Below the pieces are notes generated by a model. It was not told where the DNA came from and did not search any database. It worked only from the letters and a program-made list of their open reading frames with translations. A stretch of DNA of 64,000 nucleotides from Huiozyma naganishii CBS 8797 (taxonomy: Eukaryota > Ascomycota > Saccharomycetes > Saccharomycetales > Saccharomycetaceae). The translations under genes and the position numbers were made by a program. Shown here in pieces: positions 1 to 64,000 of the stretch (the first letter of the stretch is position 1; the number at the start of each line of letters is the position of its first letter). The stretch is taken from the NCBI RefSeq assembly GCF_000348985.1, contig NC_035931.1, positions 124,001 through 188,000 on the forward strand, in the 5' to 3' direction.

Positions 1-206
1 GGAAGGCCATCGCGCAGGCCCGTGCTGCGAAACAGCTCTCGCAGAAGGAGCTCGCCACGAAGATCAACGAGAAACCCACTGTGATCAACGACTACGAGGC
101 CGCGAGGGCGATCCCCAACCAGCAGGTGCTGGGCAAATTGGAGAGAGCGCTGGGCGTGAAGCTTAGAGGCAAGAACGTCGGTGAACCGCTGTTCAAGAAG
201 AAATGA
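1..206 (+). CDS. MBF1: Multiprotein bridging factor 1, C-terminal part
   Basis: This is the 3' end of a gene cut by the left window edge; the reading frame starts at base 3 and gives 67 residues before TGA. The fragment is the Cro/C1-type helix-turn-helix of MBF1, with the typical [14 protein letters not shown] stretch, a YE.ARAIPN segment and the basic C-terminus ending in three lysines. Mbf1 is a coactivator that bridges TATA-binding protein and bZIP activators such as Gcn4, and it also acts on stalled, collided ribosomes to suppress frameshifting. The N-terminal half lies outside the window. In S. cerevisiae MBF1 is YOR298C-A, on chromosome XV, whereas its next neighbour here (RNA1) is on chromosome XIII. 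Confidence 0.93.
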
Positions 207-348
207 ACGCAGGGGACTCCCAGCACTACAAGCCACCACCGTATCTACTGCAAGCACCACTAGAAGCAGCCACTGCGCTGCACGTATGTAACGCACTCGT
301 TGTGTAGACTTTAACTGAAAACTTTTCACTTGAACCACGACCGCTGCC

Positions 349-373
349 ACTACTACTACTACTACTACTACTA
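349..373. repeat. (CTA)n trinucleotide repeat in the RNA1 leader
   Basis: About eight CTA units lie some 25 bases before the RNA1 start codon, followed by further GTA/CCA triplets. It is probably transcribed as 5' UTR and could vary in length between strains. No function is evident. Confidence 0.85.
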
Positions 374-397
374 GAACCAAGTAGTAGTACCACCACG

Positions 398-1549
398 ATG
401 AAGTACTCTATTGCTGGGCAGGCGTTGAAGTTGTCCTCCGCTGAGGACATGCGGCCGCACGTCGAGGCGCTTCTTGCGCTGGAGACCTGTACAGTGTTGG
501 ACATGTCCGGGAACACTCTTGGTGTCGAGGCGTCCCGTGTGCTCGCCGAGGCGATAGAGAACCCGAGGGTGCGGGACCACTTGTTGGAGGCCAACCTCGC
601 TGACTTGTACACGTCGCGGCTCGTTGACGAAGTTGTCGAGTCCCTAGGGTGTCTCGTCGGGGCACTGCTCAAGTGTGAGAAGTTGCACACGGTGGATCTC
701 TCAGATAACGCGCTTGGGTTGCGTACGATTGACCACTTAGAGAGGTTTATCGGTGGGGCCAAACCCTTGAGACACCTGTACTTGAGTAACAACGGGATGG
801 GACCCTTTGCTGGGGAGAGGATCGGTAAAGCCCTGCATAAGCTGGCTAAAGTCCAAGCACCAGAGGACAAGGCATCTGGGCTGCTCCAGACGTTTGTGTG
901 CGGACGTAACAGGCTCGAGAACGGTGCGATGCCCGGGATCGCTCTCGGTCTTCGTGCTCACGGCGCGGAACTCCAATGCGTCCGGCTGTTCCAGAACGGG
1001 ATCCGTCCTCGTGGGATCGCCCAATTGCTCGACCATGGGCTCTGCCACGTCCCCACACTTCGCACCCTTGACCTCCAGGACAACACTTGCACTCTTCGTG
1101 GGTCCCAAGCTTTGGCACGCACATTGCCCCGCTGGGCAACAACTTTGGAGGAACTTAACCTCAACGACTGTCTACTCAAGGGTCTAGGTGCATCGCAAGT
1201 GCTTGCAGTGCTTAAGAAGGAACGCTTCCCTCGTCTGCACACCCTCAAGCTAGAGTACAACGAGATCACTCAGCAGACTCTCGAGGAAGCACTCGTCGCG
1301 GCCATCGAGGCAGACCACTTGCCCCAATTGCACCACCTCGAGATCAACGGGAACCGGTTTGAGGAGGACTCCACGGCACTCAACACCCTCGCTGACAGGT
1401 TCGATGATTTGGAACTCGATGACTTGGAGGAGGAAGATAGTGATGAGGAAGAGGACGAGGACGATGAGGAAAGCGATGCTGAGAGTGACGACGACGCCGA
1501 TGCTGAAGTTGACGCCCTCGCAAAGGAACTCGCCGGCGCATCGATCTAG
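398..1549 (+). CDS. RNA1: Ran GTPase-activating protein (RanGAP)
   Basis: The product is 383 residues long. It stimulates GTP hydrolysis by Ran (Gsp1) in the cytoplasm and so maintains the RanGTP gradient that drives nuclear transport. About the first 340 residues are leucine-rich repeats of the RanGAP type (repeated L..LDLS.N.LG-like units), and residues about 345-375 form a strongly acidic Asp/Glu/Ser tail, both diagnostic of Rna1. S. cerevisiae Rna1 has 407 residues, so this one is slightly short. The ATG at 398 is the first in frame and lies just after the CTA repeat. The gene converges on TRI1, with only 55 bases between the two stop codons. Confidence 0.96.
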   Translation: MKYSIAGQALKLSSAEDMRPHVEALLALETCTVLDMSGNTLGVEASRVLAEAIENPRVRDHLLEANLADLYTSRLVDEVVESLGCLVGALLKCEKLHTVDLSDNALGLRTIDHLERFIGGAKPLRHLYLSNNGMGPFAGERIGKALHKLAKVQAPEDKASGLLQTFVCGRNRLENGAMPGIALGLRAHGAELQCVRLFQNGIRPRGIAQLLDHGLCHVPTLRTLDLQDNTCTLRGSQALARTLPRWATTLEELNLNDCLLKGLGASQVLAVLKKERFPRLHTLKLEYNEITQQTLEEALVAAIEADHLPQLHHLEINGNRFEEDSTALNTLADRFDDLELDDLEEEDSDEEEDEDDEESDAESDDDADAEVDALAKELAGASI

Positions 1550-1604
1550 TGTTACAAGTTTGCTACGTACGTTCGTACAGATATATAGACAGAACGACCC
1601 TGGA

Positions 1605-2189
1605 TTACTTGTCCCCCTCCACAACCTCTTCCGGCTTGAAGAGGTGGTCGCTGAGGATCTTGTTCAGTTGGAACATGGTCATCTTGCGGCCGAACACGGG
1701 CTGCATTGCTTCGTCACAGAAGATCTCACGCCGGTCAGCAGGGTTCTGTAACTCGTGCGCCTTGATGTAGTCCCATACCCCACGGACAACCTCAGTCCTG
1801 GGCAACCGTGCCGCACCGAGGAACTGCGCAAGCTTCTCACTCAATACTAACTCCCTTGCGGCAAGCCCCTTCGGTGCACCATCACCTTTCGTCTTCTTGC
1901 TTGTCTTCTTCTTGCTCACCTTCTTCGTCACTTTGCTTGGGGCAGTGGGTCTCCTCTGCACCCGCTCAGCGAACTCCTGCTTGTCCACGAGCACCATTGG
2001 GTGCTCCTGCAGGTAATTGAACCGCTCGATGATCGTGTCGTTCACTTGCTTCCGGTGCTCGCTGAGGTCCAGCCCGTACAACTCCTGCAACGCCTTCCGG
2101 ATCTTCTTCGGGCTGATCTCGTCCGGGTCCGCACTGCTGATGATCGCATCAATCACTCCGACGTACCTCGCAACAGGGTCATCAGACAT
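1605..2189 (-). CDS. TRI1: SWIB/DEK-C domain protein TRI1
   Basis: A 194-residue protein with a DEK C-terminal-like domain at about residues 5-60, a lysine-rich linker at about 85-110 and a SWIB (MDM2-like) domain at about 115-190. The start is ATG 2189; the frame extends upstream but without conserved sequence. Two S. cerevisiae paralogues exist, TRI1 (YMR233W) and UAF30 (YOR295W, an RNA polymerase I upstream-activating-factor subunit). The segments DEISPKKIRKALQ.LY and KMTMF.LNK.L fit Tri1 better, but after differential loss one gene may cover both roles. Tri1 is a nuclear or nucleolar protein of poorly known function. The position between RNA1 and FUS2 matches YMR233W. Confidence 0.85.
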   Translation of the reverse strand: MSDDPVARYVGVIDAIISSADPDEISPKKIRKALQELYGLDLSEHRKQVNDTIIERFNYLQEHPMVLVDKQEFAERVQRRPTAPSKVTKKVSKKKTSKKTKGDGAPKGLAARELVLSEKLAQFLGAARLPRTEVVRGVWDYIKAHELQNPADRREIFCDEAMQPVFGRKMTMFQLNKILSDHLFKPEEVVEGDK

Positions 2190-2334
2190 CGCACCACTGC
2201 CTCGGAGAGCTACTACTCTCAGAGTCCCTCCGTGAGCCGTCGCCAATGCACAGTATTATATAATATTGTACTATATAATATGGTAGTAAGTAGTAATAGT
2301 AGTTAGTATACAGAAAGGACGCCCCCCCCTCGCC

Positions 2335-2895
2335 TCAGTTCTTCGCGTTCTTACGCTGTTGGCGCTCGTTCTTGCGGATGAGCTCCTTACGTTTCTGGCG
2401 GGACAGCGACCGTGGGTCGATCAACTCATCTGGCGTGCCAACGACTTTATCGTCTACTTCGACTAGCCACTGCGAGTCCAGTTTCTTGTTGGCCCCCTCG
2501 TGCCCCCACTTGTTCACCCACTCACCGCTCTCCTCGTCGTACACTTTCCTCCCCGTCTTCACCTTCGACCGGATCCCCTTCTTTGCAGCAAACTTCTCCC
2601 ACTTTGTCAACTCCTTCTTCTTAGGCAAAGCCTTCTCACGGGGGAGCTCCGTCGTCGGCTGCGGCAGCTGCAGCAGCGCAATCCCATTACCACCACCTTC
2701 CGTCGACGTCCGTATCGGCAGCGACAGCAGCTGGTTGATCAGCAACTGCACGTTGTCCCGCGTCGCACTCTGCACTGCAACTTCTCCAGCACTCACATCA
2801 ACGACATTCGAGTCAAACACGGTTAAATTCCCCAGATCGTAAGTGACGGGGATCGGTTTCTCCACGGTAACGGGGAGACTCTTCTGTTCAGACAT
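2335..2895 (-). CDS. RRS1: Ribosome biogenesis protein RRS1
   Basis: A 186-residue nuclear protein (203 in S. cerevisiae) that, with Rpf2, loads 5S rRNA, Rpl5 and Rpl11 onto pre-60S particles. Recognised by the N-terminal PVTYDLGNLTVFD segment, the LP.KK.LTKWE.FA..KGI core, the WV.KWGH motif and the basic C-terminus. I chose ATG 2895, which begins MSEQKSLPV; the open frame continues to 2949 but that part is not conserved. In S. cerevisiae RRS1 (YOR294W) adjoins UAF30 (YOR295W), not TRI1. Finding it here between TRI1 and FUS2 shows that this locus keeps genes from both duplicated sister regions. Confidence 0.95.
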   Translation of the reverse strand: MSEQKSLPVTVEKPIPVTYDLGNLTVFDSNVVDVSAGEVAVQSATRDNVQLLINQLLSLPIRTSTEGGGNGIALLQLPQPTTELPREKALPKKKELTKWEKFAAKKGIRSKVKTGRKVYDEESGEWVNKWGHEGANKKLDSQWLVEVDDKVVGTPDELIDPRSLSRQKRKELIRKNERQQRKNAKN

Positions 2896-3007
2896 GATAT
2901 TACCTTTAGCGTATAATCCTCTCGATACAGTTACCGATACAGTTACCACAGCACTGTCTCAAAAGTCCATCACAACTGGCTCTGCTCTTTGAGGGCATCG
3001 CGAGTTT

Positions 3008-3019
3008 AAAATTTTTCAC
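3008..3019 (-). promoter_or_regulatory. RRPE-like element upstream of RRS1
   Basis: On the minus strand this reads TGAAAAATTTTA, matching the ribosomal RNA processing element (Stb3 site) found before ribosome biogenesis genes. A GCGATG stretch nearby, at about 2995-3002, partly matches the PAC element. The location about 115 bases before the RRS1 start fits RRS1 as a Ribi-regulon gene. The site lies between the RRS1 start and the FUS2 stop. Confidence 0.6.
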
Positions 3020-3049
3020 TTTCGATTTTTTTGGAAATCTCAAAAAATA

Positions 3050-4795
3050 TCAAAAGAAAAGCCGGCGTTCGACTCTCGAGCGCGGCACGCCGGGCGCTGA
3101 CGGTGACTGTGATGGGTCCCCCGCCAGGGCGGACCGCTTCCACAGGTGTCGGTGCGTGTAGAACTGCGCGACGATGTCCCCATGACCGTGTGTGTCGTGT
3201 GTGTGGTGGTGGTCGGTCTTGGCTTTGGTGGCCCCGTCGATCAGCAGCTCGAACAACTCGAGGCGGATCGTGACGAAGTTCCTGATGATGAGATCCAGGG
3301 TGCGCCGCAGCGTCTGGAGGAACCGCGGTAGGTCCCGCGTGAGTTGCTCTTGTAATTGCTCGTAGTGTGCGCCGATGACGTCGCGCCGCACGTCGTACAC
3401 GTTCGTCTTCTTCTCTCGTAAGTACACGACATAGTCCCGCCTCAGTACGCGCAGATCGCGTAACCGGAGTCGAATTCGCTGGCTTAACTTCACGAGAGCC
3501 GTCAAGGGAGACACCACGGAGTTCGCCAAGTGAGTCCGTTGCAACGCAGTGATACGGACCCGCTGGGCAACGGCACGGGACAGGTACCCCTCCGCGACGG
3601 GCTCGTCCACTAGAGGCAACCACCTCCGTATGAACTGCACGTTCGTGTCCAGTAAACCGTGCATATCCCACTCGCTCAGCAGTTGCCGCAATTGCGTGAG
3701 ACGCTTGAATTGACGCTCGAACTGGGAGACGTGGTCTTGGAGAGTGTACTCGTTGTCGTCCCTGGCAACCGTCCCGTTCGAATAGACGCTTGAGCTCGGA
3801 GACGGGAACCGATCCCTCGGGTCCGTGTAACTCTCGATAATCTCCATCGGGGTCAGACTGTAATTGTATCCACCGTTAGAGTTGTACTCTGCGGTCTCCT
3901 CTTGAACTTGTTCTTGGAATTTGGTGTAGTGCACTTGAGCCCTCTGAATACTCGCCGCGCCGCCGATCCCGGCCAACCGCGACATACACTCGATCCACTC
4001 CTCAAGACGTTTCGAGGGTAGCACCAGGATCTCCTCCAATGGTAAGTGGCCCTGGCACCGTTCCATCCATTGCGTGTACGCTGCACCTCGGGACTTCAAC
4101 CGCGACAGAAGCGTCAATTGGCGCTCCTGCGTGACAAGGTAGTTCAAGTACGCAGTTTTGACCCGGTGGAAATGCTGCTCAAACAAGTCGCCCATATCAA
4201 GCTCCTCTTGCACCACTGCGGTGTCCAACTGGCGCCACACTGCAGTGACAAGCTCCCCGTGTGGGTTCGCACCCGCAACCAATAGCAACTTCCTCCGCAG
4301 CGACTGAACGAACAACTCACTGATGGATGCAATTGTATCAATGTTCCCAAACAGCAACAACTCCTCCTCGTCAGGGTGCTTCAACAGCTCGCGCGTAAGG
4401 TACGGATCAGCCACCAAATGGTGTCGATACGTGGAGTTCGCAACGTTCATCAACTCAACGTACCGAATCTCCCCCTCGTACAATCCCTTTACACACCCGA
4501 TAAACTCAGAGGACGATTCGCGGTTCACCGTGGGGGTATTCAAGTTCACCACGTTTGCAAACAAGTCAACGTTCAAGGGAGAGTCCACTTTCTTACTGAC
4601 ATGGCGCTCGCTGGGCCCAAATAAGTCCAAACTCACAGGACGCTTCACGCGACCAGGATTCGCCTGGACTCGCTTGAAACTGGGTAGTTTCTTGTCATCC
4701 TTGTGGAAGTAGTCGTTCTCGTAGTCCCGTATGGGCGTCAGTTTATCGCTACTCGGATATATCAATTCGTTCGCTAATTGAGAAGTCTTGAACAT
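3050..4795 (-). CDS. FUS2: Cell fusion protein with RhoGEF (DH) domain, FUS2
   Basis: A 581-residue protein (677 in S. cerevisiae). Fus2 acts with Rvs161 at the tip of mating cells to promote cell-wall removal and cell fusion. A Dbl-homology-like region begins near residue 98 (EFIGCVKGLYEGEIRYVELM) and extends to about 290; the rest is largely helical and matches the BAR-like part of Fus2. The C-terminal 60 residues are rich in His, Ser and Pro and look poorly conserved. The start ATG 4795 gives a conserved N-terminus. The gene lies immediately downstream of PEP5, as YMR232W lies beside YMR231W. Two pheromone-response-like elements lie upstream. Confidence 0.85.
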   Translation of the reverse strand: MFKTSQLANELIYPSSDKLTPIRDYENDYFHKDDKKLPSFKRVQANPGRVKRPVSLDLFGPSERHVSKKVDSPLNVDLFANVVNLNTPTVNRESSSEFIGCVKGLYEGEIRYVELMNVANSTYRHHLVADPYLTRELLKHPDEEELLLFGNIDTIASISELFVQSLRRKLLLVAGANPHGELVTAVWRQLDTAVVQEELDMGDLFEQHFHRVKTAYLNYLVTQERQLTLLSRLKSRGAAYTQWMERCQGHLPLEEILVLPSKRLEEWIECMSRLAGIGGAASIQRAQVHYTKFQEQVQEETAEYNSNGGYNYSLTPMEIIESYTDPRDRFPSPSSSVYSNGTVARDDNEYTLQDHVSQFERQFKRLTQLRQLLSEWDMHGLLDTNVQFIRRWLPLVDEPVAEGYLSRAVAQRVRITALQRTHLANSVVSPLTALVKLSQRIRLRLRDLRVLRRDYVVYLREKKTNVYDVRRDVIGAHYEQLQEQLTRDLPRFLQTLRRTLDLIIRNFVTIRLELFELLIDGATKAKTDHHHTHDTHGHGDIVAQFYTHRHLWKRSALAGDPSQSPSAPGVPRSRVERRLFF

Positions 4796-4947
4796 GCTTG
4801 TCCGTGGTGAGCTTCACAGGCCGTGCGCAACAAACCACCTTTCCGCCCCCCATCGACACATAGATATCGTACGTGGCTATATACTTTCCCCTCATACCAC
4901 TGGTCTTACTTGTCAACCATCATGATCTGGATCCCGTCATCCTTGAT

Positions 4948-4961
4948 TGAAACCCGTTTCA
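4948..4961. promoter_or_regulatory. Paired inverted pheromone response elements (PRE) upstream of FUS2
   Basis: The sequence contains TGAAAC, two bases and GTTTCA, that is, two PRE half-consensus sites (Ste12 sites, TGAAACA) in a tail-to-tail palindrome. It lies about 155 bases before the FUS2 start, within a 202-base intergenic space. This fits pheromone induction of FUS2. Confidence 0.65.
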
Positions 4962-4997
4962 GATCGGTTTTTTGTTTAGTAACTAGTCCCTCCATAC

Positions 4998-7900
4998 TCA
5001 GTTGAGCGGCACTTCGAGACCACCCCTCCCAATAAAGTCTGTAACCACTTTGAAACGGTCCCTCTGGCCCTCTTTACTGTTCAGCACACTCGTCAAGAAC
5101 GCTGCGTCCTGTCCGACCTGTTTCTGCATCTCGTACAGCTTGTTAGACGTCTCGATATCAGCGACGCATTTCGGACACCTGAACTGCGGGGACTCGTCGT
5201 TCTTGACGTTCTCCTCGTTGAGGCAGCGCCGGTGGTAGATGTGTCCACACTTGAAATAGACTACGGGCAAGTCCAGGGCACTGTTACACATAAAGCAGGA
5301 TGTTTTCTTCAAGTGGATATGTGACGGCTTCTCGCTGTCCAGCAGTTCTTGTAGTTTCGTCCGCTTCTGTGCCAGCTCGTCTCTGTACGAGTCGGCCAAC
5401 TTTTGATTCTTGACGCTTTCTGTCTCCTCTGTTTGAACGTAATCGATGAGGAGTTGCTGTACAAGCCCGAACTTGGCCACAGAACTGGAAGAGAGAACTT
5501 GGAGCAGTTCAAGGACGGAGACCAAACCTCCACGGACCATCGGCTCAATAACGCTCCCTCGAACAAAATCATCTCCACCAATGGCATTGTACACTGCGCT
5601 ATCCGAGACAAAGTACTTTAATGCACTCTTGTACAGGTTTGGTTCCTTGTCACAGTGCCTTTTGAAATAGTTTAGACACTTGGATGGTCCATCGGTAAGG
5701 GTCATCGAATAGAAGATAGCCAATATATTCCTCTCGTCCTCATCCTCTTCCTCGTCCTCTTCAAACGTGTCACCAAGTTGGTTCATATGTTTGATCAGCA
5801 TCATCAGAGAGTTATCCACAACTTTGTTGCCGTTCCCTGAAACGTACGAAGACTTGTCGTCTCCCTCGCTGCTCTTCACCAAGTTATTGCTCTGTCTCCA
5901 TACGAGGCTTGCCTTCTTCCTCCAATCATCGCGCCTCTCAGGGATATCGTCTGCAGCTAGCGACAGGTACAAATCGTACAGAGTCGTCAGTATGGTTTGC
6001 AGGTCGTCCTTGAACCCGTTGAATTGCTGATAACTCTCCAAACAAGCCTCCAAAAACACGACAAATTGGAACGGGTTTGCACTAAAAGATGGGAATATCA
6101 ATGACGGTTTAGGTGGGTGGTAAGTGGAAGTTAGCTTCTGAGGAGTGGGAGTCGCGTCATAACCCAAAGTCTTATTCATGTAGCTGATGAACGTTTTGTA
6201 ACTGTAGAAGTTCAGCAGTGTATCGTTTTCGTTGTTAGGGTCAGACTTGTTCGTAGATTGTGCCTCCACAATCGATTTGTACTCGCTTGGTTTATAGTTC
6301 CCAGTGAAAACGTCTATCAAAAGCACATTAGTTTCGTTAGGTGAACACTCTAGTAGTCTTTTCGAGAATTTTATTATGATTCGTAAAGTATCGTCAACGG
6401 GTAAAGATTTGATATAGTTCAAAGTAGACCTGGGTTCCTCTAAATCGTTTAGCAGTACACTAACGACTACTACGGGATCCTTGGCAAACTTTCGGGCCAA
6501 CTGGTAGGCTTCCATAAACATCCCAGATTCTTCAAACAGGCTCAAAACCAACTGAAGGTCAAATAATGTTTTGTTCGAATAGAAGAAGGTGTCGTCGTCG
6601 ATGTCGTTTTCCAGTATTTCCTCCGAATACAGTCCCTCCCTGCTGAAATGATGTAGAAAATGATCAATCTGATCCACTGATTTCAGTTTTATTAGAACAA
6701 TAAGCAGTAAGCTGACATGGTCTTCTGAAGCAGCATTCGACTTCACTAAGGCCCAAAGATACGTCGCCAAGTTTTGAATATTTGTAGAGGATGTGCCGCC
6801 CTCAACACCGTATTTGAATATGACCTCGCTTGTTTCCACCACGTCAAGACATTGTATATAATGCTCCGTGGCCTCTCGGAGCTGTCCCTTCCTGTACAAA
6901 AAATCCGCAAAATCTTTATGGATCAATTGTGTTTCTTTTGTCGGTAATTTATTCCGTTGCGCCAGCTGTAGGGCAAACGAGAAGTCCTCTCTCTGGGTCA
7001 CTATGTTGATTTGCTCTTTGAATGTATGTTGCGATAAGCGGTATAATACTCCGTTTGTTGATAAGAGGCACACTTCCGAACGCGAATAGCTCAAAATGTC
7101 TAATATAGGGTCATTGATTATGGAGTTAAAGCAAACAATATTATAGCGCGTGTCTATGATAATGACCCTGTTGATTTTCCCCACGGATAGCGCTGTATTC
7201 TTGGCAGAGTCCGTCTCCTCGTCTATTACCAATAGTGAATGTGAATCCCCCCATACAAGCAGTCTCTTTGGCGTCATATTGGAAGTAATCACTGTTTCTG
7301 GTAGCTGAACGACAGTTTTTTCGTTATTCACTTTGTATGATTCCAGGCTTGGCTGCTGCCCTGCCATCGAAGTATAACAGACGAATTCTTGCAGTGTTCC
7401 GTTCCAAGAGGTACAGTTAAGATCACAACCGTGTGTCTCACTTAATACTGCATCTGGTAAACCTCTATTTCTCCCAAATGTATTGAACACCAGTATATGC
7501 GATAAAGTGCTTGCGAAGCATAGAGTGCCGTCCTTTGTGAGGGATAACGCGGTGATCGCCTCTTTATTGGCATCCTCGTAAATAACTCTTTGTCTTGAAC
7601 CTCTGTCCCTGGCCAAATCACCCCTCACAACAATGATTTTCCCATTAACGAACCCGAGTGCAATACAGGATAAATCTTTACTTATATCGAGACACGAGAG
7701 AGGATACGTGTTGTTGCCGTTTTTCACCTCCACTTTTGCGTGATAAGACAGTTTTGGTTTGCCCTTATTGCTTCCGTTAGTGGATGCGAGTATCAGATCC
7801 ACTTTATAGAAAGTCAGCAGTAAGGGTTTCCCCAGCGCTTCTGCGACAACGAGCAAGAAGTGACCCACAATTTTCAGTTTCGTGATGCGGTAGTCAGCAT

Positions 7901-8126
7901 CAGTAACCGCGACAAATTGCGCCCTGACCTTTGATTTATTCAAATTGATTAACTTGACTATGTTCCCTGCCACAGCAATGATCACAGTTGTTTCCGATGC
8001 AGCCACTTTGGAGGACAACGTCGTAGCGGCGGATAACGTTGGGTCCGAGTAGAAGGGCTCTTTGCAGCCCAATTGCGGGTCCCTTAGCGGAACGGATTCC
8101 CACAGCTGGAACTGTTTCCATGACAT
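4998..8126 (-). CDS. PEP5: Vacuolar sorting subunit PEP5/VPS11
   Basis: A 1042-residue protein (1029 in S. cerevisiae), a core subunit shared by the HOPS and CORVET tethering complexes that dock and fuse endosomes and vacuoles. The N-terminal half is a WD-like propeller (conserved NGNNTYP and GFVNGKI segments), followed by clathrin-heavy-chain-type helical repeats (DYLYKKG-like, QYIQCLDVVETSE). A C-terminal RING-H2 lies at about residues 942-985 (CFMC, then C.HIYH..C, then CPKC). The ATG at 8126 gives MSWKQFQLWESVP, matching the yeast start. Only GTG and TTG codons lie immediately before it in frame. A stretch of Glu/Asp occurs near residue 800. Confidence 0.97.
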   Translation of the reverse strand: MSWKQFQLWESVPLRDPQLGCKEPFYSDPTLSAATTLSSKVAASETTVIIAVAGNIVKLINLNKSKVRAQFVAVTDADYRITKLKIVGHFLLVVAEALGKPLLLTFYKVDLILASTNGSNKGKPKLSYHAKVEVKNGNNTYPLSCLDISKDLSCIALGFVNGKIIVVRGDLARDRGSRQRVIYEDANKEAITALSLTKDGTLCFASTLSHILVFNTFGRNRGLPDAVLSETHGCDLNCTSWNGTLQEFVCYTSMAGQQPSLESYKVNNEKTVVQLPETVITSNMTPKRLLVWGDSHSLLVIDEETDSAKNTALSVGKINRVIIIDTRYNIVCFNSIINDPILDILSYSRSEVCLLSTNGVLYRLSQHTFKEQINIVTQREDFSFALQLAQRNKLPTKETQLIHKDFADFLYRKGQLREATEHYIQCLDVVETSEVIFKYGVEGGTSSTNIQNLATYLWALVKSNAASEDHVSLLLIVLIKLKSVDQIDHFLHHFSREGLYSEEILENDIDDDTFFYSNKTLFDLQLVLSLFEESGMFMEAYQLARKFAKDPVVVVSVLLNDLEEPRSTLNYIKSLPVDDTLRIIIKFSKRLLECSPNETNVLLIDVFTGNYKPSEYKSIVEAQSTNKSDPNNENDTLLNFYSYKTFISYMNKTLGYDATPTPQKLTSTYHPPKPSLIFPSFSANPFQFVVFLEACLESYQQFNGFKDDLQTILTTLYDLYLSLAADDIPERRDDWRKKASLVWRQSNNLVKSSEGDDKSSYVSGNGNKVVDNSLMMLIKHMNQLGDTFEEDEEEDEDERNILAIFYSMTLTDGPSKCLNYFKRHCDKEPNLYKSALKYFVSDSAVYNAIGGDDFVRGSVIEPMVRGGLVSVLELLQVLSSSSVAKFGLVQQLLIDYVQTEETESVKNQKLADSYRDELAQKRTKLQELLDSEKPSHIHLKKTSCFMCNSALDLPVVYFKCGHIYHRRCLNEENVKNDESPQFRCPKCVADIETSNKLYEMQKQVGQDAAFLTSVLNSKEGQRDRFKVVTDFIGRGGLEVPLN

Positions 8127-10069
8127 GTTCAACACGCTGCTCTGCTTCTCTCGGCTGTGTATTCGGACAGATGCTCAGCTTCCTTAAGGTTGATTTTTCT
8201 TACTTTAGTTTAATTGTTTGTTTTTTCAATCAAGAACCTTAAAAGTCTGGCATCCCTGCTCTCAGACTATAATATACTAAGATGTAGGTAGACTTTGAAG
8301 GAGCGGCCTTGTCTGTAGTTCGTAGATCAAGAAAAAATTTTGGTTGCTTTGATACTTTTACGATTGCAACTTTGAGAAGCGCGTCAAGATGTTACAGCAC
8401 CGAAAACGTGAGAAAAGAAATGGTATGTAAGCAATTGCCGTGTTCAATCAATCCTGCATGGGTCTCGCCGTCTATGGTCCATTACCATGTATCCTGGGAG
8501 AGCTTCAACAAGTGCAAGAAAAACAGCTGGAGTAGGGTTAGTCAGTTGCAAATAATTTGGATTGTAGCTTTCCAGGAGTAACGTTGAAAATCACTGAACA
8601 AGATAATTGTTTCCACTTCTTGAACTAGGGAATACTACAAGGTTCCATGATATGGTGGGTGTCTCCTGAAAAAAGATTGAACTCTAACTCTGATGGGGAT
8701 AGAAAATGTGAAGAGGGCTTGATTGCAGTCTTGAAAGATGAATGTACTAGTAAGGGTAGTGTGACACCATATAGGAGATTTCTTCGGATACAGAATCTCT
8801 TATGTTTGGTGGTAATGGTGGATGGAGAGACTGGTCCAGTTTTAACTGCAAGAACAACAGCAAATTGTCGAAATGTTTTTTTGCTTTTAATGAAACGACG
8901 CCCAGCACAATAGAATGCCGTTTGGAAGTGCTTTACCAACAGTTTCTTCCGTCTGAGCAAACCTGCTCGGCACTACTCTTCTTCAGTGCAGGACCCTTCT
9001 TCAAAAGTGGATAACCGTATCACTACAATATCAATACGATGGGTTCTTTAGCAGCCACATTTTCCAAATGGTTGTGCTTTTGCAAACGGATCCCAATGGA
9101 AGTTCCCTGTTTGTAAAGGGATGTTGCCCCAAACGGGTTCACTGTATGTCTGTAGCATCTCACCAACTTCTTGTACCTGGGTTCTGACTCTTCCCATTCT
9201 AGTGCTTGAAATCCATCCGCTTCGTTGAGCATATTCCCTCAGTCCATCGGCATCCCGTACCTGTCTCTGTGTTTTCTTAATTGGAGAGAAACCGCTCAAT
9301 TGGAACTCTGTGCAAGGGCACTCTTCAAGGAAAAAAACCCAAAAAGCCCAACCAAAGAAGCACAAGGAAGAGACGGGTACACCCGTACTTGGGCCCGACG
9401 GGCTACCTCCAGCGAGCTGGCAAACTCAACAAAACAGACACCAGTCTCGAGATTGGTTATTTCTTTTCCCAAAGAGGAAATAGCAGGCGGTTGCCTGTGG
9501 CCGTTTAGGGACATTTGCGTCCCTTTTTGGAAAGCGATGCCGAATCGAGAATGTGTTGAACCTTTCTTTTTTGCGCTGAAGTCAGCAGCGGTGCTAGAGG
9601 TAGTGGTAGTTCCGGTGGGAGCGCTAACGAATTGTTCCTGTTCCAGTTGTTGGGAGGGAAGGAAGGGGTAGGTCTGGGAGTCCATTAGTGAGATTTTTGT
9701 TGGTTTGTTATGTTGGGTAGCTCTCGGTACTTGTGTTTTGGTCCGTGGAGAACGAAACAGAAGAGGGAACCAAAAAAAAAGAAAGGAGAGCTCCTGTGAT
9801 GACCTGTGTGTGTAGTAAGAGCCCGGTGATGATGGGCTTCGTATTTCTTGTATAATCCACCTTTCACTAGGTCTTTTCCTTTCTTTTTTCCTTCGCACTT
9901 GCTCACTTTCCTTACATTATATAAGAGGCGGTTCCATTCAGGAACTTTGGAAAATGTTTCTTGGGTTCCTCTCTTCAATTCTAGCCTTTCTCTGTCTCTA
10001 TTCTCTTCACAGTAAACCAACAAAGAATATAAACCGTTCTCTATTCAACTCACCATACAACAAAATAAA
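8127..10069. other. Long intergenic region PEP5-TIR
   Basis: About 1.9 kb without a convincing gene. On the minus strand, open frames at 9296-9898, 9048-9365 and 9023-9232 overlap in different frames and might be the remains of one decayed gene. Homopolymer runs, such as the A-runs at about 9330, mark the places where the frames change. A TATATAA box at about 9914-9921 on the plus strand lies 150 bases before the TIR-like gene and is its likely promoter. This interval is a synteny breakpoint: sequence matching S. cerevisiae chromosome XIII/XV lies to the left and chromosome II to the right. Confidence 0.6.
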
Positions 10070-10699
10070 ATGCAATTCGCCACCTTCATTGCTGCCATCG
10101 CTTCTTCCGCTGCCATCGCCTCTGCTTTGACCGACGAACAGAGTGCTGAAATCTACGCCATTGTTCAAGACATCAACAGCAACCAAGCTCAATACATTGG
10201 TTTGGAAATGAACACTGGCGGGTTCCAGATTCCTCCTCAATTGTTGTCCATGTATCAACAGGTCTTGACCTACAAGGACGACTCTTACACCTCTTTGTTC
10301 ACTGCTTTGGACTACAACATGATCACAAGCACCATCACCGGTTTGTCCTGGTACAACGAGAGATTGGCCCCAGCCCTATCTTCCGTCAGAGCCAAGTACA
10401 ACACTGCTGAAGCCACCACCTCCGCCAAGGCCACCACCACCACCTCTGCTAAGGAGACCACAACCTCCGCCGAGGCCACCACCTCCAGCAAGGCTACCAC
10501 CTCTGCTGCTCCATCTTCCTCCGCCAAGGCTTCCTCCTCTTCCGCCGCTTCCAAGGCCACCACTCAAGCCGTCTCTCAAATCACTGACGGTCAAATCCAA
10601 CAGACTGCTTCTGTCCACCAACAGAGTGCCAACGGTGCCATAAAGAACGCCGCTGGTGTCGGTGCTGGTTTCTTGGCCGCCGCCGCTTTGTTGATGTAA
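10070..10699 (+). CDS. TIR/PAU-type GPI cell-wall mannoprotein
   Basis: A 209-residue secreted wall protein. Residues 1-19 form a signal peptide ending ASA, and about 20-105 form the PAU/SRP1 (Tip1) domain (TDEQ.AEIYAIV.DINS...YI). About 108-165 is a Ser/Thr/Ala-rich, Lys-containing low-complexity stretch likely to be O-mannosylated. A PIR-type motif SQITDGQIQ follows, and a hydrophobic C-terminus provides the GPI-attachment signal. The mature protein has no cysteine, as in the family. Members (TIP1, TIR1-4, DAN1) are induced by cold, anaerobiosis or stress. TIP1 (YBR067C) lies at the other end of the YBR058-066 block in S. cerevisiae, so this may be its relocated orthologue, but the exact paralogue cannot be assigned. 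Codon use is strongly biased, suggesting high expression. Confidence 0.9.
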   Translation: MQFATFIAAIASSAAIASALTDEQSAEIYAIVQDINSNQAQYIGLEMNTGGFQIPPQLLSMYQQVLTYKDDSYTSLFTALDYNMITSTITGLSWYNERLAPALSSVRAKYNTAEATTSAKATTTTSAKETTTSAEATTSSKATTSAAPSSSAKASSSSAASKATTQAVSQITDGQIQQTASVHQQSANGAIKNAAGVGAGFLAAAALLM

Positions 10700-10835
10700 A
10701 TATACCCTCGGAATAACCTCAAGATTTCTCACTGTAATAATGTTCAGTTCGTATAATATCTTTATATATAGTTTAGTATAAATTAATTATATTTTTTTGG
10801 GCTCTGTTGATTGCACTCTTCTACTAAGTACGGGA

Positions 10836-13133
10836 CTAACATAGCTTATATAGGAAGATATAACCGTTACGTAGTGCCTCATCAAGAGACTCCACGCAAA
10901 CAATCTTTTCATCGTTGTACAGCGTCCATTGCCCATCACGCTGTCTAATGTAAGCCACGTAATGGCCAGACTGCGTGGAGTTACCCTTGTGGCACACTAT
11001 ACCGTACAGTTTGTAAATTGACCCACCCGGGTGGCCAAACTTGCGTGCCGCGTTTGCAGTATCCTGTGGGGCAGTCTCTGTCTCAAGAGACCCATCGTCG
11101 TCCGGGTGCGAGAACACCCACTCGACACTGCTCGCTACATCATTCAAATACTGCAGCAATGCCTTGCGACACAATTTCGCGTCCAGCCCCATGGATACCA
11201 TCTGTTCCAGGGCGGCAGGGTCCACAGTCAACCCACCCTTGTCGTCTTTGCTCGGCGGAGTAAACGGTTCGTTGATATCTGCGTCCTCTACATGCTCAAA
11301 CAACCAACTCAATGCCACTTCACCGTCAGGTACATTACCCGTATGGTACAAGCTTCTGATCGCTGCATTCGAGGAGAACCCCATTTCCATCAATTGCGCC
11401 ATCGTGTCCTCACGGGGCGTAAATGCAACTGCGTCGTCCTCTTCCTCAGGTAGCAATTTCTCCCCATCCGTAGGTCTCTCAAAAACGAAAGGTGAGAGGG
11501 ATTCTGTCTCGTTAAAGGTTAATTCCGCAGAGGTTTTGACGGGTTGCCAAGTGGTTCTATCGATCCCAATACGAATAGGGTTCAAAATCAACACGTCTGG
11601 TGACGTTTCAATGAAAGTCTTTTTAATCGCGCTCCTTCTACTTTTACAGGCCGGACACTTGAACTCGATAGTTTCTGGCTCAAACACGTTTGAAAGTCGT
11701 TCTGTCAGAGACTGTTTGTCCTTGTTCTCTTCTAATGGGATCTGGATGCATTCTGCCTGTTCAGGTACGTATTTCACACCATGGCACTCCGTACATTCGA
11801 TCCGTGAGCACATTTGGAATTTGAAAGTATCGCCAGGGCATGTAGGGCTCAGTTTCTTGTCTAAATTGTCAATCATGTACGTTAAAAACTCCATGGCGTC
11901 CTGCTGTCTTTGAGACGCAAATTCCTCATGTCCTGCACTAAAACATTTTTTGAAAGATTGCGGTTTGATGCCCTGTGGGTACAATTCAGGTTCCAACTTC
12001 ATTGCGCGATACAATTTTATCAACTGACATCGTAAGTTGTTTGAGGGGAAAACAACATCCGTGGGGAATTCTTCACCAACTGCCATTTGCAGTTTCCCGG
12101 TCCAAGTTTCGTCTTGGAATAAGCATTGTAGCACTGAGTTCAGGTAGCACGAGTTCCCCATGTTGATTAACCCACAACCTACCTCTTTACTGGGGTTCAA
12201 TTTCACTAACTCATGGCCACTCTCGTCTGTCATTTGGAAATCCCAATTCATGTTCTGTTCCACTTGTAACTCCGTCAGAGTCTTTTCAGTGGCATTCCCC
12301 ATTGATGGATCAATACCGTAGCTTGCTAGTACTTTGTTTAACTGCTGCGAATCATCAAATTTTACCTCATCGTCACATCCATAGCAGTACAGATCGTACG
12401 ATGACTCGCTCAGCGACCCTAATTTGATTGCCAGAGGGTGAGTCTTGCACGAGTCATAGTGTGCCAAGGCATGCGTGTTCCCATCAATACCAACCTGCTG
12501 ACGACCGCAGCCGACATGTCCACAGTGTAAACATAACCACAGGTTCGAGTTCAGTTCACAATCAAAACAGTGAGACAAGTCGATAGTTTGGGTTTCCACA
12601 TTTGGTTGAAGGCTTTGAACATGCTGACACGATTTAAGCTGGAGTTCCCAGGAGTGCACCTGGTTCACCGAGGCTTGCGACTTGGCATTCAAAATCTTTT
12701 GCACAATTTCAGGGGCAGTCCCCTGGGCGTCTGTCTCTGCTGACACAACGGTAGTCGTTCCATTGGCAATGTTCACAAGTGACCACAACGTGTGGTACAA
12801 TTCATCTTCGCTCTTTTCAATAACCTGTAACTTCAGCTTCTTGCTCTTTGAGGCCTCGTCGCTCTCATGTCCCTCCTCCCCCTTCGCCCTCTTGGAAACG
12901 TTCAAGTACTGGGTATGTTCTGCACCCTGAGACAACTGGGTCACCTTTTGGTGTAATGATACATCTCTCGCACAAACAGCTTGGAAACATTGAAGGCATA
13001 TATTGAGTGAGTGGTGGTCCTCCTCGTCTACCTTGTTGTACACCGTTTCAAAACAGTATATGCATTCATCTTTATCGATAACCTGAGGAATGGTACCAAT
13101 CCTCGATAGGAACTCATCAACAGTAGGAGTCAT
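10836..13133 (-). CDS. UBP14: Ubiquitin-specific protease 14 (isopeptidase T)
   Basis: A 765-residue deubiquitinase (781 in S. cerevisiae) that takes apart free, unanchored ubiquitin chains and so keeps proteasomes clear. Visible parts are an N-terminal cysteine-rich variant zinc finger (DECIYCFE...CLQCF), a ZnF-UBP domain near residues 200-270 (CFDCELNSNLWLCLHCGHVGCGR), the catalytic cysteine at about residue 326 (GLINMGNSCYLNS), two UBA domains inserted in the protease (MEMGFSSNAA, VSMGLDAKLC), and the catalytic histidine near residue 723 (STQSGHYVAY). The start ATG 13133 is chosen because upstream in-frame sequence has no family resemblance. It corresponds to YBR058C and begins a collinear block. 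Confidence 0.97.
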   Translation of the reverse strand: MTPTVDEFLSRIGTIPQVIDKDECIYCFETVYNKVDEEDHHSLNICLQCFQAVCARDVSLHQKVTQLSQGAEHTQYLNVSKRAKGEEGHESDEASKSKKLKLQVIEKSEDELYHTLWSLVNIANGTTTVVSAETDAQGTAPEIVQKILNAKSQASVNQVHSWELQLKSCQHVQSLQPNVETQTIDLSHCFDCELNSNLWLCLHCGHVGCGRQQVGIDGNTHALAHYDSCKTHPLAIKLGSLSESSYDLYCYGCDDEVKFDDSQQLNKVLASYGIDPSMGNATEKTLTELQVEQNMNWDFQMTDESGHELVKLNPSKEVGCGLINMGNSCYLNSVLQCLFQDETWTGKLQMAVGEEFPTDVVFPSNNLRCQLIKLYRAMKLEPELYPQGIKPQSFKKCFSAGHEEFASQRQQDAMEFLTYMIDNLDKKLSPTCPGDTFKFQMCSRIECTECHGVKYVPEQAECIQIPLEENKDKQSLTERLSNVFEPETIEFKCPACKSRRSAIKKTFIETSPDVLILNPIRIGIDRTTWQPVKTSAELTFNETESLSPFVFERPTDGEKLLPEEEDDAVAFTPREDTMAQLMEMGFSSNAAIRSLYHTGNVPDGEVALSWLFEHVEDADINEPFTPPSKDDKGGLTVDPAALEQMVSMGLDAKLCRKALLQYLNDVASSVEWVFSHPDDDGSLETETAPQDTANAARKFGHPGGSIYKLYGIVCHKGNSTQSGHYVAYIRQRDGQWTLYNDEKIVCVESLDEALRNGYIFLYKLC

Positions 13134-13372
13134 GGTTTTATAATATGCAATAGTGAGTTTGGCGCTGGTTTCTGTGTGTGTAACAGTTGTGTCGTTCAAT
13201 TCCATTAAAGAATTTGAACAACTTTTAAACAACCTATCTGAGGAAGGTAATGCTTCTAATGTCTACCTGTGATTTTATGAGTATACACCCCCTGTATACC
13301 TATATAAAATACATAGTTCTTATACCAGCCTCCTTGTTCTTAGGAATGCTATTCCACGCGCGAGGTCGTCTA

Positions 13373-13630
13373 TCAGAGAAAGCAGTACTTAATCACACCA
13401 AACAGACTGAGACTGAATATCGACAGGAAGAAAACATGCAAGTAGAATGCATCGTCAGATGTCATCACGTAGAACGGCAAGTGAACGTAGTACATCCAGT
13501 ACAGCTTGCTGACGAACGCGTCCATTTTCTCGAGCACGATATTGCGTTTCTGGCCAGATTTCGCACGCATTTGCTTTATAGTGGGGACCCACATCATTGT
13601 GCATTTCCCTGTAAGGTTGATCGTGCTCAT
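13373..13630 (-). CDS. TSC3: Serine palmitoyltransferase activating subunit TSC3
   Basis: An 85-residue ER membrane protein (80 in S. cerevisiae) that binds the Lcb1-Lcb2 serine palmitoyltransferase and raises its activity at the first step of sphingolipid synthesis. The C-terminal half is highly conserved (VSKLYWMYYVHLPFYVM and FSLSLFGVIKYCFL) and includes a single membrane segment at the C-terminus. The basic N-terminus is variable. It lies between UBP14 and AKL1, exactly as YBR058C-A does. Confidence 0.93.
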   Translation of the reverse strand: MSTINLTGKCTMMWVPTIKQMRAKSGQKRNIVLEKMDAFVSKLYWMYYVHLPFYVMTSDDAFYLHVFFLSIFSLSLFGVIKYCFL

Positions 13631-13926
13631 ACTGTACGTTATTTGTCGCCGAAGCTACTCCTGTATCAGTATACCCTATCTATAGCAGTGCACTTCAGCT
13701 TAGCTTTGTTTTGCTTCTGCAAGTTACAGCAACGTCAAATGCAAAAAATATATACAATAATAATAGTAATAGTAGTAGGTAGAATCAGAATTGGTGGGGA
13801 AAAGTGAAGGCGCTGCGATGAACCTTCAATATTTATGCTGTGTTTCGAGACGTGCTCGTACTTGTATAGATATATATATATATATCGATGTATTATACAA
13901 TATTCACCCGCGAGTGTGCCCGGGAC

Positions 13927-16900
13927 TTACTTCTTTTTGTTTTTGAACATGGAGAAGAACGACGACCTCTTACCGTTCGACCCTGTTAAGTTACCAAGCG
14001 AGGCGTCACTTCGTAATCTCTCAATATCCAATGAGGCTCGAATATGCGCCAAAGATGAAGTGCGACCGTTCGCGTTCTTCTTTGCTTCGCGTACTGGTTT
14101 CCTTTGAAAAGACCGATCGGCGTCAGAAGGCTGGCTGTTATCCGTGTCCAAACTTCCAGTGGATACATTATGGTCAGTTCGACGGGTATCAGCAGCTGCT
14201 GCACTGGTCCTTGATATCACATCGCTACCGGAGGACGAATGTGGGCCTGCCCCATTATTGCTCGATAGCGTATCCGTGCTGAAATCTTCCCCAAAGGGAT
14301 TACGCTTGATCCCATCGCGGAGACTAGACTGCGAAAAATCAACCTCCTGGTATCTTAGATCCAATGAATGACGTCCGTGTAAGGGGGGGGCTGTGGAATT
14401 GGTTCCCTTCGGCTGTGTATTGATAGTAACATTACCTGATTTATTCAAATTACCCCCCATAATGTCGCGCTTCCCAGCTGGTTTTGGGGATACTACCCTT
14501 TGAGGTTGTACACCATGCCTCCCACCCTTCTTCTTGAAATTTAATTCGATGCTCTCAGTTGAAGCCACAGACAATGAACTGGGGTCATGATGGAAGGGGA
14601 GTCTACCGCTCGCATTTGTGCTCTCCTCATCACGACCATAATCGTACGTGCTTTCGTCCTCATCAGCAGACAAGTCCATTTCATTGTAGCTAAACTTCAG
14701 TGCTCCGGGGTGGTTTGGTCGCCTGTCTGCCGAATTGCTGTTCCCAAATGATTGATCTGTGAGCAATTGAGAAGACTCTAAACCATGTGTCTTCTTTTTC
14801 GTCGGAGGTGGCAGGACTTTGTCAACACCAACTACTGGCTTTGTACGGGGTGCAGGCACCGGCGGTTGTTGTAGTGGTCTTAAAGTCTCAGCAGGTGCGC
14901 GTGGCTTAGTAATAGGCAATGGTTGTGATAACTGTTGTGGTTTTTGCTGATCCCGGGAAACAAACGGAAAAGGATTCGATGTTTCTTTTGGTACTTTTGT
15001 AGATGGCACGGATTGTGGAACTAAGAATGGTAGCTGGGTAGGGGGAAGTGGAAGGGTGTTCTTAATATTGTTCACATTATTCCTGTCCTGATTATTTCCT
15101 GGTGGAACAAACGAGGTGGTGTCATGTCTGTCCGATTGTACAACGTTTGGCTTACTTGAAATAATGTTTTGTGGCCCAGCACTTAGACCTCCAGGTCGGA
15201 TCGAATTCAAATTGTTACTGTCTGTGACGAGATCCACCACACTTGGTTGAGGTTGTGAACCTACGTCGTTTGAGGAAATTTCAAAGGGCATTTGATGTGT
15301 TGGATTTGTGTCCGGATAAATATGTATGGAAGATTGACCCTTGATAGCAGTCCTAGGAGTTGATGTAGAGTTATTGGGGAAGCCATTTTGGCTATTGCCC
15401 CTGTTGGTGGCTTCGAAATTTTGTTGTTTCTCTACAACAGCGGGAACAGCACTATTGTCTTTGGACACTGCTTGGAGATCTGCGAACATATTTGGAAATG
15501 GATTGTTCGACTTGTGTTGCTTTAACCCTCTTTGTTGGTTGTCTTTAATTACAAGCTCCTCGATATAATTGCTGGACGCCACCTTTGAGACGTTCGTCAT
15601 GCTCTTCGCTGAAATGGCCCCAGAAGAATATGAGCTCATACTTTTTTGACGTTGTGGTTTTGTTGTCATAGTGTTTGCTAAATAGCTCCCCATATTTTGA
15701 TTCTTCAGACCAGCTGAGGGATCGTTTGATTTGCACTTGGCATCTAAATTAGTCATTAAGTTGAGTTCATCCACACCCAAATAATATCTACCCTCCCCAT
15801 TCGCCTTATGGTTGGCTTGGTCGGATCCTGCCGTTTGAGGGAACGTTACAGTTGTTGGAACACTTTTGTAAGAGTCTAAAGTGTGGCTGGTGTGTCTGGA
15901 CAATCTATCTTCGGAGGTTATTGATTTTCTGTTGTCAGGAAACGTTGTCTTATCGGCACTATTTTCATTTTCAAGATGAGGGTTGGTCAGTTTAGGGGCC
16001 ACATCAAAGTAGCTGACATAGAGGTCATTTAGCACATCTTCATTTGAAGTTGGAGCTGGCTGAGAGCGTGATTTGGTACGATCTTGTACCATTTGAAATA
16101 ATTGCGATTGTATCTTTTGAACCTTCTTTTGGAAAAGTGCAAAATTGTTGAAATTAAACACGCCAGCGCCGTAGATATCAGGTATTGGCACTTCTACATT
16201 CAAAATGGAACATATTTCAGATAGCACTTGATAGATATTGGGTCTTAGGTTTGGATTTTCAGCAAGCATAACGACAATCAAATTCAACAACCTTTCTGAA
16301 TAGTGACTCTGTGGGATTTCATACTTCGAATGTAATATGGCAAACTGGCCCGTGAGTTCGAAGGGGGTTGTGTAAAACAGCAGTTTGTAAAGGAATACAC
16401 CAAGCGCCCAAATGTCTGCCTTTTCATTTACGGGTAAACATCTGAAAAGATCTATCATCTCAGGGGATCTGTACTGGGGCGTTGTATGGACGTAAATGTC
16501 GTGTGTTAGGACAGAAATGTCCTGATTCGTGGTCGCAATGGGGGGGCATATATTAGTGGATCCAAAATCACACAATTTGAACCTATTGTTATGGTCTACT
16601 AGAACATTTTCTATCTTTATATCCCTATGAATAAGGGGATTGTCCAAGAAGTGTAACTGTGAGACACCTAGTGTGATGTCATACATGATGTTCAGGATCT
16701 CAGACTCGGTTAGCTTTGTGGTTAGTCGTTGATTCATGTAGTCTAACAGCGATTTGTTGGGGCAATATTCCATCAATAAAAATACTTCAAATCCGCCATT
16801 AGCTCCGCGGTTTCGAGTCGCATTGGAATCGTAGTACTGAACAACGTTGGGCTTCCCCCTCAGTTGCTTCATCACATTGACCTCGTTTTTCATCTCACTC

Positions 16901-17202
16901 AACCCAGCCTCGTCATATACCATAACCCTTTTCAAGCAGACAAGGTCTCCGATCTTCAATTCTTGCTGTTGTCTTTGATTCTGGATATCAATGGCGTCAA
17001 ACTCATTAAGGTATTCGGTTAGTTTTACTAGGTATATCTGTGCAAACCCCCCTTCTGTCAAATACTTGACAATTTCAACTCCATGAGAGCCCACAGCGAC
17101 GCTCTCACCAGCAGAGAACTTTTCGATGGCTAAATTAGATATGCTCGTGGTCACATTTGTCTTTACACTGTTGGACTTCGTAGTCCCACTCGTGGAAGAC
17201 AT
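13927..17202 (-). CDS. AKL1: Ark/Prk family protein kinase AKL1
   Basis: A 1091-residue Ser/Thr kinase (1108 in S. cerevisiae) that, with Ark1 and Prk1, phosphorylates endocytic coat proteins and regulates actin patches. The kinase domain lies near residues 45-335: a glycine loop (LTEGGFAQIYLV), the ATP-binding Lys in VCLKRVM, the catalytic HRDIKIENVLV and DFGS motifs, and a Thr-Pro-X-Tyr-Arg-X-Pro-Glu activation segment. The long tail is Ser/Asn/Pro/Gln-rich and disordered, with proline clusters that may bind SH3 domains, and ends in a basic patch (FSMFKNKKK). I begin at ATG 17202 because the codon further upstream is TTG. Position matches YBR059C. Confidence 0.96.
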   Translation of the reverse strand: MSSTSGTTKSNSVKTNVTTSISNLAIEKFSAGESVAVGSHGVEIVKYLTEGGFAQIYLVKLTEYLNEFDAIDIQNQRQQQELKIGDLVCLKRVMVYDEAGLSEMKNEVNVMKQLRGKPNVVQYYDSNATRNRGANGGFEVFLLMEYCPNKSLLDYMNQRLTTKLTESEILNIMYDITLGVSQLHFLDNPLIHRDIKIENVLVDHNNRFKLCDFGSTNICPPIATTNQDISVLTHDIYVHTTPQYRSPEMIDLFRCLPVNEKADIWALGVFLYKLLFYTTPFELTGQFAILHSKYEIPQSHYSERLLNLIVVMLAENPNLRPNIYQVLSEICSILNVEVPIPDIYGAGVFNFNNFALFQKKVQKIQSQLFQMVQDRTKSRSQPAPTSNEDVLNDLYVSYFDVAPKLTNPHLENENSADKTTFPDNRKSITSEDRLSRHTSHTLDSYKSVPTTVTFPQTAGSDQANHKANGEGRYYLGVDELNLMTNLDAKCKSNDPSAGLKNQNMGSYLANTMTTKPQRQKSMSSYSSGAISAKSMTNVSKVASSNYIEELVIKDNQQRGLKQHKSNNPFPNMFADLQAVSKDNSAVPAVVEKQQNFEATNRGNSQNGFPNNSTSTPRTAIKGQSSIHIYPDTNPTHQMPFEISSNDVGSQPQPSVVDLVTDSNNLNSIRPGGLSAGPQNIISSKPNVVQSDRHDTTSFVPPGNNQDRNNVNNIKNTLPLPPTQLPFLVPQSVPSTKVPKETSNPFPFVSRDQQKPQQLSQPLPITKPRAPAETLRPLQQPPVPAPRTKPVVGVDKVLPPPTKKKTHGLESSQLLTDQSFGNSNSADRRPNHPGALKFSYNEMDLSADEDESTYDYGRDEESTNASGRLPFHHDPSSLSVASTESIELNFKKKGGRHGVQPQRVVSPKPAGKRDIMGGNLNKSGNVTINTQPKGTNSTAPPLHGRHSLDLRYQEVDFSQSSLRDGIKRNPFGEDFSTDTLSSNNGAGPHSSSGSDVISRTSAAAADTRRTDHNVSTGSLDTDNSQPSDADRSFQRKPVREAKKNANGRTSSLAHIRASLDIERLRSDASLGNLTGSNGKRSSFFSMFKNKKK

Positions 17203-17512
17203 TGTGATTTCGCCAGGCAATGTATACTTTAAGATTACTTAAATCGGCGGGTACACCAGCAATCAGCTTTCAGCACAGTGTGAGAAGAACAGTTCAGTGA
17301 TGCTGTATATATCCGAACCCAAGTCTTTGCCATAATTCGTGTCGAGTTTTGATTCTTTACTTCCTTTTATTTTATTTTTTGTAGAACGTGAAGTTGATTT
17401 TATTGTCTACATGATGTTGATGGTGATGATGATATCAAGAGAGAATAGTGTTTACTTAAAGGAGTGCAAGAACGTTTCGTTGCTTGTACTGAGTGTCTTT
17501 TTTCTTTTTGTT
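17203..17512. other. Intergenic AKL1-ORC2
   Basis: About 310 bases carrying the AKL1 promoter (TATATA at about 17305-17311) and the end of ORC2. I see no further gene. Confidence 0.7.
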
Positions 17513-19687
17513 TCACTCGACATTGTTCAAAAGAGTGGATAAAATTTTCCTCAAATCGGAAACGGTAAAAGGGATCCATACGACCTCTGTACCATTTGCA
17601 TTCTTCTTCGTGATGACCATCTTATGCTCAATGAATTCTCTCAGCATGGTTCTCAAAGAAATTTCGTTAGATGCAATGAAGTCCTCTGCACACTGTTGCA
17701 ACAAACGCTTGAACTCCACGCCTAATTTTAGGCCACCATTCGAAACTGCATGTTTTTTCTGTGCATCAGCATCCGCGTCGATTTTCGTGAGTTGTGCGGT
17801 GATTATAGTCTTGTACAGTCTCTTGGAGTTTGATGTCAGAGATTCGAGCACATATCTTACACCTTCTATACCAGACGACGTCTCCTTTGCTCCTATTTTC
17901 ATGACATCCTGGAATGTCGACTCTATTGTGTTCGGTTCGAAATTGGTAACGTCGTGATAAACAAAATTGAAGTTTTGTGAAAGACCGTTATCCCACAACA
18001 AAGGGGCGCTGACGTTATCTGTGGATGCCACCACGGCAATTTGTTTAATTGAGGCCAACGAACTCAACATCTCTTGAAATGCATCCCTTCTGACGCTAGG
18101 CCCGTCCAGGTTATGTACAACAAGGATCAGTTTGATGTCCGCAGGTTGCGTTTTGTAGAACTCAACCATTTTGGAGATGGACAGCATTACATGGTTACCC
18201 CAAAACTTTGTCTCTGCTTTAGTTATCTCTTCCGGTAAAGTTAATTTTGAGATATCATAAAATATATCCCTATAGTTACAAGTGGGGTTGTATCCGTTTA
18301 TGACGACACAGGGTATACCGTTTATAGTCTTGCCGCCAGCTGTCTGTCCGTTCCAGGAGATGCCTGGTAATGCCAATTTTTTGGATAAATAATTCAAGGC
18401 AAACGATTCCAAAAAATTCCGTTTCGAGCCGATACCATAAAACAAGAGAGTGAACCCTTGGGTGACCTCGAACCAAAATTGTGTGAACAGTTTTTTCTGA
18501 ATTTCAAACAACTTTTTCCTCTTATCCTTCAAAAACCTCTTATTGAACACTTCTGAAATGGTCGCGAACTCGGCTCGCGTCACATCTGGTGCTGCTGCCA
18601 TAGAACTTTTTGATTTCTTATTAACTGCTTTTGTTCTCTTCTGGTCAAAATAGCCCTCGTATGTATCGAAAAAATCGTTAGACTTTTTGAATGACTCGAA
18701 TCCGTCCGCTTCGGCTTTCCCAACTGCAGTTTTATTTCTATCCGCGCGATTGTACTGTAGTGGAGTCGCTACGAAGTTTTTATCCAATTTCAACGCCAGT
18801 TCAGGTCTTCTGTGTTCGGTACTTGTATTTCCCGCAAACTCTCCTAAATTATCTAATACCATTTTCTTCAAAGGTGAGATAAAGTCACGGTTCAAGTTTT
18901 GGGTGAAATTCTTCCCTGGTTTCAAAGGTGTGTTTAGCTCAGAAATCGATTTGGAAGCGTGGCTTGATTTTGTAGAAGGTCGCATCCCATCAAACATTGG
19001 TGAAGATGGTAGTTCCGAAGAACCGGTGGAGGAGTTTCCAATAAATTCATCACTTTCATCATCCAATTCTCCTCCATCAGCTAATTCTTCTCTAAGAGCC
19101 TCTGCATCGATCAGTGTTTTCTTCGGTCTCTTGAATGTTTTAGGCAGCAAGTTAGTCGTTGTGAGATCGCCTACAATTTCTTTCTTGGCCTTTCTATCCG
19201 TTTGTAACGTCCCCCCAGAAGGGTCTATTATTTTGCGTGGTCTCCCCGGTTTTCTTTTCACCGGCGGATCCTGCACATCAATTATGCGGGGTCTTCCTGG
19301 CTTCCTCTTCAGGGGAATCACATCCTCCCCCTCCGGTTTGATTTTTCTTGGTCTCCCAACCTTTCTTTTCACAGTAACCGTTGCAACCTCGCCTTCGACT
19401 TTGTTCTTTCTTGGTCTTCCCCTCCTCCTCTTTGGTGGGGAAGTATTCGAATCAAAATCTGTTGATAATTCCCTTTTAAGCTTCGGTTCAGGCAGATCAT
19501 CTGGGGCTTGGTTGGTATCTGATTTGGAGGCAACTGCAGCAGCTATCGCCAATGTCTCAAGTAGCGATTTCTTACTGGGCGAGTTGTGCTTTCTTCTCAA
19601 GCCAATTACAGTCCGTTTGGGGGTCCCTGGAGCACGCTGAGAGGGGCCCGACAAAATGTCGCTGTGTTCAACTATGTCATCCTCCAT
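17513..19687 (-). CDS. ORC2: Origin recognition complex subunit 2
   Basis: A 724-residue protein, about 100 longer than S. cerevisiae Orc2 (620). Orc2 is a core subunit of the six-subunit complex that marks replication origins and loads the MCM helicase. The C-terminal two thirds are the AAA+-like and winged-helix region, recognised by FTLLFYGIGSKRNFL, the VVINGYNP segment, LILVVHNLDGPS and DNVSAPLLWD. The N-terminus carries four AT-hook motifs (GRPR with flanking basic residues) at about residues 86-94, 107-115, 127-134 and 144-152, spaced about 20 residues apart. Between them and the core is a long charged linker. Position matches YBR060C, with TRM7 next but one upstream. Confidence 0.96.
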   Translation of the reverse strand: MEDDIVEHSDILSGPSQRAPGTPKRTVIGLRRKHNSPSKKSLLETLAIAAAVASKSDTNQAPDDLPEPKLKRELSTDFDSNTSPPKRRRGRPRKNKVEGEVATVTVKRKVGRPRKIKPEGEDVIPLKRKPGRPRIIDVQDPPVKRKPGRPRKIIDPSGGTLQTDRKAKKEIVGDLTTTNLLPKTFKRPKKTLIDAEALREELADGGELDDESDEFIGNSSTGSSELPSSPMFDGMRPSTKSSHASKSISELNTPLKPGKNFTQNLNRDFISPLKKMVLDNLGEFAGNTSTEHRRPELALKLDKNFVATPLQYNRADRNKTAVGKAEADGFESFKKSNDFFDTYEGYFDQKRTKAVNKKSKSSMAAAPDVTRAEFATISEVFNKRFLKDKRKKLFEIQKKLFTQFWFEVTQGFTLLFYGIGSKRNFLESFALNYLSKKLALPGISWNGQTAGGKTINGIPCVVINGYNPTCNYRDIFYDISKLTLPEEITKAETKFWGNHVMLSISKMVEFYKTQPADIKLILVVHNLDGPSVRRDAFQEMLSSLASIKQIAVVASTDNVSAPLLWDNGLSQNFNFVYHDVTNFEPNTIESTFQDVMKIGAKETSSGIEGVRYVLESLTSNSKRLYKTIITAQLTKIDADADAQKKHAVSNGGLKLGVEFKRLLQQCAEDFIASNEISLRTMLREFIEHKMVITKKNANGTEVVWIPFTVSDLRKILSTLLNNVE

Positions 19688-19899
19688 TTGGTTGCACTGG
19701 TGGCTAGATCAAGTGATCAGTATTCTTCTGTTTATTCTTTTTGCGTCTGATGCTTCAATTTGATGTAATTGAAATAATGTCAGCAAACAAGAAAATTCTA
19801 CAAAATGGAAAAAACGTAAATAAAATCCATCACTGTGGACTTAAATGGTTGAGTTTGCTAAATATATGACTACAAACACACAGAAGGTTACATACGATT

Positions 19900-20298
19900 C
19901 TATAGAGACGAGGAGACGCAGTTCAGTAGGGCCAGTAGTACAATGGCAAGCCCGAATTTATGGGGAACTTCTAGTTTCCCGCCTGCATTCTTGAGTTTTT
20001 TCGAGGTATAGTAGTAGCCAGCGGTGACACCGCAGTAATAGAGCTGGTTTTGGTCGAAGTTCTCGTCGACGGTCATGGTGTTTTTTGGTCCACAGGGGCA
20101 CTTGTTGCCGTTGCACTGGACGGCATTGATGATTGCGTAGTATACGCTGTCTTCTGGGAACTGTACTCTACCCTGTTGAAACCCGCATTGGAAAATTTTA
20201 TTTTGGTCTTTATAGTCCGCACTATCGGCGTAAATGCTTGGGAGAGTGATACCACATGGCAAAAATGACCCAGTTGAGTTGTGATGGCTGACACTCAT
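19900..20298 (-). CDS. Unrecognised small cysteine-containing protein with hydrophobic C-terminus
   Basis: A 132-residue open frame that I cannot assign. It contains several cysteines (CGITLPS, FQCGFQQG, QCNGNKCPCGPKN, YYCGVTAG), many aromatic residues, and one hydrophobic stretch at the very C-terminus (FGLAIVLLALLNC), resembling a GPI-attachment signal or tail anchor. No signal peptide follows ATG 20298. A TATAAA at about 20385 on the minus strand and a T-rich leader precede that ATG, which supports a real promoter. In the same frame, upstream of a TAA just before the ATG, lies a hydrophobic run (LIFLFLCYLM). This could be a lost signal peptide, though no ATG precedes it. Nothing lies between ORC2 and TRM7 in S. 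cerevisiae, so this is a lineage-specific gene or a decaying wall-protein gene. Confidence 0.5.
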   Translation of the reverse strand: MSVSHHNSTGSFLPCGITLPSIYADSADYKDQNKIFQCGFQQGRVQFPEDSVYYAIINAVQCNGNKCPCGPKNTMTVDENFDQNQLYYCGVTAGYYYTSKKLKNAGGKLEVPHKFGLAIVLLALLNCVSSSL

Positions 20299-21072
20299 TC
20301 TTGTTGCGTAGAGGGTTCCTTACATGAGGTAGCAGAGAAAGAGGAAGATAAGGGAAGTAACAAGGACAAGATACCCAGTCGCCTTTATAGTTGTAATTTA
20401 GAGATGAGAGGGGGAAAGCGCCGCTCCACTGATGTGTTCCGAAAAAGGGCACTTAGAAGGAGCGGGTCTTGCCAGATAGACTTGTTTGACTACGGCGTAT
20501 CTTGCAGACACATTGGTTTATTGTTATTGCGTAGGAAATGTGTTAACTAAGCGCACAGATTTGCCAGAGTCATAACGGGAAACTGTTCGAGCAGGCAGGA
20601 CAGAAAACAATGCAGGACCGTTGAGTGGAGTCTAACTCGCATCCGAAATTATAATACACCACAACATCCTCGTACAACAAAAAATGCGGCGGACAGTGCT
20701 TGCTTCTCTCCGAGAAGGGAAGGTGTGGTTAGATAATTCAAAGGCTTCTTTTCATGGTATACATTCTCAAATTGCTTTGCAGTAAGAACCTCTTTCGCCG
20801 AGACCGGAGATAACGTTCAATATATAGAGTGTAATGACCGTAAAAAACATCATCTTGACTTCAAGTGTAGGAGAGGATAGTGACACTGCATATTGGAGTG
20901 TTCAGCTTAATTTCCGGAGCACCCATGACTACGATTTGAAGGCGTCCAGCCCAGATATTACAGATCATATCTGGTAACGATTGTCAACGTCCAAGTGCGT
21001 TCAAAGTTTCGCCATTTCCATTAAGTTTCCAGCCGAGTCTATACCGATGTATATAAATCATACATGTACTAT
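20299..21072. other. Intergenic between TRM7 and the small gene
   Basis: About 770 bases. It contains the promoter of the small gene (TATAAA near 20385 on the minus strand). I see no other coding frame, RNA gene or repeat. Confidence 0.6.
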
Positions 21073-22008
21073 TCACACACAGGACGACAGTTTCCCACTC
21101 CTTTTCAACTCCAGTGCCCGTTTGTAAGGTGGATTTGTCGGGCTTTGCACTGGATCGAGCGACTTCTCTATCTTGGCCATATCGCCTTCATCCAGATGGT
21201 ACGTTGCGTCAGAGTCGAAACTGTCCAACCCCCCGCACGATATGAACGGAGCGACTGTTCTTACACTTTCGTGCCACTCTGGCAGTTGGCTATCGTCACC
21301 TAGAGAGAGTTTATTGATGCCAACAAAACAATCGTGGAAGAATTCCTCCACTGATACGTTGTTGTCTAGTTTCGGGCTCCAATTCGCTGGGGGTTGGTAG
21401 TCTAGACACACGATGAAAGCCTCCAGCGACGTGCCTCTCGAGGATCTCGGTTTCGCGCACACGACACTCTTGAACAGATAGCCCAATTGTGAGTACAGCA
21501 TGTCGATATCGCGGCCTCTGAATATCTTGGCGACGAAGTTACCGTGTGGTTTCAGCACGCAGGTGGTCAATTGCAACGCACTCATGATCAGTTGCTGCTG
21601 AACGTACTCGTCCAGATCGTGGAGCCCAGTGACATCTGGAGCACCATCAGAACATACGAAATCCGCCTTTTCGTTCCCGAATAGCTCCAGGATCCTGCTC
21701 AACGTCTTCGGGTGCGTGATGTCCGCTTGGAACGTGGTAACGTTATCTATCGGGGACATTGGTTGCAGGTCCACCGCAACTATTTTTTTGCCCTGCACGT
21801 CTCCCTCAGCCTCGTCAAACATCTTCCTCGACAGAACCTGTGACCAGGACCCTGGTGCGGCACACAGGTCCACTACCCTCTCCAAGTCATCGAGAAAATG
21901 GAACTCCTCATTCAATTGCAGCAGTTTGAAGGCAGAACGGGCCCTGTAGCCCAGCTCTTTCGCCTTCCTGTAGTACAAATCTCTCTTATCTTTACTGCTC
22001 TTCCCCAT
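21073..22008 (-). CDS. TRM7: tRNA 2'-O-ribose methyltransferase TRM7
   Basis: A 311-residue enzyme (310 in S. cerevisiae) of the RrmJ/FtsJ family. It methylates the 2'-OH of nucleotides 32 and 34 in the anticodon loop of tRNAs for Phe, Trp and Leu, with partners Trm732 and Trm734. The conserved N-terminus reads [24 protein letters not shown], and the SAM-binding motif [15 protein letters not shown] starts near residue 45. [18 protein letters not shown] and the KIFRG lysine region supply the remaining K-D-K-E catalytic set. Position matches YBR061C. Confidence 0.97.
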
Positions 22009-22186
22009 CGCTGATCACTGCCGGCCACTCTCCAACAGCAAACGAGACCTCATCTGTTCAGACTGCTCTTCGAACTGACTCCTACAATATAATTTTTTTT
22101 CGTTATCTTTTCACTAGTTTATGTTGCTGCGTCTATAAAGCTACCGCTAACACTAATATTAACAGGCATTCCCTTCCCTCTCGGGA

Positions 22187-22800
22187 TCACCCGTACATGC
22201 CCCAATCCTCCTCGAGCTCTGCCTTGGAGGTGTCCAAATCCTGTACTTTGTGACCGTTCACGACGTCCCTGCACATCGGGCACGTCACCTGGTTCGAAAG
22301 CCACATGGAGATGCACTGCAGGTCGAAGATGTGGCCGCAGTGGGGCAGCTGCGCGAGCAGCGGGTAGTTGTCGTTGCCGAACCGCTCGAAGCAGATCGAG
22401 CAGGTGTCTGTCAGGGGCACCTTATTTCTCGGGACGCGGGGCAAAGAATCGATGAATTCCTGCGAGCAGCCCTTCTCCCTGTCCTCTGGGTGCCACTGGG
22501 ATTGTAGCAGCGGCGAGAGCATGTTTTGGAACAGCTCAATCAGCTCAGGGTTGAACTGCGGGTTGTTCCTGCCAAACTGCTCAAACAGTTCCTGGAACTG
22601 GGCCCGACTCTCCCTCCGCTCCTCAGAGTCCTCCGCATTAGCAGTCTCAATGTTATGCTCCTCTGTATTGCACATGCACACATTTCGTTAGCCAATGCAC
22701 TTGTTAGTAACTTAGTAAAGAGACACTGACAGAAACCTACAGGTGACATCGAAAGAAAGAAAAGAGGGCACAGTCAACACATACCTTGGTAGTTGGACAT
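22187..22800 (-). CDS. YBR062C: RING-H2 protein, YBR062C orthologue (spliced)
   Basis: Two exons on the minus strand. Exon 1 is only 16 bases (22800-22785, encoding MSNYQ plus one base) and is followed by a GTATGT donor. Exon 2 is 22662-22187, after an acceptor ending TACAG. The 122-base intron holds a perfect TACTAAC branch site at 22703-22709. The joined frame gives 163 residues that start MSNYQEEHN, comparable with the yeast MSTYEEEHG. A RING-H2 domain occupies about residues 95-145 (CSICFE, CGHIFDLQCISMWL, CPMC), and the C-terminus ELEEDWGMYG is conserved. It is a probable E3 ubiquitin ligase of unknown substrate. S. cerevisiae YBR062C also has a tiny first exon. The start chosen by open frame alone (22681) would be wrong. 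Confidence 0.93.
22663..22784 (-). other. Spliceosomal intron in the YBR062C orthologue
   Basis: A 122-base intron with donor GTATGT at 22784-22779, branch site TACTAAC at 22709-22703 and acceptor CAG at 22665-22663. Splicing restores a conserved N-terminus. Confidence 0.93.
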
Positions 22801-23155
22801 CTATAGCACAGCTCTAGTCCCGAACGCAACTTCACAGCAGTCCCCAAGAGAGCGAACACTAACCCCCGAAGACACTTCCTTCCCTGTATCTTGTCTCCCT
22901 CTCTTCATCTCTTTATATATATTTAATTTCACTGTGACGTTGACGGAAGTTCTTCCGAATGAGGAGGGGGTCCCGCACGTGATCGGTGGGCGTAGCGGAG
23001 CAGCTTGGTGTCAATCGTGTGGTAGAGGGGGGGGAAGAGTTCCTGAGCACATTGTAGTGCTGCCTCAGCGTCTTCTTGTTTTCGGAACAGGTTTCTTTAG
23101 GGAAGTGGAATGTTGCGTCTTGTATCTGAAAAAAAGCCTCTCTCTATCGACAAGA
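22801..23155. other. Intergenic YBR062C-ECM2
   Basis: The promoter of the YBR062C orthologue, with TATATATATTTA at about 22913-22925, and the 3' flank of ECM2. I see nothing else. Confidence 0.6.
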
Positions 23156-24211
23156 CTACAGTTCTAAGTTGGATACACGTTTACTCTTCTTATTCTTCTT
23201 GCCCACACGCTTGTGTTTGTTGGCCGCAGCCGATTTTGCAAGTTTCTTCCCCCCAGGGGAGTCTCCTTCGGTGACCAGGTTGAAGGAGTTGCTCGATATC
23301 TTCGCTTGGAGGGCATTCCTCAACTTGATGTTTTCCTTGATATTGCGGCCAAAGGACGTGATCTTGAAACCTTGCCTCCAGGGAAGAACAAACACCCGGA
23401 ATCGGAGAACTTCCAAGATACCTTTGGTCTTCCCGCCCCTGGTCAAACAGCCACGGGATATCAGTTCTTTGACAAACTTGTCGCTTAGCAGTTGACTCTT
23501 GAACTTTATCCCACCACACGTTGCCTTATGGTTGACTATCAGAGACGTCGACGGTGTCTGTTTCCAATTTTCGTCCCCTACAATATCTGCAATGGTACTG
23601 TCAATTTGCCATTCCGGTATCGATGTGTCTATCCCAAACAGAAAAAAACTTTGTACACCAGCACAGTTCTCACTGGAAAAAGTCTCGCTCATGGGTAGAT
23701 CTTTCCAAATATGCGTTATGCTTGTACTGCCCAAATTGGATGAACCTCTTTTAAGGTTGTTCGTTGCATCCTCTTTTTGCTCTGACTCACGGGTAAGAGT
23801 CTCCTCCAGTTGAGCCATCACCTGAGCCAATTGGTCCCTATCTCCGGTCACCTCAGCTCCGCCCAGCTTAGCGTTCCCATTCTTAAGAGCCACAAACCTC
23901 TTCATCATTTCATTCTGCGCTTCCCTCGTTTTCACCTCATGGCCCTTAATCAGCGATATAATCTGGTCCCGCTCGTCAATAGATATATGCCAAGCCAGAT
24001 CCAGCATGCAACACTGACACACGTTTCTCTGCTTTGCACACCGTTCACACGCGATCGTTCTAATGATCGTGCTTGACCTTGGATCCTTCTTGAAATGAAA
24101 CACCGTGAAGGGCAACGTACATATTTTACAGTCCGCACCATTCGGTATCTTCGTGACCCGTATATCTGGAGAGTCACCCAGACACAGTTCGCAGATGATA
24201 GGCGCACTCAT
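23156..24211 (-). CDS. ECM2: Pre-mRNA splicing factor ECM2
   Basis: A 351-residue protein (364 in S. cerevisiae), orthologue of Slt11/RBM22, a component of the Prp19-associated NTC. It contacts U6 snRNA and U2/U6 helix II in the activated spliceosome. N-terminal zinc-binding cysteines are clear (CELCLGD, DCKICTLPFTVFHFK, ACERCAKQRNVCQCCMLDL). A degenerate RRM follows near residues 180-270, and the C-terminus is lysine-rich. ATG 24211 starts MSAPIICELC; the codon further upstream in frame is TTG. Position matches YBR065C. Confidence 0.95.
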   Translation of the reverse strand: MSAPIICELCLGDSPDIRVTKIPNGADCKICTLPFTVFHFKKDPRSSTIIRTIACERCAKQRNVCQCCMLDLAWHISIDERDQIISLIKGHEVKTREAQNEMMKRFVALKNGNAKLGGAEVTGDRDQLAQVMAQLEETLTRESEQKEDATNNLKRGSSNLGSTSITHIWKDLPMSETFSSENCAGVQSFFLFGIDTSIPEWQIDSTIADIVGDENWKQTPSTSLIVNHKATCGGIKFKSQLLSDKFVKELISRGCLTRGGKTKGILEVLRFRVFVLPWRQGFKITSFGRNIKENIKLRNALQAKISSNSFNLVTEGDSPGGKKLAKSAAANKHKRVGKKNKKSKRVSNLEL

Positions 24212-24420
24212 TCCTGTCAAAACTCGTCGATCGCCTCGAACAGCCCATCGGAAGGGAAGAACTCAAAACCAAAATACATAATATCAAATTTTATCTTTTT
24301 GATGCCCTCTACTTGAAGTACGAAGGTTTCAATTGCGTACAGTGAAGAATAGTATTGACGTTGGGGCGATGGGAGCAGCTACGTATTTTTATTTACTGTG
24401 GGTATATGCATGTGTGTTTC

Positions 24421-25263
24421 TCATTTCTTGGCGACTTTCCCCTTCTTCGCTTGTCTCTGCTTCTTCTTCAAGTGCGTTCTATAATGCTGTATGCAGTTGT
24501 CGTGTCTACTAAACCTTTGGCCGCAACTTTCGTGCGGACAGACGTAGTTCTTCTCCCCCGTGTGGATCTTGTTGTGTCTCGACAGGTGCCCCGACGTAGT
24601 GAACGCCATCGAGCACGTCTTGCACTGGAACTTGCGGTGTTTGGAAGATATTATCTCCGTGGTGCACCTGTGATATACGTCGTTGTGGTTTAGGAACTGT
24701 TGAGTGGACATATGCGGGGTTCCCTTGCCTCGCGACGCCGTGAACGCGACTGAATTGTCCACTGCACCTTTGAAACTGTCTGGATAACTGACGTTACAAA
24801 GTTTTAATATTACAGGCTCCCTCTTCATTGTAGCCTCCATGTTTACGTAGTTGGTCTTCCTTTTCCTGAAAAGCGGGATCTTACTCGCAATGGTCATTAT
24901 CTCATTGCCTGTCCGTACTGTGGACACTGGGGAAGGTGTACTTGGAGGAGGTGTGATTGGGAACTCCGCCAAGTGCTGATTGACTGGTTTATCGGGGCCA
25001 TTTCTGACTTTTGTAAGAACTGGGGTTGCTAAACTCCTTGGAGGAGAAGATAGTGGGGATGGTGATGGCGAGGGTAAAGCGATTTGTGGTTTGGTATATA
25101 CAGGAAGCGTTTGCCCCTTCGACGTGCCGCCCATGGAAAACAGACTCTTGTTTAGCTTGAATATTAAAGCTTCTTCGACAATGTGTGACGAGGTGATCAC
25201 TGGCAACAGTGTTTCATACTTTGTCAATTCACATGAACTTTGTACTGGAGAAAGCGCGCTCAT
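24421..25263 (-). CDS. NRG2: C2H2 zinc-finger repressor of the NRG1/NRG2 family
   Basis: A 280-residue protein with two C2H2 fingers near the C-terminus (about residues 212-233 and 241-264; CKTC...H..IHTGEKNYVCPHESCGQRFSRHDN...H) and a basic tail. The linker, the second finger and the position beside ECM2 (YBR065C) match NRG2 (YBR066C), but one copy in this species may serve for both NRG1 and NRG2. These proteins recruit Tup1-Ssn6 to repress glucose-regulated, filamentation and stress genes. The N-terminal two thirds are Ser/Pro/Thr-rich and poorly conserved. It is longer than S. cerevisiae Nrg1 (231) and Nrg2 (220). Confidence 0.88.
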   Translation of the reverse strand: MSALSPVQSSCELTKYETLLPVITSSHIVEEALIFKLNKSLFSMGGTSKGQTLPVYTKPQIALPSPSPSPLSSPPRSLATPVLTKVRNGPDKPVNQHLAEFPITPPPSTPSPVSTVRTGNEIMTIASKIPLFRKRKTNYVNMEATMKREPVILKLCNVSYPDSFKGAVDNSVAFTASRGKGTPHMSTQQFLNHNDVYHRCTTEIISSKHRKFQCKTCSMAFTTSGHLSRHNKIHTGEKNYVCPHESCGQRFSRHDNCIQHYRTHLKKKQRQAKKGKVAKK

Positions 25264-25721
25264 TTTTTGGAGGTTGGGCTGTTGTTAGAGAAGTTCAAAA
25301 CTTTCTGTTCGGTACACCAATACAAACTAAGTAAATACTTACCCGAGACGCAACAGTCAACGGCTCATTTATATATACACCCGCCCTCTCTCCAAACCAC
25401 TCGTACGTATGAATAAACCTTGTTGAGCGAGGGAGGGGAAGAAAGACCAAGATGGCGGGTCCTGTACTTAGAGACTCCAAACTAGATACGAACGAAGGCG
25501 ATACGAATACACGAGCGGAAAACCCCAATCAGAAAACAAAATATGGGCAGGCGACACAAAAATCGGGGTACCGCAGGAAAGGCGCACCTCGCAGCTGGAA
25601 ACGGTCAAAATGCGACATCTATTGTGTGTCCATGTGCCAAAACAGAAAACCAAATGCGTAACCGAATTGGCCAGTTGTTCTGCCGAGCGACAAGCTGTCC
25701 CTCTCGAATTCAACAGTTGTT

Positions 25722-25741
25722 CACACACACACACACACACG
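25722..25741. repeat. (CA)n dinucleotide repeat
   Basis: A pure CA run of about ten units in non-coding DNA upstream of the NRG gene. Confidence 0.9.
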
Positions 25742-26370
25742 CATCCCAAAACAACCACAACAACGAAACCAGGGAACGAAGACGTTTGGATCTCAACAAT
25801 GGCGGGTGCCGTCGAAAACACGCACAACTAACGGTAAATATGGAGAGGGGAGCGCGATCCGAAGATGAAGATGCCAGGGATTCTGCTGTCTGATTCTATG
25901 TGGTCCCCACCACTACCACCACCACTGCTCCCTCGTATACGGCTTCCCTTCACGGTACCTCTTGCCCGTCTATTGTCCAGCCGCCCAGAGATTATACGAG
26001 CTGTCCCGAAAGGGTAAAACTGAAGGAAACGGCCCGTTTAGCACCACAAAAAAAGGGTGGTGTGTATCTGTAACTGTGTCATACTACCGCATCCGGTAAT
26101 GAGACGCGTTTGTCTCGGGTACGAGGCGCGTACACAGGCACACGCACAGGCCAAGATGGGGCCCTTGCTTATACGTTTTAACGATGTCAAGATTGCGCTT
26201 TAAACGAGAGTCGCAGGGATGCGGGAAAAAAAGGGGGAGGGCGATGTTGCCCAAGACGGTATGAGTATAATAGTGCGAAGAGGACAGCACGGGTATACCG
26301 TGACGGAGGTGGCAGTGCCCTGTGCAAAGTACGAGCGACGTGGAGTTTTACTTCAAACTGCCAAGCTCCT

Positions 26371-26384
26371 CCCCCCCCCCCCCC
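26371..26384. repeat. Homopolymer run of 14 C
   Basis: An uninterrupted poly(C) tract in intergenic DNA, unusually long for a yeast genome. Its exact length may be uncertain in any assembly. Confidence 0.85.
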
Positions 26385-28190
26385 AATTTCTTGTTACATC
26401 GAGGTCAACATGTTTCTCAACAGAATGGGAACGTTGAGGGTAAACCCAGTCGTGTTCTCTTTTCGTATTTTCTAAACACAAACCAGACCGAGTCGTAGTA
26501 TCGTACAATCGCGTGTTGCAAAGAAACGTCATTTGGGGGATCACAAAGCCTCATTTCACGGGGGGGTGCTGGAATACTATGGTCCTGGTTTGCTCGCCCA
26601 GTTCATCTTGTTTCTGTATTTGACAAGCATAAAGAAATAGAAACGGATTCCTCTTCTCTAGCCATAGATCAACTTCCGAAGGAAAAGGGAAGAAAAGACT
26701 GAATGGACTGTGCGCTTTCCAATACCCCCCCGTCCCGTTGTCAATCACGTGAATATTGAAAAAGTTACAGATATCTAAGCTTGTCAGCAAACTATTTACC
26801 CAAGTTGCCCCGCTATACAAGTTGCATAAACTGTAAAACGCAAATTCTGGAGAAGAGTTGCGGCCTTGTAACCATGAAGAAGGGGAGTTCCAGTGCGTTA
26901 CACCTTAGAAAACACCAGGACCGTCTCTCATTGGCGTTATTTTTGCAGAAGAATATATCAGATTGTGATCCATCTGTATGCCACCCCCCCTCATCAAGGT
27001 ACACATTTCCGTATTTCAATCATCCCCTTCCCTTCAAAATTAGTCGGAATGTCTAACGTGTATCGATTGTTGATCCTCGTGGTGTAACCATTCTTTGTTC
27101 TGTTGAGTGCAAAACATAACCAGAAAATAGCATAAACGCTTAGCCAAACGACGTACCCCTTTGTGGTCTGACTCTTCTCCTCGTGAGGGCCCTTCATTGC
27201 TCTACGTATCATTGATTCGGCGTGTTTTTGGTAGTCGGTTTCAAAAGTATCTTGCCCTGTATCCGTCTGCTGTTATCGGATATTAAGATGAACAAATATA
27301 TATTCTTGAAAAAAGGGTCCTCCTTTCTATCTCGGTTACCCCGAAGAACGCGCTGGGGAAGTTGTAGAAGTAGCGCCACTAGATGATGATATTGCAAGAT
27401 TAGAGGCAGCGTTGAGTCGCGGGGATAACGGGTCTGGCAATAATTCCAGAGTTATCACCCACGTAGGAGCTCACGCCCAAAGAACACAACACTGGGTGTG
27501 TAACTAACACGGTAAATATCTGTCAGCCTTTCAATGGCGATACTGTGAGTAATACGCCCTGATGTCTATCACTGAATAGTTTTGGGGTCGTGTACGGATT
27601 CTGCCTCCACTTATAGCAGATTGAAAGACGGATGAGCGAGAACGCAAAACTTAGATGTGCAAGATAAACAAGGGTTCCTCACTCCAAACCTTTTTTTCAA
27701 GAGTTCCCACACCAGCGCTCATTAATACAAGGGAAACACTTCCTTTGTCACCATTTTAAAGCGTTATTTTGCACCTTCTGTTGATGAATAGCTCTTGTCA
27801 CATACAAAGGTATCTATTGTAGCGATAAGTAGTGGAATTAAGGCGTATACCACAACCTCAAAAAGCAACCCCCTAAAAACGGTCTAAGTTACGAATGGCA
27901 AAGGTCTATAAACAGTAGACCCCAGGGCTCACGCTTGTGCATCCTCCTCTTCTCACAGAATTAGACGGTACAACAAAATCAAGATTGATTATTCTTTGGA
28001 GATAGTGCTTCCTGTACACCAAGGTTGCACATCCCAATGAATGTAAGTATATTTCTGGTAAAACAAACAATGTGACATCTTTCGGAAACCACGAGGATTT
28101 AACAGTTTGGCAGTTTATTGAAGAGAAATGATTTTAGCAAAGTGGCTATTCACGGTGAACCTCAATTTTTAAAAAAATGAAAACTTGTAT

Positions 28191-28273
28191 GGAGGGTTGG
28201 CCGAGTGGTCTAAGGCGGCAGACTTAAGATCTGTTGGACTGTGTCCGCGCGAGTTCGAACCTCGCATCCTTCA
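28191..28273 (+). tRNA. tL(UAA): tRNA-Leu(UAA)
   Basis: An 83-nt class II tRNA without an intron. The acceptor stem pairs GGAGGGT with ATCCTTC, with A as discriminator. The anticodon loop CTTAAGA gives UAA, there is a long variable arm, and the T-loop is GTTCGAACC. A run of T beginning a few bases downstream is the Pol III terminator. It sits at the boundary of a rearranged block. Confidence 0.97.
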
Positions 28274-29018
28274 GTATTTTTTGCCTTCCCGTTCCCTCTA
28301 TAGCAAGGGCACAACAGCCCCTCCCACTAGCGGCCAATGTACGACCGTGACGAAGTATTTAATATTCCGGCGCTGCGGTCTCTTGTAGTGCACTATCATT
28401 TTTGGTGGGAGCAATCCGTGCCATACTGAGGCCAAAACAATGCTACTTCTGTGATACCGGAAACAACATCAATTCAACGCGAGCACGTCACCGATGCGGA
28501 TCAGCTAACGTTTTTGTATCTGCGTGGATGCAAATTTAATGTACCTATGAGTGTTTTGGGTGAGTTTCTCTCGGTACCTAACCATGTTGCGATACCTATC
28601 TCCTAGTCGAGGTTTGGGGGATGGGAACTGATTAGAATTAACTCCCTCCTTCCCCCTTGGGCATGGAGGTAACACCTAGTTTGCTCTCGGACCAATTGAA
28701 ACGATACTAACTTTCTAACCCATCCTCTGTAATGCCCGTCCTCCAATATAACACTGTTACTCACTGAGAGTAACCACGCAACAAGATCATCCCTAAAGAC
28801 TCGACCCAGTAACCCTTGTCTTCATCGCAACGTCGCGGGGAGTGCCGTGCCCTGATCTGCTGGTGATGTTGCTATACTAGTCACTATCGACGAACGTGGA
28901 GCAATTGTGACTCTCGAGGAAACTATATATAAGGGGCGCAGCATCTTCCCTGTTGGAAAACAGATCTCTTCCCTTACAGTCAACCACTGCAATCAACAAG
29001 CACATCCACACTTGTACC
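28274..29018. other. Intergenic tRNA-Leu to YBR056W orthologue
   Basis: About 745 bases, mostly promoter. A TATATATAAGG box with an adjoining AGGGG-type stress element (STRE) lies at about 28923-28936, some 90 bases before the coding start. A TACTAAC at about 28707 stands alone, and I do not accept an intron from it. Confidence 0.6.
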
Positions 29019-30584
29019 ATGGGTTTGATTGATAGATTGAAGAGCAAATTCGAACAGGTGCACATTGAGGTACCCCACCACGACCATAAACCCCCAATTA
29101 AGGACGAGAGAAGGGACTCGGCGGCTGGCACGATTAACAAGAAGGCGATCTACAAGAACAGGTACAACTATGCGGTCAATCTGGGCTCTTTGTTTGTGTT
29201 GGAGTCGTGGATCTACAACGATGTGTTCGAGGCTGGCGGCAACAGTGAGTACGAAGCCGTGAACAACCTGGTCACGAAGCAGAGTTACGATAGTGCAGTG
29301 GGAAAGCTTAGGGAACATTACAACAATTACATGAACAAGATCGATTGGAATTGGCTACAGCATGAAGCTGGTGCTACCGCTCTAAGGGTGCCCATCGGGT
29401 ACTGGCACGTTGATAACGGGAAACTCTTGGGTGATTTACCGTTTTCTACGTTGGCGAACGTTTACGAGGCGGCAAGACCCTGGGACGTTTTGAAGGATTT
29501 GATTAGAAAGGCAGCGGAACATAACATTGGTATTTTAATCGACATTCATGGATTGCCTGGGGGGGCCAATGGCGACGCTCACAGTGGTATACAGAACGGT
29601 ACTCCATCATTTTTCGGAACGGAAAAGTATGTGAACAAAGTTTGCAATGACATCATTCCCTTTATTGTGCGGGATGTTTGTATTGGTAACGACAACGTGA
29701 TCGGTTTGCAGGTTGTGAATGAGGCAACGTTTAGCAACGATGCCACGCATGAAAAGGCGTACTACTTAAAGGCGTTTCAGATTATCCATGAGATCGACAA
29801 CACTTTGCCCGTTGTGATCTCTGATGGCTGGTGGCCAGACCAATGGGCAGACTGGGTCCAACAGAATAACTTGCAGCATCAGATAGTTATTGATTCACAC
29901 GTTTACCGTGCTTTCTCCGAGGAGGACAAGGCGAAGACTGCGGATCAGATTATTGCTGACGTGCCCAGGACCGTTAACTTCCCTAGGGACAGAGCGGACT
30001 TTATGGTAGGTGAGTTTTCCTGTGTTCTCTCTGAAGAGACATGGCAAAAGACTCCAGGAAATCGTGACGACCACGTGAGAGCGTTTGGTAACGTCTTGAC
30101 TCAGCGGTTTGCGCAGGTAGCAAGCTGGGGGTGGTTCTTCTGGACTTTGCAATTCCAGTGGGGTGACGGTGGGGAATGGGGGTTTGTCCCAATGATAAAC
30201 AAGGGCTGCATCCCAAGGAACCCTGCTCGTAGTCTGGAAACTAACGAGGACGCCTTAGCCAAAATGCTGGAGGAGAGCAGGGACGCGTTCGAGGGAGACA
30301 AACCAACATTTGAGCACGCGTTCAAGAAGGCCATTGCTGATACCAAAACTTTCGACGAATTTAACCACTCCCAAATAGGAAGATGGACCGCTTGGGTGAA
30401 CCAACAGAAACAAATACACGGGGGCGCCAAGAAAGATGACTGGGCCAAGCTATCCCCTGTGTGCCTTGGAAAAGATTTATACTTAGATGCCCTTGCACAA
30501 TGGGGACAGTTAAAATGGCTACGAATTGACGTGTCTATTTGCTATCACTTGGAAAGTCAGTTGCTAATATATAAGTGCACGTAG
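29019..30584 (+). CDS. YBR056W: Glycoside hydrolase family 5-like protein, YBR056W orthologue
   Basis: A 521-residue protein (501 in S. cerevisiae), an exo-beta-1,3-glucanase relative of glycoside hydrolase family 5, reported in yeast from the mitochondrial intermembrane space. The barrel region has the expected sequences: ALRVPIGYWHV, ILIDIHGLPGGANG, an acid/base Glu in QVVNEATF, VISDGWWP, and a nucleophile Glu in MVGEFSCVL. The predicted start is ATG 29019 (MGLIDRLKSKFE); the in-frame ATG at 28953 lies in the leader. The last 15-20 residues, after the LAQWGQLKW segment, look unlike the family and may be a lineage-specific extension. No signal peptide is evident. TATA and STRE-like elements upstream suggest stress or carbon regulation. 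Confidence 0.92.
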   Translation: MGLIDRLKSKFEQVHIEVPHHDHKPPIKDERRDSAAGTINKKAIYKNRYNYAVNLGSLFVLESWIYNDVFEAGGNSEYEAVNNLVTKQSYDSAVGKLREHYNNYMNKIDWNWLQHEAGATALRVPIGYWHVDNGKLLGDLPFSTLANVYEAARPWDVLKDLIRKAAEHNIGILIDIHGLPGGANGDAHSGIQNGTPSFFGTEKYVNKVCNDIIPFIVRDVCIGNDNVIGLQVVNEATFSNDATHEKAYYLKAFQIIHEIDNTLPVVISDGWWPDQWADWVQQNNLQHQIVIDSHVYRAFSEEDKAKTADQIIADVPRTVNFPRDRADFMVGEFSCVLSEETWQKTPGNRDDHVRAFGNVLTQRFAQVASWGWFFWTLQFQWGDGGEWGFVPMINKGCIPRNPARSLETNEDALAKMLEESRDAFEGDKPTFEHAFKKAIADTKTFDEFNHSQIGRWTAWVNQQKQIHGGAKKDDWAKLSPVCLGKDLYLDALAQWGQLKWLRIDVSICYHLESQLLIYKCT

Positions 30585-30738
30585 ATATATAGACTTTTGT
30601 TAATTGCTCTTTTGCTCTCTTCAGTTACTCTTGTTTGCGTTTTGGATCTTTAATTTTTGGTAGATTCGGTCAAGTTCTGAGTTGTTCAACAGTGTAACTA
30701 CCGCAGTGTGACCTCATAATGATGCTGGACCTTCTGGT

Positions 30739-30794
30739 CTAAAGGTAGTGTTCGGTCGTGTGCCCAGGATACCTTTAGGAGGGCACGATCGTGC
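30739..30794. repeat. Inverted repeat and 12-bp palindrome
   Basis: CTAAAGGTA at 30739-30747 is matched by its exact complement TACCTTTAG at 30770-30778. Immediately after comes the perfect palindrome GCACGATCGTGC at 30783-30794. A further partial complementarity (TCGTGTGCCC with GGGCACGA) competes with the first. This could be a DNA cruciform, a protein-binding site or an RNA fold; none can be shown here. Confidence 0.6.
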
Positions 30795-31781
30795 AAAACA
30801 TTGGCTTAATGTTCAGAGTTCAGCTGTTTACGCACCGCCAACGGGGCGTGTTGATGATGATCGCTGTGTGATCTGTTGGAAATAGAGATTCGAACATGCA
30901 CCCGGTGTGATGCTGAAGTTTTTATGTCTCTACGACGTTTCGTTACGTGGAATAGATGCTACAATTGGTGTTTATGACACGTCAACAGTATCCACGCGTC
31001 TGTACGCAGTCATCTCCGGAATGCGAAATGTGGATAAAATTAAGACGAGATATTTTCGCAATTTGTTTGCAAAAACGAATTAAGAATTTATAACGCATCG
31101 TGAATTTGTTTGATATTTCTTCCAGAATGAATCATATAAATAGCCACGATATAGACCGTCGTCTCGAAGTAATTCTCAACACAGATTATTTCCAATCTGC
31201 TTATTTTATATATATATTTTCCTTACATCTGTAAGGGCAAGAAACCGTTTATACAAGGGTTATAAAATAACTTATCTGATACTAAGATATGTCTTGGCAA
31301 AGAGGAACAACTAACAACACGTTGAGAAGCTTCGAGAACTTCGTTCATGATCATTGCGGATGCGGCTCAGTGCTGTACTCTGAAGGTCGCAATTTCTCAT
31401 TGAGAGGTTTAGCGTGCCACCTATTTGGCGCGTTTCGGTCGAATTTTGGATATATGCAAAATTCGTGCTGTGTTGGACGCTCAAAAAAATGTCAATAGTA
31501 CATACCATACCTGAAGCGACAGAATCTGCTTTGGTTGGATGTCCTGCAGTATTGTGGCCTCCGATATCCATTATTTTTTGGTATTCTCCCGTGCTATATT
31601 CTCTAGAATATGACTGTTAGTCTATTTTCTAAAATGTAATATATCAGATTCAGAAATAGGACACACATTACTTGGAAATGCGGTCCTATATCCTGGACGC
31701 AGGACATGGGATCATAAAGCATTGTGAACAGTAACTAGAGAGCTCGACGGAGGACAGAGTAGGAGAAGGTAACCTTACCTT

Positions 31782-31916
31782 AATCAGTTTACCGTGGCCG
31801 TGCGCCTCGAGATAAAGATTAGCACTCGAAAGGTTGCTACACCTTTCGAATCAGTTTACCGTGGGTGGGCGCCTCGAGACAAACATAAGCACCCCAAAGG
31901 TGACTATACCCCAATA
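31782..31916. repeat. Tandem duplication of a 67-bp unit
   Basis: Two imperfect copies, 31782-31848 and 31849-31916, share the block AATCAGTTTACCGTGG and a following GCGCCTCGAGA. The first copy ends in a hairpin, TCGAAAGG...CCTTTCGA (8-bp stem). No coding potential is seen. Confidence 0.8.
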
Positions 31917-31930
31917 AGATATTAGTCACC

Positions 31931-32055
31931 AAAATGATAGAGACCAAGAGGAAACAAAATGATAGAGACCAAAAGGAAACAGAATGATAGAGACCAATAA
32001 GAAATAAAATAATAAAGACACATTGGTAAGAAAATCATAGTGACCAAAAGGATAA
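31931..32055. repeat. Minisatellite, five copies of a 25-bp unit
   Basis: Exact 25-base periodicity: copies start at 31931, 31956, 31981, 32006 and 32031. The core is AAATGATAGAGACCAA followed by a purine-rich end, and the copies decay progressively to the right. Confidence 0.85.
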
Positions 32056-32289
32056 GAACACAGTAGTAACGCAAAAGTGAAAGCGAGGAGATCAGGAAAG
32101 AGAAAGAACCTTCTGGAGAACCCTACGAGCGATCCAGAAATAAAAGTATAAAAAGGGCAAGACCTTGCCAGATTTAAAATGGAGTTGGGAAGAAGCTATA
32201 TTCTAGCTTAGAACTAAACAGAAGAACACTTCTATATAAAACAGTTCATAGGTAAGAATAGCATATCTTACAGAAATTAGAAATTTCTG

Positions 32290-32361
32290 GGTCCTATAGT
32301 GTAGTGGTTATCACTTTCGGTTTTGATCCGGACAACCCCGGTTCGAATCCGGGTAGGACCT
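32290..32361 (+). tRNA. tQ(UUG): tRNA-Gln(UUG)
   Basis: A 72-nt tRNA without an intron. The acceptor stem pairs GGTCCTA with TAGGACC. The anticodon loop TTTTGAT gives UUG, and the T-arm is CCCCGGTTCGAATCCGGGG-like. A T-rich Pol III terminator follows immediately. Repeat-rich DNA ends 17 bases upstream. Confidence 0.97.
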
Positions 32362-32959
32362 TTATTTTTTGCTTTTTTGTCCAATTTCATTTGTACATAG
32401 TGATCCTCTGACCACCCAATTGGCTGTGCTCCCCTCTCTTGTATACAGCTTCATACCACAAGAAAACCATAGAACTATTATCCTTTTAACTATCTTAATA
32501 CACTCATCTCGCATCACGGATAATTTAATGCCGCTGTGTTGAGCGTCTAGTAAAACGTCATAAATACTGCTATATGAGTCTTTACCGCGCGTACATGAAA
32601 AGAGACTAACGTGTTAGTCTCTCGTAAATCAGTGGAAGAGATGACAGAATATCGCAGGAGGCTATGGGTACACTGAGCAAGAAAGACAACTGAACGTTTT
32701 AACATCTAGCTCAACACTCTGCACCGCTTTGAGTCTAATGCAGTTGGCGCTTAGCGTCACACCTCACTTCTCCCGTATTCAAAAGTACAATATATAGATT
32801 AGATGCTGTCGAGATTGATGATTGTGCTACCTCCCCTTGCGTGGAATTTTAGAGTTATGCTAAATTTAAATAGTAATGATTGTCCATTGGATAGCCAAGA
32901 TAGCAATGGTGGTGATGCCGGAGGGTATATATTGGTTCTGAGTCCTCGTATTCCCACTT
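32362..32959. other. Intergenic tRNA-Gln to MUM2
   Basis: About 600 bases, 3' flank of MUM2 on the other strand. I see no gene or repeat. Confidence 0.5.
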
Positions 32960-33595
32960 TCATTGTTTCTTGAGAGCGTCCAGCTCGCGTCTGAGCTCGT
33001 TCGCCTCTTTCCGTGCCAAGTTCAACTCGACCTGCAATTCCTTGGCCCTGCCGTAGGAGAGCATCTTTGCCATCTCTTTGTTTTCCCTATTGAGCAACTC
33101 GAGTCTGACGACCATCTTATGTGCCACGGCCTCCACGTCGTACCGTCCCGTCTTGGTGACCGAATTCGACGGGTTGAGTGCCACTGCGGTGAGCACACTC
33201 TCCAGCGTCTCCCTCGTGCTCTGTAGCTCTTTGTTACGCGCAGCAACCTGCTCCGCGAGCCCTCTCACAACATCATCCAGCGAGCTAGGGACCCACTGTG
33301 ACTCCCCCGAGGGCCCCGATGCGGACCCGCGGGGCCGCGAGCCGGTCTGCCCGAGCAGCCTCTTGAGTGTCTGCACTTCTGCCTCGAGCGAGTCGATCTG
33401 CGTGTTCCTGATCGCAAGCTCGAGCCGCACGTCATCTGCCAGCAGTGTATCCTGTACTGGCGCTCCCCCGGCACCGGCACTGGGGCGGCCGCGGCTTTCA
33501 ACCGCCGCGAAGGACATGTTCGCAAACGACGTGTCTAATGCGGGATGCTGCTGCTGCTGCTGCTGCGGGTCGAACCCGTAGTTGGCATAGTTCAT
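32960..33595 (-). CDS. MUM2: Meiotic mRNA-methylation complex protein MUM2
   Basis: A 211-residue protein starting MNYANYGF at ATG 33595; the codon at 33652 that would extend it is TTG. A polyglutamine run encoded by repeated CAG follows the start. The C-terminal half is one long coiled coil (DDVVRGLAEQVAARNKELQS, and LLNRENKEMAKMLSYGRAKEL...ELRRELDALKKQ). This matches Mum2, the yeast WTAP homologue, which with Ime4 and Slz1 forms the meiotic N6-methyladenosine writer. S. cerevisiae Mum2 has 366 residues, so this protein is much shorter at the N-terminal side. Placement between YBR056W and YBR053C orthologues supports YBR057C. Confidence 0.85.
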   Translation of the reverse strand: MNYANYGFDPQQQQQQHPALDTSFANMSFAAVESRGRPSAGAGGAPVQDTLLADDVRLELAIRNTQIDSLEAEVQTLKRLLGQTGSRPRGSASGPSGESQWVPSSLDDVVRGLAEQVAARNKELQSTRETLESVLTAVALNPSNSVTKTGRYDVEAVAHKMVVRLELLNRENKEMAKMLSYGRAKELQVELNLARKEANELRRELDALKKQ

Positions 33596-33847
33596 ACTGT
33601 GCAAAGAGAGAGTAACTGGGTCGCTGCGGCGGCTACTGTACCCTTGCACCAACGTCTAGGTGCTTGCCAACTGTTGTAATAGAGAGAGGAGAGATGCGTT
33701 ATAAACAGTTCATCACTTACGACGGCAGGTGAAAAATATCACCAAACTGTATATAGGGGTTCCTAAGAACGAGTTGGTTCGTATATCAAGCCAGGGTGTT
33801 CTGCTTGTTGTAGTCCAGCTGGTCAGCATTGAGGTCAGCAAGGACGC

Positions 33848-34918
33848 ATGGAGATTGATTGCAGAGACGCGGTACCCTTGTACCACCACCCCGACGCGCG
33901 GTTGACCGAGGGGGTCACCTACATTGCTGAGACGGACACGCTTTACTGGGTCGATATCTTCAAGGCGGAGGTGCACCGTGTGCGGGACCTGCAAGGGGAC
34001 CCTGCACACACGTTTGCGGAGAAACATACGGTTTTCACTGCTAGTCGTGGGACTTACTCGAAGGACGCCAATGCAGTGCCCTACCCTGACAGCGAGATGG
34101 GTGAGTCGATCGGTGTCGTGTTCCCTGACCACAAGGATTCCAATGTCGTTTATTTCGCTGCCAAGTTTGGGATCGGACGTGTGGATTTATCCAGGGACCA
34201 TTGGGAGTACTTGGTACTGTACGAATGGTGCCCCGAGTTGACGTTGGACCGTGTGCGGAAACTCCGTTCGAACGACGGAAACGTCTCCCCCTGTGGGAAG
34301 TACATCTTCGTTGGGATCATGCGGGACTTCCCCTACCCTGTGGACGACTCCGGGTGTATTCTGCGTGTTTCTCTAGAAACACGCACCCTCGAAATTGTAT
34401 GGGACCATATCCGGATCGCGAACTCTCTGCATTGGAACTCTCAAGAGGACCGCATGTACATCACGGACTCGCTTGCGTTCTGTCTATGGGAGTGCCCCTA
34501 CGACACCGCCACCGCTACACTCGACAGAACTGCCGCGACGAAACAGATCGATATCAGAGCAAACACCCCTGAACGGTTCGTCTCCCCAGAACCCGATGGA
34601 AGCCAATTGGACCCACAAACTGGACTTCTCTACGTGTGCGTGTGGTCCACGGGGAGCGTGCAAGTGTACGACACCCGCAACGGCAAATTCCTCGCACGTA
34701 TCCTGCTCCCCGAGAACACGATGCGTGCCTCCTGCTGCTGCCTCGTCGGTGACAAGCTCTACGTGACCACCGCCAACGAGGACATCGACAACCCTACAGC
34801 TGCCACCGCGGACCCACACGGTGGATGCCTGTACCTCCTAGACCTGCCGGCGCTACCAAACTCTGAAACTGCGAGCGCCGCACTGCAGTCCTCGAAGGGG
34901 CCGTTGAAAGCGACATGA
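33848..34918 (+). CDS. YBR053C: SMP-30/gluconolactonase-like protein, YBR053C orthologue
   Basis: A 356-residue protein (358 in S. cerevisiae), predicted to be a six-bladed propeller of the senescence-marker-30/regucalcin family. Likely metal ligands are the Glu in TEGVTYIAETDTLYWVDI near residue 21, the Asn in SNDGNVSPCGKY and the N/D pair in NSLHWNSQEDRMYITDS. The family hydrolyses sugar lactones, but the yeast member's substrate is not known; it is reported as induced by cell-wall stress. The ATG at 33848 gives the expected N-terminus. There is no targeting signal. Confidence 0.93.
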   Translation: MEIDCRDAVPLYHHPDARLTEGVTYIAETDTLYWVDIFKAEVHRVRDLQGDPAHTFAEKHTVFTASRGTYSKDANAVPYPDSEMGESIGVVFPDHKDSNVVYFAAKFGIGRVDLSRDHWEYLVLYEWCPELTLDRVRKLRSNDGNVSPCGKYIFVGIMRDFPYPVDDSGCILRVSLETRTLEIVWDHIRIANSLHWNSQEDRMYITDSLAFCLWECPYDTATATLDRTAATKQIDIRANTPERFVSPEPDGSQLDPQTGLLYVCVWSTGSVQVYDTRNGKFLARILLPENTMRASCCCLVGDKLYVTTANEDIDNPTAATADPHGGCLYLLDLPALPNSETASAALQSSKGPLKAT

Positions 34919-35176
34919 AACACCGTGCGGCGCTACCACCCCGCATTTTATGTTCCAAAGCGGTAATTTCTCCGGACCCAAAAACCCCGAAAAAAGAAAC
35001 GTGAATTTTTTTAGCGCCGATCTTCGCTCGAACGGAGAAAGTCGTTTCTTTTTTCTGTTTTGGAGAGGGGGCATCGCCGTATATATAAGCGTATGTACTA
35101 CTTGTACCTGTACCTGTACTTGTGCTTGTACAAGGAAGGTAAAGTCAATTGACGCTTGGGGCGCTTGCACGAGGAA

Positions 35177-36868
35177 ATGTTGGAGGCCGGGGTTAGTTCT
35201 TTGCAGGGCGACATGGGCCCCAGTGTGTCTCGAGCGATAGAGGCGCGGGATAACGTGCAGTTCGAGAAATTGTCGTACTGTCTCAAGAGGACGGGCCATG
35301 GGTTGACGCGCTGTGGTGGTGGTGGTAGGTCTCAGGATACGCTCGTTGCGTATAGGCAGGGCCCGCGCGGTGTGCGTGCGAGGCGAAGGTCCAGGAGGCG
35401 GCTCAGTTACGATGAGTCCGCGGGCGGGTTGTTACCGGCTGATTTGCTCGCGATGAAGGATGATAACGATCTTTCGATAGTCGTGCCGGGGAAGTACGTC
35501 GATTACCTTAACTATAACTGGAGGGGAGACGTGCGAGAGTTGTGGAACTCCTGGAAGTTTCTGGCTATGTGGAAACGGATGGTCAGCGGGAAGTTTAGGG
35601 GCGATATACCGGACTTGGTGACCATTGGCAGGCTTGAAAATATTATATGGCGCATATGGTTGTTACTAGTGCGCAGCAGACGCAGTGGCGGGAACGCAGG
35701 TGCCGCACGCAAACATGAAGTGGTGCTCCCGGAGGGTGACGTGCCCTGGCTCTACGGACCTATCGTGACATCGGATTACTCGAGCGTGGACGTGACGGCA
35801 AGGGAAACGACCGCAGAAAGTGCAACCGCCGCGCCAACAGCCACGGGCACAGACGATACGCTCAAACCTATACTCAAGAAGACGGCGCTCGGAGAACAGA
35901 TCGTCGAAAACTCGATATGGAAACTGAAACAGATGCATCAGTGGAAACAGGAGGTCAAATCGAACGTGATTGATTCCGAAAAATCTATACTTCAAGATGT
36001 GACAAGCACGGATGGTGCGCCTTCCAGGCATATCACATTCGACACTACAGTACACCAGTACATTGCCCTCTCGAACTCCATCTCACCTTTCCACTCCTCC
36101 ATCAGACTGCTGCCGGACACTCACTTGAACTACAGTTCCGATGAGGACAGTGATGGTAATGGGGACGGCACAGAGAGCGGCGACGGTGCAGAGAATGGCG
36201 ACGGTACAGAACAACATTGGCAGGGGGGTACAGCAGCGACGCGCAACGCCGTGTCGCATAACACCTCGAGAAGCCACACCTACTTTTACGATTACAACTC
36301 AGTGTACACGAACGACGTGTCCAGCCTCATCCCCTGTACAGACCCGCACACAGACGTCCTGGATGTCCCGGAAAACCTCAACCTCTTGGGACTAAGCGAG
36401 ACTCTAGTACGTCCCCTGGAGGTCGATGCCACGCCCCCCGTTGCGGCACCACTGTCGCCGCGCGTGGACGGGTCAGAACAACAACCACCGGCGTCCCCCC
36501 TACCGGTTACAAAGACACGGGATTTCATCACTGGAGAGTTTCTACAGGCAGCAGAGACCCCAGCAACGCCCGTCTTGCATCCACAACCCGCGTTCAAGCA
36601 CAGCGTCTCGAGTTCTACGTTCGTACTTACTTCGGACGACGAGGAAAACGCGCTGATGGACGAACCTATCCCGAGGGAGGACGACGACCTCGTATACGCG
36701 CGGATGCTGGGCCAGCGGTCCCTCTCCACGTCGAACTACACGACCACTTCAGTCGAAGAGAGCAACGGCAACCTGTCAGAGATCGACTACGAGGAGGAAC
36801 CAGGTTCGGAGTTCAGCACGAAAATCGGACTCGCAAGACAGTGGGACCCAAGCACTCTAAACGGGTGA
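35177..36868 (+). CDS. REG2: Glc7 phosphatase regulatory subunit, REG1/REG2 family
   Basis: A 563-residue protein between S. cerevisiae Reg2 (338) and Reg1 (1014) in length. These subunits target the PP1 phosphatase Glc7 to Snf1 and other substrates for glucose repression. Diagnostic features are the DUF1752-type block at about residues 110-135 (WRGDVRELWNSWKFLAMWKRM) and the PP1-docking motif RHITF followed by DTTVHQYIAL near residue 280. A later acidic segment, YFYDYNSVYTND, is also conserved in Reg1. The first ATG in frame is 35177. Position next to REB1 and YBR053C fits REG2 (YBR050C), but only one copy may exist, so REG1 function is possible. The N-terminus is Arg-rich. Confidence 0.88.
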   Translation: MLEAGVSSLQGDMGPSVSRAIEARDNVQFEKLSYCLKRTGHGLTRCGGGGRSQDTLVAYRQGPRGVRARRRSRRRLSYDESAGGLLPADLLAMKDDNDLSIVVPGKYVDYLNYNWRGDVRELWNSWKFLAMWKRMVSGKFRGDIPDLVTIGRLENIIWRIWLLLVRSRRSGGNAGAARKHEVVLPEGDVPWLYGPIVTSDYSSVDVTARETTAESATAAPTATGTDDTLKPILKKTALGEQIVENSIWKLKQMHQWKQEVKSNVIDSEKSILQDVTSTDGAPSRHITFDTTVHQYIALSNSISPFHSSIRLLPDTHLNYSSDEDSDGNGDGTESGDGAENGDGTEQHWQGGTAATRNAVSHNTSRSHTYFYDYNSVYTNDVSSLIPCTDPHTDVLDVPENLNLLGLSETLVRPLEVDATPPVAAPLSPRVDGSEQQPPASPLPVTKTRDFITGEFLQAAETPATPVLHPQPAFKHSVSSSTFVLTSDDEENALMDEPIPREDDDLVYARMLGQRSLSTSNYTTTSVEESNGNLSEIDYEEEPGSEFSTKIGLARQWDPSTLNG

Positions 36869-37018
36869 TTGCCCTCTGCAGACTACAGCAAATAGACTAT
36901 TTTCTCTCGCACCTTACCACTATATATCTTATAGTATTCTTCTAATAGTTAATAGTCTCTTCTTTTATAAGTGAACGAATGACCCTCCTCCCTGAAGTAA
37001 CAAGAGCAAGGCAGGTAG

Positions 37019-38323
37019 ATGGATGAGAGTGTCGAGGAGGCCGTGTTCAAATACGTCCGACAACTGGAGGTGGATGAGGAACTTTCCCAGGACGATGACG
37101 GCACGAATATCGACTGGTACCTGAAGTTGATGCCCACGGCACAACGCGATGGGGCCACACTCCACAGGGGGAATGATGCCCTGGGTGGGGACCCGAACGC
37201 GACTGTCGATCCAGAACTCAAATCGATGGACTTACTCTCTCGAACAAGTGCGGTGGGAGCACAATCTCCACAGATCGGACCGGCTGGTGGCACCGCGCTG
37301 CGACTAGCTCCCTTCAAAGAGATCCTGCCAAAGGTCAGGAACTTCAACGGTCCGGAGCAGCAGCAGCAACAGCGAGAGGGGGAGTTCCCTGCGGGGGAAG
37401 TGCAACAGCTTAGGGACGAGATCGTCGCCGATGTGAACAGAATTCTCCCGCGGGTGCAGGGGGCTAACAAGTTCACCGTGGAGGAGGATAGACTCGTGTC
37501 CCGGTTTGCTAGGGAGTATTGTCGCATTACAAAGCTCGATGGGGGTCAGTTCCGCGACCTTGTGTGGAAGACGTCACAGAATGACACTGTGGAGTCCACC
37601 ACCTTTTGGAAATGCATGTTTGCGATCTTACCGCACAGGTCGCATTCATCCATCTGCAAGCATCTGAGGCGGCTGTTCAACGATTTCGGCAAGACTGGGA
37701 AGTGGAATTCTGAGGAGGACAAGTTGCTGAATGAGCTGTGCACAGAGGGCGGGCTCGTTGGGAAATGGGTGCGCGTCGGCCAGATTTTGAAGAGAGTGCC
37801 CGATGATTGCAGGGACCGATGGAGAAACTACGTCAGTTGCAGGGGTACGCAGCAGATGAACGAATGGTCTCCCGAGGAGGAGGAGAAACTTAGGGCCGTT
37901 GTCCACAACGTACTCGAAACGAAAAACGACACGGAGAGAGATCCACTAAGGGATGAGGCACTCTTTAACAATTTGATAAATTGGGCAGAGATCAGCGAGC
38001 TGATGGGGAGAACGAGGTCAAGAATTCAGTGTAGGTACAAGTGGAACAAATTGGTTAGGAGGGCGATGGTAGAAAAGTTGGCCACTATGGATAAGAAAAC
38101 TCTAAGTTGGCTTTTCTCAGAGATCCAGCGGTACAATTCGGTAAACGATATCGAATGGACACAGATATCCAAGGAGACTCATGGCGCCTGGAGCGCTGCC
38201 GAGTTGAAACTTTGCTTTGAGAAACGGATTAAGAAACGGAAACGGTATGCATCTGCGAAACTTAGCGATCTGTGCAAAGATGTTCTGAACGAAACTGTAA
38301 CTGCGAAGGCCCACTCTAAATGA
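37019..38323 (+). CDS. REB1: Myb-type DNA-binding factor, REB1/NSI1 family
   Basis: A 434-residue protein with the REB1-type Myb region spread over two parts: about residues 145-300 (HRSHSSICKHLRRLF, WNSEEDKLLNELC, CRDRWRNYVSC, WSPEEEEKLRAVV) and about 320-345 (WAEISELMGRTRSRIQCRYKWNKLV). The N-terminus ESVEEAVFKYV and a DWYLK motif also occur in Reb1. Reb1 (810 residues) is a general regulatory factor that clears nucleosomes and terminates transcription at TTACCCG sites. Its paralogue Nsi1 (570) binds the rDNA terminator. The compact size and short spacer between the Myb parts resemble Nsi1. Position next to REG2 and RPS11 fits either ancestral copy (YBR049C or YDR026C). Confidence 0.87.
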   Translation: MDESVEEAVFKYVRQLEVDEELSQDDDGTNIDWYLKLMPTAQRDGATLHRGNDALGGDPNATVDPELKSMDLLSRTSAVGAQSPQIGPAGGTALRLAPFKEILPKVRNFNGPEQQQQQREGEFPAGEVQQLRDEIVADVNRILPRVQGANKFTVEEDRLVSRFAREYCRITKLDGGQFRDLVWKTSQNDTVESTTFWKCMFAILPHRSHSSICKHLRRLFNDFGKTGKWNSEEDKLLNELCTEGGLVGKWVRVGQILKRVPDDCRDRWRNYVSCRGTQQMNEWSPEEEEKLRAVVHNVLETKNDTERDPLRDEALFNNLINWAEISELMGRTRSRIQCRYKWNKLVRRAMVEKLATMDKKTLSWLFSEIQRYNSVNDIEWTQISKETHGAWSAAELKLCFEKRIKKRKRYASAKLSDLCKDVLNETVTAKAHSK

Positions 38324-38451
38324 GCCCCGGCTCTCCCCTGGTGACTACATTTATAGATTTTGCATTTGTATATAATGATGTATATTAATAATGGTTGGTT
38401 TCAGTTGGGGGATTGATTCCCACATACATGATAACCAAATGTGTGAAAAGC

Positions 38452-39232
38452 TTAGAATTTGTGGAACTGCTTGTTGGCAGCCTTACCCAAAGCTGGGGTG
38501 ACTTTCAAGACGTTGAATCTGACGGTCTTGGAGATTGGTCTACATTGACCAGCGGTGACGATGTCGCCGATTTGGGCACGGAACGCTGGAGAAATGTGGA
38601 CTGGAACGTTCTTGTGTCTCTTCTCGTATCTGTTATATTTTGGAACGTAATGCAAATAGTTTCTTCTGATGATGATGGTACGGTGCATCTTGGTGGAAAC
38701 AACGGTACCGGTCAAAATCTTACCACGGATGGAAATGTCACCAACGAATGGACACTTCTTGTCGATGTAAGAACCTTCAATGGCGGTCTTTGGGGTCTTG
38801 TAACCTAGACCGGCATTCTTGTACCATCTCTTGGTTCTTCTGTTGGTCTTTACCTTTGGGTTGGTGAAGATATGTGGTTGCTAATAACAAACGGCGCAAT
38901 TTAGCTTGCATGAGTTGTTAGTAAAAATGTTGTTCAAGCTTGTGGGGTCGTGGAAAATCAACTGTACTAATCGATGGGGAACTGGGATCATATACAATAG
39001 CGATAATAACTCTTCCATTTTTTCTTAGTCACAAATCTGACCATCATAAAAACCACTTTATCCAAGAGTTTCAATTTTCACTGCATCGAATAGCATCGAT
39101 ATCCCATCCATCGGATTCAATTCTGAATTTTCAGTCTTCCAATTAGCACAATTCATCCCCAATAATTCCTTAATCTACCAAACATACCTTTTGGAAAGCT
39201 CTTTCGTATTGAACAGTTAATTCAGTGGACAT
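38452..39232 (-). CDS. RPS11: 40S ribosomal protein uS17 (spliced)
   Basis: Two exons on the minus strand: exon 1 is 39232-39188 (45 bases, [15 protein letters not shown]) and exon 2 is 38880-38452 (starting QPHIF). Together they encode 157 residues, against 156 in S. cerevisiae. The 307-base intron has donor GTATGT, branch site TACTAAC at 38923-38917 and acceptor TAG. The protein is uS17, which binds the 5' domain of 18S r[37 protein letters not shown] and [12 protein letters not shown] are all present. Position beside REB1 matches YBR048W (or its paralogue YDR025W), which also has its intron near the 5' end. Confidence 0.97.
38881..39187 (-). other. Spliceosomal intron in RPS11
   Basis: A 307-base intron with donor GTATGTT at 39187-39181, TACTAAC branch site at 38923-38917 and acceptor TTATTAG ending at 38881. 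The size is typical for ribosomal protein gene introns in this family. I see no snoRNA in it. Confidence 0.95.
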
Positions 39233-39672
39233 CCTGTGGTGCTGTTACCTTTTTGAATGCTACGAACTACCGCTAAATAATATCAATATCTCACACACCT
39301 ACACTATATCGATTTGACCTTTGTTATTAACTGTCACCTAGTAACAAACCTGGCCCAATGCGGAAAGTGAATCTTCCCTCGTAACCGGACACGCTAGGCT
39401 CGGTAGCTCCAGGCAGAATCTACGGGACTGTGGAGGAATCCCAGGCTGGAAGAGAACAAGTTTCCTCGCTGCAAAGAGACCCGCTGGGCAGGAAACTCCC
39501 GGGAGGAACTCCCCTGTTAGGCTCAAATGCTACAAAAGAGGAAATTATTTTATATTTTCATAAAACAAATGGCAAAAAATACAAAAATGTACGGATGTTA
39601 TATTCAAAATTGTCCCAAAAAAACTAGAGTAGTATTGCAGCTTCATAAGCTATTCTCGTTTATGTCCTGCGG
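39233..39672. other. Intergenic RPS11-FMP23
   Basis: The promoter of RPS11 (minus strand) and the 3' flank of FMP23. I find no further gene. Confidence 0.5.
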
Positions 39673-40233
39673 TCAACTGCTCAGTTTGTCGCTTTCCAGT
39701 CGGTCGTAGACGGATTTGGCTGTCAAAAGTATATCAAAAATAAATGTGTGGCCACCGTTCAGTCTCAATGTCAGAGAAACCGCCTTTATGAACTCGACGT
39801 ACCGTTCTATGACCAATTTATCACTCAAATGTTGGCAGTAGACGTTTAGACTCGGGATGTGGTACCCAGATGTGTCCTTGGTATTTGGGTCTCGGACAGT
39901 CGAGTGGCGCGGGACAATTTGTAACTCGACGAACTTTTCCACTTGGAAAACGAGTTCACTGGGGTTATCTTCGAAATCCGAATACGACTTGTGAAGCTCG
40001 TTCTCCAAACACACTTTATTGAAAACAGCGAGTTCGTGGTAGAATTTCTCAATGTAATTGGAATCGTCTGGAATTTGCCGATACTCGTGCTGTACGATGC
40101 TGCCCTTAAACCTGGACTTGTCGAAGTGGTCTTGAGGTGGGATGATTACTCTTCTGGATACTGCGCTGGAGCGGGGCGCGAACCCACTGTGGAAACACCT
40201 CAGAAAACTGCGTGTGAACACTGTTCCAATCAT
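39673..40233 (-). CDS. FMP23: Mitochondrial protein FMP23
   Basis: A 186-residue protein (175 in S. cerevisiae). The N-terminus is Arg/Ser-rich and lacks acidic residues (MIGTVFTRSFLRCFHSG), typical of a mitochondrial presequence. The core has QHEYRQIPDDSNYIEKFYHELAVFNKV and a C-terminal GGHTFIFDILLTAKSVYDRL. The exact function is not known; in yeast it has been linked to iron-copper homeostasis. Position between RPS11 and GIP1 matches YBR047W. Confidence 0.88.
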   Translation of the reverse strand: MIGTVFTRSFLRCFHSGFAPRSSAVSRRVIIPPQDHFDKSRFKGSIVQHEYRQIPDDSNYIEKFYHELAVFNKVCLENELHKSYSDFEDNPSELVFQVEKFVELQIVPRHSTVRDPNTKDTSGYHIPSLNVYCQHLSDKLVIERYVEFIKAVSLTLRLNGGHTFIFDILLTAKSVYDRLESDKLSS

Positions 40234-40858
40234 TAATAAAATAGAACTTTGAAACTCCGGGGAAATTCATGCACAGGGTGTTGCTTTGCAACCCTTTTAT
40301 TGTTATAATGGTCTGCCGTTAGTGTGCGGCTGAAAACGATGAGCAATTAGCAAATATTTGAAGACTAAGCTTAGAATCTCGACAGGCCGGTCAATGCAAT
40401 AAAGGGAAAGTGAACTCAGTTACCACACCTTGTCAGGGTTGTGGGTTCTTTTCAAAATGGGGATTGGCGTTATCTGGCACACCTTCTATGCTTTTTGGTC
40501 CCTTTCTGTAAAACTGCCACGTACTTTTAGGTGCAACTATATTGACGAATTGCTCAACCTAAGATTTTCCTCTGCGTCTACTGGTTTTGTTTAGCAAAGA
40601 TTGTGCCCAAAATCTGTATTGCCTCGTTTTCCCTTCCCAGTTAGAAGCTCTAATACCGAGAATTGTGGTTTTGTGTCTCAAATGATTTCCCGTCACTAAA
40701 TATAAAAAAAGGGTTTTCAAAGTATTAGTTTCTCGAGAAACACACCAAAGAGCAGATCAAGAGGATTATTGCTGGACTAGGGTAGTTTTCCACGAGCTTG
40801 ATAATCGTTTGTTGTTTCTACCGTTGCTGATCAATTATTAGCTGTACTATTGCTAGAT
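40234..40858. other. Divergent promoter FMP23-GIP1
   Basis: A 625-base divergent promoter region. A middle sporulation element faces GIP1. No remnant of ZTA1, which lies between these genes in S. cerevisiae, is recognisable. Confidence 0.6.
40669..40677 (-). promoter_or_regulatory. Middle sporulation element (Ndt80 site) upstream of GIP1
   Basis: The minus strand reads GACACAAAA, a full match to the MSE core CRCAAAW with a favourable 5' flank, 182 bases before the GIP1 start. It fits middle-meiosis expression of GIP1. Confidence 0.6.
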
Positions 40859-42514
40859 ATGAGTGTTGTTGCCGCCAATCCGCAAGATATTTCAACTACC
40901 ACCAATTTCGATGAAAACAGTCACACTAAACATACTTTTAGAAGGTGGTTCCATGGAACGGCGAAAGATCAGGGGAGATCATTCAAAGGGATGGCTAAAG
41001 ATAGTAAATGGGACGATTTGAGCTTCACTTCCAATAGATCGGCCGGCGTTACACCACCTGATTTGAATCTTGTCCCATCATTGAACCAAGTCGATAGTCC
41101 TGAGATAAACCTGATGAAGGATAATTTGGCGGCAATGGATCAGCTTATGGAGCAGCCTCAGATTTCTAAAAGGCAGAGATTGAAAGCGCATTTACGGTTC
41201 AGTTTTGAAAAGTTTAAAGCTATCGGTAAGAGTAAGATGACCTCTGAGACAAGAAAAAGGAATAGTGACGATAAGACAACTGATGACAAGAATTCAGTCA
41301 CAAGTGCGCTTCCTGAACAAGAGGATGTTGCGTGTTACAAATACTTTAAATCAAACCCTCAGCAACTATCTCTACTTTTTGAGGAGACCATGAAAAACAA
41401 GAGTGTGACCAGCTTGGAGGAAGTCATAGCACGAGAGAAGGAACAATTCACCAAATTTGGCCCCACCGGTTTCCAAATTGGATGCAAGCGTGCATTCAAC
41501 GTCTACAAGGGAGATGAGCCCTCTTTACTGAGTAGTGAGGGTGATATATCGGATAGCTTATCTACCTCAGACGCGGAAAATGGACAAGAGAAAGAACTGA
41601 AAGGTAGGTCGGCAACTGGCGGTTGCGAAACAGGATCTTTTAAACGATTGCACAGTTCTGAGAAAAACGAAGAGTATCCAAGTAAACGCCATTGCCATGA
41701 ATCTGCTGTGTCGCCGACAAGTGAGTTGGAACCCAATGACCGCATTCAGGATAATAACGAGGATATGAAGAGCGATGACGATTCGGGTTCTAAGGAGAAA
41801 TTGGTTGTTGTTAACTGTCCCTCCTCAAACGAAAATAAAAGTAGTACAAATGAAGGATATGCTGATAGTTCTTCAACCGATAACGAGTCGGCATCAGAAT
41901 GTTCTGTTGCAACCTCCTCATCTGCCTCAAGTAAGATATATTCCATTCCAACAGGCAAAGAACAACGGTGCCATTGGACGGTGAGTAGACTCCTGGGAAA
42001 TCTAAAGGATGGGACGCTTACGGAGAGAAAGTTAGACTCTCTCAATAAAAAGGGCAACGTAAGCAGGTCTCTAGCGTACCAGAAAGTTGATTTCTTTCAA
42101 AAATTACCGGACGGGTTTTTTGATAACAGCAGTTTGCTAAGTGATGATGACTGTTCCGGGAAAGACCAGGTTGATGCAGACAGTACCATTGACAAGAAGA
42201 TTGGTCAACTGACTGTAAGATTTAATGACAAGTGCAGTCTATTTGTGTACAACGCTAAGAGGAGACCAGTGACTGTCTGCACCGAAGCCAAACTTTCCCG
42301 TGAACCAAGACCGATCCTGAAGAGGAAAGAGAATGTCTCGGAGTTATCAGAATCAATGAGAGTCAAAAAATGTGATTCAGTAAGGACTGAAACATTTTTG
42401 GATTATTTCAATCAATATAGAAAAAAAAAGACTCAAGGAAGACAACGACTGTCGCAAAGTAAGAATGAAACAGTTGTCCAAGTATTACAACAACACACGT
42501 GCCCCAACTGCTGA
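40859..42514 (+). CDS. GIP1: Glc7-interacting sporulation protein GIP1
   Basis: A 551-residue protein (573 in S. cerevisiae), a meiosis-specific targeting subunit of the PP1 phosphatase Glc7 needed for septin organisation and spore-wall formation. The first ATG in frame is 40859 (MSVVAANPQ). Residues about 165-220 contain the conserved block YKYFKSNPQQLSLLFEE and QFTKFGPTGFQIGCKRAFNVYKG. A PP1-docking motif VRF lies in QLTVRFNDKCS near residue 455. The middle is Ser/Asp/Glu-rich and disordered. The position before TCM62 matches YBR045C, with a middle sporulation element upstream. Confidence 0.88.
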   Translation: MSVVAANPQDISTTTNFDENSHTKHTFRRWFHGTAKDQGRSFKGMAKDSKWDDLSFTSNRSAGVTPPDLNLVPSLNQVDSPEINLMKDNLAAMDQLMEQPQISKRQRLKAHLRFSFEKFKAIGKSKMTSETRKRNSDDKTTDDKNSVTSALPEQEDVACYKYFKSNPQQLSLLFEETMKNKSVTSLEEVIAREKEQFTKFGPTGFQIGCKRAFNVYKGDEPSLLSSEGDISDSLSTSDAENGQEKELKGRSATGGCETGSFKRLHSSEKNEEYPSKRHCHESAVSPTSELEPNDRIQDNNEDMKSDDDSGSKEKLVVVNCPSSNENKSSTNEGYADSSSTDNESASECSVATSSSASSKIYSIPTGKEQRCHWTVSRLLGNLKDGTLTERKLDSLNKKGNVSRSLAYQKVDFFQKLPDGFFDNSSLLSDDDCSGKDQVDADSTIDKKIGQLTVRFNDKCSLFVYNAKRRPVTVCTEAKLSREPRPILKRKENVSELSESMRVKKCDSVRTETFLDYFNQYRKKKTQGRQRLSQSKNETVVQVLQQHTCPNC

Positions 42515-42747
42515 AGCTTATTCCACTAATGAACTCTCATTACAAGTTACAAGTAGCGGGTCTTGCTCAAGGAAGCTACTGGGCGTGTCCATGAAAAGTT
42601 AAACTACAGCCACTTCTGATAATAGAAGGGAATTGCATAATTTAAATAATCACAATAAGTAGAAGCAAACTGGATACATGCGCTTCACAGCTGTTACGAA
42701 CCCACTGTCCTTTGTGTAGCCAAAAAGTTCAAAAAAAATTAAAAGTA

Positions 42748-42843
42748 CTCCTCATAGGGGGCTCGAACCCCTGACATTTCGGTTATCCTTGCTTAAACAA
42801 AGTGTTTAAAAGCCGAACGCTCTACCAACTGAGCTAACAAGGA
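42748..42843 (-). tRNA. tK(UUU): tRNA-Lys(UUU) with intron
   Basis: A 96-base gene. The mature 73-nt tRNA starts TCCTTGTTAGCTCAG and ends CCCTATGAGGAG. The anticodon loop CTTTTAA gives UUU and is interrupted by an intron of about 23 bases one nucleotide 3' of the anticodon, as in other yeast tRNA-Lys(UUU) genes. B-box GGTTCGAGCCC is present, and T-runs follow at the 3' side. Confidence 0.95.
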
Positions 42844-44111
42844 CGAGTACTCAAAGATTTTGTTTTTTGAGGGTATTTTTATACATAAATACAAATTTGA
42901 GGTTTTAAACCATAAAACTTGCAACTGTTACTCTTCCAGCTCGTAAATAACAAACAATAAACTTATTTAACATGTGTACCGGAACAAATTAAAACGCAAA
43001 AATTGAGAACCTTTTTTTCAATAAAGTTTTGAATTTGTAAATTACCTGAGGTGTAACCGTGTTGGTTTACTTGTCCCTAGACTAAAATTGATTGTCTAAC
43101 AGACGGTTTATAGGTTTTTAAATAGCAGCCTCATTTTTAACATTCAAAACTTGGGTAGAAAAAACTGCAATTTCGATAGAAAACTAGTGTTGTGGATGCA
43201 GTTGTTTTCCGATATATGGCCGAAACTTTGCCAAGCTGTCACAAAATCACCAAGGCTTTCAAGTGAGATACAACCACTGTCTAAATAAGATATTAATAAT
43301 TTCCAGAGCTGTAGCTTGTGGTCTCTACGTAGTTACACTTCTGTTTTGAACTTCTTTTTTGATATGACAATATAAACTCTTGAGTGTCGATCCATCTTTT
43401 ATCTTTGGGTGTCTACGACAAATCAAGTTCAAAACACCGACACTTTCTCCATTTTACTGTAACAGATCATTGAAGAGATGGGAAGCCAGTTTAGGGTCTC
43501 AAAATGTACCTTGGCACTCTTCACACTTTCTTTGAAATGTTGTTTGAAAGGCTATATTAAATACGTAAGAAGGCAGTTTTTCAATAACTTGCCCCAGCAT
43601 TTGCAAGTTTGGTCCGTTGTGAATCTTATTGGTCGCTCAGAATCTATCAAGATGTGCAAGAGCAAGAATGGGATTGCCAAGTAGACCTCTCAAGAAGAGG
43701 TTAAAAAAAATGTATCCATGGAATACTACCAAACCGAAAATATGAGCTTTTGAGTTAGATAGGTTTGGTCCTTAATACGACGGTATTTGGGTCAACCGCT
43801 AGACACATGGATCGCAAATGACAGTTCACTTTTTTCTGTCATCGTTGTTGATTGTGAGGTTTATTCTCACCCCCAAATAGTGAGAGAAACAAAGACAAAT
43901 CCACAGTTAAAGAAGATAGCTCGTAGATACGTATGTATATACTAGCTGGTACTGAGGAGACGCTTCGTCAATCCTAATTGGACTTTGTGCCGCTTGGATC
44001 TCGGGGTGCAATGAAGTCTCTATCGATTTTAGATAAAAGTCTAAATTTCTGAATTATTAAGTAACATCTCAAATTTGACAAAGGGTAGTCAAATAGCTGT
44101 AACACAAACAT
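42844..44111. other. Intergenic tRNA-Lys to TCM62
   Basis: About 1.27 kb of AT-rich DNA. The only frame of note is 68 codons at 43478-43684 and has no recognisable similarity. I see no RNA gene. Confidence 0.5.
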
Positions 44112-45851
44112 ATGTTTATTAGTTCGAGAACAGTTAGAACCTTACGAGGTATACAATGTCATACTGTTCGGACGGTTACCACCAAGTATACAGTCGCCCA
44201 GCGGTTGACTGCAGACTTCTGTACAAAGCTACAGTTAACAAACGAAATCAAGGTACTTGATAAAGTGCTAAATGCTGTGAGTCACAACAGTTCAATGCTG
44301 TATAAGGGCAAATACAGGAATACTCCACAAATTATAGGAGCTCAAGACTACGGTCAGTTACAGCATGTAGCGAATGGTCTTGTGGAATCGCTTGAAAGAC
44401 AGGATGTATTGAACTCACACTGGACAGGCAAAACTAACATTGGGAAAATCGCATTGCAGCTGTTTTTGGATTGCCATAAGGGTAATGTTACGCCGTTAGC
44501 TAGCTCTCTTACATGCAGTCTATTACAGCAGTTTCTTCAGTACCCTTACAAATCCACGGTCCAAGGAATGATCAACAGTTTGAAGAAAGTACAAGCTTTC
44601 CTGCATGACAACAAGCTGACTATCAATGATAGCCACGACATAGATATTCTCATCAGTCATTTGACACATAGTCCGAAAGACGCAAAACTTGTACGGGAGG
44701 TTATGCAAGCTGTCAATTATAAGCTATTCTCAGATGATATTGTCAGAGTAGTTCGAGGTAAAAGGACAACTGATGAGATCGATATTTCGAAGGGGTGGAA
44801 ATTCACTGTTGGGTTGCTGAATGAAAGCGAACCGTATCTGAGATCCATTGATATCCCAAAAAATAAACTGGTGTCTGCTAATGAGCCTTTGTTGGTTCTT
44901 GTGTATGACGGTACTCTAAGGGAGGCAAACAAGATCCTCCCCACTCTTACTTACATGAACAAAGTCGAGAAATCCTTGTTACTGATTGTCACTGATAATT
45001 GTGTTGGAGAGGCGCTGGCGAGTATCACGATAAACAACAATAGGAATAAACGGAAGGGGTCGAAGGTACGAACTTATGTAATGAGGTATAACGAGAAGGA
45101 CAACGACGGTCGATCTGTACAGGAGAACACACCATTACTTGATTTTTTGGAGCTACCTAACCATATGCGCAGTGTATATTCACCTGAATTCAGCGAGATG
45201 GTACCCAGTACGATCAATGCTCAGCAATATTTTGGGAGCGTAGAATCGTTAAAGGCCACTACGGGGGAAATATTCCTCTACAATTCTTCGCATGGTAATT
45301 TATCTGACGATGCCCATTTGAGGACCACTATAACTGTTAATGTCGGGGGTGAGAATGAAATTGAAATCGATCAGAGAAAGCACTCATTGGACAATCTTGT
45401 AAACAATGTCCTGTGTCACGGTTTGAAGGACGGGTTTGTACCTACTTACGGCATCGCGTTAGTAAAATGCATACCGATGTTGAGCGCATCATTGGAACAC
45501 ATTGATGGGGGTCGCCAGATAGGCGACCGCTTAGATGCAAGGTTAGGCGTGGACGCTACACTTTCAAGTCTCCCCATCGTCATGGAAAGTGCTCTCACGA
45601 ACATGTACGGGTTTGATCGATTCACAGCCACCAGCTTGATCTCTCAAACCGTCGATAACGGGAAATTCACCATGGCACAGCTATCCCTAAAGGGGGGTGC
45701 CATTGATACGCTGAAGACAGGTGCCCTCGAGCCCTGGAACAAGATGGATGCCACGTTGAATGGTATCGTCAATTTCTTTACACTGCTAAGTAGTTGCGAA
45801 GTGGCCGTGTCTCGTGTTTTCGCAAAACCTTCAAAGACACCCAGATCCTGA
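44112..45851 (+). CDS. TCM62: Mitochondrial chaperonin-like protein TCM62
   Basis: A 579-residue protein (572 in S. cerevisiae), a diverged relative of Hsp60 that helps assemble succinate dehydrogenase in the mitochondrial matrix. The N-terminus is a presequence (basic, hydroxylated, no acidic residues in the first 30). GroEL-like architecture can be followed, with an apical-domain stretch near residues 250-300 (ANEPLLVLVYDGTLREANKILPTL) and C-terminal helices, but the ATP-binding motifs are poorly kept. Position between GIP1 and CST26 matches YBR044C. QDR3, which lies next to it in S. cerevisiae, is missing. Confidence 0.9.
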   Translation: MFISSRTVRTLRGIQCHTVRTVTTKYTVAQRLTADFCTKLQLTNEIKVLDKVLNAVSHNSSMLYKGKYRNTPQIIGAQDYGQLQHVANGLVESLERQDVLNSHWTGKTNIGKIALQLFLDCHKGNVTPLASSLTCSLLQQFLQYPYKSTVQGMINSLKKVQAFLHDNKLTINDSHDIDILISHLTHSPKDAKLVREVMQAVNYKLFSDDIVRVVRGKRTTDEIDISKGWKFTVGLLNESEPYLRSIDIPKNKLVSANEPLLVLVYDGTLREANKILPTLTYMNKVEKSLLLIVTDNCVGEALASITINNNRNKRKGSKVRTYVMRYNEKDNDGRSVQENTPLLDFLELPNHMRSVYSPEFSEMVPSTINAQQYFGSVESLKATTGEIFLYNSSHGNLSDDAHLRTTITVNVGGENEIEIDQRKHSLDNLVNNVLCHGLKDGFVPTYGIALVKCIPMLSASLEHIDGGRQIGDRLDARLGVDATLSSLPIVMESALTNMYGFDRFTATSLISQTVDNGKFTMAQLSLKGGAIDTLKTGALEPWNKMDATLNGIVNFFTLLSSCEVAVSRVFAKPSKTPRS

Positions 45852-46093
45852 AGCACCTTATCAGTTACGCCCAGGAGCATGTATATAACGCCACAAACAT
45901 AGGTACCGCTTTTCTTGGCGGTTCAGGAGGTCCTTTTGATGTAACCCCTTTTCGAACTCTCAACATCAACTTTTCATTTACATAAAAGGGAAAGCTGCAG
46001 CTCGCTGAAACGGCGATCTGTCAGGACTGATTCTCGGACTTTGTCTCTCCTGGTGATCGACATTGGCTTAATAAAGGCAAGTGAGAAAGCAAC

Positions 46094-47308
46094 ATGACGT
46101 TCGTTGCGAGCCTTGTGTACAACGTGAGGAAAGTGGTGATCCCACTGGTTTCCATGATTGTTTTCATCGAGAATATACTTCTGCTGATGGTTATTCAGGT
46201 CCCGACAGTTTACTGTCTGCCCACAAACTCTGCCTTGGCGCAGTCGCTCTTGGATTTCACTAAGAAGCTGTTTGTGATTACACTAACCTCGATCTTATCT
46301 GTCGTGGCCCCAGCCCATGTGAGAATCACGACAGACAATGATAGTATCCCTGCTGGGACAATCTATATGGATATTGCCAAAGGGAGGGTGTCCTCACAGC
46401 TGCGTCCGGACTCGGTCACCATTTGCAACCACCAGATTTACACAGATTGGATCTACCTGTGGTGGCTTGCCTATACTTCTAACTTAGGGGGCAGGGTGCA
46501 CATAATGTTGAAGAAGTCGTTGCGTAGGATCCCTATCCTGGGTTTTGGGATGAAAAATTTCAAGTTCCTATTCATGAACCGGAAATGGGCTGACGACCGT
46601 GTCAATGTGGTCAATAACTTGAGAGAACTAGACGCCAACGCTAGAGGGTTAGGCCCCCTTCACGGCGGGAAACCTATGACAACCACCGAGAACGGCACTA
46701 AAGTTTGGAACCAAAGTACGCAGCCAAGTTACACTGAAGAACTGAGAGGCGATAGATTCTGGCCATATAACTTCATTCTGTTCCCTGAAGGTACGAATTT
46801 GACCCAAAACACGAGAAACAAGACTGAAATCTACGCGAAGAAAGTTAATAAGACCCCCTTTAGACACGTTTTGATGCCGCATGTTACTGGACTGAAATTC
46901 ACCTTGGAAACCTTGGAACCCAGTTTGGACATTCTGTACGATGTCACCGTCGCCTACTCTGGCGTGAAGCCCTCAGGGTATGCCGCTGATAGCTATGGTC
47001 TGAAAAACATCTTCTTGGAGGGGCAATATCCAAAGTTGGTTGACATTTACGTGAGAGCCTTCGATATCAAAAGCATCCCAATAAAGGATGATGAACAATT
47101 CGAGAAGTGGGTTGAGAAGGTCTGGGCAGAAAAAGATGAGCTCATGAACAACTATTACGAGACAGGCGGGTTCGCTTTAGACCCAGCCAAAACGAGCTCT
47201 CTTACGAGCGTGTTCAACGTTTGCAGATACGAATTCGTGATGATCTCGGTACTACCTTTCATCACGTTACTATGGATGTTGAAATCCTTCTTCTACTCGC
47301 TCTTTTAA
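46094..47308 (+). CDS. CST26: Lysophospholipid acyltransferase, CST26/PSI1 family
   Basis: A 404-residue membrane enzyme (397 in S. cerevisiae). Psi1/Cst26 introduces stearoyl chains at sn-1 of phosphatidylinositol. Acyltransferase motif I is NHQIYTDW near residue 114 (the H-X4-D box), motif III is LFPEGTN near residue 230, and hydrophobic segments lie at about residues 13-40 and at the C-terminus (VMISVLPFITLLWML). An S. cerevisiae paralogue, YDR018C, exists, so the exact ohnologue is uncertain. Confidence 0.9.
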   Translation: MTFVASLVYNVRKVVIPLVSMIVFIENILLLMVIQVPTVYCLPTNSALAQSLLDFTKKLFVITLTSILSVVAPAHVRITTDNDSIPAGTIYMDIAKGRVSSQLRPDSVTICNHQIYTDWIYLWWLAYTSNLGGRVHIMLKKSLRRIPILGFGMKNFKFLFMNRKWADDRVNVVNNLRELDANARGLGPLHGGKPMTTTENGTKVWNQSTQPSYTEELRGDRFWPYNFILFPEGTNLTQNTRNKTEIYAKKVNKTPFRHVLMPHVTGLKFTLETLEPSLDILYDVTVAYSGVKPSGYAADSYGLKNIFLEGQYPKLVDIYVRAFDIKSIPIKDDEQFEKWVEKVWAEKDELMNNYYETGGFALDPAKTSSLTSVFNVCRYEFVMISVLPFITLLWMLKSFFYSLF

Positions 47309-47487
47309 AAACAGTATGTTGCGTATCGTTGCTATTCGTTGTGGTTGTTTTTCAGTGCTAGAATGGAAACCAACACAACCTTGTTCTTATGTGTAATAAT
47401 AACATTGTGAATTCACTAATGTAATTAGATAATCAGTTTCTATAAGGCAGGATAAATCTCTATTTATAGTAATACTAATTTATTGAT

Positions 47488-49512
47488 TTACAGCTTAGCT
47501 TTTTGGCTCTCAATAGCATTCCAGTCATCGTCCGTTAATAGCTCATAGCTCCTATAATCCTTCAACCAAAATAACGTATCCGTACCAGACGTTCCATGAG
47601 GCAGTTTTTGATCTCTGTAGATTTTTTTGACTACTTTGTGATTATCCGTCATTTTAATCTCGTCCACGAACTTGACGATTACTGGGATAGCATATTTTGG
47701 TAATGCATTAGACAAGCCTAGCAAAAGTTTATTCAATAATGCAACTTTTTCTTCGTTGGAAGTTTCTACCATATTGTCAACGAGACGGATCACAGCAAAC
47801 CCTGCCCTGCCTTCATACTTCGGTATTTTTATGCCCACAACAGCTACTTGCTTTACTACATTTTCAGCATTGGCAGATATCTGATCTTCTACCTGGGATG
47901 TAGAAACATTCTCGGATTTCCACCGGAAGGTATCCCCCATTCTGTCAAGGAAGTACCAAAAGCCGTATTTATCCGCCTTTAAGAGATCACCACATCTGTA
48001 CCAGGCATCGCCTTCTCTAAACACATTTCTTAACACTTTGGATTTGGTTTCCCGTTCATTGCCCAAGTATCCTTGAAAGGAAGTTTCAGGCTTTCTGGGG
48101 AAGAAAATTCTCATTAGCATTTCACCAGGTTCATCGACACCCGCCACCTCGCAAAACCCCTTTTCGTTCCGGTAAATCAATGAATCGTCATCCTTTTCCA
48201 CTTTAACCAAAGTTTGCTGGTACTGTAAGAAAAACTGAATAATCGCACCGTAGTTTCTACAGGCGCCAACGCCAAAGTCTCCTCTTTGGAAGGTGGTGGT
48301 TGCAAATGGAGCCTCAGTGGCAGCGTAAAATTCTGCAATAACCTCGATGTTGAATCTGGTGCGAAACTGTTGCCAGATATCTGTTCTCAGACCGTTCCCA
48401 TACGCAACTTTGGCACAATGCATAGATTCATATTTGGAAGGGGTGGTGTGTAGCAAGTACCTGCAAACTTCACCCACGTACTGAACGTGAGTCGCTTCGG
48501 TCATGTACACCTGTTTCCAAAAATTGGACGCGGAAAACTTAGGAGCTAGCGCAATGCATCCACCTTGAGATAAGATGGCGCAGGCCCCCAGTAGAGCAGC
48601 AGTAGAGTGAAACAAAGGCATGCTGGTAAACACGGTACTTTGATTGTGCATGTGCAAAACATGCCCGAACAGTTTGCAACCAACTGAAGACTTTCTCCAG
48701 GACATAATAGCAGATTTGGGCAGCCCAGTGGTTCCTGATGTGTAGATTAGCATGGAAGGTTTATAATCGGTAAGCCCTTCTGGGGATCTAACCTCATCTT
48801 TCTGTAGAAATTTTGGTGCGGTCTCATCTTTGATGGTATTGTAAAGGTCGTTTTCGTCCAAGTAGTTCAACATAACATGAGGCAGTGCGTTTTTGACCTC
48901 CTCTTCGCACGCCTGGATGGATTGGCTTGCATCTGGATCAATGAAGACCTGTGTGATATTGGATATCTTAAGGGAATGCAACAGGGGTTCGCCCATGGTA
49001 TTGTAGTTTAGAAATGCAGGAACTGCACCCAAGTTCCAAATGGCAAACCATAGAAAGATAAATAGCGGTTTATTTGTGCAATCGATCGCGATGTGGTCAC
49101 CGGCCTCGACATTGTAGGTGAAGTTCAAAATGTACGACAGCCTCAGTACAATATCGTACATCTCCTTATATGTATACGACTCCAACTCAAATTCACCCTT
49201 GGCAGCCAAGGGTCTAGTATAGCGAATAGCAACATTATCTCCCTGCTTCTGTACCTGACTGGTGAAAATGTACCAATTCTGGAATCTATGTCTCCTAACC
49301 TTGTAAATGTACTCAAATACATAGTAGAAGAAGGTTGGAATGATATAAAGGTCCTCACTAAATCCATAGCGCCGGTTCACCTTCGACAGGTAGTCACCAC
49401 AGCTCCAGCACAATAACTTGTTGAAGGGAAACAGGATTAAGCGAATAAGTCTAAACAGCAGTGTGAAAATTTTCGACAGAATAAACCCGAGTATATTCAG
49501 AATCGCGGGCAT
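47488..49512 (-). CDS. FAT1: Very-long-chain acyl-CoA synthetase / fatty acid transporter FAT1
   Basis: A 674-residue protein (669 in S. cerevisiae) that activates very long chain fatty acids and couples their import to CoA ligation, at the ER, lipid droplets and peroxisomes. The N-terminal hydrophobic region (LSKIFTLLFRLIRLILFPF) is a membrane anchor. The AMP-binding motif YTSGTTGLPKSAIMSW lies near residue 250, and the FATP signature (FLDRMGDTFRWKSENVST) near residue 525. ATG 49512 (MPAILNILGF) fits the yeast start; a longer frame to 49590 exists. The C-terminus ends in KL. Position matches YBR041W. Confidence 0.97.
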   Translation of the reverse strand: MPAILNILGFILSKIFTLLFRLIRLILFPFNKLLCWSCGDYLSKVNRRYGFSEDLYIIPTFFYYVFEYIYKVRRHRFQNWYIFTSQVQKQGDNVAIRYTRPLAAKGEFELESYTYKEMYDIVLRLSYILNFTYNVEAGDHIAIDCTNKPLFIFLWFAIWNLGAVPAFLNYNTMGEPLLHSLKISNITQVFIDPDASQSIQACEEEVKNALPHVMLNYLDENDLYNTIKDETAPKFLQKDEVRSPEGLTDYKPSMLIYTSGTTGLPKSAIMSWRKSSVGCKLFGHVLHMHNQSTVFTSMPLFHSTAALLGACAILSQGGCIALAPKFSASNFWKQVYMTEATHVQYVGEVCRYLLHTTPSKYESMHCAKVAYGNGLRTDIWQQFRTRFNIEVIAEFYAATEAPFATTTFQRGDFGVGACRNYGAIIQFFLQYQQTLVKVEKDDDSLIYRNEKGFCEVAGVDEPGEMLMRIFFPRKPETSFQGYLGNERETKSKVLRNVFREGDAWYRCGDLLKADKYGFWYFLDRMGDTFRWKSENVSTSQVEDQISANAENVVKQVAVVGIKIPKYEGRAGFAVIRLVDNMVETSNEEKVALLNKLLLGLSNALPKYAIPVIVKFVDEIKMTDNHKVVKKIYRDQKLPHGTSGTDTLFWLKDYRSYELLTDDDWNAIESQKAKL

Positions 49513-49784
49513 GGTAGAGACAGTAATGAGGGTAAAAAACCCAAAGGAAGACGAAAAAGAAAGATAGTAAAGCTGAAAGGTAGTGGCCACTCCTCTATTG
49601 CATTCGAAATACAGCCAGCTTTTAAAGGTCTCTGGACTTCAAAGTTCGAGAGTCTTTTTCTGTTTTTTTGTTGTTTTTTTAATTAATATTTTATTCGTTT
49701 TCCGATGTCACAAATTAGTCGTCGCTCCTCGATAAAACTAAGTATTTAAGCACGTATAAAACGGTGGTGAGGTAGATAAAAACA

Positions 49785-50657
49785 TCAGACTTTTGACGCA
49801 AATGAAGATGATTCGCTAGAATAGTATTTGTGGCTTGTGTTGGTTATTGGTTCTGCGTCGGCAAGCTGTTCTCTGACCTTCTTCCACTCGTGCAACCACA
49901 ATATGATGGAAATGAGAAGTAAGAACACGAAGGCGGTCCACGACATTGCTGCACCTTTTCTACCCTTGTGTACCTTTATTATTCCCATACTGGCAGCGGG
50001 CACCAAACGGTAACTGGCATGGATGCCTATATGCGTCCAGATTGCACCCATCCCCCATATGAGATCGAGAACCAGGCTTAGAATCAGGACGAATTTCACG
50101 ATCACATCCTTCAAGGGAATGTGTGGGATTGCCAGGTACACTAGTGTCAAAATCTGTATGATGGATAAGATAACTGTGGCCATCAAAATATACGGATGAA
50201 TGACGTTTACAGAGGTCAACTCGGCGAGCTTCAGGATGTTTAGTGTTGAAGGCGTGCTACCAGCTGCCGAGTTTTTGTTGAACACTTCGACGGCGACATC
50301 GCTATAAAGTGGTACACTGGTCAGGTTTTTCCTAGGGTAACACACGGATGCTACTTCTTGGTTCGATATTTTGTATCCTGAGGGCACATTTTTGACACAG
50401 ACGCCCATGTAACCAGAGATGATTTTCAGACTCTCTAGACCCGCGGTATTGTTACTTCCCTTGAATGAGTTGGTGATCACAGGATAGAATGAAGAGTCTT
50501 TATTGAATTCGTAACGAACCAAGTATGTTGATTCCATGGAAGTGTTGTAGCATCCTACCAAAAGAAATATTGTCAGGAATACTACAATGATATTGAATAC
50601 CAAAGTTAGCAATTTGGGGATTCTCTTGGTCAAGAACCAAATAAATGTTATACCCAT
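49785..50657 (-). CDS. FIG1: Mating-induced membrane protein FIG1
   Basis: A 290-residue integral membrane protein (298 in S. cerevisiae) induced by pheromone, needed for low-affinity calcium influx and for efficient cell fusion. It has four membrane segments (after residue 10, and in the second half near residues 165-190, 195-220 and 245-265) and a large extracellular loop with the claudin-like G-Y-M-G-V-C motif. The start is ATG 50657. Position between FAT1 and ATP3 matches YBR040W. Two pheromone response elements lie upstream. Confidence 0.93.
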   Translation of the reverse strand: MGITFIWFLTKRIPKLLTLVFNIIVVFLTIFLLVGCYNTSMESTYLVRYEFNKDSSFYPVITNSFKGSNNTAGLESLKIISGYMGVCVKNVPSGYKISNQEVASVCYPRKNLTSVPLYSDVAVEVFNKNSAAGSTPSTLNILKLAELTSVNVIHPYILMATVILSIIQILTLVYLAIPHIPLKDVIVKFVLILSLVLDLIWGMGAIWTHIGIHASYRLVPAASMGIIKVHKGRKGAAMSWTAFVFLLLISIILWLHEWKKVREQLADAEPITNTSHKYYSSESSSFASKV

Positions 50658-51193
50658 ATTTTTCTAAAGTTGTGTTTGGAGAGATTTGTTGTACTGGTGT
50701 GTCTTTTGCTACTTTTTTATCTGTGTGTCAGAGTAAATTTTGATATAAGGAAAATCTCTTGAGTTCATACATAACTCCCAAATGGATTCCAATATATATA
50801 TATATAAAGAAATGTGCATGTAGTTTTCCAGTAGTACTCTTCAATTTACTACGTTCCTCCAAATGAAATCTGAAACGGACTCAAAACTATAAGACAAGTG
50901 TAATACACGTTTGAAACATGATGGAAACAAGAGGCGTTCTTAAGTCTATCCAGCCAAAGAATAGTCCCGTTTGATTGCCCAAGGCATCTATCATAAACGA
51001 AACCTTTGTGTGAGTTTTGTATTGGATTGGAATATATAGTTACTATACTAAGATGAATAAAAAAATTTGTCAACTTTGGGAGGTTACTTACCTAGTTTCC
51101 AAATCTTTCCTCCTCCGCCTCGTCCCTCAATGTGGAAAGCATCCGTTCCACAATCTTATCTTTAGAGAACGAAGGTTATTGCTATTTTCGACT
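50658..51193. other. FIG1 promoter region
   Basis: A 536-base region upstream of FIG1 and downstream of ATP3. It contains a TATATA-rich TATA box at about 50788-50806 and two TGAAAC-type elements, described separately. Confidence 0.7.
50871..50918 (+). promoter_or_regulatory. Two pheromone response elements upstream of FIG1
   Basis: TGAAACG at 50871-50877 and a perfect Ste12 site, TGAAACA, at 50912-50918, in the same orientation and 41 bases apart. They lie 210-260 bases before the FIG1 start and beyond its TATA box, as expected for a strongly pheromone-induced gene. Confidence 0.65.
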
Positions 51194-52114
51194 TTAACCT
51201 AAGGTGGAGGCACCAGTAATAATATCAACCAACTCGTTCGTGATCACAGCTTGTCTGGTTCTGTTGTACAAGATGGAGTACTTGGTGATCATATCCCCGG
51301 CATTCTTGGAGGCGTTGTCCATGGCGTTTCTTCTAGCAGAAATCTCAGCGGCGTAACCCTTAGCCATGGCGGTCAAAATCTGGTTAGCCAGGTTGTATTC
51401 GAAAAGATCGCTGGGCACGTCCTCGTCGAGATCGATCTCAAACTTGTTGTAAAATGGGGAGTTCACAATCGTCTTCGCACTGTACAATGGTTTCACGCTT
51501 GGTTCGAACGAAATCGAGGAAATTGGGTCGTTATAGTAGATTGTAATCTTCCCGTAACTTTCCAAGTCGAACTCTTTGGCGATTCTTTCCGAGATCAACG
51601 CAGACTCCAAAAACGAAGGCGCATCTTTCCCCACACCGTTGATGGCCAACTTCAAGTTGTCTGGGTGCGATCTCATCAATTGCAATTTCATTTTGTCCCC
51701 AATCGAGATAATATCGCAGTTGGGAGAATCAATGAGGTGGTATCTGACCCTTCTCGCCAACGAGGAGTGGATGGCACCGCACAGACCCTTATCGGAAGTA
51801 ATGGCAATTAGCAACTCCTTGTTAGCCTCGCCACCTTCTTGTTCCACTACTGCCTTTTCTGTTTCCGCGTTCTTAAAGAACTTTTCGTTAGCTTCGTCAA
51901 TTTTGATGGCATTGGCCTTCGCCTTCTCTGCTTTGCTCAGCCTTGTCGACGCAACAATCTTCATAGTCTTGGTAATCTTCTCGATGTTCTTAATCGACTT
52001 CAACCGCATCTCCACCTCCTTTAACGTGGCATAGTTTCTGCACGCGGCACTCCGCGACATAAGGGCGGTCGCACCGCGAGCACGGACAACGTTGGCTACT
52101 GCTCTGGAAAACAT
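51194..52114 (-). CDS. ATP3: ATP synthase gamma subunit, mitochondrial
   Basis: A 306-residue protein (311 in S. cerevisiae), the central rotor stalk of F1-ATPase in the mitochondrial inner membrane. The first 25-30 residues are a basic presequence (MFSRAVANVVRARG). The mature protein begins ATLKEVEMRLKSIKNIEKITKTM, the N-terminal coiled-coil helix, and ends with the conserved C-terminal helix (AMDNASKNAGDMI, ITNELVDIITGA). Position matches YBR039W; CHS2, its usual neighbour, is missing. Confidence 0.98.
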   Translation of the reverse strand: MFSRAVANVVRARGATALMSRSAACRNYATLKEVEMRLKSIKNIEKITKTMKIVASTRLSKAEKAKANAIKIDEANEKFFKNAETEKAVVEQEGGEANKELLIAITSDKGLCGAIHSSLARRVRYHLIDSPNCDIISIGDKMKLQLMRSHPDNLKLAINGVGKDAPSFLESALISERIAKEFDLESYGKITIYYNDPISSISFEPSVKPLYSAKTIVNSPFYNKFEIDLDEDVPSDLFEYNLANQILTAMAKGYAAEISARRNAMDNASKNAGDMITKYSILYNRTRQAVITNELVDIITGASTLG

Positions 52115-52858
52115 GGCTCGTCTATTAGAATCAGCTCCACAGTATGTACAGTCCCCACACGCACAATCAGACAGAGCACAGTGACAGCTGTTCCCTTGAA
52201 CCTAGTCGCTTCCTTCGAACAAGAGGGACAGAGCTTAATACATCTCCATGTTGTCGTTTTTTCCTTTTGGGGGGAGTAAAAGTCGCTACTGTCCGTTTCT
52301 GGAATCTGATTGGCTGCTGACCGTCGGGTAATAAGGACGCTCCCGAAGGGTCGCAGTGCTGTGATGTGTGGTGGGTTGGTCACTGCCTCGAGGACAGGAC
52401 CATGTATGTGGTGCTAGTGGGTATGTCTCTGTTGAACAGTTCTCGTCGAAAAAGCAAACATGGGAAGAGAAACCAATAAATAAAATGGATGATGAACTTG
52501 AGAGGAACTCGAGAGGAACCATTGATCATAGGCCTGGTGTCTCTTATACAGAGACTGATATATTGTTTTTTTGTAACAGAGACTTCTGCTGTCTATAAAA
52601 TTGTACCAATTCCGAAGCTTTTTCACCTACTTAAGAGCCTCTTCATCTCTTACTGTTTTACTCGATCCAGCGATATATCCCAGCTAAGAGCCACATATCT
52701 CATGCAAATGCATTGAGACAAAGCTTTATGCCGTTATCTTTCAGTATAACGCTATTAAATAAGTGCAAAAGGACTGTGTGGGATTTCGTGGCAATATATA
52801 CCTCAAACAAAGAAATATATGCTGACCATACATATTTTCAAAAAAATGTAATTATACA
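52115..52858. other. Intergenic ATP3 to tRNA-Gly
   Basis: About 744 bases holding the ATP3 promoter. I see no gene in it. Confidence 0.6.
52307..52313 (-). promoter_or_regulatory. HAP-complex (CCAAT) site upstream of ATP3
   Basis: CCAATCA on the minus strand, about 195 bases before the ATP3 start, matches the Hap2/3/4/5 consensus used by respiratory genes. Confidence 0.5.
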
Positions 52859-52929
52859 GCGCAAGTGGTTTAGTGGTAAAATCCAACGTTGCCATCGTTG
52901 GGCCCCCGGTTCGATTCCGGGCTTGCGCA
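52859..52929 (+). tRNA. tG(GCC): tRNA-Gly(GCC)
   Basis: A 71-nt tRNA without an intron. The acceptor stem pairs GCGCAAG with CTTGCGC, with A as discriminator. The anticodon loop gives GCC, and the T-arm is CCCGGTTCGATTCCGGG. A run of eight T immediately after it is the Pol III terminator. Confidence 0.97.
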
Positions 52930-53489
52930 TTTTTTTTGGCGCAGATCTTCCTCGAGATGACGCTCAAATTTTTCCTGGTCCTATACATGTATAATCAAGC
53001 TGCGACCGTATACGCCTACAATGATTCTAATACAAACACACCTCTCCCCAACTGCTACTACTTGTTGAGTTACACAATTTTCGTCTTGGAGAAGGCCTGA
53101 ATTCAAGTTATTGCCGGCCATATACAATTGCGCGTTTTACAGACTATATACCCTGCTGGATACGCCTCACATTACAATCAGGAAGTACTTGTTATGGAAG
53201 AAGATTTATGAATGACAATAGGGCTAGGTGACATGATTTTTCTTCCCGAAGACGGGAAGAACGTTTTCTAAATCTCATAGCAGAACTTAAGTCGTTCACC
53301 ATATAACTCTGCCAGTGTATTTGAGACTGTACATATGTTGGAGAAAATACGAACAGCCAATGATACTGGGGTTTAAAGTTAATTGACTCTTGTTTTGAAA
53401 CTTGAACAAGATGAGAACGGGAAGACGTGGAACTGAAACGCGTCAAGACTTTTTATACTTGACATTTCCCATCGAAGGCTCTTCATCCT
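52930..53489. other. Intergenic between tRNA-Gly and the candidate telomerase RNA
   Basis: About 560 bases. A perfect 9-bp hairpin with a 4-base loop lies at 53240-53261. Near the right end are an MCB element (ACGCGT, 53438-53443) and a TATA-like TATACTT (53454-53460). In S. cerevisiae a box H/ACA snoRNA gene (snR161) lies close to TLC1; I could not identify it here. Confidence 0.5.
53438..53460 (+). promoter_or_regulatory. MCB element and TATA-like box before the candidate TLC1
   Basis: ACGCGT (MCB, Mbp1/Swi6 or Swi4 site) at 53438-53443 and TATACTT at 53454-53460. The TLC1 promoter of S. cerevisiae is reported to respond to the G1/S factors Swi4, Mbp1 and Swi6, so this pairing fits a telomerase RNA promoter. 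Confidence 0.45.
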
Positions 53490-53945
53490 TCGGGTAATCG
53501 CTCTCTCAATTTTCATGGGCTTTTTTTCTTTCCATCGCAGTAACTGCTTTGGCACTTCTTGTTTCGGGTTTGGGCATTTTCGATTTGCAGTTCTTGTCTG
53601 TTCTCTGGTGAATCAAGGAAGTGTACTGAAGTGAATGGAGGTATTGTGTACGAAGTGGAGACTGTGATATTTTGCAGCGGCCAATTTCAATGGAATTCAG
53701 GACATTTTGTGCTGTGTGATTTTTTGGTGTGTTTTTTTGACTCTCTTCCCATCGTTTCTATTTTCCCTTGGTCATCCTCGTCAATGTTGATGAAAGTATG
53801 CTCCAACGAGTTCTTTTTCTAGGCAGCCGGACAAGATTTATTTCCCTCTCCTGGGACTATTTTCTTTTTTCTTTTGTTAAAGAGAGGTACCAGTGGATTG
53901 AAGTTTTATAGGTAGCCTAATTCACCTGAAACGTTCAATTTCATA

Positions 53946-53961
53946 ATCTACAGGAGTAGAT
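53946..53961 (+). other. Hairpin upstream of the candidate template
   Basis: ATCTAC, loop AGGA, GTAGAT: a perfect 6-bp hairpin ending 26 bases before the proposed template. Budding-yeast telomerase RNAs use a stem just 5' of the template as template boundary, so this is a possible boundary element. Confidence 0.35.
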
Positions 53962-53987
53962 ATAGGGTTGGGAAATAAATCTTATCA

Positions 53988-53998
53988 ACACCCAGACA
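53988..53998 (+). other. Candidate telomerase template
   Basis: ACACCCAGACA has the terminal direct repeat ACA...ACA with an 8-nt period, exactly what a template needs to add 8-nt repeats with a 3-nt realignment. The product would be (TCTGGGTG)n. The same sequence also resembles a Rap1 site, which is expected because Rap1 binds telomere repeats of this type. Confidence 0.5.
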
Positions 53999-54310
53999 AG
54001 GCCAAGTGAACTCACTTGTTACAGCCGTTAGTGCTATTAAGCAATGAAGAGACAACGATGGAGAAGGAAAACTAAGGTGTGGTACGTTGTTGTTTCAGGA
54101 AGGATACCAATTTTTTTGTGTGATAAGGGTTTGTTGCCCGTCTACTGATGGAGGATTGTATTGTCCTCATCGGTAAATGGAATATGAGGAGAGTATAAAC
54201 TGGGGTGTCTCAAACGTTGGCTTTACCAAAAAGTTGATTCGAGTTTTATGATATTTGTTCAAATCTTAATCGTCCCATTTATTTCGGATTTGCGATAGAC
54301 TTACAATAGG

Positions 54311-54344
54311 AGGTTTCTCTTTTATTTTTTATTTCTTGAAACTT
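54311..54344 (+). other. U-rich-loop hairpin, possible pseudoknot stem
   Basis: AGGTTTC at 54311-54317 pairs with GAAACTT at 54338-54344 (one G-U pair), enclosing a 20-base loop of T, C and only two A. An A-rich stretch TTATAAAA at about 54401 could pair with the loop. The distance of about 320 nt downstream of the template is compatible with the TLC1 pseudoknot. Confidence 0.35.
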
Positions 54345-55095
54345 CAGTACCATCCTGTCTGTCGCATGGATAATCCCTGTATAATGGATGATTGACAGTT
54401 TTATAAAATTGTTTGATAATGGCCCCGCACGTGTTTTGGTCCTCTTTTCATTGTCCTAGATTGGAAGCAACTTTTTATCCGATTGGTACCTTTCCGTCTG
54501 TGTTCCTATTTTTTTAGCTGTTTTTCGGTATCGACAAATAGCCAAAAAGGTACGGTTATCGCAAGGTTTTCTTTTTAGTGAAACTTTCTAAACCTCATAA
54601 ATAGTAAAATTCATTTACTGCAAAGAATAAAGGACTCTGTTTCAACACCTTTCGTCACTGTGCCTTTACGAGGGAGATCTAGGAAGATTGGAAGAGGGAA
54701 GGTCCAAAAAACCACATAAAAAAACCTGTTCATTGTTGATGTCGTTGTAGAAAATCACATTCAGTTTTCACCATATTTCGTTTTATTTCTGTCACTAAGT
54801 CTGTGTTGTCCCCCTTGATGACAATGGGAAAAGTGGAAACAGCCTAAGAAACTTTCCATTGGTTTCGAAGTCCCTTCCAAAGAAGGTGTTGCTTCTCAAT
54901 GGAGGGTCAATATGGTATCCACTTCGAATTCATTCCTATTTTTTTTCATTCCCCGTTTCTTTCTCCGAATCGAATTCGAAGGTTTTCTTTAGGAAGGATT
55001 CATATGCTCTTTTGCTTGTCTTTGTAAGTTTTTTCCTATGTAAAGGGAGTGAAACTCAGACTCTCTTTCTCAAATTTTTGGCACCCATTTCCGAT

Positions 55096-55420
55096 GAATT
55101 TGTTCATCGCTACTTATCTTTATGTATATATATACATATATATATATATATATTTCTATGACCAACTTTGTAAGTTACGAAAGTTGCTTATATCTGGGTT
55201 GTGTCATTCGAGGAAACAAGACACCCACTTTCAATAAGTCAATCACGACCTTGGGAAACGAGGTGTTGTCTGACTCAGCGGCACCCTCTATGGAACTTGA
55301 ACAAATATAAATACTTGAGGGAAAAAAATCAAAAGATTAAGGAATTCATGAGGGTGTACTACCCTGGAAGAACAGTAATCTTCCTCGTAGTAGACTGCAA
55401 TCACATCAGTTCCTTTCGCA
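55096..55420. other. PDX3 promoter region
   Basis: About 325 bases. It contains an alternating TA tract (about 55124-55153) and a bulged hairpin at 55196-55226 (GGGTTGTGTC with GACACCC). TATAAATA lies at about 55306. No gene is seen. Confidence 0.6.
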
Positions 55421-56107
55421 ATGGATAGCGACAAAGATAGAACGCAGACACCCATCATTTTTGCGCCCGAGACTTACCAGTACGATAAGTATGAATTGAA
55501 CGAGTCACAATTGAGCAAAGATCCAATTGATCAGTTTAGCAAATGGTTCCAGGAGGCTAAGGACGACCCGCGTGAAACTCTGCCCGAGGCAATCACTTTC
55601 TGCTCTGCTGAATTGCCCAGCGGGAAAGTTTCCTCCAGAGTGCTGCTATTTAAGGAGTTGGACCACAGAGGGTTCACCATCTATTCCAACTGGGGCACCT
55701 CAGGGAAGGCGCACGATATAGCGACGAACCCGCATGCGGGTATGAATTTCTTCTGGAAGGACATGCAAAGACAAGTCAGAGTCGAGGGGAACACCGAGTT
55801 TGTCAATCGTGAAACTTCCGAAAGGTACTTCAAGACAAGACCAAGAGGCTCCAAGATTGGTGCCTGGGCCTCAGAGCAATCGCACGTCATCAAGGATAGA
55901 CAAGAACTGGATGAGGCGACGAAGAAGAACACTGCCAGATTTGAAGGCGTGGAGGATGTCCCATGCCCTCCATACTGGGGTGGGTTGAGAATTGTCCCCA
56001 TGAAGATCGAGTTCTGGCAGGGAAGACTCAACCGTCTTCATGACCGATTCGTTTACGAAAGGGCATCAGAAAACGATCCTTGGGAAATTTTCAGACTGTC
56101 ACCATGA
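55421..56107 (+). CDS. PDX3: Pyridoxamine/pyridoxine 5'-phosphate oxidase
   Basis: A 228-residue FMN enzyme, the same length as in S. cerevisiae, that oxidises pyridoxine- and pyridoxamine-phosphate to pyridoxal 5'-phosphate in the cytosol. Conserved FMN and substrate segments are SSRVLLFKELDHRGFTIYSN near residues 67-86, FFWKDMQRQVRVEG near 110-123, and the C-terminal signature MKIEFWQGRLNRLHDRFVYER. Position before HMT1 matches YBR035C. Confidence 0.98.
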   Translation: MDSDKDRTQTPIIFAPETYQYDKYELNESQLSKDPIDQFSKWFQEAKDDPRETLPEAITFCSAELPSGKVSSRVLLFKELDHRGFTIYSNWGTSGKAHDIATNPHAGMNFFWKDMQRQVRVEGNTEFVNRETSERYFKTRPRGSKIGAWASEQSHVIKDRQELDEATKKNTARFEGVEDVPCPPYWGGLRIVPMKIEFWQGRLNRLHDRFVYERASENDPWEIFRLSP

Positions 56108-56546
56108 GTATCTTTTTTTCCTGGCAAGTTCCCGACCTATTAAGTAGAAACAGTAGTATTAACACATCCTTCTTCTTCTTTTTTTTTTGTTACAAGTGTA
56201 GTCTACATATACGGTAAGGACAGTATGTTCTCCAAGTGCTTATAGAGTGGAAAGACTAATGCAAGGATTCACAGACCCCGACCACAGACGGGACCAGCTT
56301 TGTAATACTTCTCTTCTTCTCAATTGAAGATCCAGAGGATCAGTTTTCGACAGAACTTTTTTGGCTTCAGTTTTCGCTGCGAACGAAAATTTTTTCTTCC
56401 TCTTCTTCTTGTTCATCGAGAAAAGTAGTCCTACCCGTTGACCTTTAAAAGGAAGTGCTTCTGTGGTTCTTGTTCTTTTTGATTCAATTGCTCCTTGTTC
56501 CCTCTTGGTACAAGCTACAAACACACGAATTACACATTTCGTCACT
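56108..56546. other. Intergenic PDX3-HMT1
   Basis: About 440 bases with the HMT1 promoter. The reading frame of HMT1 is open upstream to 56463 but carries no conserved sequence. No other gene is seen. Confidence 0.6.
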
Positions 56547-57593
56547 ATGAGTAAAACTGAAAGTAAGGAGTCTGCTACCGATAAGAAGGATTTGAACCAG
56601 TTCGAACAGCACTATTTCAACTCTTATGATCACTATGGTATCCACGAGGAGATGTTGCAAGACACTGTTAGAACATTGTCGTACAGAAACGCAATCATCC
56701 AGAATAAAGACATGTTCAAGGACAAGATTGTTCTCGATGTTGGCTGTGGTACTGGTATTCTGTCCATGTTTGCCGCTAAGCACGGCGCAAAGCACGTTAT
56801 AGGTGTCGATATGTCCAGTATCATTGAGATGGCCAGGAAGATCGTCGATATAAATGGGTTTTCCGACAAAATCACTCTGCTTAGAGGTAAATTGGAGGAC
56901 GTCGAGATTCCGTTCCCCAAAGTCGATATCATCATCTCCGAATGGATGGGTTATTTCCTACTTTACGAGTCCATGTTGGACACCGTCCTTTATGCTCGTG
57001 ACCGTTACTTGATCGAAGGCGGGTTGATCTTCCCAGACAAGTGTTCTCTACATATAGCTGGTTTGGAGGATTCCCAATACAAGCACGAGAAACTAAGCTA
57101 CTGGCAGGACGTTTACGGATTTGACTACTCGCCGTTCGTTCCCCTCGTTATGGACGAACCAATCGTCGACACTGTCGATGCGCATTTGGTCAACACGACC
57201 CGTTGCAAACTGATTGAGTTCGATCTAAACACTGTTCAGCTCTCAGATTTGTCCTTCAAAGTCCCCTTCAAAGTGGAGGCCAAGAAGCAAGACTGGATCA
57301 ATGGGGTCATCTGTTGGTTCGACATTGTTTTCCCAGCACCAAAGGGCCAACGACCAGTCGAGTTCTCCACTGGTGCGCACGCACCTTACACGCATTGGAA
57401 ACAAACCGTTTTCTACTTGAAGGATGACTTGGAAGCTGAAAAGGGCGACATCTTGAAGGGTAAACTGATTTGCTCCCCAAATGCAAACAACAATAGAGAC
57501 CTGGATATCAAGATCCAATATGAGTTCAAAGCCACGGGTGTTGACGCAGCGGACAGGTCCGTGAAAAATGAAAACAAGTACTTGATGCATTGA
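56547..57593 (+). CDS. HMT1: Protein arginine methyltransferase 1
   Basis: A 348-residue type I arginine methyltransferase, identical in length to S. cerevisiae Hmt1. It asymmetrically dimethylates RGG-type proteins such as Npl3 and so affects mRNA export and transcription. The SAM-binding motif VLDVGCGTGILSMFAAKHGA lies near residue 65, the double-E loop (SEWMGYFLLYESML) near 135 and the THW loop near 290. ATG 56547 (MSKTESKES) is chosen by comparison with the family. Position matches YBR034C. Confidence 0.98.
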   Translation: MSKTESKESATDKKDLNQFEQHYFNSYDHYGIHEEMLQDTVRTLSYRNAIIQNKDMFKDKIVLDVGCGTGILSMFAAKHGAKHVIGVDMSSIIEMARKIVDINGFSDKITLLRGKLEDVEIPFPKVDIIISEWMGYFLLYESMLDTVLYARDRYLIEGGLIFPDKCSLHIAGLEDSQYKHEKLSYWQDVYGFDYSPFVPLVMDEPIVDTVDAHLVNTTRCKLIEFDLNTVQLSDLSFKVPFKVEAKKQDWINGVICWFDIVFPAPKGQRPVEFSTGAHAPYTHWKQTVFYLKDDLEAEKGDILKGKLICSPNANNNRDLDIKIQYEFKATGVDAADRSVKNENKYLMH

Positions 57594-57977
57594 AAGTTGT
57601 TTTCAAGCATCTCGTTCATTTATTGCATCCTATATTTGTTGTTGTCTTTTCGTCACCTCCAAGTCCTACTTTCATCTGATGATTTGCAGGAAGTATATTA
57701 GACTTGGAGCTCGTATTCAAACAATCATCTCCTTTCCGATTAAACATTTTGTAAGAAAAATTTGTATATTATAACACCCTAAGAAGCAGATTCCTGGAAA
57801 CGGCAAAAAGAACGTATTCGAAAACTAGCCGAGCTCATCGCGCATCACTTTCCTTAGAGAAGCACAAATACTGAAGTTTGAAACACAACCAATTTATAGA
57901 ATTAATAAAAAGGTAAATAAAACTATATCAGTATAGGAAATCTTACAAAAAGATAGAATCTATATACTCGATTAAGT
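57594..57977. other. Convergent 3' region HMT1-RPL4
   Basis: About 384 AT-rich bases between two convergent stop codons; it presumably holds both terminators. Nothing else is seen. Confidence 0.6.
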
Positions 57978-59171
<1,194 letters not shown>

Positions 59172-59281
59172 TTATATTTGTGAAAATTTTCGTTGACGAC
59201 TTTGAAAGAAAAAAAATTTTCACAAAAGTTGCGTCCATCTCAAATTTGAACAAAAAAAAAGATAAAAATTTCCAAAAAAAC

Positions 59282-59354
59282 TGCTTCCAACCAGAGTCGA
59301 ACTGATGATCTCCACATTACTAGTGTGGCGCCTTACCAACTTGGCCATAGAAGC
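59282..59354 (-). tRNA. tT(AGU): tRNA-Thr(AGU)
   Basis: A 73-nt tRNA without an intron. The acceptor stem pairs GCTTCTA with TGGAAGC. Anticodon loop ACTAGTAA gives AGU (read as IGU), and the T-loop is TTCGACT. The mature end is followed by a T-rich terminator. Its 5' flank contains a TGTAAGATA sequence 18 bases upstream (see findings). Confidence 0.95.
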
Positions 59355-60377
59355 AAGAATTTACACAAAATTTGTAAGATAGCGTTAATGATAATTAATG
59401 TTTTGAGTAAACTCTAAGGTATATAAGAGTCTAAACAGTGATCAATGTCTGCCCTCTCTACATAAGGAATATATAGAAAGAGAATATATAAAGGAAGCAA
59501 GACGAGGATTCCAATGACTGGAATCTGTGGCCTTTATATAATAATTGGTGAAGCTGGATCAGACCGCATTAGCTTGGGTCTGTCCTTTCGTTATATGTAT
59601 ATTGCGTGAGTATTGATTAGTGCTTGTTGCACATCGCGTATTGCGTATTGCATAGTAACTGTTGTTTGTCGCTAAGGGTTGCCTCGTGGGTGAGAACTTA
59701 TTGTTTGTGTCTCATAGGAGAGAGTTGTATGTCGTTACTGAGAACTGTATGTCTCGTGACTGAGAGCTGTGTGAGTTTTGCGTTACAAGAATGTAATGGG
59801 CCTTATTGGTAAATTAACGTTATCCAGTGTGAAAACTTTCTAAGACAACCTGGGCAAATAAGGATCAACATAAGTCAGGGCATATACAAGCTTCACGATT
59901 AAAAGGTTAGAATACCATTGTGCAGAAATAAGACGTATGCATGATTCGCGGTCAACTTGTAACACCGTAAACCATACAAGCAAACTGATAGAGCTAGTAT
60001 AATGAAAACTGTTGAATAGTTATCAATTTGGGTAAACAGCTTTCCCGTATTAATACATTCCCGTTTCAACAAGATGTATCCATGATCCCAGGGTATTTAA
60101 TGGGTCTTGTAGCCGTAGTTAGATCTTGTGTGCTTGACTATACTTTGACTATTCTGATTGTACATTCAAATTACATAAGTTGAATGCCAGGTATAGAAGT
60201 CAACGGCCTATAATCTATATAATGCGATGCTCGTTTGCACTGTATAAGTGAAACTGTGCGGGACACGTGGACTTCAAAACAGAATGTGTTATTATATCAA
60301 TATCCCTGTATTCTCTTACTCTGGTTTATGGCAGAATGTAGTCCACTGTCCATTTTATTGTAAAATCGGGTTCTAGC
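59355..60377. other. Gene-free region between tRNA-Thr and TRP1
   Basis: About 1 kb of AT-rich DNA with low-complexity and quasi-repeated segments: GCGTATT units near 59635-59650 and three related units around 59725-59780 containing TGTATGTC and GACTGAGA. It starts 18 bases upstream of the tRNA with TGTAAGATAG, a possible LTR end, so decayed retrotransposon sequence is suspected. No coding frame is seen. Confidence 0.45.
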
Positions 60378-61058
60378 TCAACGAGCTTTTACCTTCTTCC
60401 CGTTGGCCACAAATTGGCTAATCTTGTTCAAGTCTTTAACACCGTCTGTCTCTACACCCCCACTTACATCCACACCTACTACACCTGGGAGACTAATCGC
60501 TTCAGCAACGTTCTCTGGGGTCAATCCGCCTGCCAGGATAAATCTCGGTTGAGGCTGTACTGTTTCAGTCCACTTTGAAATGTTGCCCCAGTTCAGTTTC
60601 TCACCTGTCCCACCGGCCTCCGAATCAAACAGTGGTATACACAGTTTCGACAGGTTGGAATCGTGGCAGATTTCAACAACAGTGTCACAGTCTCTATCAA
60701 ATATCATTCTTTTAATGACAGGTTTCCCTATGAACTGATGGTACTCTAGCCAATCTTCATCTCCGTGTAGTTGAACAGCATCCACATTATACTCATCGGC
60801 GATCTGTTTAACCTGTTCCTTTGGTTGGTTGCGGAAAACCCCGACCAGACACCTGTCTTTGAACTGCCCATCTGAGTGAATCAAACCAGATATGGATTTG
60901 GCCACTGACGGTTCAATAGTTCTCTTCCTTCCCGGAACGCAAATTATTCCAATCAAGTTTGCCCCAGAGACCAAAGCTCTTTCAGCAGCCTCGTACGTTT
61001 GCAATCCGCATACTTTGACCAGACATTCTTGCCCGCTCAAGGTATCGAACCGATCCAT
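60378..61058 (-). CDS. TRP1: Phosphoribosylanthranilate isomerase
   Basis: A 226-residue enzyme (224 in S. cerevisiae) for the third step of tryptophan synthesis, converting N-(5-phosphoribosyl)anthranilate to the carboxyphenylamino-deoxyribulose phosphate. Motifs are LVKVCGLQT with the catalytic Cys near residue 16, [30 protein letters not shown] with the catalytic Asp region, [10 protein letters not shown] and [18 protein letters not shown] 61058 (MDRFDTLSG) is chosen because the frame further upstream is not conserved. The gene lies in tandem behind histone H3. In many yeasts IPP1 lies between them, but here it is missing. Confidence 0.97.
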
Positions 61059-61366
61059 GGCGACTTTGTTCTGTGACGCAAAAAACGTTCTTCTCTTCAA
61101 AGATCGTTATTTTGTCTTTTTTTCCATAGAAGAGAAGAAGATCATAAAACCAACCAATAAATTTATATTATAGAGAATATTATACAACCGTTATAATGAG
61201 TTTTATAACTTCCTCTTTTGATTTCTTATTTAGTTATCCCTATATGATGTATGTGATAATAAAGTATGCCCCTTTTTGTTGTTTTTTGTATGTGTAAGAG
61301 TGAGTGGTCGTTATCATGTTGTAGTGAAAAGAATAGTTTAATGTTTGCATATATTTTTAATGCTAT
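61059..61366. other. Intergenic TRP1-HHT
   Basis: About 308 AT-rich bases with the TRP1 promoter and the histone H3 3' end. There is no room for, and no trace of, IPP1. Confidence 0.6.
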
Positions 61367-62720
<1,354 letters not shown>

Positions 62721-63188
62721 ATATATTCCCCCCTCTCTACAAAAAAATCATATATACCACACATTTTCACATTCTTCTAACGCAGAGCGCAATAGGAAAG
62801 TAATTACTATCATCATACTTCTATATACCAATACAACATAAATGTACTATAATATACCATTCAATTTTCGAAAGTGTTAGGTCAGGGAACTCTTAGAGGG
62901 TTGATTGACCTCTGTACAAAGTGACTGTACCTCTTGTGCACCTCAATATCTTCAGTTTCGCGTCTGTTTACTTCTTTTCTTTTCTTTTTTTTTTAATTCA
63001 ATTTTTTCCTGTTGTTGTTTTCCTCGAGCATTGCAACAGACTCATTGAATTGATTAACCTAGATATTGGAAATAGCAGATGGAAACATTGCACCGACGGG
63101 GTATTTAAGAATTGACCGCACAGATTTATTTGGAGTTTCCCGAGAAAGGGAAACAATTGACCGTGGCGACAGGTCTCAAGATAATCGA
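62721..63188. other. Intergenic HHF-DSF2
   Basis: About 468 bases with the histone H4 terminator and the promoter of the next gene. FLR1, which lies here in S. cerevisiae, is absent. Confidence 0.55.
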
Positions 63189-64000
63189 ATGTACAATCAA
63201 CTAGGTAGACATTCTCCTCTGGAAAACATAACAAAACGGTACGAGGGTTCCGTAGCAAAGGGTGGGTACCCAGCTCCGAGCACCAAGTTCAATGTACCAA
63301 TGTCTAAGGAGAGACATGCCTCGATGATGAGCGATGTCTCTCTGTATCCAGATAGCATACAATCTAGCGAGAGTACGTTATCTGTAGCCTCCATCCTCAC
63401 GAATGGCAGACTCCTGGATAAATTGGAGCTCACAGCTGACGATGAGTTGCTGCTGCAGAAGATCTTGCAAGATGAACAAAATGGGGGGGATATCACCGAT
63501 GGACAAGATGAACCACATATTCTGGAGGTGGGTAAAATTAGCATGCCTGCGTCACAGTTTCGTTCTTTGAGGGACAAAATCAGTGGATTGCCTGATGCGA
63601 ATGGAAATACGCGTACGGGCACCGATGACGGTAACAATGGCCTAAGGACCTTACTAGAGAGGCATGCTGTAGTCAAGGATAAAACTTTGACGACCAAAGT
63701 GGAGCAACACTATGCTAACACGTCAAGATACTCGTACATTGTCGAGGAAAGTGAATTAGACCGGCTAAGTTTCCAAGATATGTCCATGCAAAACGCGTTA
63801 CCCTCGTCAAACTCAAGTAGGAACATTTCAGGTAGGACAACAAACACAGCTGCTTATTCACTGGGTCAGCCCAACAGGAAAACTCGAAATGGTGCCAATG
63901 GAGGTGTCAACATAGATCATTTTAGAGTGCCCAGTAGTAACATCTATGGTACTCGAGATTTGAACGATAAAAATCGAGGCGGTTTGGATGCGGAATCCAA
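63189..64000 (+). CDS. DSF2: Probable DSF2 orthologue, N-terminal part
   Basis: An open frame that begins at ATG 63189 and is still open at the right window edge (270 codons seen). The frame is also open upstream to 63063, but without an ATG. The visible protein is rich in Ser, Asn, Gly and Asp and looks mostly disordered, with a short helical acidic region (LLDKLELTADDELLLQKILQDEQ). I do not recognise a domain. The name rests on synteny only: in S. cerevisiae the order is HHT1, HHF1, FLR1, DSF2, with DSF2 in the same relative orientation as here. DSF2 is a 736-residue protein of unclear function, named as a suppressor of mpt5. Confidence 0.5.
   Translation, partial: MYNQLGRHSPLENITKRYEGSVAKGGYPAPSTKFNVPMSKERHASMMSDVSLYPDSIQSSESTLSVASILTNGRLLDKLELTADDELLLQKILQDEQNGGDITDGQDEPHILEVGKISMPASQFRSLRDKISGLPDANGNTRTGTDDGNNGLRTLLERHAVVKDKTLTTKVEQHYANTSRYSYIVEESELDRLSFQDMSMQNALPSSNSSRNISGRTTNTAAYSLGQPNRKTRNGANGGVNIDHFRVPSSNIYGTRDLNDKNRGGLDAES

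Follow-up and report, generated by a model that had tools for sequence, protein, structure and literature searches.

A 2018 survey of 53 Saccharomycetaceae reported telomerase RNA in 46; according to its text, hits in Kazachstania could not be confirmed, for which fast evolution was blamed (PMC6115765). The same source describes the Sm-binding site AATTTTTGG as perfectly conserved in the telomerase RNAs of much of the family, and GCUA as conserved in most known Ku sites (PMC6115765). By its account the Ku hairpin is not a defining feature, having gone unrecovered in Kluyveromyces and Eremothecium and been judged likely absent in C. castellii (PMC6115765). The telomere unit of Naumovozyma castellii is reported as TCTGGGTG, which is the unit predicted in this study. 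Reported repeats in Kazachstania are WGTATGGG in K. pintolopesii and TCACGTGGAG in K. humilis, so telomere repeats vary within the genus. We found no Kazachstania telomerase RNA in print in the open-access literature. In S. cerevisiae the neighbourhood of the telomerase RNA gene, TLC1, consists of PDX3, HMT1, ATP3 and snR161, with CSG2, SCO1 and CHS2 also lying between TLC1 and ATP3.

We analyzed a 64-kb stretch of DNA, referred to here as the window, which corresponds to positions 124,001-188,000 of contig 10 in a genome of 10.85 Mb assembled in 13 contigs. Our results indicate that the plus strand at ~53,490-55,091 of the window likely encodes telomerase RNA (TLC1).

Genomic context of the candidate gene

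By their Pfam domains, the genes around the candidate encode, in order, a CST26-type acyltransferase and a FAT1-type AMP-binding enzyme, followed by FIG1, ATP3, PDX3, HMT1, RPL4 and TRP1, all named after their S. cerevisiae counterparts. Pfam and Rfam matches identify ATP3, snR161, PDX3 and HMT1 as the genes flanking the candidate, a conserved neighbourhood.

51194..52114, minus strand: ATP3 (ATP synthase gamma; Pfam PF00231), syntenic neighbour on the far side of the candidate
52,859-52,929, plus strand: tRNA-Gly, between ATP3 and PDX3
53202..53382, minus strand: H/ACA snoRNA snR161 (Rfam RF01237, 75.6 bits, cut-off 50), divergent neighbour
53490..55091, plus strand: predicted telomerase RNA gene (TLC1), ~1,600 nt, both ends inferred
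55421..56107, plus strand: PDX3 (pyridoxamine-phosphate oxidase; Pfam PF10590, PF01243), downstream neighbour on the same strand as the candidate

The first-pass annotation of this DNA had described a 2.5-kb gap without a gene before PDX3. Such a gap does run from tRNA-Gly to PDX3, but it contains snR161, which had been missed and which Rfam identifies. No telomerase model of Rfam matched, which counts against the candidate. Because snR161 occupies 53,202-53,382, the free gap is 53,383-55,420 (2,038 bp). ATG-started frames in 53,490-55,091 are at most 42 aa long on either strand. The size of the gap is unremarkable by itself, since the window has other 2-3 kb stretches without a 100-aa frame. 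Another such stretch, of ~3 kb (window ~25893-28980), contains tRNA-Leu.

A place beside PDX3, as in S. cerevisiae, had also been claimed for the gene. The place holds (ATP3, a gap with snR161, PDX3, HMT1), but the direction is the opposite one. Here the candidate and PDX3 share one strand, and the candidate points toward PDX3, while snR161 lies upstream of it in divergent orientation. In S. cerevisiae TLC1 is listed on chromosome II, plus strand (PMC6115765). PDX3 lies there on the opposite strand, and TLC1 points away from it with snR161 in between. Position is conserved relative to S. cerevisiae TLC1 and direction relative to PDX3 is not. Among relatives of the window's TRP1 for which the organism is given, Kazachstania africana scores best (285 bits, 62% identity), placed after seven hits that carry no organism entry; Naumovozyma dairenensis (280 bits, 56%) comes next, then Nakaseomyces glabratus (275 bits, 61%). 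The host genus is likely Kazachstania. An alpha1-type gene close to the left end of contig 3 agrees with KNAG_0C00150, and K. naganishii is a tentative species assignment.

Predicted template and template-boundary helix

Template boundaries in yeasts are reported to be stable helices that almost adjoin the template (PMC3603654). The candidate contains a template-like segment and, upstream of it, the two arms of a long helix.

53830..53846, plus strand: 5' arm of a template-boundary-like helix, GACAAGATTTATTTCCC, 16 of 17 positions paired
53970..53986, plus strand: 3' arm of this helix, GGGAAATAAATCTTATC, ending 1 nt before the template
53988..53998, plus strand: predicted template, ACACCCAGACA, identified by sequence

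The predicted template consists of one 8-nt unit plus a 3-nt overlap, and this is its sole copy in the 64-kb window. GACAAGATTTATTTCCC and GGGAAATAAATCTTATC make up the longest inverted repeat in 52,930-55,420, a TA tract aside. At that position, 14 contiguous perfect pairs were obtained in none of 5,000 shuffles, and 12 or more pairs in one of 5,000. Across the window, 14 contiguous perfect pairs occur at 8 of 18,200 sampled positions, which represent two places, the candidate included. Among the sampled positions, the second of these places, its 14 pairs again lying within 300 nt, is at ~59165-59233 of the window, between RPL4 and tRNA-Thr. In a laxer energy test that allows G-U pairs and one mismatch, 5 of 1,000 shuffles equalled the boundary helix, and a helix in the same position accompanies 1 of the 27 other genomic ACACCCAGACA sites. 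Its pair probability is at least 0.96 in four contexts. The template is mostly unpaired in the local fold (53,820-54,100) and mostly paired in the whole 1.6-kb fold. In the proposed RNA, Est2 would copy ACACCCAGACA into chromosome-end repeats of TCTGGGTG type, and the helix would mark the 5' limit of the template, as a template boundary element, so that copying ends after a single repeat.

Predicted Sm site and three-way junction

Near the predicted 3' end, the candidate contains the Sm consensus and, just upstream, a predicted three-way junction.

54901..55066, plus strand: predicted three-way junction, 166 nt (fold)
54,901-54,908/55,059-55,066, plus strand: junction stem 1
54,909, plus strand: AATA at the junction, first linker
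54,910-55,005, plus strand: junction stem 2, with a 10-bp perfect part at 54,922-54,931/54,972-54,981
55,027-55,056, plus strand: junction stem 3
55073..55081, plus strand: predicted Sm-binding site AATTTTTGG (consensus from PMC6115765)

The Sm site lies 1,074 nt from the template, and the predicted junction ends 6 nt upstream of it. AATTTTTGG has a single copy across both strands of 52,115-55,420 and three copies in the 64-kb window. The 10.85-Mb genome contains 252 copies, counted on both strands, from which about 0.05 would be expected in the 2,038-bp gap.

We searched for junctions with a descriptor that combines a closing helix of at least 7 pairs, a span of 140-185 and AATA at the junction. 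The descriptor was tuned after its first version had missed the candidate region owing to a 2-bp helix in the fold, and helices of fewer than 4 pairs were then ignored. So defined, it is matched by 2 of 3,000 dinucleotide-shuffled sequences and by 9 of 6,382 window tiles, the latter amounting to six places on both strands, the candidate included. As controls we took, from the 252 genomic copies of AATTTTTGG, the first 40, which lie on contigs 1 and 2: a junction with AATA was present upstream of none of the 40 and one without AATA upstream of a single site. The fold itself depends on the stretch that is folded. In four other cuts of the region, the junction is absent from two. The probability of stem 1 is 0.97 in 54,895-55,072 and 0.49 in 54,880-55,091, and it drops to 0.00-0.01 once the folded stretch is longer and begins at or upstream of 54,860. 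A competing helix of 12 pairs, three of them G-U, is formed by 54,851-54,862/54,896-54,907 and may represent either a switch or an artefact of the folding. Since stem 1 is lost in the longer folds and the junction is missing from two of the four cuts, the three-way junction remains a prediction. If formed, the 166-nt junction would bind Est2, and Sm proteins on AATTTTTGG would stop 3' trimming and so fix the mature end near 55,091.

The Sm site and junction also bear on the strand. A telomerase RNA encoded in the same gap on the minus strand, with its template near GACACCCCAG at ~54,200-54,210, would have the direction relative to PDX3 that TLC1 has in S. cerevisiae, and a C-rich segment is present there (CACCC, minus strand, 54,207). 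Against it, AATTTTTGG is absent from the minus strand of 52,115-55,420, and among the tiles no AATA three-way junction falls on that strand of the same interval. With neither Sm site nor junction on that strand in 52,115-55,420, we rejected a minus-strand gene, an arrangement that we consider scarcely credible. The template, its boundary helix, the junction and the Sm site share the plus strand and follow one another in the expected order.

We also considered the rest of the genome. A telomerase reverse transcriptase has one match there (PF12009, contig 3, 1,148,182-1,148,565, 125.9 bits), with an 885-codon open frame. The real telomerase RNA gene might lie elsewhere, for example in a duplicate region left by whole-genome duplication, in which case the stretch at PDX3 would be a degenerate duplicate or a long non-coding RNA of a different kind. 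One SCO1-type gene neighbours TLC1 in S. cerevisiae, and SCO1-type genes are found here on contig 11; the structure scan covered the window and selected pieces of the genome. The two 3.4-kb loci around these SCO1-type genes contain neither AATTTTTGG nor CACCCAGA, and the boundary helix of the candidate is intact, not decayed. We regard a location elsewhere as very improbable.

Telomere repeats and related genomic sites

The first-pass annotation had proposed reading the telomere repeat from the chromosome ends. We searched the terminal 300 bases at each of 26 contig ends for all 8 rotations of the predicted TCTGGGTG repeat and found it at 0 of 26, and for this reason the template is unproven. 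Within the same 300 bases, a tandem array occurs at one of the 26 ends, the right end of contig 9. It is composed of a G- and T-rich 37-bp unit in 5.6 copies (~628,376-628,580) and reaches the contig end, where the last 400 bases are 74% T+G. Allowing up to 2 mismatches, the unit is found at 11 places genome-wide, 6 of which are the contig 9 array and 5 of which are single, with 2 mismatches each, compared with 3 for the reversed control; no array of it was found elsewhere in the genome. The longest word shared by the complement of the unit and the candidate is 9 nt, and ACACCCAGACA does not specify the unit. Were the 37-bp unit the telomere, the predicted template would be wrong, and the array therefore lowers our confidence in the telomerase RNA reading slightly. 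It is possibly a subtelomeric element or satellite rather than a telomere; N. castellii subtelomeres are likewise reported to contain TG-rich elements.

Genome-wide, ACACCCAGACA has 28 copies, versus 10 for its reversed control, and ACACCCAGACACCC with at most 1 mismatch has 46, again versus 10. This excess is expected if Rap1 sites are of TCTGGGTG type, and we infer from it indirect support for telomeres of that type. Interstitial double TCTGGGTG-type units are located on contig 9 at 257,277-257,293 and on contig 6 at 484,690, with no open frame longer than 96 codons running through them. The contig 9 site, a 16-base telomere-like match beside TTAGGG and CACGTG motifs, looks like a promoter-type element, presumably of Rap1/Tbf1 type.

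The same excess opens another reading of the candidate, namely that it is an ordinary long intergenic region in which ACACCCAGACA would serve as a promoter site of Rap1 type, AATTTTTGG and the hairpins would have arisen by chance and any transcript would be noise upstream of PDX3. Rap1 binds telomere-like DNA, 27 other copies of ACACCCAGACA are scattered through the genome, and the window offers both other stretches without long frames and AATA three-way junctions at five other places. What distinguishes the candidate is the base that follows ACACCCAGACA. In the 27 other copies it is C in 22 (giving ACACCCAGACAC), T in 3, G in 2 and A in none, whereas in the candidate it is A, which could fit a template that ends there. 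Also against this reading, the template and its boundary helix are co-oriented with the junction and the Sm site, all in the expected order, and a junction together with an Sm site was seen in 0 of the 40 control sites. An intergenic origin of these features is in our view improbable, and we continue with the telomerase RNA.

Hairpins downstream of the template

Three further elements of the predicted RNA lie between the template and the junction.

54143..54175, plus strand: hairpin of 12 bp, one G bulged out, with an additional U-G pair next to the loop, 144 nt after the template
54310..54345, plus strand: hairpin GAGGTTTC/GAAACTTC closing a U-rich loop of 20 nt, candidate for pseudoknot stem 1 / CS3 (fold)
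54622..54634, plus strand: A-rich AAAGAATAAAGGA, candidate CS4 (weak, from pairing with the U-rich loop)

The stability of the first hairpin was equalled in 0 of 500 shuffles of 54,141-54,180 and in 2 of 500 shuffles of 54,130-54,200, and its pair probability ranges from 0.55 to 1.0. Est1 sites in two Naumovozyma species are reported to start 127 and 180 nt after the template (PMC6115765). Judging from its position, as in the Naumovozyma RNAs, the hairpin at 54,143-54,175 would bind Est1. The hairpin with the U-rich loop has a pair probability of 0.96-0.97 in all three contexts, and 13 contiguous pairs, 2 of them G-U, are possible between its loop and AAAGAATAAAGGA. It would form half of the catalytic pseudoknot.

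Two other elements were looked for. Upstream of the template, in 53,490-53,987, the plus strand contains no GCTA, the DNA form of the motif conserved in most known Ku sites. For a helix enclosing the core, stems from 53,790-53,829 were paired with the partner stretch 54,800-54,900 only, and 774 of 1,000 shuffles were equally good.

Promoter-like elements and predicted transcript ends

53438..53459, plus strand: promoter-like MCB-like ACGCGT (53,438-53,443) and TATA-like TTTTTATACT (53,450-53,459), of presumed function
55092..55109, plus strand: 7-bp hairpin CGATGAA/TTCATCG just beyond the predicted 3' end (sequence and fold), of presumed function

ACGCGT has a single copy in 52,115-55,420 and eight in the 64-kb window. 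snR161 and the candidate are divergent, and the ~110 bp between them contain the MCB and TATA-like elements. RNA polymerase II would transcribe the gene from this promoter (53,438-53,460), beside divergent snR161. For the 5' end of the candidate we retained the position given by the first-pass annotation, and the 3' end was placed 10 nt past the Sm site, following PMC6115765. The hairpin at 55092..55109 is followed by a TATATA-rich tract at 55,125-55,153, which would provide a longer precursor with its poly(A) signal.

Discussion

The plus-strand gene of ~1.6 kb that the first-pass annotation had proposed as a telomerase RNA is supported by the Sm site, by the size of the junction and its spacing upstream of that site, and by a boundary helix 1 nt from the template. 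Its strand, limits and template could be kept. A sequence scan also recovered the MCB element, the TATA-like box, the template-like segment, the U-rich hairpin and the Sm-like site in the order in which they had been listed, and the spacings given were borne out, with the template ~498 nt from 53,490 and the U-rich hairpin 311 nt further. Most of the weight is carried by the template-boundary helix and the three-way junction, both of which had gone unnoticed.

If the identification is true, it supplies a telomerase RNA for Kazachstania, in which a dedicated survey was unable to confirm one. With its limits, template and junction, the candidate can serve as a seed for finding telomerase RNA across Kazachstania, and it makes the co-evolution of template and telomere repeat testable in this genus, where repeats vary. 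A more far-reaching interpretation is that this is the first Kazachstania telomerase RNA, inverted in place next to a conserved snoRNA, and that the canonical Ku hairpin has been lost from it; this lineage would then recruit telomerase without Ku-RNA binding. We put this combination forward tentatively, as doubtful though possible.

Relative to S. cerevisiae TLC1, the candidate differs in its direction, which is opposite with respect to PDX3, and in lying on the other side of snR161. It further differs in the regular 8-nt repeat that is predicted for it, as opposed to the TG1-3 repeat of S. cerevisiae. The two RNAs resemble each other in an AAU5GG-type Sm site near the 3' end, as reported for S. 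cerevisiae, and in a helix adjoining the template, as in yeasts generally (PMC3603654). With Candida (Nakaseomyces) glabrata the candidate shares the Sm site and an enlarged part between template and Sm site, which is 1,699 nt in that species; a three-way junction is predicted in the candidate, whereas the source describes no plausible one in C. glabrata (PMC6115765).

The comparison with Naumovozyma was made from published features. The candidate differs from the N. castellii and N. dairenensis RNAs in having no GCUA Ku motif upstream of the template. The reported distances from template to Sm site are 656 and 692 nt, against 1,074 nt here, a value intermediate between these and that of C. 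glabrata, and the template matches are 14 and 13 nt, against 11 nt (PMC6115765). The candidate has the same order of template, Est1 region, three-way junction and Sm site as TLC1 of N. castellii and N. dairenensis. Its predicted junction, at 166 nt, is close in length to theirs (162 nt in N. castellii and 164 nt in N. dairenensis; PMC6115765 Table 1). The gap between junction and Sm site, computed from the same table, is 20 nt in N. castellii and 6 nt in N. dairenensis, and 6 nt in the candidate. The telomere unit reported for N. castellii, TCTGGGTG, is the one predicted from the candidate template.
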